From a virus, in the IMG/VR virus record IMGVR_UViG_3300039159_000052, positions 1 to 29,052 of that record: a DNA stretch of 29,052 nt. One strand, given 5' to 3'. The position numbers and the translations under genes are program-made. Within the stretch, counting starts at the first letter, position 1; every line of letters begins with the position of its first letter. Below the pieces are notes generated by a model. It had not been told where the DNA came from. It saw only the letters and a list, made by a program, of their open reading frames with translations, and did no database searches. This document shows, piece by piece, positions 1-29,052 of this stretch.

Positions 1-1883
1 ATGTTAAGACTGCACTGAACATTAGTAAGCAACAAGAGTTTCCACTGCTCGACTCACTCAACGAGTTTGTAGATAAAGTTGGCATGGCTGCAGGCGACGC
101 AGTTAACAAAGGCTTCCGTGACGCCAAGTCTGGGCTTATTACCTGGGAAGATGCCAACAAGCTAATGGAAGCTAAGGGGCTTGGCCGCTTGTACCAGAAT
201 GAAGCTGAGTATCTTGTAAACAACGAGCGCTATCCTAAGAACCTGGTAAAGACCGCGTTCCAGAAAGTCAACATGGCACTGGCTACTACCATGCTGCGCC
301 TGGACTTTGCAAACAGCATTGTTAACATTGTGTCCACGCCTATCATGCTGGGTACAGAACTCGCTAGTATCAGGAACTTGCTGAAAACTGATCCAGCGGC
401 AGCGGGCAAACTGCAGGAACTCATGAGCGTTGCGTTGCCAGGTGGAGAAGGCATCCGTGTCCCATCTACAAGTAAGCTTATCGGGGAGAGTATCAATAAC
501 TTCTTTGGCGCAGACAAGGCAGCACTCACGCAGCGTTACAAAGATATGGGGGCAATGAAAACTGTAACTAGCATGTACCATGACATGCTTGATATGGCCA
601 GCTACAATCCTGCTATGCCAATGAGTAGGTTTGCAGAGAATGCAGACAGGGTGGTCGAGATGGCTGCTAAGATAAGTGGCAACACTTTCTCAGAAGACTT
701 CACTCGTTTCGTGTCTGCTGATGTGATGAGGCAACTCAGCCAGCCAGTAGTAGATGCGGGTAAAATGACATTGAAAGAGCAAGATGCCTACATCAGTACG
801 TTCGTCAATCGAGTGCAAGGTAACTATGTCACGAGTCAACGACCTGTCATCTTCCAAGGAACCACTGGAGTTGCGGTATCATTGTTCCAAACGTACGCAT
901 TTAACGTGCTGCAGCAACTGCACCGTCACATCGAAAGAGGTGACAAAAGGACGGTGGCAGTATTCGCAGGACTGCAAGCATCTATGTTTGGAATGAATGG
1001 ACTGCCATTCTTTGATGCTACCAATACCTATCTCATTGGCAAGATGGTGTCAGAGAATCCTGAGCACAAGGATGCCTACAGTGTATTACCTGAATTTAAC
1101 AAAGAACTTGGTGACTGGATGCTGTATGGCACAGCCTCTGCTTTTCCCTTATTCTCTGGTTCTGCTCCTGCATTTTTTACCCGTGGAGACATGAATCCAC
1201 GGCACTTATTGATTGTGCCTACTGCAATCATGGATGTGCCAGCAGTTAGCGCAAGCATCAAACTTGCCAAGAGCCTCTATGACACAGGTAAAAACATTGG
1301 TGGGGGTGCAGATATTAGCGACGCATTGCTGCAAGGACTTGAGCATCAGGGGTGGAACAGGCCACTGGCAGGATTCGCACAGCTGATGGCAGGACAGAGT
1401 ACGAACAGTAAGGGTGCATTGATTAGTGCTGCCAGTGATTATCAAGCGACTACTGCACTTGGCGCACTGGCTGAGAGAGCACTGAGTCTCGAAGGTGCCA
1501 GCCGGCTGATGGGAGCTAGGCCCATGAATGAGGCAGTCGCTCTTAACGCCATGTATCGTAACAAATCTTACCAAGCAATGGACCGTGCAAGAATTGAAAG
1601 ACTCGGAGAAGTTGTTAAGACTAAGTTGTACAACAATGAGCTGCCTACTAGTGAGGAGCTAGATGACTTCATGTTACGCTACACACGCAGTGGCGGTAGA
1701 GTGGAGAACTTCTCTCAGGCAATGCAACGATGGACACGAGACTCTAATGTGAGCGTAGTTAACAGAATGGCTAACAAGCTTGGCAGTCCCTACTCCCAGA
1801 AGATGCAAACTATCATGGGCGGAGATACTGTAGGAGACTACCGTAACCAAGAGTTCATGCCTGGTCAGGATTCCTTTGAGTAG
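1..1883 (+). CDS. Large internal-virion-type structural protein, 3' part only
   Basis: The reading frame is already open at the left edge (first full codon at base 3) and has no stop before 1881-1883, so at least 626 residues of the C-terminal part of a larger protein are present. The ATG at 84 is internal and has no convincing ribosome site. The visible part is helix-rich with moderately hydrophobic stretches, such as the one around GVAVSLFQTYAFNVL, and has no catalytic motif I can name. Its length, composition and position at the end of a rightward block facing the replication genes resemble the giant internal or ejection proteins of podovirus-like phages, often built as polyvalent proteins. 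That identification is by general resemblance only. The gene ends just before a bidirectional terminator. It could also be another large virion protein. Confidence 0.5.
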   Translation, partial: VKTALNISKQQEFPLLDSLNEFVDKVGMAAGDAVNKGFRDAKSGLITWEDANKLMEAKGLGRLYQNEAEYLVNNERYPKNLVKTAFQKVNMALATTMLRLDFANSIVNIVSTPIMLGTELASIRNLLKTDPAAAGKLQELMSVALPGGEGIRVPSTSKLIGESINNFFGADKAALTQRYKDMGAMKTVTSMYHDMLDMASYNPAMPMSRFAENADRVVEMAAKISGNTFSEDFTRFVSADVMRQLSQPVVDAGKMTLKEQDAYISTFVNRVQGNYVTSQRPVIFQGTTGVAVSLFQTYAFNVLQQLHRHIERGDKRTVAVFAGLQASMFGMNGLPFFDATNTYLIGKMVSENPEHKDAYSVLPEFNKELGDWMLYGTASAFPLFSGSAPAFFTRGDMNPRHLLIVPTAIMDVPAVSASIKLAKSLYDTGKNIGGGADISDALLQGLEHQGWNRPLAGFAQLMAGQSTNSKGALISAASDYQATTALGALAERALSLEGASRLMGARPMNEAVALNAMYRNKSYQAMDRARIERLGEVVKTKLYNNELPTSEELDDFMLRYTRSGGRVENFSQAMQRWTRDSNVSVVNRMANKLGSPYSQKMQTIMGGDTVGDYRNQEFMPGQDSFE

Positions 1884-1897
1884 AAAACAACAGACGT

Positions 1898-1937
1898 AAA
1901 AAAGCCCCCAAGGATGATAAGTCCAAGGGGGCTTTTC
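1898..1937. terminator. Bidirectional intrinsic terminator between convergent genes
   Basis: A ten-base stem AAAAGCCCCC (1899-1909 region) pairs with GGGGGCTTTT (1926-1935). On the plus strand it is followed by TTTTCTTTTT, and on the minus strand by a run of T (the A run before the stem). It lies between the plus-strand structural gene ending at 1883 and the minus-strand gene ending at 1963, so it can stop transcription from both sides. Confidence 0.88.
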
Positions 1938-1962
1938 TTTTTCAGTGTACTAAGTGCTAGTG

Positions 1963-2271
1963 TTAGCCTTTGTATTCAATCTTCCGCGTGTCCAAGCTTT
2001 CTGCAAATCCTTTGTAAAACTCTTGCTCGGGCGCAGTCATGACTGATGTTTTGCGCTTCATCCACTTAGGCGGCATATCCGCATGGCGCAAAACAATGAC
2101 TGCCAATATATTGCCACAGGAGAGATGAGTAGCAGCTAGCGAGTCAGCTTTACCTTTAGCTTCTGAGTCAGTGGTTGCCTCAACATCCACTACTACGATT
2201 CCTTCCCGCGCATCAAACACAACAGCGCGCCAATTTACTTGCGCTGCACTGGCAATGCCAATGCTACTCAT
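1963..2271 (-). CDS. Hypothetical protein, 102 aa, last gene of leftward block
   Basis: Small soluble protein with no motif that I recognise. The N-terminal half looks like a compact alpha/beta fold (an AVVFDAREGIVVVDVEA strand pattern followed by a charged helix). The C-terminal half is basic and then acidic. The start codon overlaps the stop of the upstream MazG-like gene by four bases (ATGA), and GAGGAAGA lies at ribosome-site distance, which fixes the start and shows translational coupling. It is the promoter-distal end of the leftward block and is followed by the terminator at 1898-1937. No function is assigned. Confidence 0.75.
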   Translation of the reverse strand: MSSIGIASAAQVNWRAVVFDAREGIVVVDVEATTDSEAKGKADSLAATHLSCGNILAVIVLRHADMPPKWMKRKTSVMTAPEQEFYKGFAESLDTRKIEYKG

Positions 2272-2747
2272 GATTCTTCCTCTGCGCTTCTACTCTTGAG
2301 CAGCAGATCAAAATACTTCTTGAGCTTTGGCTCAGGCTTCCAGTAGTCCGGCCCCTTCTGGAGTTTGCCATCAATGAACAGTGGCGTACCGTTAGCTTGT
2401 AGCTTGCTAAAGTTACTGGCCATTATGGTACTCAGCACCAAGTCATTATCAAGCCCAAACTTCAGCATCTCGCTTGCGCAGAACACTTGGATATCACCAA
2501 GCCAGTCTGCCAAGTCAACAAGAATGTCAATAGGCGCCTCACCTACCTTGGTCTTTTCGATGATCTCATCAACTTCATCAACCTCGTCAAGCAGCATCTT
2601 CTTGAACTCATCAAGGCGCTTGACAAGTTGAACACGGGCTGAACCTTTTTCAGACGAAGTGCTGAAAGGAATGGCAGGCTCAAAGCCGGCAGCCATACCA
2701 TACATCATATTGAAACGGATAATATCTTTTTTGAATTGCGAGGTCAT
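2268..2747 (-). CDS. MazG/HisE-like nucleotide pyrophosphohydrolase
   Basis: A 159-residue all-alpha protein. The acidic helix with E55 and E58 (DEVDEVDE), followed about 20 residues later by D78, D81 and D85 (DILVDLADWLGD), fits the ExxE...DxxD metal site of the all-alpha NTP pyrophosphohydrolase superfamily (MazG, HisE, dUTPase-like). Known members hydrolyse NTPs or dNTPs to the monophosphate and pyrophosphate. Phage versions are proposed to clean up the nucleotide pool or lower alarmone levels. The segment after the metal site (ANGTPLFIDGKLQKGPDYW) is also typical of phage members. SD AAGGA lies before the ATG, and the upstream gene stops two bases before the start. Substrate cannot be read from sequence. 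Confidence 0.75.
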   Translation of the reverse strand: MTSQFKKDIIRFNMMYGMAAGFEPAIPFSTSSEKGSARVQLVKRLDEFKKMLLDEVDEVDEIIEKTKVGEAPIDILVDLADWLGDIQVFCASEMLKFGLDNDLVLSTIMASNFSKLQANGTPLFIDGKLQKGPDYWKPEPKLKKYFDLLLKSRSAEEES

Positions 2748-2749
2748 GA

Positions 2750-2956
2750 TTAGTCCTTAGAGAAAGTAGGCAATGGTGCCCAGTGAGTCCACCAATCACC
2801 TGATTGGTAATTGCCATATGCAACGACACCTGCTGGTCTGTTAATAACTTGTATCTTTACTCCCCTTGGTGTATGTTCATCAATCTCAATGTAGTGGTAG
2901 TTACTATCTACCGCAGCTCGCTTAGTGGAGTCTAGGCTCGGTGGATTTTTGCTCAC
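2750..2956 (-). CDS. Hypothetical protein, 68 aa, GTG start
   Basis: Small protein of unknown function with a Trp-rich C-terminus (GDWWTHWAPLP). The start is GTG, with AGGAT seven bases upstream, and overlaps the stop of the upstream gene (GTGA), so coupling supports this start. The tight fit between two real genes (two-base gap downstream) supports it being coding. No domain recognised. Confidence 0.65.
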   Translation of the reverse strand: MSKNPPSLDSTKRAAVDSNYHYIEIDEHTPRGVKIQVINRPAGVVAYGNYQSGDWWTHWAPLPTFSKD

Positions 2957-3225
2957 AATGTAATCCTATGAAGACCCTTTACGTATGCAGACTCTGGCTT
3001 AGGTGCATCAGGCGGAGGAAGTGCTGCTATAAATATTGCCGTAAGCTGACCAGCAGAACCAACTGCCCACCTGTCAATATAAACATCAGGCATGTGACGC
3101 AGTATGCCGTAAATGCTAACCTTTGGTACGCCAGACAACCTGGCAAGTTGCTCGCTAGCTAGTCCGTCTGGGTTTGCATGTAGCACGGCTCGAAGTTTGT
3201 TTTGTAGCGCAGAAGTAGCGGGCAT
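2953..3225 (-). CDS. Small winged-helix/HTH protein
   Basis: A 90-residue protein. Residues about 5-50 read as a helix-turn-helix: a leading helix (LQNKLRAVLHANPDG), then LASEQLARLSGVPKVSIYGIL as the two helices, then a short wing-like strand pair (DVYIDRWAV). This is the usual pattern of small winged-helix DNA-binding proteins. The C-terminal 30 residues are proline-rich and probably flexible. It follows the DUF3987-type ATPase gene with a 21-base gap and has only a weak ribosome site. It may be a transcription factor or a replication accessory. The fold call is an inference from the residue pattern. Confidence 0.65.
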   Translation of the reverse strand: MPATSALQNKLRAVLHANPDGLASEQLARLSGVPKVSIYGILRHMPDVYIDRWAVGSAGQLTAIFIAALPPPDAPKPESAYVKGLHRITL

Positions 3226-3246
3226 GCTAGTTGCTCGGTTGGTTTG

Positions 3247-4512
3247 TCATAGCTTGCTCTCCTTAAGTAATGAAAAATCACAATACACAGCCTTATTATT
3301 AAGTATCTTTCTCACAGGTAAAAATCCCTGCACATCACTGCCCTTGGTGCGAGATACGTACTGAGCCTTGCCACCTTGGACAAGTCCAGCCATGATCTTA
3401 TTTAGATCGTCAATGCGCTCCAGGTCAGTCTGCACTTGTTTCCAAAGCTCGTTAACATCCATTGGCTTACCTGCTTCTGCCATGACAGCTAACAGCCTTG
3501 CCGCCACATCTGCGTTCTTACTCTTACCAAACTCTCCCATTGCCAGTGGCATCTTATGCTCAGTGAAGGACAAGAGAGTGTTAGCAAACAGTACGTCAGG
3601 TGCTTGTATCTCCGTACGCATGTTACTGGCTGCGGTTAGCATACATAGCTTGAGCAAATGCGTGTGACGCCTAGTGCTGTAGTGCTTGAACCTAGCATCG
3701 TCAAGTCCTAGGAACGTGCGATAGATTGTCTCTAGCATATTCATAGCTTGCTTGGTAAAGGTAGCAGGCCCTTGCACTGTTTGCTGTATCTCAATGAGCG
3801 CAGCAGTTAACTCATCCCTGATACTGTCACTTGGCTTCTTAGGGAACGCTATCTTCTTTCCACTAACTTCTCCATACACGAGTAAGAGTCTAGACAAGAA
3901 ACCCTGTCCAAGAGACTGCGGTGGAAAAGCTTCTGCAAATCCTGCGTGTGTGTTCCCACCAAGGATAGAAAGAGTGGGCTGATAAATACTAACACTTCTG
4001 GATGTTTTAAGTCGTTGAGTGAAGGGTTGGTTAGGATCATCCCAGTCCCAGAGACTGCCCAGTAAGGATAGGAACTCCAAGTTTCCTGAGCCAACAAACT
4101 CATTGAACTCATCGGCAACAATGTAAACTTGCTTAGGATCCCCTCCAACATACGCGTCTCCGAATAGATTAGACATAGCCGAATTGGCGTTGATGGTACC
4201 TGTGTCATCTTCAATGCCCTCAAGGTCAAGTAGGAACTTTTCTTTAGACGTGCGCTGATGTGCGTACTTCTCGAACCCGGCAGTGCTAAGCACACGCTTG
4301 CTTGTCTTGATAGCAGTGGACTTGCGAGTGCCAGGATCGCCGATTAGCATTACAAACATGTTAGGCATGATATTGCTATCCCCGAATGGCATGTAGTATT
4401 GCCTGCCTAGCAGCGCACTCAACCCCGTGAGTAGACTCCACCTATGGAACACTAGTGGTGGCTCAGTCTCCTCAACGAAAGCAAAGTATTTATCGAAAAG
4501 TACGGTACTCAT
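3247..4512 (-). CDS. DUF3987-type P-loop ATPase, probable replicative helicase
   Basis: A 421-residue protein with a Walker A motif GDPGTRKST (residues 58-66) and a Walker B-like VYIVADEF (129-136). The N-terminal lead-in (PPLVFHRWSLLTGLSALLGR) is typical of DUF3987/primase-helicase-associated P-loop ATPases found in phages and mobile elements. The C-terminal third is helical and ends in a small domain that could be a winged helix (DVNELWKQVQTDLERIDDLNKIM). It starts one base after the DNA polymerase stop codon, so the two are translated together. By position it is a good candidate for the replicative helicase or helicase loader. No primase zinc finger or TOPRIM signature is visible here. Confidence 0.72.
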   Translation of the reverse strand: MSTVLFDKYFAFVEETEPPLVFHRWSLLTGLSALLGRQYYMPFGDSNIMPNMFVMLIGDPGTRKSTAIKTSKRVLSTAGFEKYAHQRTSKEKFLLDLEGIEDDTGTINANSAMSNLFGDAYVGGDPKQVYIVADEFNEFVGSGNLEFLSLLGSLWDWDDPNQPFTQRLKTSRSVSIYQPTLSILGGNTHAGFAEAFPPQSLGQGFLSRLLLVYGEVSGKKIAFPKKPSDSIRDELTAALIEIQQTVQGPATFTKQAMNMLETIYRTFLGLDDARFKHYSTRRHTHLLKLCMLTAASNMRTEIQAPDVLFANTLLSFTEHKMPLAMGEFGKSKNADVAARLLAVMAEAGKPMDVNELWKQVQTDLERIDDLNKIMAGLVQGGKAQYVSRTKGSDVQGFLPVRKILNNKAVYCDFSLLKESKL

Positions 4513-4513
4513 A

Positions 4514-6784
4514 TCAACTCTTTAAGTCTGCCCAGAACCAGCCCCCTGCTTTGATATCTGGTGGAATCAACATGGTGCGTGTCACACCGGCGATGTCTTT
4601 AACCTGAATGGGATTTTCCATCAACTTCTGGACAACAGCAGGAGTATCAGCCCCGCGATAAGCAAAAAAGATGCTATCGTGAATGTTGGCTTTAAGCCGT
4701 ACCTTTCCTCTAAGGCTACCATACACAGTATCACGCCAGATAATGTAAAAGCGCTGATTGATAATACCAGCAGAAAGGTTTTGAGGTCCATGAGCTACCG
4801 CTGAATTGAGTGCAGGCTTACTACCTGTTGGATCAGCAAAGAAGTGGCGAACCCAGCCAAGCTCCGATACTAGCTTCTTAGTCATCTTGATCTGACGCTT
4901 GATAGCATCATACCAATCTCTCTTTACTTCTGGGTACGTTGACTCATACGTGTTAAGCAAATGCTGGCACACCTGAATCAGCGTCCACTTGGCCGGCAGC
5001 CCTAGCAATATCCTAGCCTCTGCTGCTTTCTTAGGCCCCATCGTATCAAGCAGTACAGCGGCACCCATGTTATAGTTACTGCCGTGGTTGACTCGCTTAG
5101 ATAGATCACGAAGCTTCTTGTCTACTGCTTCGTATGCAACACCAAAGAACTTATGTGCGTTCCACGTATGGTAGTCTTTGTCAGATTCCACAAGGTTAAT
5201 GAGGGACTGGCACCCAGAAAGGTAACCAACACAGCGAGCTTCAGACTGTGCGTAGTCACCTTCCGCAAAGCCATCCCAACCTTCATCGCATTCAATATAA
5301 TCTTTAACATCCGGCCCGCCTGGAATGTTTTGAATCTGTAAGCCACACCAATAGGATGACTCTGTACTGGCAAGCCTGCCACTGTCGGTACCTGCTGGGT
5401 TGGTCTTGTAGTACAGCCTGTCATGCCAAAACTTATCCCAAATAAAATATGTGGAAAGAAGCTTGGCTTGCTCACGATACTCAATGATGGCAGATATGAT
5501 ACGCTCATTGAGTGGATGACCGGCTGCACACTTGTTAAGTTCCTTGACGTTGGAACTATCAATGTCCTTTGGCATACCAAGGCAGACAAGAAGTCTCTTA
5601 ACTTGGTCAGGGCTGCGAGGATTAAACTTAGGGCCAATCCACTTAGCAAGCGGCTCAGCTACTATCTTAAGTCTTTCCTCTGCTCTCGCCTTGTTCCTAT
5701 CAAACACTTCCTTGTTAACTCTTAGTCCGTCTGCCTCCATGTGCAAGCAAGGGAACACAAGAGGAAACTCAGTGAGATAGTTATTGATAGCCCACGGCGG
5801 CACCTCGTTAACAAGGCTAAGATACGCCATCATAGTAGACCAACAATCCTTAGCGTTGTACTCAAAAAGTTCGTACTCCCCGCCGGCGCTGTCATCTTTC
5901 CAGTAGCGCACCTCACGCACGGTAAACGCAGTAATGAAGTCCAGCCTCTTAGGAAGTTCTGCGTACCAGGAATGGAACATATGTTGTGTGTCGTGCAACC
6001 ATGCAGTTACTGGCACGTTCCAGCGCCAGAAGTACAGGTTGTCATACATGCCATTCTGGAAAATCTTAGATACAGGTGTGGCGTTTAGTGCCCGAACAAA
6101 GGAGTGCGCAAGCATACATTTGAAGGGTACAACGACAGACCTTGTACTACCATCAGATAGTAAAGCGCAATAGCCAACACAATGAATGCGGCGATGGTCA
6201 TCATCACGATAAGTCTCAATGTCCACCGCCAGCAAGCGCGCACCAGAGAATTCTGCAAGAATCTTGTCACTTGTGCCAGGAGTCCACAGTTCCCAAGTAA
6301 ATTGGGTTTGCGGGAACCAAGCAGACGGCTTCGTAATCTTAGTGAGAAGCCGCTTGAACACAAACGAAGCTTCAGCAACTGTGCGGAGATGCTCAAGCGG
6401 ATTGAGAATAAGTACTTTAACATCGTGAGTCAACCTTGTAACGTCATTACCTGGGATGGTGAAGAAACTACCGTGGTAGTCATTGACTGACAGTACCTTG
6501 AACGCGCCATTCTTATTCAACGGGCGACTAAAATCAGGAAGCATACGCAGCAGCGCAGTCATAGTGACATGGCAGGTGCATACAATATCTGTGATCTTGT
6601 TCGCATTCACCTTTGCTGCTACTGTAGCCGCATACTCCAGTGGCTCCAGCAGAACCTTGAGTGCCACTGGACCAAGTAACTCCCTGAACTGCGGAAGGTA
6701 ACTGCGATCATTGGGAGTGCCAAACATACCTACCACAGTTGTGCTGGTAGGTTGCTGTGCTGCTTTGGGTAGAAAAGACGCCAT
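4514..6784 (-). CDS. DNA polymerase I-like (family A) with 3'-5' exonuclease
   Basis: A 756-residue family A polymerase without a 5' nuclease domain. The proofreading exonuclease shows D188 and E190 (AVDIET, Exo I), N245-x2-D248 (Exo II region) and Y309-x3-D313 (YNAKD, Exo III). In the polymerase domain, motif A is GDYAQSEAR (D510), motif B is R559-x3-K563...Y571 (RDLSKRVNHGSNYNMG) and motif C is HDS (702-704). The position four residues after the motif B lysine is His567, where T7 polymerase has Tyr and Taq has Phe. The residue after Tyr571 is Asn rather than Gly. SD AGGAT precedes the ATG. It is separated from the upstream gene by an intrinsic terminator and coupled to the ATPase gene downstream. 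This is the replicative polymerase of the phage. Confidence 0.96.
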   Translation of the reverse strand: MASFLPKAAQQPTSTTVVGMFGTPNDRSYLPQFRELLGPVALKVLLEPLEYAATVAAKVNANKITDIVCTCHVTMTALLRMLPDFSRPLNKNGAFKVLSVNDYHGSFFTIPGNDVTRLTHDVKVLILNPLEHLRTVAEASFVFKRLLTKITKPSAWFPQTQFTWELWTPGTSDKILAEFSGARLLAVDIETYRDDDHRRIHCVGYCALLSDGSTRSVVVPFKCMLAHSFVRALNATPVSKIFQNGMYDNLYFWRWNVPVTAWLHDTQHMFHSWYAELPKRLDFITAFTVREVRYWKDDSAGGEYELFEYNAKDCWSTMMAYLSLVNEVPPWAINNYLTEFPLVFPCLHMEADGLRVNKEVFDRNKARAEERLKIVAEPLAKWIGPKFNPRSPDQVKRLLVCLGMPKDIDSSNVKELNKCAAGHPLNERIISAIIEYREQAKLLSTYFIWDKFWHDRLYYKTNPAGTDSGRLASTESSYWCGLQIQNIPGGPDVKDYIECDEGWDGFAEGDYAQSEARCVGYLSGCQSLINLVESDKDYHTWNAHKFFGVAYEAVDKKLRDLSKRVNHGSNYNMGAAVLLDTMGPKKAAEARILLGLPAKWTLIQVCQHLLNTYESTYPEVKRDWYDAIKRQIKMTKKLVSELGWVRHFFADPTGSKPALNSAVAHGPQNLSAGIINQRFYIIWRDTVYGSLRGKVRLKANIHDSIFFAYRGADTPAVVQKLMENPIQVKDIAGVTRTMLIPPDIKAGGWFWADLKS

Positions 6785-6846
6785 ATAGTATCCTGTTTAT
6801 TTAGTTTCTTGGGTAAAAAGCGGAGCATAAAAGCCACGCCATTTAC

Positions 6847-6880
6847 ACAAAAAGCCCACTACTTTTTGAGTAGTGAGCTT
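6847..6880 (-). terminator. Leftward intrinsic terminator upstream of DNA polymerase
   Basis: On the minus strand AGCTCACTAC (6879-6870) pairs with GTAGTGGGCT (6862-6853), ten pairs including one G-T, around a seven-base loop, and is followed by TTTTTG. It lies between the OB-fold candidate gene and the polymerase, so it should lower polymerase expression relative to the upstream gene unless read-through or antitermination occurs. No strong promoter is visible between it and the polymerase start; only a weak TATGCT-type -10 candidate is present. Confidence 0.82.
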
Positions 6881-6907
6881 GCAGTCAAGCATTAGCAGCT
6901 CAACAAC

Positions 6908-7378
6908 TTACACAATAGTAACGTCTTTCAACATGAAGTTGAAACGGCCTTCTTCACGCTTGTCGGCGCGCCGGGTCAAGGTAGCAACAATTGCAACAGA
7001 CTTGATCTGCTCCAGCGTATCACCGATCTTGGGAGTTTCAAAGAATGCGGAGAACACAGCAACGCGTTCTTTCAACATACCCATACCAATTTCGTTGATC
7101 GTACCATCCTTCTTAAACGGTGAGAACATCTCCATAAACTTCTGGTCAGCAGCACACTCGCCTGCTTCGTCAGGGTTCTTGACTTCGTTCACGTTCTTGA
7201 TGAGGTAAGAGAACTTGATGTACTCGCTACCTTTGTCGCTCTTCTCGCGAGTAGCAGTGACTTCCAAATCGTAGCTGCCGGTAGGAGGAACACCAATAGG
7301 AGGCAGGTCATCAATGTCATCCATCGAAGCATTCATCAAAGCATCGAAGTCAGCCAGTGCAGGGTTATTCGTAGACAT
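6908..7378 (-). CDS. Putative ssDNA-binding / OB-fold (DUF669-like) protein
   Basis: A 156-residue protein with an acidic N-terminus (MDDIDDLPPIG), then a likely beta-barrel segment. That segment is a strand pattern SYDLEVTATREKSDKGSEYIKFSYLI near residues 35-65, and a C-terminal pair VAIVATLTRRADKREEGRFNFMLKDVTIV. This resembles small phage OB-fold proteins that serve as single-strand DNA-binding proteins (DUF669-like), and the position next to the polymerase fits. The TTG at 7393 is an alternative start, but ATG 7378 has GGA eight bases upstream and no need for the extension. A perfect hairpin AGTCAC-AGAC-GTGACT (7442-7457) lies in the leader. No aromatic-rich signature proves DNA binding. 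Confidence 0.5.
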   Translation of the reverse strand: MSTNNPALADFDALMNASMDDIDDLPPIGVPPTGSYDLEVTATREKSDKGSEYIKFSYLIKNVNEVKNPDEAGECAADQKFMEMFSPFKKDGTINEIGMGMLKERVAVFSAFFETPKIGDTLEQIKSVAIVATLTRRADKREEGRFNFMLKDVTIV

Positions 7379-7460
7379 TTCAATTCCAATCAAAGCAAGG
7401 GCAAAGCCCAGAGTTAACAGACTTCCGGCCTGTCAGCGGTTAGTCACAGACGTGACTTTA

Positions 7461-7952
7461 TTACTTAGGAACTTGGCAACGATTCTCAGCAAGCTTAGCA
7501 TAGCCTTGAATGTCGTGCCAGTTATCAACGTACTCAGGATCACCTGAGAGGATGCGAGCGATCTTGTCGGCAATAACTGTAAGTGCCTGCTTCTTATCAA
7601 CAGTCAGCTTGCGCCAACCTTTACCATTGGCACGCATACAGTCTTGTAACTCCTGCGCAATAGCAGCGTGCTCGCTGAAATCTCCGTAACGCAGGCCACG
7701 TTGCTGAAGCGTGGCCTCAATGTCAGGATGGTCTGAAGCACGGCGACCAACTGACTGAGCAGCAGCAAGACGAACATCGTAGCTAGTGCCTTCTGGCAAG
7801 TCAGTCATACGTTGACCGAATTCAGTCAGCACGCCAGCCACGTGGGCGTTTGGAAGATCTGGAGCAGCGTGCGCAGCCGCGGGATACCTGGTTCCCCGCG
7901 TGTCAACAGAGTTATATGACTGGTTTGGGTTAATTGAATGCGTAATGCTCAT
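7461..7952 (-). CDS. DUF6378-type phage protein
   Basis: A 163-residue protein. The C-terminal half carries the pattern RYGDFSEHAAIAQELQ (88-103), then KKQALTVIADKIARILSGDP (120-139) and YVDNWHDIQGYAKLAE (141-156). This matches the family of small helical phage proteins with a KiaRi..Gdp...D.W.DiaGYa signature (DUF6378). The family has no established biochemical function that I know of. It is common next to phage nucleotide-metabolism and recombination genes. The N-terminal 60 residues are low in hydrophobics and probably flexible. SD TAGGAGT and a four-base overlap with the Sak4-like gene upstream fix the start. Confidence 0.7.
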   Translation of the reverse strand: MSITHSINPNQSYNSVDTRGTRYPAAAHAAPDLPNAHVAGVLTEFGQRMTDLPEGTSYDVRLAAAQSVGRRASDHPDIEATLQQRGLRYGDFSEHAAIAQELQDCMRANGKGWRKLTVDKKQALTVIADKIARILSGDPEYVDNWHDIQGYAKLAENRCQVPK

Positions 7953-8782
7953 GATGGTTTAACTCCTAATCGCTCGAACAAGGGCAGCAGAGAGATGTCT
8001 GCATCTTTAAGACTGTCCAGTTTAACCCCACTTCTGCCACCTGTCAATACCGTTGCAGATGAGATGCTGGAATTAATAACACTGTGCTTCTTGTTAATGA
8101 CGCTGACATACACGAGTTCGTCAAAAAACTTACCTGACATCTTAGAGTAGTTCCGGGTTCCTGCCATTGGCACGATAGCTTCCTTACTACTGTCAGCTTT
8201 CTCACTGTCAATCTCATGGCTAATGACAACCACGTTCAGGTCAATGACTTGGATCAAAGACAAAACTTCTTCCATGAGTGCGCCTTGCTTGGCGTAATCG
8301 TTAAAGGTTGCCTTGTAATCTTCGCCAGTAGTGGGGTGTGTAATATCCTTATGCACCACTTTGTTCATGGCACTGGCAGCAAGCTGGCTCATGCTGTCAA
8401 TAACAAGAATGTCCCTGTCCGTAAAGGTAAGTATGTCAAGCTCAGACCACCGAGCCTCAGCATCCTTGGTGCACAGTGGGCAATTGACTTTGCCGTGCTT
8501 GTAGCAAATGCGACGCTTGCCACCTTTGAGTACCGCACGAACTGTGTCAATAGCAACAGGGTACATGCGGTGATCTGGTACAGTAATCACGTTGACATTC
8601 TTCCTGAACTTAGGATTGAGCATGTCAGGATTAAGCAAAGTCTTGACACCATTCTCAAGGTCAAGCCAGTGCAAGTTGAAGTTAGCAGCAAGTTTGCCAA
8701 CAAGCGCAGTCTTGCCACTTTTAGGTGGCCCGTAAACAAGGGCTTTGACGCGGGCAGATTGTTTGTACTCATCGAGGTTCAT
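7949..8782 (-). CDS. Sak4-like RecA-fold ATPase (AAA_24 type)
   Basis: A 277-residue P-loop ATPase with Walker A GPPKSGKT (18-25), a Walker B strand ending DILVIDS (D129), and a later strand VVVISHE. This order fits the phage RecA-like Sak4/AAA_24 family, which acts as a single-strand annealing or strand-exchange partner in phage recombination. An insertion after the second strand carries C93, H96, C101 and C104 (CYKHGKVNCPLC), a likely zinc site not needed for the RecA core. AAAGGAG sits before the ATG. The start overlaps the stop of the nuclease gene (ATGA) and the end overlaps the DUF6378 gene, so the three are a tight operon. It might alternatively be a helicase loader. Confidence 0.72.
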   Translation of the reverse strand: MNLDEYKQSARVKALVYGPPKSGKTALVGKLAANFNLHWLDLENGVKTLLNPDMLNPKFRKNVNVITVPDHRMYPVAIDTVRAVLKGGKRRICYKHGKVNCPLCTKDAEARWSELDILTFTDRDILVIDSMSQLAASAMNKVVHKDITHPTTGEDYKATFNDYAKQGALMEEVLSLIQVIDLNVVVISHEIDSEKADSSKEAIVPMAGTRNYSKMSGKFFDELVYVSVINKKHSVINSSISSATVLTGGRSGVKLDSLKDADISLLPLFERLGVKPS

Positions 8783-9792
8783 TTCATGTTCTCCTTTTGT
8801 GCTTTAACTAGATCGTTAAGGGAAGTGGCATAGTCCACCGGCTCGATAGCTGAGATGCTATCAATGTTTGCAATCTTTGGCAAGTCAATGAATTCCTGAC
8901 CAAAGCTAGACGCAAAGCTCAGGTCACAAGTCTCATAGTATTCACACCTACGCATGTATGAAAAGCAACTTGAGCCACGCTTAGGAAAGAAACGAAGCTC
9001 ACTGTAGGTATCAATCTGCTGGTTGATAAGCAGTTGATCTTGCAACCACTCAGCCTTCTTATATACAGGCTTGATGAATGAGAACTGCACCCACCGCTGC
9101 TCAGTAGCAGAGTAGATGGTGTACATTACTTCGTAATCAGAAGCGCCAAGGCTGTCAATAACAGTGCTATAACCTAGTGCTTGGTCACTGTTACTGTACA
9201 TGCAGGGGTCAATATTACTCAGCCCTGTAGTCTTGTTCTCCTTGACTCGGTACTTGCCAGTGTACTTGTTACGAAGAAGCTGGTCGATGTGACCTGAAAA
9301 GAAGTGACCGTCGCCAAAGTCAACAGCAATAGTCTTTTCAATACCAACAGACTCATAATCACCCAAGTCTGTATCTTCTTCCCTGAAAGTGCGGTACGTA
9401 TAAAGTGCCCACACAGCTTCATGGAAACTCTTACCGTTCTTACGCCCCTGCTTACGTTCATCAGCAAGCAAGTCCATGTCCCAAGATAAGAACGCAGCCC
9501 ACACTGCTTTGTTCATGTCTTCAGTAGCATCAAACTCTGCAACGCCTGCACCAACAGCGTGACCGAATGCAAAGGTTGTAGTATTGAGTCGCACCTCAGT
9601 GTTAAGTGCTGCTTGCATCTTCTGCAAAGCAAACTTACGCGGGCAACTGTGGAAGGTTTCTGTCGTAGAGTATGTACGCAAATTACCGTGTGCAACAAGC
9701 TGGGAATAGCGATCTTGCACAGCAGCAGGACTTGCTCCCGTCCCCGGCACTATTTCAGTAACTGCTGTCTCCATGAGTTCATCAAAGTTCAT
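8779..9792 (-). CDS. Cas4/RecB-like PD-(D/E)XK nuclease with Fe-S-type cysteines
   Basis: A 337-residue nuclease. GHAVG gives H79, HIDQLL gives D170 and VKENKT gives E185-x-K187, the catalytic pattern of RecB/Cas4-type PD-(D/E)XK enzymes. One cysteine near the N-terminus (C50 in SCPRKF) and three near the C-terminus (C276, C283, C289) match the split four-cysteine arrangement that binds a 4Fe-4S cluster in Cas4 and AddB proteins. Such nucleases resect DNA ends. The partner here is the overlapping Sak4-like ATPase. ATG 9792 is chosen because GAGGAGAG lies just upstream. The longer reading from 9813 would overlap the previous gene and lacks a ribosome site. It is not a CRISPR component, since no array or other cas gene is present. 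Confidence 0.82.
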   Translation of the reverse strand: MNFDELMETAVTEIVPGTGASPAAVQDRYSQLVAHGNLRTYSTTETFHSCPRKFALQKMQAALNTEVRLNTTTFAFGHAVGAGVAEFDATEDMNKAVWAAFLSWDMDLLADERKQGRKNGKSFHEAVWALYTYRTFREEDTDLGDYESVGIEKTIAVDFGDGHFFSGHIDQLLRNKYTGKYRVKENKTTGLSNIDPCMYSNSDQALGYSTVIDSLGASDYEVMYTIYSATEQRWVQFSFIKPVYKKAEWLQDQLLINQQIDTYSELRFFPKRGSSCFSYMRRCEYYETCDLSFASSFGQEFIDLPKIANIDSISAIEPVDYATSLNDLVKAQKENMK

Positions 9793-9802
9793 GACTCTCT
9801 CC

Positions 9803-10480
9803 TCACAGATCATTGATAGTCAGCTTGCCCACAGCGGAAGCACTCTTACCTTTTCCCTTGGCAGCAGCCTTGACAATCTCAACTTGCGTGTGACTTTGCG
9901 CAGCAGAGATAAGCATTGCAATCTCACTATCATCCAACAACGTCACAGTCTCTGGATAAGAGACAAGCAAAGCATGACTGTTACGCAAGTGCTGGCTCAT
10001 CTGTGGATCTTTGGAAAGCAATGAAGCTTCCAAGGCTGCAAGATTCATAGTCAAGCGATCCATTACTTCCTTAGGCAACTTGCTCATTTCCGGTAGCTCT
10101 TTCATATTAACTCCTGATAGTATCTTCTCTGTCAATGTAAGCGCATCAACTCGCATGGTGAAAGATGGCAGCGAGGCTAGCCTGCTGGCAAGGCGAGAGG
10201 CTTGAAACTCCCACAGTTCTTGCTTCCAGTACTTGCTTGCTAACCACAGAACTTGTTGGCCTACCAATGGCCCAAGCGCTCCACTGCAAACTGCCGGAGG
10301 CCACCAAGCAAGTTTATCCCGCAAGCCCAAGCAATAAGGTAAGTCAAGTGGATGCCGTGCAGGAACTGAATTATGTTGTGTTGTAAAATACCACGCTACT
10401 CCCCGCGCTGTGTGGTAAAACAAACTCTTTGTGCGAAGCTGCGAACTGAAAGTATCTAGTGTGCAAGGTAATGGGGGCAT
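9803..10480 (-). CDS. Hypothetical protein, 225 aa, with strong internal start
   Basis: An open frame starting two bases after the stop of the upstream gene, without any Shine-Dalgarno site of its own, so translation would depend on coupling. The N-terminal 125 residues are rich in Trp, Leu and Arg and have no recognisable domain. The C-terminal 100 residues, from Met at base 10105, are helical and charged (LPEMSKLPKEVMDRLTMNLAALEASLL is cut here to its character: amphipathic helices), with a lysine/glycine-rich linker and the tail LTINDL. That internal Met has a canonical AGGAG five bases upstream. The locus may therefore encode a 225-residue protein, a 100-residue protein, or both. Function unknown; the context is recombination genes. 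Confidence 0.6.
   Translation of the reverse strand: MPPLPCTLDTFSSQLRTKSLFYHTARGVAWYFTTQHNSVPARHPLDLPYCLGLRDKLAWWPPAVCSGALGPLVGQQVLWLASKYWKQELWEFQASRLASRLASLPSFTMRVDALTLTEKILSGVNMKELPEMSKLPKEVMDRLTMNLAALEASLLSKDPQMSQHLRNSHALLVSYPETVTLLDDSEIAMLISAAQSHTQVEIVKAAAKGKGKSASAVGKLTINDL
10105..10116 (-). promoter_or_regulatory. Canonical internal ribosome binding site and ATG
   Basis: On the minus strand CAGGAGTTAAT lies directly before an in-frame ATG (first base 10105) inside the gene at 9803-10480. It is one of the best ribosome sites in the leftward block, while the nominal start at 10480 has none. It would produce a 100-residue protein equal to the C-terminal part. Confidence 0.7.
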
Positions 10481-10482
10481 AG

Positions 10483-10722
10483 TTATAGGTTAGTAGAGTA
10501 CACGAGTTCAAAGTCTACTCGCATATGTGTAGCTGATAGAGGTATGCGTGTTATCTTTAACTTAGACCAGCCCACAAGTCCAACCTTGCGGCGAACTGTG
10601 TTCTCGTCACTCTTAGTTTCAATAACTCCTGCTGTCATAGTGCGTGCGTGGTCCTTAGACACCGTGACTGATGCCTTACCGCTGTTCTTTATCTCATTCC
10701 ACACTGCACTGTAGGTACGCAT
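10483..10722 (-). CDS. Hypothetical basic protein, 79 aa
   Basis: Small basic protein with no domain I can name. It begins with an amphipathic helix (TYSAVWNEIKNSGKASVTV) and ends with a beta pattern (HMRVDFELVYS). Its pattern, a short helix followed by a conserved Val-Ser-Lys segment and a basic stretch (TVRRKVGLVGW), suggests a small nucleic-acid-binding fold, but that is only an impression. ATG 10722 is chosen over 10749 because GAGAAGGA precedes it. It is the first gene after the terminator at 10787-10835 and leads into the gene at 9803-10480. Confidence 0.6.
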   Translation of the reverse strand: MRTYSAVWNEIKNSGKASVTVSKDHARTMTAGVIETKSDENTVRRKVGLVGWSKLKITRIPLSATHMRVDFELVYSTNL

Positions 10723-10786
10723 AGTTCTATCCTTCTCTTTGGTCAGCATCCTCAGTGCTATTACGCACGGTATGTAAGGATGCCGG

Positions 10787-10835
10787 CAAAAAAGAAGCCC
10801 AGAAGCTAGTGATTAACTAACGACTGGGCTTTTAA
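10787..10835 (-). terminator. Leftward intrinsic terminator
   Basis: On the minus strand AAGCCCAG (10831-10824) pairs with CTGGGCTT (10802-10795), with a smaller inner hairpin (TAGT...ACTA), followed by CTTTTTTG. It ends the transcript of the 213-residue protein gene upstream. The 209-base gap 10750-10958 also holds a second perfect inverted repeat, GCAAACAG at 10866-10873 and CTGTTTGC at 10884-10891, and otherwise nothing coding that I can support. Confidence 0.8.
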
Positions 10836-10958
10836 ATGTGACTAGCTAACGCAACTTAGCCAATAGCAAACAGAAGCAGGGAACTGTTTGCCTGATCCGC
10901 TTGGATTCGCCACAGGAGACAACACGAAAAATGTTGGATTGCCTGGTAAGCTCAGGGC

Positions 10959-11600
10959 TTACAGCAAATCAATGTCCATAGTGGCTTCAGGAGCATCGAT
11001 CCAGCGCTGGTACTTGTCGCGGATGCGGCTAGCAGCAAGGCCGGTTTCTTCGATGTTGCTGGAAGATGCGATGTAGATGTCCAATTGGTCAACCAACACA
11101 CCCAGCACTTCTTTGTTCGCCTTAGCCTTGGTAGGCTTCTTGAACAGATTGACGTGGTTGTTGATCTTGTCTGCTGGCTTGCCAGTGGCAGCCACCATAA
11201 CAGCAACGTAATCCTGAAAGAACACTTCCCAATCTTCATCTGCCAACGCAGTAGCACCCCGCTGAGTTGGCGGCAAATTGGCGATGTATTCCAGCGTAAG
11301 CTTGGAGTAATCCAGCACAGAAGCGGAGATAGTCTTGCTATCATCATCGCCAAAGGACTCGATCACATCGTCCAGTTGTTCACGGGCACCGTCCACAAAC
11401 ATGCGAGCGATCGCATCCATGATAAGAACAGCTTCCTTGCTTGCTGGCTCCAGCAGGTAAATGCTGACTTCCTCGGCAGTAGGAATAGGCAAGCCAACTT
11501 CCAAGCTTGGCTGTTTCTTGGTCTTGCCAATCTGGTTGCCAGCTTCGTCACGAATAGCGCGTGACTTGAAAGTGAATTTGTTGGACTTGGTAGTGGGCAT
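10959..11600 (-). CDS. Unknown 213-aa protein with acidic DIDLL tail
   Basis: No family recognised. The first 30 residues are basic (SNKFTFKSRAIRDEAGNQIGKTKKQ), the middle is a helical bundle (KEAVLIMDAIARMFVDGAREQLDDVIESFGDDD region), and the protein ends APEATMDIDLL. That acidic-hydrophobic tail resembles partner-binding tails of replication proteins and is nearly the same as the end of the 214-residue protein at 17674. The gene has its own promoter candidate (perfect TTGACA), a leader with a perfect hairpin (GCTAGT-ATTT-ACTAGC, 11619-11634), GGAG before the ATG, and its own terminator. It is therefore a separate, probably strongly expressed unit inside the replication block. An abundant DNA-binding or replication accessory role is a guess. 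Confidence 0.8.
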   Translation of the reverse strand: MPTTKSNKFTFKSRAIRDEAGNQIGKTKKQPSLEVGLPIPTAEEVSIYLLEPASKEAVLIMDAIARMFVDGAREQLDDVIESFGDDDSKTISASVLDYSKLTLEYIANLPPTQRGATALADEDWEVFFQDYVAVMVAATGKPADKINNHVNLFKKPTKAKANKEVLGVLVDQLDIYIASSSNIEETGLAASRIRDKYQRWIDAPEATMDIDLL

Positions 11601-11703
11601 GTTAGGCTCCGGTTGGTTGCTAGTATTTACTAGCGGGTTGGTGGCAAGTTGCCAAGAGGGAAGCTGAGAACTTTTGACTGGTGAATCTCAAACCAGAACA
11701 ATC

Positions 11704-11732
11704 AGTGTCTCACAGGGTCGATACGTTGTCAA
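11704..11732 (-). promoter_or_regulatory. Candidate sigma70 promoter for the 213-aa protein gene
   Basis: On the minus strand there is a perfect -35 box TTGACA (11732-11727), a 17-base spacer, and a weak -10 box GACACT (11709-11704, three of six). It lies in the only sizeable gap of this part of the block (11601-11783) and directs transcription into the gene at 10959-11600 with a leader of about 100 bases. Confidence 0.5.
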
Positions 11733-11783
11733 CCCCTTCGCACTAATCATTATTTGCTTGGTAATACGAGGTCTTGTAGTAAC

Positions 11784-12176
11784 TCAGAACACTGCCGACA
11801 TCTTCTGCTTCTCAACTACGCACTTATCCTTGGGAAGCTCAAAGGACATAATAGCCACCCGGTAACTGTCAATCGCAGGAGACTCTCGGAAGTTAACGTA
11901 GAGGAGTTGGTTATCTGGTACTTTGTTCCACTCCATTTCTGTTGGCATGTTATTATGCACCCACACAATAGAATACCAACGAGCGTGGTGGTAGATAGCG
12001 CTAGCAGACTCTGATAGCGAGATAGTAATCGCAGCCTTGGTCATGACAACTCGAATGTTAGTGTGGCAAAGACACTTGGCTGCCTCAGAAAGTTCATTGA
12101 TAGGCCAGTACTTGACGCGATAAGCAAGTTGTGTTTTCTGGCGGTCAGGAGAAGAAAGTTTAAGAAAGAGGCTCAT
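11784..12176 (-). CDS. Hypothetical protein, 130 aa
   Basis: Unknown protein. It has a mixed alpha/beta look: a helix SEAAKCLCHTNIRVVMTKAAI, then strands around ARWYSIVWVHNNMP and NQLLYVNFRESPAIDSYRVAIMS. No catalytic motif is seen. An upstream extension to 12278 is rejected because it would overlap the previous gene by 77 bases, while ATG 12176 sits 25 bases after that gene's stop with a GAGA-type weak ribosome site. It is the last gene of the promoter-proximal leftward cluster, followed by the separate unit at 10959-11732. Confidence 0.65.
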   Translation of the reverse strand: MSLFLKLSSPDRQKTQLAYRVKYWPINELSEAAKCLCHTNIRVVMTKAAITISLSESASAIYHHARWYSIVWVHNNMPTEMEWNKVPDNQLLYVNFRESPAIDSYRVAIMSFELPKDKCVVEKQKMSAVF

Positions 12177-12201
12177 GATTGTTCTCTGTTGTAGTAAAAA
12201 G

Positions 12202-13425
12202 TTAAAAGGGTGCGTCAGGTGTTGTGTCAAAGATGCTAGGCTTTGCGACAGCAGGCTTAACCTTACCATCCCCACCATTCTTCATATCATGCCGGCGAGA
12301 GAGGATTCTCCACTGAGCTTGTGCTTGTAAGAACTTAGGCAAGGTAGCAAAGCTATCTCGCTTAGGTTCAGGTGGCATAACATCTAATGCTTCTGCCTTG
12401 CGGTCAAACCCAGCAAAGAACTCACTTGTTGCTTCACGTTCTTCTTTAGTCACTTCGTCTGTTCCTTGGTTACCGTTAGTTCCCTGCCCTGCTACGTTAC
12501 TGAGCAGTGTGAAAGAAGAATAGAAATCACGAATAATTGCGTGTGTGTTATTAAGTCTAGTACGTATGAAGAACATGATCTCATTGCCAACGTCACAAGT
12601 CTCTAAAATAGCTATTTGCACATCTTCAACATCATCTAGGTTCCACTCCTCTGGCTTGCTATCTGCGCTCATGAAGATAGTCTTAAATGTCTCACGCCTA
12701 CCAGCAGGGTAACGTGGATCATTTTTCATCTGAATATCAATCCAGTTCCACACCTTGGTAAGATCAATGCGCTTGTACACACTAGAAGCATTTACAGTTA
12801 GCAGTGCGTCAGTCCTAGCTTTTATTTGCTCAGCCGTGTTAAGGTTAGACTTGCCAGTTTCCCATGCTGTCTTTATCTCAAACGCTTCGTCTACCCACGA
12901 GGCCAGATTCTGCCATGTTAGATTGTTGTTGGCAGCGCTTATGCGATACAGGGGAAACTCCAGACGCTTGCTGGTAGCGTAGTGGTACCAACTCACAAGC
13001 TTAAGAAGCCTCCCGCCTGTTGCCACCGTAACATCCCATGATGGCAAGCTTGGCGTAAGAGTCTTCCAGAGATGCAAAGCAGTAGCATGAGGTTGCCAGA
13101 TAGCATCTATAGCATACATAATGGCAGAAATGCTCAGCCGTAACTCAAGCTGGTCACTGTCTACGCTACACCATGCTATAGACTCCGCAACTTCTAATTC
13201 ATGCTTGAGTTTAACAATGAGTTTCTCTAGTGGCATGGCATAGACAGGATGCAATAGCCCATCTATTGCTGATGACAGTGTATTTATAACAGGCCAGCCA
13301 TGAGAACACAGTGCCTCTACTCGGGCAAGTGCAAGGCCGCTGCGTGGGCAGTAGATGATGTTAGATGCAATGCTAGCATTACGGGCGGGCTTCGGGGAGG
13401 TAGAAGACTTTGCAGGTATGGACAT
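12202..13425 (-). CDS. Unknown 407-aa protein with SSB-like C-terminal tail
   Basis: No family recognised. The body is largely helical. A middle segment carries many Trp, Asn and charged residues (VWNWIDIQMKNDPRYPAGRR), and the C-terminal 90 residues are low-complexity and charged (NGNQGTDEVTKEEREATSEFF). The protein ends PSIFDTTPDAPF, an acidic stretch closed by Pro-Phe. This looks like the D-x-x-P-F tail by which bacterial SSB recruits partner proteins. Its place directly after the SF1 helicase gene suggests a replication or recombination accessory. The tail similarity is seen in the sequence; the role is inference. The ribosome site is a modest GGA before the ATG. Confidence 0.75.
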   Translation of the reverse strand: MSIPAKSSTSPKPARNASIASNIIYCPRSGLALARVEALCSHGWPVINTLSSAIDGLLHPVYAMPLEKLIVKLKHELEVAESIAWCSVDSDQLELRLSISAIMYAIDAIWQPHATALHLWKTLTPSLPSWDVTVATGGRLLKLVSWYHYATSKRLEFPLYRISAANNNLTWQNLASWVDEAFEIKTAWETGKSNLNTAEQIKARTDALLTVNASSVYKRIDLTKVWNWIDIQMKNDPRYPAGRRETFKTIFMSADSKPEEWNLDDVEDVQIAILETCDVGNEIMFFIRTRLNNTHAIIRDFYSSFTLLSNVAGQGTNGNQGTDEVTKEEREATSEFFAGFDRKAEALDVMPPEPKRDSFATLPKFLQAQAQWRILSRRHDMKNGGDGKVKPAVAKPSIFDTTPDAPF

Positions 13426-13475
13426 AATAATTCCAATGAAAAAGTGAGGTGAATAGTAGAAAGTGAGAGTAAAAT

Positions 13476-15455
13476 TTATTCCATGTCTTCATTATTAGAT
13501 GCTACCCTTCCTCTCTCTTTAGCTTTATGTGCAAAGAATGCAATCTTCTCTGACAAGGTAGTCCCTGGTATCACCGGGCGAGCAGCCCCACGACTAAGAC
13601 TGTTTGCATGGGTGCCAATATCACCCTCGCATATGATATACAGTTCTTGCTTAGCCCTGGTAACAGCAGTATAAAGCAGTTCACGAGATAGCATGGTTGC
13701 ATGACTATTGTGTAAGAATAGAAACACACGCTGCCACTCTGAGCCTTGGCTCTTATGGACAGTTAGTGCATAGCCAAACAGCATGCTATTCAGCTGGCCT
13801 GCATTATTCAGAATTTCCTTCTTGTCAAGATCAGGAATGTAGACTGTAATGGTATGGCTGGCCAAGTTCTTACTAGACTCGTCAGCACCAGCAAGATTGT
13901 CCAAAGCATTAAGAACTTCATCAGCAGTCATGCGTACATCTTGCTTCATGGTAGACTCAGGATCAACGCCCCAGCGATTAAGAGTCTTAGTAGCAAGAAC
14001 TGGAACTTTGCCAGCATAACCCGGTGTCGGTGCAATGCGCAAGATGATAGCCTCATGCCTGTCAACTAGTACACGATCACCAACAGCGAGATAGTGGCGC
14101 TCAAACCTAGCAATCACCTCGTGTACAACCTCACCAACATTACCATCTTCATCCTTGCGAGTCTTGCCAAGATAGTCAGCAATAATTCTGTTCAGTTCTA
14201 CCGTACCAAAAGACTTGTTAAATGGGCACAGAATCATGTCGTTCTCAGGATCATAAGTCTTAGCCTTGATACTAGCAGGCAAGAATGTCTTCATCATGTT
14301 AATGGCATTGTCAGAATCCACACGCTTTTTCCACGGGTGAATAGTAAGCTTGCCATGCTCCTTGCGATCAATAGTCACTGGCTCATTCAGTTTACGCGGC
14401 AAGGCCATGTTATCCAGCTCGTGCCATGCAATAGTAGAAGGAGTAAATAATGCCTTCTCTTGTGTGTTAGTACGCAACGCGGTAGCAATAGAAATAATGG
14501 GAGATAGCAAGGCCTGCCGATATACATGAGTCAGTTCTATAGTGCGCAGCTCTGCCAGCTTGAATCCCAAGATACTGGGACCAAAAACCGGCGGAAGCTG
14601 ATTCAAGTCACCCAAGAATACAAACTGCGTCCTTGCGCTTAGTGGCAGTGCATTCATAACTTGATCGTACAAGTCTGTACCTATCATGCTTGATTCCTCA
14701 AAGATGATGGTGCTAATATGCGGCAGTGGATTCATACTATTGCGGCTTGGCTCGAACCTCATGGTAGTAGTCATTTTGCCCTCCATTGTGGTATCTGCAA
14801 CCTCGTAGTAATTCGGTGCATACTCCAACAGCTTATGAATAGTAATGCAGTGCTTTTGTAGATGCTCCGGCAATCGCTTACGGATGTTGTTCACTGCTTT
14901 GTTAGTAAATCCACAAATAACAATACCAGGCGCACCTTTAGGGAGATGCTTAGTCTCAGCACTCAGTGGCACCATGTGGCTAGCACGTTGAATCCTGCCA
15001 ATGAGTTCTTGTGTAACAGTAGTTTTGCCAGTGCCAGCCGCGCCAATAAGACAAAAGCTCTTACCTTGCAAACCTAACTCAATAGCCGCAAGTTGCTCAG
15101 GGTTAAAGGTCGTAGCGTTGCGGACCTTTTCGCCTGCATTCTCTGGTAAAGAGGACAGAGTTAGTGGCACGTCAACAGCAGCAATGATGGTACTAGCAAT
15201 AATGGTACTAGCTTGGCTACTATGTGCAGTAGCTTGGCTATTGTGTGCGCTATTGTGTGCACTAGCTTGGCTGGTATGTATGGCTTTGTTAGCTTGTCCC
15301 CACTGCATAGCAGATAGGTTTCCACTCTCAGTAGCAACCTTGTCATTTGCTGCAATGGATGAAGCAAGGGCAAGTGCTTGAGCAGTAGCAGCTTTCGCTG
15401 CCAGTCTAGCTTTTGCGGCTGCAACTATCTCAGCCATTGTGTTTGATGTTGTCAT
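13476..15455 (-). CDS. RecD/Dda-like superfamily 1 DNA helicase
   Basis: A 659-residue SF1B helicase. After a repetitive, probably flexible N-terminal 100 residues it shows a Q-like motif FNPEQLAAI, Walker A GAAGTGKTT (138-146) and a Walker B strand IIFEESSM (251-257, E-E-S-S where DEAS is usual). Motif III is GDLNQLPPV (282-290), a UvrD-C type motif YALTVHKSQGSEWQ lies near 560, and motif VI LLYTAVTRAKQELY lies near 590-600. This order matches RecD2/Dda/TraA-type 5'-3' helicases, which in phages act in replication restart, origin opening or recombination. Residues about 59-92 are short repeats of SQA, AHNS and STIIA. GGAG lies ten bases before the ATG. Confidence 0.92.
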   Translation of the reverse strand: MTTSNTMAEIVAAAKARLAAKAATAQALALASSIAANDKVATESGNLSAMQWGQANKAIHTSQASAHNSAHNSQATAHSSQASTIIASTIIAAVDVPLTLSSLPENAGEKVRNATTFNPEQLAAIELGLQGKSFCLIGAAGTGKTTVTQELIGRIQRASHMVPLSAETKHLPKGAPGIVICGFTNKAVNNIRKRLPEHLQKHCITIHKLLEYAPNYYEVADTTMEGKMTTTMRFEPSRNSMNPLPHISTIIFEESSMIGTDLYDQVMNALPLSARTQFVFLGDLNQLPPVFGPSILGFKLAELRTIELTHVYRQALLSPIISIATALRTNTQEKALFTPSTIAWHELDNMALPRKLNEPVTIDRKEHGKLTIHPWKKRVDSDNAINMMKTFLPASIKAKTYDPENDMILCPFNKSFGTVELNRIIADYLGKTRKDEDGNVGEVVHEVIARFERHYLAVGDRVLVDRHEAIILRIAPTPGYAGKVPVLATKTLNRWGVDPESTMKQDVRMTADEVLNALDNLAGADESSKNLASHTITVYIPDLDKKEILNNAGQLNSMLFGYALTVHKSQGSEWQRVFLFLHNSHATMLSRELLYTAVTRAKQELYIICEGDIGTHANSLSRGAARPVIPGTTLSEKIAFFAHKAKERGRVASNNEDME

Positions 15456-15460
15456 GACTA

Positions 15461-15703
15461 TTATGCTCCGCTGTTATCAATAGTGTCTGATGCTGACTTG
15501 GTTGGCTTGACTGCTCGCACCTTGATTACCTTGATTACCTTAATCTTATTAACTTCGTCGCCATTAGCGTACAAGCGATCAAAGAATGCACTACGTGTGG
15601 CTTCACTAATCAACCAGAAGTCAGAGTTGCACTCATTAAAAAGACCAGACAATGCACGGTACTGTGAGTCATTAAGAGGCTTAGTATGGGTAGTTACGTT
15701 CAT
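15461..15703 (-). CDS. Hypothetical protein, 80 aa, with IKV repeat
   Basis: Small protein of unknown function. An N-terminal helical segment (DSQYRALSGLFNECNSDFWLI) is followed by a basic repeat IKVIKVIKV encoded by near-perfect nine-base tandem copies at about 15519-15545, and then a Ser/Thr-rich end. It lies five bases upstream of the helicase gene. The ribosome site is poor (GAAAGA). The 172-base gap upstream carries a promoter candidate at 15776-15804. Confidence 0.6.
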   Translation of the reverse strand: MNVTTHTKPLNDSQYRALSGLFNECNSDFWLISEATRSAFFDRLYANGDEVNKIKVIKVIKVRAVKPTKSASDTIDNSGA

Positions 15704-15775
15704 AGTATTCTTTCAGGATAAGGAAATAGTGAGAAGGAAAACTAACGGCGCAGAGAAAATCCCTACCAATGTTTG

Positions 15776-15804
15776 ACACTAGCACAAGAAAAAAGTTCCA
15801 TCAA
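15776..15804 (-). promoter_or_regulatory. Candidate secondary leftward promoter
   Basis: On the minus strand TTGATG (15804-15799), a 17-base spacer, and TAGTGT (15781-15776) preceded by TGC, giving an extended -10 form. It lies in the gap between the first and second leftward genes and points to the small gene and the helicase. Four and three of six consensus positions match, so it is only a candidate. Confidence 0.35.
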
Positions 15805-15875
15805 CAGTAGAAAGATTTCTCATGACTTTATGCTTGGTTAATACCGCCGTTGATAGCATGCATGTACATGGCTTG

Positions 15876-16475
15876 TCAGGTTTCTTCATCATCTAATCCT
15901 AGCATCTTGTTGTAGTCAGCATCACTAATGTATGGCTTGACATTGCCACTGTCAAGACTGGCGATGTCAAGACTGACGGTGTCAGCGTTGTCAAGCGCCT
16001 CATTGTGCTCCTTGTTAAACTCTGTCTGTCTGGCAGGAGTGAGGTACACAACTACCGCTTCATCCTCAGTCACAAGCCTAATAACTTCCTCACCAAAGAG
16101 TTGCCAAGTGTGCATGTTATTAATACCAAGCAGCTCCACAATCCTATCATATGCTAACTTCTCACCGCCTGCATGAGATGCAGGCATGAACATATTAGCA
16201 TTCAATGTCTTGACTACTCCAGCAGCCTTGTATTCTTCGTCATTGATAACAACAGCCCCAGTTCGCTTGAATGAATACAGTGCATCATTGGCCCCCGCCA
16301 CCGTATAAAAGGTTCCAAGTGTTTCTCTCTTTCCCTTTCTTTGTGCTCTCACTGTGTATTGTGGGTACAGTATTCCCTCATCGTAACGCAATGACACTGT
16401 TATTCCAGGCTCTAACTTAGCCTGCAAGTCCTTGAGTGCTTGCTTGAAATTTGCCCAGGGTTCAAATGTTGGCAT
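15876..16475 (-). CDS. Unknown 199-aa protein, first gene of leftward block
   Basis: Promoter-proximal leftward gene, so probably among the first proteins made. No family recognised. The N-terminal part has a beta pattern (ITVSLRYDEGILYPQYTVRAQRK) with a basic patch (AQRKGKRET). The middle is mixed (AYDRIVELLGINNMHTWQLF) and the C-terminal 60 residues are strongly acidic, ending GLDDEET. The basic-then-acidic layout would suit a small regulatory or host-takeover protein, but nothing proves this. ATG 16475 is chosen because AAAGGAT lies before it. The longer frame from 16571 would run through the repeat-rich leader. A stretch of about 150 bases separates the predicted transcription start from the ATG. 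Confidence 0.75.
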   Translation of the reverse strand: MPTFEPWANFKQALKDLQAKLEPGITVSLRYDEGILYPQYTVRAQRKGKRETLGTFYTVAGANDALYSFKRTGAVVINDEEYKAAGVVKTLNANMFMPASHAGGEKLAYDRIVELLGINNMHTWQLFGEEVIRLVTEDEAVVVYLTPARQTEFNKEHNEALDNADTVSLDIASLDSGNVKPYISDADYNKMLGLDDEET

Positions 16476-16519
16476 GTTGTATCCTTTGATGTATGGCTGC
16501 GCAGATGGTGCGTAGATGC

Positions 16520-16630
16520 TTTGCCTTGATATGCAAGTGCAAGTGTTTGCCTGATTGCATTGTAAGTGCATTGTTTGCCTTGATATGTGTGGCTTAGCAC
16601 TTGCAAGTGCACTGTGTGGCTTAGCTAAGG
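16520..16630. repeat. Nested direct repeats and 14-bp palindrome in leftward leader
   Basis: The leader holds a perfect palindrome GCACTTGCAAGTGC at 16597-16610. Further copies of its half (GYAAGTGC) lie at 16533-16540 and 16562-16569. The 13-base TTTGCCTTGATAT-type element occurs twice (about 16520 and 16575), and TGTGTGGCTTAGC occurs twice (about 16586 and 16613). The palindrome would lie roughly at +16 to +29 of the transcript from the promoter at 16633-16660. This is a plausible operator, or a set of RNA or protein binding sites. Confidence 0.7.
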
Positions 16631-16632
16631 TA

Positions 16633-16660
16633 ACTATACACCTGTTCGTGCCGCTGTCAA
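16633..16660 (-). promoter_or_regulatory. Strong leftward sigma70 promoter (PL)
   Basis: On the minus strand a perfect -35 box TTGACA (16660-16655), a 16-base spacer and a -10 box TATAGT (16638-16633, five of six). It is placed to drive the whole leftward replication block. Two copies of AGAGGCATA (16678-16670 and 16701-16693, 23 bp apart) lie directly upstream and may bind a regulator. Confidence 0.82.
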
Positions 16661-16923
16661 GCTGTATTTTATGCCTCTGTTTTCGAGGCTTTTATGCCTC
16701 TCATGTTTTGACCCCTTCCACCTTGCGCCCCTCAACCCGGCAGGAATACCTGCTATCTCAATATCACACCAGAGTAGCTAGGTGTAGCTTATCACACTAG
16801 CATGGCTGCCCACAATAGAAGGTAGAGGAAATAGATGCCCACAATGCCTGAGGAGAGAGTAGTTAGTTTTTGAGGGGTCTTGGTATTTGATCTTATATAC
16901 CCCCATTTAATTTGAAATAAAAG

Positions 16924-17020
16924 AAACACCCCCCATAATACCATCAATACCTACCATCTTATATATCTATCTACCATATATATCTACCTACCATCATGCT
17001 ATCATACCCTCATATCTATT
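16924..17020. other. 97-base tract with a single G on the plus strand
   Basis: Apart from one G at 16998, the plus strand here contains only A, C and T, with imperfect repeats of ATCTACCTACCAT and TATATATCTA. It is flanked on the right by G runs (GGAGGGGGG and GTGGGGGG within 17043-17069). This strand asymmetry and low melting stability fit a DNA unwinding element or an R-loop-forming tract. Confidence 0.75.
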
Positions 17021-17100
17021 GAGATGCCAACAATACATGGTCGGTTGGAGGGGGGTCGAATGTGGGGGGTCAAATGTTATCTGCCATATAAACCTACTTA

Positions 17101-17141
17101 ACAGAGGCATATATGGCGTGCTATACAGAGGCATATATGGC
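17101..17141 (+). repeat. Two 17-bp direct repeats, 24-bp period
   Basis: ACAGAGGCATATATGGC occurs at 17101-17117 and again without change at 17125-17141. TGCCATATA at 17082-17090 is an inverted copy of its right end. The left half (ACAGAGGCATA) also occurs in the opposite orientation beside the leftward promoter at 16680-16670. Confidence 0.9.
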
Positions 17142-17191
17142 ACATCATTAATGGCACACCATCACACGCCATTGTAGACTATCATAGTGCT

Positions 17192-17250
17192 ACCACACCG
17201 TACAATGCCACCACACCGTGCAATGCTACCATGCCAGCACACACCGTGAA
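17192..17250 (+). repeat. Iteron-like 18-bp repeats
   Basis: ACCACACCGTACAATGC (17192-17208) and ACCACACCGTGCAATGC (17210-17226) are spaced by 18 bp, with a third degenerate copy containing CACACCGTG near 17239-17248. They are typical in size and spacing of initiator-binding iterons. Confidence 0.7.
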
Positions 17251-17338
17251 GTGGCAATTCTAACACTATTAGATTCTGTATGCTGTGTGTGGTAGACCTG
17301 GCGCCGCTAATAGCAGGATACTATTACCCAACCCACCC

Positions 17339-17452
17339 AATAGCGATGATACCAATACCAATACCAATAGCGATAGCGATGATACCAATGACGATGATGG
17401 TGCTAATGGTTACGACGCCAATGGTTACGATGACAATGCCATTACCATTCTG
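17339..17452 (+). repeat. Short simple-sequence repeat tract
   Basis: Six-base and shorter units related to ACCAAT, AGCGAT and GATGAC, then two copies of AATGGTTACGA, fill this stretch. A GTG-started frame (17285-17518) crosses it and would give an Asn/Asp/Thr-rich peptide. I see no ribosome site or homologous fold, so I treat it as a repeat tract and not as a gene. Confidence 0.75.
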
Positions 17453-17552
17453 AGAGTTATTCTTTCGAGAACCCACCAACTACACCGACATGTAACAATA
17501 CGTAACAGTATAAAATAATCCCCACGAACAGGGCAAAACCTCACAAAAGAGG

Positions 17553-17580
17553 TTGATTGTGCAAATTTCTACTATATAAT
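17553..17580 (+). promoter_or_regulatory. Strong rightward sigma70 promoter (PR)
   Basis: TTGATT (17553-17558, four of six), a 16-base spacer and a perfect TATAAT (17575-17580). The predicted start near 17587 leaves a leader of about 85 bases before the gene at 17674. It faces away from the leftward promoter at 16633-16660. Confidence 0.82.
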
Positions 17581-17673
17581 ATCTACGTGAACAGAATTTA
17601 TCCACCTTCCACCATCACCAGCGGAGCGTCTGCGAGTGATGCACTTCTATACACGGATAGCTAGGAAACCATC

Positions 17674-18318
17674 ATGTCAAACGTAAGAGTACTTACTTCC
17701 CCCGCAGCAATCGCGGCTGAATCACTCAGCATTGCAGGTTACAGCACTACAACCCATCGCACCATAACAGCTCGGTTTAGGAACCCTGCCAGAATGGCCG
17801 CAGTTATCATATCTACTGAAGCCTGGCAGACAATGACAGCGTGTATCGGAACAGAAGGTGCTCCATATGCTAGCTTGCTGGGTGCAGTGCTGGACACAGC
17901 GGCGAAAAGCATACTGACACGCCGCATAGGTGAAATGTCAGTGTTCCCTACAGAAATAGATGATGCGATATTTTCAGCCGATGCAATCTTGACGGAGGCA
18001 ACTAGCGGTAACAGCGACTGGCTGAGTAAGGAAGAACTGACGCAAGCATGGGAAGCCAGCGTAACTAGAAACAGTTTCACCAATGACCCGCGTTATCTCA
18101 TAAACGCACAGTACCGTAAGGCAGTATCCGCGTTCGCTGACCTAGTTATCAAGCTTGCGGGCAAGACTTCTACGTATACAGAAAGTGAACTGGATACCAT
18201 GCAAGTTAAGATGAAAGAGGAAGACCATGACAGCGAGCTTATGGCATTTATGAACCGCAGAATTGAGCAAATCAGAAATAAGCCAGCAAAGCCAGCGTTT
18301 GATATGGACTTACTCTGA
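17674..18318 (+). CDS. Unknown 214-aa protein with DMDLL tail
   Basis: First rightward gene, in its own unit with promoter and terminator, so probably an early protein. No family recognised. It is mostly helical (ASLLGAVLDTAAKSILTRR; QYRKAVSAFADLVIKLAGK) and ends PAFDMDLL. Length, general helical layout and tail match the 213-residue protein at 10959-11600 on the other strand, so distant paralogy is possible, though no clear full-length identity is visible by eye. AGGAAA precedes the ATG. The last codons TTA CTC TGA are the start of a 12-bp unit repeated four times past the stop. Confidence 0.82.
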   Translation: MSNVRVLTSPAAIAAESLSIAGYSTTTHRTITARFRNPARMAAVIISTEAWQTMTACIGTEGAPYASLLGAVLDTAAKSILTRRIGEMSVFPTEIDDAIFSADAILTEATSGNSDWLSKEELTQAWEASVTRNSFTNDPRYLINAQYRKAVSAFADLVIKLAGKTSTYTESELDTMQVKMKEEDHDSELMAFMNRRIEQIRNKPAKPAFDMDLL

Positions 18319-18357
18319 TACTTACTCTGATACTTACTCTGATACTTACTCTGATAC
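18310..18357 (+). repeat. Four perfect 12-bp tandem copies across a stop codon
   Basis: TTACTCTGATAC is repeated at 18310, 18322, 18334 and 18346 with no change. The first copy contains the last two leucine codons and the stop of the 214-residue protein. Because the unit is a multiple of three and contains the stop, copy-number change cannot alter the protein. Two further TGATAC remnants follow (18358, 18380 region). Confidence 0.97.
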
Positions 18358-18387
18358 TGATACAGAGACCCTAAGCTACTGATACAG

Positions 18388-18414
18388 AAACCCAGCTAAC
18401 TACTGGGTTTTTTA
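18388..18414 (+). terminator. Rightward intrinsic terminator
   Basis: AAACCCAG (18388-18395), loop CTAACTA, CTGGGTTT (18403-18410), then a T tract TTTTTT to 18413. It isolates the gene at 17674 from the packaging genes downstream. Confidence 0.88.
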
Positions 18415-18420
18415 TTACCA

Positions 18421-18545
18421 TGATAGCGAAGTAAGTGCTTACTAACATAGCGCAACAGCCGCTCCCTACGGTCGCTATCGAGTGTGCTTCGCACAAATGC
18501 AGGGGAGGTAGGAGCCTTTTTCAAAGGCTGGCTAGCGCTATATCC
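18421..18545 (+). ncRNA. Candidate structured RNA or regulatory element
   Basis: Several perfect stems are packed together. GATAGCGA (18422-18429) pairs with TCGCTATC (18472-18479) and encloses AGTAA-GTGC-TTACT (18430-18443). TGTGC-TTC-GCACA lies at 18483-18495, and AGCCTTT-TTC-AAAGGCT at 18513-18529. GCTCCCTAC (18461-18469) can pair with GTAGGAGC (18508-18515) with one bulge, which would cross the first stem and form a pseudoknot or an alternative fold. No coding frame is supportable in 18415-18697. The rest of this 283-base gap is AT-rich around 18560-18590 and has no strong promoter. RNA status is a hypothesis. Confidence 0.4.
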
Positions 18546-18697
18546 TATGGAACACTCCCAAACTTTCTAAATTTTTTAAATATACAAACAATAGATGCCA
18601 GCATCTTCTCGCGCCATGGGTAACACCAGGCTTCTCACCCTTGCCGCCATAATAAGATAATAACTCGTCACCTGGCCTCTCTCACCTACGCCTTGCT

Positions 18698-19822
18698 ATG
18701 TCTAACCTTCTTGCCAACATCTTTTCAGCAGCAGACTCACTCAAGCGTACACTTGGTGATGCACTCACGTCTCCGATGCTAGCCGCGCAACAGGTAGTTG
18801 GCAACGGCATCGATAGAAGAAATAAGCAACAGGAAGATGCAGCAACAAGCATGAGCAAGAGTGTCCTTGTTCCGGAGTGGCAAAAGCGTGCTGCCATGTC
18901 GAGAGTAGCAAGTAATGTTGGCACTCAAGATTCGCTTGCTGGGGATGTGCTCACAAGCATTATCGTACCAGCTAAAAGCATTGCTCCGTTCGCAGTTGGC
19001 AAAGCACATAAGCTAATTGACGCTGGGAAGATAGAGGAGGCGTACGAGAAGTTTCGCATGTTTGTAGATCCCATAGATGGTAAGCTCAAGTCAGTGATTC
19101 CTGACACTGGGCGCGTAACTGGTAATAAGCTACGCCAAGCTTTTCCTGGTGACTTAGTAGCAGCTCCTAAGCAAGCTGACAATGTAATGGCATCTGACAT
19201 GATGCGCACAGATGACTTACCAGGTGAGCTGGCACAGTTGCTGTCCCAGACGAGGGTAATCCCAGGACATGGCTCAGGTGCTTACTATTCCCCGGGTCTG
19301 AGCACAATTGGGTTAGGATTATCACGAACACCAGAAAGAGCTGCCAGCAAACTGCTGCACGAGTCACAGCACGCTGCGCAAACAGCATACGGTATGGGTA
19401 AAGGTGGCAGCCCAGAGAACTTCTATGGAAACTACGGTGAGTTCTCAACTGCGGAGTCACTTCTACGTAACATATCAGAAGACTTCGGTAGCGCTATGGG
19501 AAGCGTGCGGCCGCTGGATATGGGAACTATTTCTGGTATGTCCCGCAGCCAGGTGTTGGCGCACCCTGGGGCTGTAGGTAGTTTGTTTGAGATGCTAACT
19601 GCTGTTAAGCAAAAGGCACACAGCTACTATACTAAGCTACCAGGTGAAGTAGAGGCCAGACTTGTGCAAAAGCAGTTTGAGGATGGCAACTACTCAACAA
19701 ACCCAGTGTTCCTTATGGACACCCACGCGGCTGATGTTGTTCATAACCCTGGCTTGGCACCTAAAGTAGATGCTGACCCCATCACCCAGTCAATCATCAA
19801 CAAAGTACTGGGTAAGCCCTAG
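18698..19822 (+). CDS. Zincin-like metallopeptidase, phage polyvalent-protein type
   Basis: A 374-residue protein. KLLHESQHAAQ gives the zinc-binding HExxH signature at H221-E222-x2-H225. About 90 residues later comes LPGEVEAR (316-321), whose Glu could be the third zinc ligand of a gluzincin. This HExxH ... GEvEAR pattern is found in peptidase domains attached to phage and mobile-element polyvalent proteins. The N-terminal 100 residues are helical with no motif. The position directly before terS suggests packaging, capsid maturation or entry of a co-injected enzyme, but the target is unknown. It lacks a Shine-Dalgarno site before ATG 18698, unlike its neighbours. No signal peptide or membrane segment is seen. 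Confidence 0.72.
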   Translation: MSNLLANIFSAADSLKRTLGDALTSPMLAAQQVVGNGIDRRNKQQEDAATSMSKSVLVPEWQKRAAMSRVASNVGTQDSLAGDVLTSIIVPAKSIAPFAVGKAHKLIDAGKIEEAYEKFRMFVDPIDGKLKSVIPDTGRVTGNKLRQAFPGDLVAAPKQADNVMASDMMRTDDLPGELAQLLSQTRVIPGHGSGAYYSPGLSTIGLGLSRTPERAASKLLHESQHAAQTAYGMGKGGSPENFYGNYGEFSTAESLLRNISEDFGSAMGSVRPLDMGTISGMSRSQVLAHPGAVGSLFEMLTAVKQKAHSYYTKLPGEVEARLVQKQFEDGNYSTNPVFLMDTHAADVVHNPGLAPKVDADPITQSIINKVLGKP

Positions 19823-19862
19823 GGCTTATTTGCAGCATTCACACTAACCACTAGGGGGACCT

Positions 19863-20456
19863 ATGATTGACAAGAAAACAGTAGCCAAGTACCTGGCACA
19901 GGGCATACCAACTCAGCAAGTAGCGGCCGCAGTTGGCTGTGAGGAATCATACATATCACAACTACGAGCTGATCCTGAGATTGTTGCCATGATTGCTGAG
20001 CTAACAGTAGCTATAACCACGAAAGATGTGGACTACGACGAGCGCATGAACAGTGCGGAGGAGAAAGCACTAGAGCGTATTGAGAAAAGCCTAGGGTTCG
20101 CTAACTTTTCTCAAGCCCTGGCAGCATTCCGCACCCTAAATAATGCACGCAGACGTAAAGATGGGCCAGTGACTGCGAATGTTACCAATCTAAATGTCAC
20201 CTTGACCTTACCAGCATCTGCTATTCCTCGCTATCTCACTAATAGCCAGAATGAAATCATCGAAGTAGAAGGCAAAACTCTCGTGTCTGCAACGCCCGCA
20301 TCCCTGGAGGCTGTCATGGCCGCGCGCATGGGAGACAAACTCAAGCCTGCTATCAGTCATGATATGAAAGGAGCTGAAAGACTAGGCGCATTGATGCCAC
20401 TTCCGCCCCGCAGCCCCCGTAAACTTCCCACTGCGTTAACTCCGGACATGCTATGA
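19863..20456 (+). CDS. terS: Terminase small subunit
   Basis: A 197-residue protein with an N-terminal helix-turn-helix (KTVAKYLAQGIPTQQVAAAV, then GCEESYISQLR; residues about 5-36), the DNA-recognition region expected of TerS, followed by a helical segment with many Glu and Arg residues that would form the oligomerisation core. The C-terminal third is Pro-rich and ends LTPDML. It overlaps the large subunit start by four bases (ATGA), the usual terS-terL coupling, and has a strong AGGGGGA before the ATG. The role is to recognise packaging sites and regulate the motor. The call rests on the HTH and on the neighbour. Confidence 0.82.
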   Translation: MIDKKTVAKYLAQGIPTQQVAAAVGCEESYISQLRADPEIVAMIAELTVAITTKDVDYDERMNSAEEKALERIEKSLGFANFSQALAAFRTLNNARRRKDGPVTANVTNLNVTLTLPASAIPRYLTNSQNEIIEVEGKTLVSATPASLEAVMAARMGDKLKPAISHDMKGAERLGALMPLPPRSPRKLPTALTPDML

Positions 20457-21925
20457 GCAATGACACCGTAGATCTAGGCACTGATGCGCACGAAGCGCAG
20501 GCATTGGCAAAGAAAGACTTGAACTTTCTAGGCATGTTAGCTGCGCCGGAGGATTTCACCCTGGCATTTCCGCTGTTTTACCTTGCCTTGTTTGGCATGT
20601 TGACCGCGTTTACTAAAAAGATTGAGCGCTTTGCTATTGGCATTCCCCGGGGGTTTGCTAAGACTACATTCATCAAACTCTTGTGCCTCTGGTACATTTT
20701 ATTCTCTCACAAGAAGTTTATACTTATTGTAGGCGCAGCAGAGGAGCTAGCAGTTAACACTCTTGCTGATGTCTGTGACTTTCTATCCTCTCCTAACATT
20801 GTAGCTTTGTTCGGCAGGTGGAATCTGGCTATTGAGGTGGACACGCAGACGTTGAAAGTATTCCATTTCCGGGGGCGTAACATTATTCTGCGCGCCATTG
20901 GAGCTGGCACAGCCGTGCGGGGTATTAACAGAAAGAATGCACGTCCTGACGTCATTATTATGGATGACGTACAGAAAAAAGAGGACTCTGTAAACGCAGA
21001 ACTAGCTAAGTCACTGCTCACTTGGATTCTCGGTACCCTAGGCATGGCGCGCAGTAATGATAACTGCACCTACATCTACGTAGGTAACATGTACCCCACC
21101 AACTGTATTCTTGAGAAGCTTAAAAATAACAGCCAGTGGACTTCTCTCATTGTTGGTGGATTGCTTGCTGACATGACTAGCTTGTGGGAGGAACTAAAAC
21201 CTGCTGAGGATCTACTGTCTGAGTATCAAGCACTCCTAGAGATTGGCCAACCAGAAATTTTCACGTCGGAAATTCTGAATAACACAGAAATTTCAGGCAT
21301 GAGTGGCATTGATCCTCACAAGTTTCCAGTTATCCCAGATTACTATGAAGATGCAGATGCGGAAGGATCGTTTATTCTCATTGATCCCTCGTCAGGTAAG
21401 AAACAAGGAGATGATTGCACTATCAATCATTACTCTGTAGTTGACGGCAAGCCAATATTTGACTGGCTAGAAGCTGGAACATTCTCACCTAAGGAAGTAA
21501 TCACCACTGCCATAGGCATGGGCATTAAGCACAATACTAGACTCATCTGTGTGGAAGATGTGGCATACCAGTCTACTTTGTTATTCTGGTTTAATGAGTA
21601 TTGCGAGGATAAGGGAATCAGCGGGTTTGAGTTTATGCCAGTCTCCCCAAAAGGGCGTAACAAGAACTCTCGCATTAAGGCTGGACTTATCCGCGTCCTC
21701 AAAAGTGAAATCTATCTGCACTCTCGCGTGCGGTCGCATGTTATCTCCCAGACTGTAGATTGGAACCCACTTAAGACTAGCAACAATGATGATATAATAG
21801 ACCCTATCGGATATGTTGAAGAAGTAATGCGTGAGTACCCAGAACTCATTGTTAAAAACATCTTTAATGTTGATGAAGAATCGGAGGGAGCATCTCACAT
21901 GGGTGATCTTGCTCTGCCATTCTAA
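20453..21925 (+). CDS. terL: Terminase large subunit
   Basis: A 490-residue packaging motor protein. The ATPase domain has Walker A GIPRGFAKTT (63-72) and Walker B VIIMDDVQ (D171, D172). The RNase H-like nuclease domain has D311 (ILIDPSSGK), E368-D369 (ICVEDVAYQ) and a later basic/acidic segment (SRIKAGLIRVLKSEI). It cuts concatemers and pumps DNA into the prohead through the portal protein encoded next. Length is normal for the family. From sequence alone I cannot say whether it packages headful or from cos or terminal-repeat sites. Confidence 0.95.
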   Translation: MSNDTVDLGTDAHEAQALAKKDLNFLGMLAAPEDFTLAFPLFYLALFGMLTAFTKKIERFAIGIPRGFAKTTFIKLLCLWYILFSHKKFILIVGAAEELAVNTLADVCDFLSSPNIVALFGRWNLAIEVDTQTLKVFHFRGRNIILRAIGAGTAVRGINRKNARPDVIIMDDVQKKEDSVNAELAKSLLTWILGTLGMARSNDNCTYIYVGNMYPTNCILEKLKNNSQWTSLIVGGLLADMTSLWEELKPAEDLLSEYQALLEIGQPEIFTSEILNNTEISGMSGIDPHKFPVIPDYYEDADAEGSFILIDPSSGKKQGDDCTINHYSVVDGKPIFDWLEAGTFSPKEVITTAIGMGIKHNTRLICVEDVAYQSTLLFWFNEYCEDKGISGFEFMPVSPKGRNKNSRIKAGLIRVLKSEIYLHSRVRSHVISQTVDWNPLKTSNNDDIIDPIGYVEEVMREYPELIVKNIFNVDEESEGASHMGDLALPF

Positions 21926-21952
21926 CCAACCCGCACCCCAACCAGGATAAGT

Positions 21953-23911
21953 ATGGCTACCAATTCAAAGATCGCAATTGTCAATACGTTGACTATCCAG
22001 CAACGCAAGGCATTCTTGGAATTCGCCAAGCTTCGCGCTACAGGCAACCAGTCATCTCTATCTGACTTTCGCCAGCTTCTACTGTATCGTGATCGTGCTT
22101 ATCAGCGCCAACTGAATACTACTAAAGAGCACATTGCTGCTGTTCGTGCAAACATGCGGGGTGACGCTCGTAAGGTTCAGGACATGACTGTACCTATTGT
22201 AATGCCTCAGGTTGAGAGTGCTGTTGCGCACCAAGCGGCCGTGTTCTTGACAAGTTACCCTATCTTTGGTGTTGTTAGCAGCCCTAAGTTGATGAGTTCT
22301 GCAATGCAGTTTGAGACTGCTATTGGTGACCAGTCATTGCGCTACGGTTGGGCACGTCAACTTACCCAAGTTTTTCGCAATGGCTTCAAGTACAACTTTG
22401 GCCCTTGTGCAGTGACGTGGAAGAAGACACCACTTAAGTCTGTTGTAACAAGTACTGATCCAGGAAGTCGAGCTGGCCAGGCAGCGTTGCGAGAGTATTC
22501 CTACGGTGGTAACTGTTTTGATAGTCTTGATCCGTATAACTGTTTTATGGATATGACAGTTACTCCGGCCAATATGCACACTGATGGTGAGTTTTTTGGA
22601 TGGAACAAGATCATGTCGCGTGTGAAGCTCAAGCAGCTCATGGCTACGCTTGACCCTAGCAAGACTACGGAAGCTACGGAAGCTTACGAGTCTTCTTTTG
22701 CTGGCAGCAGTCGTGACAGTGGTTATGGTTTGAATTATCACCATCCTGAGATTAACCAGTACCTTAGCTTGGGCAGCGGCATGGTGCCGGGTGACACAAA
22801 CTGGAGTGCTTGGATGGGATTGGCTGGTGCACAGAAGTCTAAGATCAACTACAAGGATCATTATCTTGTTACGCACTTTTACTGCCGCGCTACACCAGCA
22901 GACTTTGGCGCTGTTGGAAATCAAGTTAAAATCTTTCATGCTATCATTGTCAATTGGACTAAGGTGGTTTTTGTAGAAGAGCTGAACACTGGGCATGACG
23001 TGCTGCCTGTTCTTATCATGCAACCGTACGAAGATGGCTTGGGCTACCAGACTCAATCTATGCTTGACAACGTGTTGCCGTTTCAAGACATGAGTTCTAG
23101 TCTGTGGAACATCTCTCTTGAGTCCAAGCGTCGTATGATCTTTGACCGTCTTATCTACAATCCACGACTCATTGATAAGAAGGATATTGATCCTATTTCA
23201 AGCACCAGCCGTATTCCACTGCGTAACGCTAACATTGCACGTGATGGTAATATCATGCAGTCTGCTATTTACCAGATTCCGTACCGGGATGACAACTCTG
23301 CCAGTAACTTGCAGATGAGTGAGATGGTATCAGGTATGGCGGATCAAGCGTCTGGCCAAAACAAGGTAGATCGCGGACAGTTCCAGAAGGGTAACAAGAC
23401 TAAGACAGAGTTTGATACCACAATGAGCAACAGTAATTCGCGGCAGGAACTTGCGTCATTGACCATTGAGCAACAGTTTATGACTCCTGCAAAAGAGATC
23501 ATTAAAAGTAATACTCTACAGTACCAGACGGCTGGGCAGATTCTTAATAGGGAAAGCAAAGAAGTTGTCGACGTTGATCCCGTGGAACTTCGCAAAGCAA
23601 TTCTGGAATTCAAGATGACTGACGGCATGCTGCCAGCAGATAAGATGCTGAATGCTGAAGTGCTGACTGTGTTCATGCAGACTGGCCAAGCTATTCCGGG
23701 TGTCGCCGCTGAGTATGACATTATGGGAATGTTCCTGTACTGGGCAAAGCTCAAGGGCGCTTACTGGGTGGAGGACTTCAAGCGTGATCCACAGCAACAG
23801 CAGCAGTTCCTGAGTAATGTGCAGCAGATGAAAGAGGCAGAAGCACAAGGCGCAGCAGCAGGTGAAGTAGCAGGTAATCCTGCGGTGGGCCCTGAAAGTG
23901 CTCAATACTAA
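21953..23911 (+). CDS. Portal protein
   Basis: A 652-residue protein directly after terL. The N-terminal region (MRGDARKVQDMTVPIVMPQVES) leads into the portal-like clip and stem, with typical residues such as GNCFDSLDPYNCFMD and a helical C-terminal region (NSNSRQELASLTIEQQFMTP) followed by a Gln/Ala-rich tail near 620-650. The tail may be a barrel or flexible end. Portals form the dodecameric entry channel on the capsid. SD AGGATAA lies before the ATG. The large size and pattern are of the podovirus-like portal type. The identification is by order, size and general sequence look. Confidence 0.85.
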   Translation: MATNSKIAIVNTLTIQQRKAFLEFAKLRATGNQSSLSDFRQLLLYRDRAYQRQLNTTKEHIAAVRANMRGDARKVQDMTVPIVMPQVESAVAHQAAVFLTSYPIFGVVSSPKLMSSAMQFETAIGDQSLRYGWARQLTQVFRNGFKYNFGPCAVTWKKTPLKSVVTSTDPGSRAGQAALREYSYGGNCFDSLDPYNCFMDMTVTPANMHTDGEFFGWNKIMSRVKLKQLMATLDPSKTTEATEAYESSFAGSSRDSGYGLNYHHPEINQYLSLGSGMVPGDTNWSAWMGLAGAQKSKINYKDHYLVTHFYCRATPADFGAVGNQVKIFHAIIVNWTKVVFVEELNTGHDVLPVLIMQPYEDGLGYQTQSMLDNVLPFQDMSSSLWNISLESKRRMIFDRLIYNPRLIDKKDIDPISSTSRIPLRNANIARDGNIMQSAIYQIPYRDDNSASNLQMSEMVSGMADQASGQNKVDRGQFQKGNKTKTEFDTTMSNSNSRQELASLTIEQQFMTPAKEIIKSNTLQYQTAGQILNRESKEVVDVDPVELRKAILEFKMTDGMLPADKMLNAEVLTVFMQTGQAIPGVAAEYDIMGMFLYWAKLKGAYWVEDFKRDPQQQQQFLSNVQQMKEAEAQGAAAGEVAGNPAVGPESAQY

Positions 23912-23931
23912 TACCAACTAGGACCACTGAC

Positions 23932-24246
23932 ATGCCCGCACACCAAGACGATTACGATCTGCAACCAGATTTGACTGGCAGATTTAACAAGATACGCATG
24001 AGCCCTCAGACTGAGGTGATGGCCATGAATGTTTCTCCGTTGTTTCTCGCTTATTTGCAAAACAAGATTGCAGACTACGCAGAAGCAGCGGTGGAAAGTA
24101 AGCTGCCGTACCATGCCGACCCCACCCAGCAAATGGCAGCTATTCTCGAACATGAGAGGCTGAAGAATTTCATATCAGCTTACGCAGAACTCATGGCCGA
24201 GTTAACCCAAGCATCTGCACACAACCAACCTTCCAACCTGGAGTAA
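23932..24246 (+). CDS. Small head-cluster protein, 104 aa
   Basis: Acidic N-terminal stretch (HQDDYDLQPDL) followed by two amphipathic helices (SPLFLAYLQNKIADYAEAAV; QQMAAILEHERLKNFISAYAELMAEL). No family recognised. Genes of this size between portal and scaffold are frequent in phages and may be assembly factors. SD AGGA precedes the ATG, and the scaffold gene starts four bases after its stop. Confidence 0.75.
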   Translation: MPAHQDDYDLQPDLTGRFNKIRMSPQTEVMAMNVSPLFLAYLQNKIADYAEAAVESKLPYHADPTQQMAAILEHERLKNFISAYAELMAELTQASAHNQPSNLE

Positions 24247-24250
24247 TCTC

Positions 24251-25000
24251 ATGGCTTTTCTCAACGGTATTTTCAACAAGACTCCTGACAAACCAGCAAC
24301 TCCTGCTCCGGCTCCCACTGGCGGCCCTGTGTCGAGCCAGCTGGCAGGACCAGCTAATCCTGGTGCTAACCCAGCAGCTATGGGTGATAACAACCCAGCA
24401 CCGGCAGGTGGCCCAGAAAGCCCCAAGCTCGATCGCTTTGCTGAGATGTTTAAAGCAAAACCAGTTGACCCTAATGCCCCGCGTCAGCTTACAATGGATG
24501 ATCCACTGTTGACACCAATTGACCCTGCTGCGTTTAAAGCACAAGTACAAAGCGCAAACTTTGCTGCTGCTATTCCGCAGGAAACAATACAAAAGGCAAT
24601 GGGTGGAGATGCTGCTGCGTTTGCGGAAGCCATGAACATTGCAGCGCGAGAGGCATTCTCTGCTGCTACTACGCTGTCTCACGGACTGGCTGAGCACGGC
24701 GCGCGTACTGCTGCTGAGCGCATGAATTCTTCTTTGGATGGGCGTATTCGCAACTCGCTGATCCGGGGGCAAAATACTACTAATGAAACTCTGACTAACC
24801 CCGCAGTTGCCCCCATCTTTGCTGCGGTGAAAGCTCAGATTGCTCAGAATAACCCGCAGTTGTCGCCAGAAGTGGTACAACAAACAGCAGAACAGTACTT
24901 CACTGAGATGTCCAGTGCAATGACTGCTCCTCAGCGCCAAGCTGAAGCTACCAAAAACGCACCTAAAGTGCCCAACTTTGCTTACCTTCTCGACAACTGA
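24251..25000 (+). CDS. Capsid scaffolding protein
   Basis: A 249-residue protein placed immediately before the major capsid gene. The N-terminal 60 residues are a Pro/Ala-rich disordered stretch (PATPAPAPTGGP), the middle is helical and Ala-rich with many charged residues, and the C-terminus is a short helix ending VPNFAYLLDN, likely the capsid-binding end. This layout is typical of phage scaffolds, which guide prohead assembly and are then released. No protease motif is present, so cleavage of the scaffold, if any, would need another enzyme. SD GGAG. Confidence 0.82.
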   Translation: MAFLNGIFNKTPDKPATPAPAPTGGPVSSQLAGPANPGANPAAMGDNNPAPAGGPESPKLDRFAEMFKAKPVDPNAPRQLTMDDPLLTPIDPAAFKAQVQSANFAAAIPQETIQKAMGGDAAAFAEAMNIAAREAFSAATTLSHGLAEHGARTAAERMNSSLDGRIRNSLIRGQNTTNETLTNPAVAPIFAAVKAQIAQNNPQLSPEVVQQTAEQYFTEMSSAMTAPQRQAEATKNAPKVPNFAYLLDN

Positions 25001-25031
25001 TTCTCATCTTCTTTCTTAAGGAAATACTCCC

Positions 25032-26237
25032 ATGCCAGTCGGTCTCCTCTCCTCAATTTCTGCTCCTGCTGATCTGAACGCACTTAGCTTTGCACAAGCT
25101 ATGGTGCGACTGATGCCTAATGGCACTGCTCCCTTGTTTGGCCTTACCAGCCTGCTCAAGGAGGAAACTGCCAAAGACATTGAACATGGTTACTTCTCCA
25201 AGACCATGGTGTTTCCTGCTGTGCGTATCAACATGGCAGGTGGCGCTGCTGCCGGTATCACAACCTTTGTGTTGCAACCATACACTGACATTGTCCCTGG
25301 TGACATGCTCTTGAATGAGCGCACCAACGAAGTGATGCTGGTGCTGACTACGCCAACTGGTGTTGGCATTACTGTACAGCGCGCTGTTGGTACGGTTGCT
25401 GCTGCTGCACTGCTCGACGCTGATAACTTGCGCCAAGTTGGTAACGCATTTGAAGAAGGTTCTGTGCGTCCTGCTGCTGTGTCTATCATCGCAGAGCGTT
25501 ACCTCAACTTCACGCAGATCTTCCGTAACTCCTGGGCTGTTACCAAGACCGCTGCTGCCATTCCTCAAATCGCAGGTGCTGGTTATGTTTCCGAAGGCAA
25601 GCAAGACTGTGCAGCAATGCACGCGCAAGCAATTGAGAAGTCGCTGATCTGGGGTCAGAAGTTTATGGGTACGCGAAATGGTCAGCCATTCCATACCCAG
25701 GAAGGCATCATTCCACGTGTGTTGGCTGCTGCTCCTGGCAACGTGACTACCATGGGTGCCACCACCAACTGGACTCAGTTTGAAGCTGCACTTGACCCAA
25801 CTCTGCAAACTGTCACTGACCCTAAAGGTGGCAACATTCGCACGATGTTTGTTGGTGGCACCTCGCGCCGTGTGATGCACAACATTGCACGTTTGAACTC
25901 TGCGTACACAATCACTTCCGCAGAAACTTCGTGGGGTCTGCAGATTGACACTATCAAAGCACCGCGCGGTACCTTCGAAATTATTGAACATCCGCTATTC
26001 AATGCTTACGGTGGCAACAGCATGTGGGCACGCATGGCATTGATCTGCGACTTGAATGCATTCAGCATTGCCTACCTGCGCAAGACCAGTGATGCAAGCT
26101 ACAACTCTGGGGGTGCCTTGGTTGACAACGGCCTGGATGCAGAAGGTGGCACCCTCACTACTGAGCTGACTACGCTGATCAAGAACCCTGCAGCATTTGG
26201 CGTCATCTACAACTTCACGGCAGCAGCTGCTGGTTAA
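25032..26237 (+). CDS. Major capsid protein
   Basis: A 401-residue protein following the scaffold. The sequence reads as an HK97-fold capsid protein of the SU10/DUF5309-like type: a helical N-terminal arm, a long beta-rich section (TTFVLQPYTDIVPGDMLLNER), the A-domain like region with many Thr/Val strands, and a C-terminal end of Thr/Leu strands. AAGGAAA lies before the ATG. It has regular codon use with few rare codons, as expected for the most abundant virion protein. A stem-loop follows the stop. Confidence 0.88.
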   Translation: MPVGLLSSISAPADLNALSFAQAMVRLMPNGTAPLFGLTSLLKEETAKDIEHGYFSKTMVFPAVRINMAGGAAAGITTFVLQPYTDIVPGDMLLNERTNEVMLVLTTPTGVGITVQRAVGTVAAAALLDADNLRQVGNAFEEGSVRPAAVSIIAERYLNFTQIFRNSWAVTKTAAAIPQIAGAGYVSEGKQDCAAMHAQAIEKSLIWGQKFMGTRNGQPFHTQEGIIPRVLAAAPGNVTTMGATTNWTQFEAALDPTLQTVTDPKGGNIRTMFVGGTSRRVMHNIARLNSAYTITSAETSWGLQIDTIKAPRGTFEIIEHPLFNAYGGNSMWARMALICDLNAFSIAYLRKTSDASYNSGGALVDNGLDAEGGTLTTELTTLIKNPAAFGVIYNFTAAAAG

Positions 26238-26285
26238 CCGAGAGCTTGCAGTAGCTGGGGGATCCTGGCTACGTTTATCTGAGAT

Positions 26286-26311
26286 GCCTCACAGGAGAAA
26301 TTCTGTGAGGC
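26286..26311 (+). terminator. Stable hairpin with GAAA tetraloop after the capsid gene
   Basis: GCCTCACAG (26286-26294) pairs perfectly with CTGTGAGGC (26303-26311). Two more pairs close a GAAA tetraloop, for eleven in all. Only TTCTG follows, so a full intrinsic terminator is not likely. It may attenuate transcription or protect the 3' end of the capsid message, giving high capsid and lower downstream expression. The 127-base gap 26238-26364 holds nothing else I can support. Confidence 0.6.
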
Positions 26312-26364
26312 TTCTGCGCTGAAAGCACCAAGCTTTCTTACCAAACTTAACCAAGGAAACCGCT

Positions 26365-26745
26365 ATGGCCGTCGGCATCGTATCATCTGCTGCTAAGCAG
26401 CAACTCCCCGCAGCAGCCCCAGTCATTGAGCCCACCAGCACAGCGCTTGTGCTACGTAGTGGTGAGAAGCAAGCATCTACTCAAGCTGCGCTGGCAGACC
26501 CAAATGCAGCTACTTATTACCACCGCATTCCTGGTGCTCGGTTCATCATGCCTGATGGTTTGGAACTGCAATTCCTCGGTGGCCGCTTTGTCACCCACGA
26601 TCCTGCTATTGTTGCAGAACTCAACAAAATCGCAAACCGCTCTACTAGCATGATTTTCACTGAGCAAGCTGGCATTGAGGCTGTTACTGCTGCTGAGAAA
26701 GCACTGGCCGATGAAGCAGGCAAGTCCGCTGGTACTTCTGCATAA
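26365..26745 (+). CDS. Head-associated protein, 126 aa
   Basis: The N- and C-terminal ends are Ala/Ser-rich and probably flexible. The middle holds a beta segment (RIPGARFIMPDGLELQFLGG) followed by a helix (HDPAIVAELNKIANR). This order, a conserved FLGG-x-FVTxD-x4-I-x-ELN pattern, is common in small phage proteins encoded between the major capsid and head-completion genes. The exact role is unknown. SD AAGGAAA. Confidence 0.7.
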   Translation: MAVGIVSSAAKQQLPAAAPVIEPTSTALVLRSGEKQASTQAALADPNAATYYHRIPGARFIMPDGLELQFLGGRFVTHDPAIVAELNKIANRSTSMIFTEQAGIEAVTAAEKALADEAGKSAGTSA

Positions 26746-26780
26746 CGCGTAATTCGCGCTTAAGTTAACAAGGTGAGTAC

Positions 26781-27386
26781 ATGACTACATTTGCTGAGAT
26801 GGAAGCCCTGGTAGTGGCACAAACTCGCCGCCCAGAAATCCCAGCAGTTACGCGTGCAGCTATTAAAAGCGCTACGTTGCGTGCTCACCATGTTGATTTC
26901 TTTCCACGTGATCTGGCTAGTGCTCCACTAACTTACGCGGTTGGTAATGGAGCTGGCTACTACGACATTGCTAATCTTTCTACCATTATTAGCCGGCTGC
27001 GAGCTCCTACATTTATTCACTGCATTGAGCCAGCTACTTTTCGCCCCATTGAGAAGCTTGATTACCGTGACGCAGATGATGTGTACGATTCAGCCGGCAA
27101 CGGACGACTGTCTGCGTACACTTTAATCGGAGACACGCTCCGCATTTATCCGCAACTTGCTACCGGCAGGTTGGAACTGTTCTACTACAAGAATCCGGAC
27201 ACGTCCACTGTTTTGTACGAGAGTTGGATAGCAACTACGTACCCAGAGGAAGTGGCAATGTGGGCAGCTGGCATTGTGTTTGCTCGCACTGGCTTTGCTG
27301 AAATGGCAGCAGAATTCAAAAAAGATCATGTCAATCCTTTCAGGGAAATGCTGGTAAGCAGCCATCTCCTTGGTAACGTGGCTTAA
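26781..27386 (+). CDS. Head-tail adaptor (neck) protein
   Basis: A 201-residue protein after the capsid gene. The helical start (TFAEMEALVVAQTRRPEIPAV), a central beta part (YTLIGDTLRIYPQLATGRLELFYY) and a helical end (AMWAAGIVFARTGFAEMAAEF) match the general build of head-completion or adaptor proteins that join portal and tail. SD AAGGTGAG. The call rests on position and fold pattern, not on a named family. Confidence 0.7.
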   Translation: MTTFAEMEALVVAQTRRPEIPAVTRAAIKSATLRAHHVDFFPRDLASAPLTYAVGNGAGYYDIANLSTIISRLRAPTFIHCIEPATFRPIEKLDYRDADDVYDSAGNGRLSAYTLIGDTLRIYPQLATGRLELFYYKNPDTSTVLYESWIATTYPEEVAMWAAGIVFARTGFAEMAAEFKKDHVNPFREMLVSSHLLGNVA

Positions 27387-27406
27387 CTTAGTAACTGGAG
27401 AGTATC

Positions 27407-27640
27407 ATGAGTAACGTAAGTGATCCAGCGCGATTCGCTGCTGCAATTGTACCGTCGGACGCAGCAAACATCAACCCAACTCGGGGTGTTTATGTGGGTA
27501 ACGGTGGTGATATTACCTGCACAATTGGCGGTACTTCTGTGCTGCTGGTTGGTGTGCCAAGTGGGTTCATCCTGCCAATTCAAGCCACGCGTGTGTCCGC
27601 AACTGGTACAACTGCAACCAGCTTAGTTGCTTTCTGGTAA
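27407..27640 (+). CDS. Small beta-rich virion protein, 77 aa
   Basis: After a short N-terminal tail it has the pattern TRGVYVGNGGDITCTIGGTS, VLLVGVPSGFILPIQATRVS, then ATGTTATSLVAFW. This is a compact beta protein with a conserved TRG-x-Y-x-G motif and a C-terminal RVxxTGTTA-x-x-LVA-x-W, common in small phage structural proteins next to neck or tail genes. It may form trimeric spikes or decoration. SD GGAGAG. The function is inferred from context. Confidence 0.7.
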   Translation: MSNVSDPARFAAAIVPSDAANINPTRGVYVGNGGDITCTIGGTSVLLVGVPSGFILPIQATRVSATGTTATSLVAFW

Positions 27641-27651
27641 AGGTAATAACT

Positions 27652-29052
27652 ATGTTTATGTCATCTATGTCAGCAGCTTTAGGCGTGTCACAGCTGACTG
27701 ACATCTACCGCGCCATCTACGGCCAAACAACCCCAGGCGCTCGCTGGCACATTGACGAAGCGATTCGCGCGAACACAGCCGCTGGCGTGTGGGGCATGGC
27801 ATCGGGCTGGACTGCCGAGCAGCTTTCCCGCTGCATGATATTTCAGGACTCAGCAGGCACCCTGCCTGTGTTTGCGCTTGAGCAGCCAATTGGATTGGTG
27901 CTTGATTGCCGGTATGCGCCGGGTAGCCGTGGGCCGGAGTTGGTGGTGAATGGTGAGTTCGATGTTGATACGGCTGGCTGGACTGCAAACGTTGGCAGCA
28001 CGCTCTCTGTGGTGAACGGTAGGTTGCGGGTTACATCTGACACAGGGGTAGCTGCGTTTCAAGCATTTAATACTGTAATTGGAAAAATATATCTCGCTAC
28101 AGCAAACCTCTTTTCAGGCACCGGTGTTGCGTACTTTAAGATAGGCACAACAAGCACTGGCAACCAATTGGGTGAAATAAACTCATCCACAATTGTGCGG
28201 GGTTTATGGTTTACAGCAACTACATCAACTACATTCGTCTTGGCAAACCCGCAAAGTGGCACGGGCAAGTTTTCTGAATTTGACAACATCTCAGTCCGAG
28301 AAATTCCCGGCCTGCCGCTCACGCAATCCAGCACGATGGCCCGGCCTGCTGCGAGCGCTCGGGTGAATCTTTGTATTAACAGTGAAGGCGCAGGAGCATC
28401 GGGCACGGTTATCCCATCGGGCTGGGCACTAGAACAAGGATTCGGCGGTAATATCGGCCCTACTGAAGGTTTAAGTGGAGTTGACCAATTAGGCGCAGGT
28501 TACTGGCAATTTCGTATCCAAGGTACTACTGTTGGTGTTAATAGACTATTAGTAGCAGCAAATGCCAACAGCAACGGTGGGCGTTATCCTGTTGTGGGGG
28601 GCTCATCTATTGCAATTTCCTACAACTTTCAATCTATTGTTAGTAATCTTCCTTTAGCTTTTAGGTCTACACCTCTTTTTTACAATTCAGGGGGGCTGTT
28701 ACTTTCTCAAGGCATCGGATTGATTAGGGGTTCGGGGTTGTCCGCCCTGCAACGCTACAGCGACATTTTTGTAGTGCCGAGCACTGCTACCGCTGTGCAT
28801 ATTCGCTTTGATTTTGATATGTCTGTCTCAGTCGGACAAGCAGTCGATTTTACAGTTAGGCTTGGTGGCGTACAACTAGAAATCGGCTCAGTCGCAACAC
28901 GCTACCAGCGCGTAACCACCGCCAGCAATTACGACACGGTGGGATTCCCGTTCAAAGCGCAATTCAACGGCACAAACCAATGGCTAACCCACGCCGCGCT
29001 GGATATGACCAGCACGGATGAGGTGACGCTTTGGGCTGCGGTGTTGAAGGAG
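27652..29052 (+). CDS. Tail or receptor-binding-type structural protein, 5' part only
   Basis: ATG 27652, preceded by AAAGGTAA, opens a frame that stays open to the last base of the window: 467 codons with no stop. Residues about 95-225 start ELVVNGEFDVDTAGWT and end FDNISVREIP, the pattern of a jelly-roll carbohydrate-binding-like domain. A second region of similar style runs to VQLEIGSVATRYQRV near residue 425. The last residues (AQFNGTNQWLTHAALDM) look like the start of a concanavalin/LamG-like domain. Such multi-domain proteins are found in phage tails and fibres that touch the host surface. Bases about 28440-28760 are visibly richer in A and T than the flanks, which may reflect domain exchange. 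Confidence 0.75.
   Translation, partial: MFMSSMSAALGVSQLTDIYRAIYGQTTPGARWHIDEAIRANTAAGVWGMASGWTAEQLSRCMIFQDSAGTLPVFALEQPIGLVLDCRYAPGSRGPELVVNGEFDVDTAGWTANVGSTLSVVNGRLRVTSDTGVAAFQAFNTVIGKIYLATANLFSGTGVAYFKIGTTSTGNQLGEINSSTIVRGLWFTATTSTTFVLANPQSGTGKFSEFDNISVREIPGLPLTQSSTMARPAASARVNLCINSEGAGASGTVIPSGWALEQGFGGNIGPTEGLSGVDQLGAGYWQFRIQGTTVGVNRLLVAANANSNGGRYPVVGGSSIAISYNFQSIVSNLPLAFRSTPLFYNSGGLLLSQGIGLIRGSGLSALQRYSDIFVVPSTATAVHIRFDFDMSVSVGQAVDFTVRLGGVQLEIGSVATRYQRVTTASNYDTVGFPFKAQFNGTNQWLTHAALDMTSTDEVTLWAAVLKE

What the first reader, a model, noticed from the sequence alone, without database searches (positions are those of the whole stretch)
18698..19822. HExxH metallopeptidase encoded directly ahead of the terminase genes
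The HESQH site and the distant GEVEAR glutamate make an active zincin plausible. The gene lies where no packaging function requires a peptidase, and no serine-type prohead protease is visible in the head cluster. It may mature the capsid or the large internal protein, or be delivered to the host.
Basis: partly seen in the sequence, partly recalled or inferred. Interest (0 to 1): 0.6.

Follow-up and report, generated by a model that had tools for sequence, protein, structure and literature searches.

The report
Phage-head zincin with swappable relatives
A short-tailed phage carries, just before its DNA-packaging genes, a zinc-peptidase-like protein whose front end is shared with proteins that carry quite different host-modifying enzymes at the same place in other phages, which suggests a protein packed in the virus head and delivered into the bacterium rather than a capsid-trimming enzyme.

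Summary
The gene is real: 374 aa, HESQH at 221-225, GEVEAR at 316-321. It has no database family of its own, but belongs by leave-lineage-out profile (E 3.5e-30) to the LPD23/zincin pair known from giant phage "polyvalent" proteins. In 40 relatives H221, E222, H225, Y311, G316, E317 and R321 never vary; a predicted core (pLDDT 85) has the zincin order of elements. So "active zincin plausible" holds. Placement beside the terminase genes recurs in many phages. Capsid maturation is unlikely: sister phages with 77-78% identical capsid proteins show no such gene, it evolves far faster than the head genes, and no capsid propeptide is visible. New observation: the first ~43 residues are a module shared with other proteins in the same slot that carry ADP-ribosyltransferase-like, GNAT or other domains instead of the zincin (66 distinct proteins, 28 with zincin). 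A profile of ART-bearing N-termini alone finds this protein (E 3.6e-13). Best reading: a virion-packaged, host-delivered protein-modifying effector in a polymorphic cargo slot. Delivery, zinc, activity and target are inferred, not shown.

The parts
18698..19822 (+). zincin-domain protein (374 aa), first gene after the late leader and directly ahead of the terminase genes
18698..18826 (+). residues 1-43: N-terminal module shared with proteins that carry ART-like, GNAT or other C-terminal domains in the same slot
   Evidence: E 2.2e-16 leave-lineage-out; E 3.6e-13 from ART-bearing proteins only
18953..19117 (+). residues 86-140: degenerate LPD23-like segment (aligns with the Pfam LPD23 region of relatives; below Pfam detection in this protein)
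19220..19687 (+). residues 175-330: zincin core
19358..19372 (+). HESQH, residues 221-225 (two predicted Zn ligands and general base)
19643..19660 (+). GEVEAR, residues 316-321 (E317 predicted third Zn ligand)
19763..19819 (+). residues 356-374: C-terminal tail conserved in the near lineage (47-73% identity, above most of the body)
18391..18413 (+). terminator-like hairpin CCCAG-N7-CTGGG-T6 between the upstream gene and the zincin gene; similar hairpins in relatives (read by eye; not listed by the scan)
18541..18575 (+). conserved noncoding element TATCCTA..TTCTAAATTTT, one copy in the window; precedes the zincin gene here and TerS itself in phages without the zincin gene
17674..18318 (+). upstream gene of unknown function, conserved with or without the zincin gene (so not its immunity gene)
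19863..20456 (+). putative terminase small subunit
20453..21925 (+). terminase large subunit

Best explanation
The gene encodes a stand-alone zincin-domain effector, probably made late with the packaging genes. Its N-terminal module (about 43-90 residues, predicted helical at low confidence) probably serves to load it into the phage head, and the zincin domain, predicted to bind Zn through H221, H225 and E317 with E222 as base, cleaves a protein of the host after ejection with the DNA. The slot ahead of the terminase genes is polymorphic: related modules carry ADP-ribosyltransferase-like, acetyltransferase or other domains there. Shown: the ORF, the conserved site, the family link, the slot, the domain swapping. 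Inferred: zinc binding, proteolysis, packaging, ejection, host target.
For: Ten invariant active-site/core residues in 40 relatives. Leave-lineage-out profile E 3.5e-30. Predicted core pLDDT 85, pTM 0.81, with helix, three strands, HExxH helix, Glu helix, the zincin order given in PMC5512222. Closest predicted structures in BFVD are polyvalent-domain phage proteins. LPD23 in 30 of 40 relatives; the same LPD23-zincin pair lies in giant phage proteins, a class proposed to be packaged and injected. N-terminal module shared by 66 distinct proteins, 28 zincin and 38 other, 29 of these in one ART-like cluster; most lie within about 1500 bp ahead of TerL. ART-only N-terminal profile finds this ORF alone in the window, E 3.6e-13. 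A second, unrelated N-terminal module also carries either ART-like or zincin domains ahead of terminase. Gene not found in sister phages.
Against: No virion proteomics, no zinc or activity data, no known substrate. The module's packaging role is inferred only from recurrence and position. The zincin-free sisters form the outgroup of the four zincin carriers, so absence may be one ancestral loss or gain rather than frequent exchange within this lineage, and most sister records are fragments. PDB fold matches are weak (Z at most 5.8). ART-like calls rest on sub-threshold Pfam matches.
Confidence: 0.66

Rival explanations
1. A virion-maturation peptidase that trims an internal or ejection protein (or itself) inside the head, as suggested for zincins of polyvalent proteins such as P1 DdrB and N4 vRNAP.
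For: PMC5512222 proposes autoprocessing or in-head processing by these zincins. Position next to head genes. P1 DdrB is processed before packaging (cited there).
Against: The module also carries ART-like and GNAT domains in the same slot, which would not fit a fixed maturation step. Zincin-free relatives share the same head plan. N4 vRNAP is packaged unprocessed.
Confidence: 0.17
2. A prohead protease that matures the major capsid protein.
For: Located in the head module; no other protease recognised there.
Against: Capsid proteins 77-78% identical, with the same N-terminus, occur in phages where no such gene was found, one record being 43.5 kb. The capsid N-terminus has only about 15 residues before the conserved region and no delta-domain-like extension. 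The zincin keeps 33-44% identity where capsid, portal and TerL keep 75-81%.
Confidence: 0.05
3. An HExxH-fold protein that is not a peptidase (for example an alpha-ketoglutarate-type HExxH oxygenase) or a structural or regulatory relic.
For: The HExxH oxygenase ChlB (8s5f) and SjiH (22ob) appear among weak fold matches. The N4 structure paper notes that HExxH also occurs in radical SAM/alphaKG-HExxH proteins.
Against: The general base E222 and the downstream Glu E317 are both invariant in 40 relatives, and Pfam matches of relatives are to peptidase families (DUF6782, M78). Zincins such as IrrE, PprI, VgrG2b and lethal factor score as well or better.
Confidence: 0.12

Closest known systems
LPD23-zincin unit of phage polyvalent proteins (Iyer et al. 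2017, PMC5512222; Pfam PF18838, DUF6782)
   Same: Order LPD23 then HE.QH..Q ... Y....GE.EAR; homologous by profile; found in giant phage proteins such as that of MW202426 (3145 aa) and F116 gene 60.
   Different: Here stand-alone, 374 aa, one enzymatic domain, LPD23 degenerate and below Pfam detection, with its own N-terminal module.
EBPR podovirus 3 gp3 (AEI70965; BFVD F8TUW9 by length and rank, taken to be the same protein)
   Same: Stand-alone zincin directly ahead of TerL in a phage with homologous TerL, portal, scaffold and capsid.
   Different: 28% identity over the matched part, overlaps TerL, N-terminal module not detected by the A3 profile. Annotated hypothetical.
MuF polymorphic toxins (PMC5576092)
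   Same: Conserved N-terminal part plus variable C-terminal enzyme (metallopeptidase, ART), encoded in the DNA-packaging module, proposed to be delivered with DNA.
   Different: No MuF domain found; N-terminal module different and short; no immunity-like small ORF downstream (TerS follows).
Phage ARTs encoded beside terminase/portal genes (PMC9503650)
   Same: Same proposed logic: effector gene beside the terminase, packaged in the head and injected.
   Different: That survey covers NAD/ADP-ribose enzymes; a shared N-terminal module linking them to zincins and GNATs was not seen in the passages read.
IrrE/PprI (M78-like) peptidases
   Same: HExxH helix similarity by profile (E 0.007) and weak fold match (Z 5.5-5.8, about 90-100 residues).
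   Different: Weak scores only; large insert between the two active-site helices here; no sign of the rest of IrrE.

Membership tests
Zincin metallopeptidases (gluzincin type) | HExxH plus a downstream Glu, invariant across the family | tested here: met
   H221, E222, H225, E317 invariant in 40 relatives
Zincin metallopeptidases (gluzincin type) | Helix, three-stranded sheet, HExxH helix, helix with Glu | tested here: met
   Predicted core model, pLDDT 85: H91-98, E101-104, E110-113, E118-121, H127-146 (HESQH at 136-140), H230-244 (E232 = E317)
Zincin metallopeptidases (gluzincin type) | Fold match to solved zincins | tested here: inconclusive
   IrrE Z 5.5, PprI 5.2, VgrG2b effector 4.8, lethal factor 4.7; all below the level the tool calls trustworthy
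Zincin metallopeptidases (gluzincin type) | Zn binding and proteolysis | not testable with these tools
   needs protein
LPD23-zincin of polyvalent proteins | Homology to LPD23-bearing zincins | tested here: met
   Leave-lineage-out profile E 3.5e-30; 30 of 40 relatives match PF18838
LPD23-zincin of polyvalent proteins | Own match to PF18838 at Pfam cut-off | tested here: not met
   0 families for the window protein
Polyvalent proteins | Several disparate enzymatic domains in one polypeptide | tested here: not met
   One recognisable enzymatic domain in 374 aa
MuF polymorphic toxins | N-terminal MuF domain | tested here: not met
   No Pfam match
MuF polymorphic toxins | Small immunity ORF downstream | tested here: not met
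   Next gene is the putative TerS, conserved in zincin-free phages
MuF polymorphic toxins | Conserved N-terminal part with variable enzymatic C-terminal parts, in the packaging module | tested here: met
   66 proteins, at least five kinds of C-terminal part
Prohead proteases | Serine-type or assemblin-like protease domain | tested here: not met
   No such family found in this protein
Prohead proteases | Capsid protein with cleavable N-terminal extension | tested here: not met
   No extension visible; same N-terminus in zincin-free phages

The most novel reading that the evidence does not exclude
The ~43-90-residue N-terminal module is a head-packaging signal that defines a family of polymorphic virion effectors, separate from MuF, in which zincin, ADP-ribosyltransferase-like, GNAT and other enzymes are exchanged in one slot beside the terminase genes of environmental phages.
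Probability: 0.5. Interest if true: 0.74.

Novelty: new variant of a known kind. Interest (0 to 1): 0.58.

Why it matters
If right, a gene unmatched by Pfam, PHROGs and PDB sequence searches is a small host-directed enzyme in a recurrent cargo slot, and the position beside terminase plus the N-terminal module can be used to find many more virion-delivered enzymes in phages. The module itself would be a testable, short head-loading tag.

Tried and rejected
Direct Pfam, PHROG, PDB-sequence and phage tblastn searches of the protein gave nothing at normal cut-offs; the first viral-contig scan with the single sequence failed because its exact peptide patterns are not conserved.

Immunity or antitoxin role of the upstream gene 17674-18318 rejected: it is kept in phages without the zincin gene, and its SUKH-3 match is E 0.07.

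The full-length structure model was poor in residues 1-85 (pLDDT about 35-57), so no fold is claimed for the N-terminal module beyond a low-confidence helix forecast. Foldseek against PDB gave no match at E below 0.001.

Host identification by genome contigs failed for the N-terminal module, and the zincin scan gave only seven distant MAG loci. Zincin not found elsewhere in the PaP2, Aeromonas P5 or Polaromonas Tiera genomes. The giant EBPR podovirus 3 gp20 has no Pfam domain, so a link between the zincin and a polyvalent-type internal protein in that phage is not shown.

No paper in the held library describing this N-terminal module was found, but the library lacks preprints and most subscription journals.

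Full report
Observation. ORF 18698-19822 (+) encodes 374 residues with HESQH at 221-225 and GEVEAR at 316-321, exactly as described. It is followed after 40 bases by a putative small terminase (19863-20456; weak PHROG terminase and HTH_23 matches) and the large terminase (20453-21925; phrog_38, E 1e-52), then portal (phrog_15554, E 6e-60), a scaffold-like gene, an SU10-type major capsid protein (Pfam E 8e-36) and an SU10-type adaptor. The window is an IMG/VR record of 29052 bases, probably a fragment. The minus-strand half carries replication genes such as a family A DNA polymerase and a UvrD-like helicase.

Family. The protein alone matches no Pfam, PHROG or PDB sequence family (E up to 1, 0.1 and 1). 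Distant homologues appeared in EBPR podovirus 3 (gp3, directly ahead of TerL), in Manatee Spring phage MW202710 (420 aa, directly ahead of a 112-aa gene and TerL) and in a 3145-residue protein of MW202426. These match Pfam LPD23, and two of them DUF6782, 'putative metallopeptidase'. Close relatives occupy the same slot in L015, L016 and L017 at 44, 36 and 33% identity. A scan with the combined alignment gave 80 loci, and a profile then marked 121 ORFs (some from overlapping loci), nearly all with HE.QH and GE.EAR-like motifs. A core profile built from 33 relatives without the window's lineage finds this ORF alone among 159 window ORFs at E 3.5e-30. In 40 members H221, E222, Q224, H225, Q228, G236, Y311, G316, E317 and R321 are invariant, and 30 of the 40 match LPD23. 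In the window protein LPD23 is degenerate: it aligns but is not detected by Pfam.

Fold. The full-length model is confident only for the core. A core model of residues 86-345 has pLDDT 85 and pTM 0.81, with a helix, three strands, the HExxH helix and a later helix that starts with G316-E317. This is the zincin plan described for polyvalent proteins (PMC5512222). Among viral predicted structures the best matches are a 335-aa protein with the length of EBPR podovirus 3 gp3 (F8TUW9) and polyvalent-domain proteins (E 4e-8 to 1e-3). Against the PDB the matches are weak, but IrrE, PprI, the VgrG2b effector, anthrax lethal factor and minigluzincins recur among unrelated helical rows. An HExxH oxygenase is also in the list, so proteolysis is not proven by fold.

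Position. Stand-alone members lie shortly ahead of TerS/TerL (for example L015, L016, L017, L048, L059, L072, L099) or between TerL and portal with gaps of 6-43 bases (for example L036, L037, L046, L053, L112, L133); others are parts of proteins of about 1800-3800 residues (L098, L124, L094, L069, F116, phage AF). So the position is not odd within this family; it recurs beside the packaging genes.

The N-terminal module. Residues 1-43 are more conserved in L015 and L016 (62-65%) than most of the body. A profile of the four near relatives found the same module in more distant zincins (L076 E 1.7e-10, L040 1e-8, L065 1e-6). A scan with ten such N-termini gave 66 distinct proteins: 28 have the zincin and 38 do not. 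Clustering of the C-terminal parts gives one large ART-like group of 29, two proteins with a second ART-like type (by resemblance to the MW202462 protein, read by eye), two GNAT proteins, and a few others including one with a weak MATCAP match (L217). ART-like labels rest on Pfam ART-PolyVal matches of E 1e-3 to 4e-6, below the curated cut-off. Forty-four of the 66 have TerL starting within about 1500 bases downstream. A profile made only from 27 ART-bearing N-termini finds the window's zincin ORF and nothing else in the window, E 3.6e-13. Independently, a different N-terminal module (first ~98 residues of MW202462's protein) is shared by 40 proteins in an ART-type cluster and by three zincins. 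Two unrelated front ends, each joined to either enzyme in the same slot, is the pattern of a cargo slot with exchangeable effectors.

Capsid maturation. Phages L019, L020/L021 and L022 have the upstream gene and TerS but no zincin gene between them. A 43.5 kb relative (L032) and PaP2, P5 and Tiera have no match to the zincin or module profile. Capsid proteins of zincin-free IMG/VR relatives are 77-78% identical to the window's, with the same short N-terminus. A protease needed to cut the capsid protein would not behave so. A limit: the zincin-free relatives (TerL 69-73%) are the outgroup to the four carriers (78-81%), so within this lineage the pattern could be one gain or loss, and most records are fragments.

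Regulation. The zincin gene starts after a terminator-like hairpin and a conserved noncoding stretch (G-rich run, then TATCCTATG ... TTCTAAATTTT at 18541-18575). The same stretch stands before the zincin gene in carriers and before TerS itself in non-carriers. So the zincin gene sits between the leader of the packaging operon and TerS. Whether the stretch is a late promoter or a packaging site was not tested.

Mechanism and its certainty. Shown: gene, conserved active-site residues, homology to LPD23-zincins, recurrent slot, shared and swapped N-terminal modules, absence in sisters as far as sequenced. Inferred: Zn site, proteolysis, head packaging through the module, ejection, host protein as substrate. 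Comparable proposals exist: polyvalent proteins (PMC5512222), MuF polymorphic toxins (PMC5576092) and terminase-adjacent ARTs (PMC9503650). The new parts are the stand-alone zincin with this front end and the swapping of zincin, ART-like and GNAT domains behind it. I put host-delivered effector at 0.66, in-head processing at 0.17, non-peptidase HExxH protein at 0.12, capsid maturase at 0.05.

Noticed in passing
window 18500-18580: Conserved noncoding stretch (G-rich run, CCTTTT, TATCCTATG, TTCTAAATTTT), one copy of the TATCCTA..TTCTAAA element in the window; also before TerS in zincin-free relatives and in distant L046 (3284-3318). Candidate late promoter or packaging (cos/pac) site.
   Followed up: partly
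window 18308-18358: Perfect 12-bp tandem repeat ACTTACTCTGAT, 4.2 copies, across the stop of the upstream gene; not seen in the upstream regions of the relatives printed.
   Followed up: no
L022 1521-3803; L032 21-1727; L028 921-4214: In zincin-free relatives, long fibre- or decoration-like genes are inserted ahead of TerL (in L022 between TerS and TerL), so this part of the packaging operon takes up varied genes.
   Followed up: partly
L161 1725-3044: One module protein carries two ART-like parts in a row (phrog_2579-type segment and ART-PolyVal-like segment).
   Followed up: no
L173 239-847 and 2205-3245: Two proteins with the same N-terminal module on opposite strands of one contig, one LPD23-type and short, the other ART-like.
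   Followed up: no
L217 4992-6017: Module followed by a domain with a weak match to MATCAP (tyrosine carboxypeptidase), E 2e-4; would be another peptidase-like cargo.
   Followed up: no
L076 3796-5346: 516-residue protein of unknown family whose stop overlaps the start of the zincin gene; possible second cargo protein.
   Followed up: no
window 17674-18318: Conserved gene of unknown function at the start of the plus-strand block, 42-63% identical in near relatives, with only a sub-threshold SUKH-3 match.
   Followed up: partly
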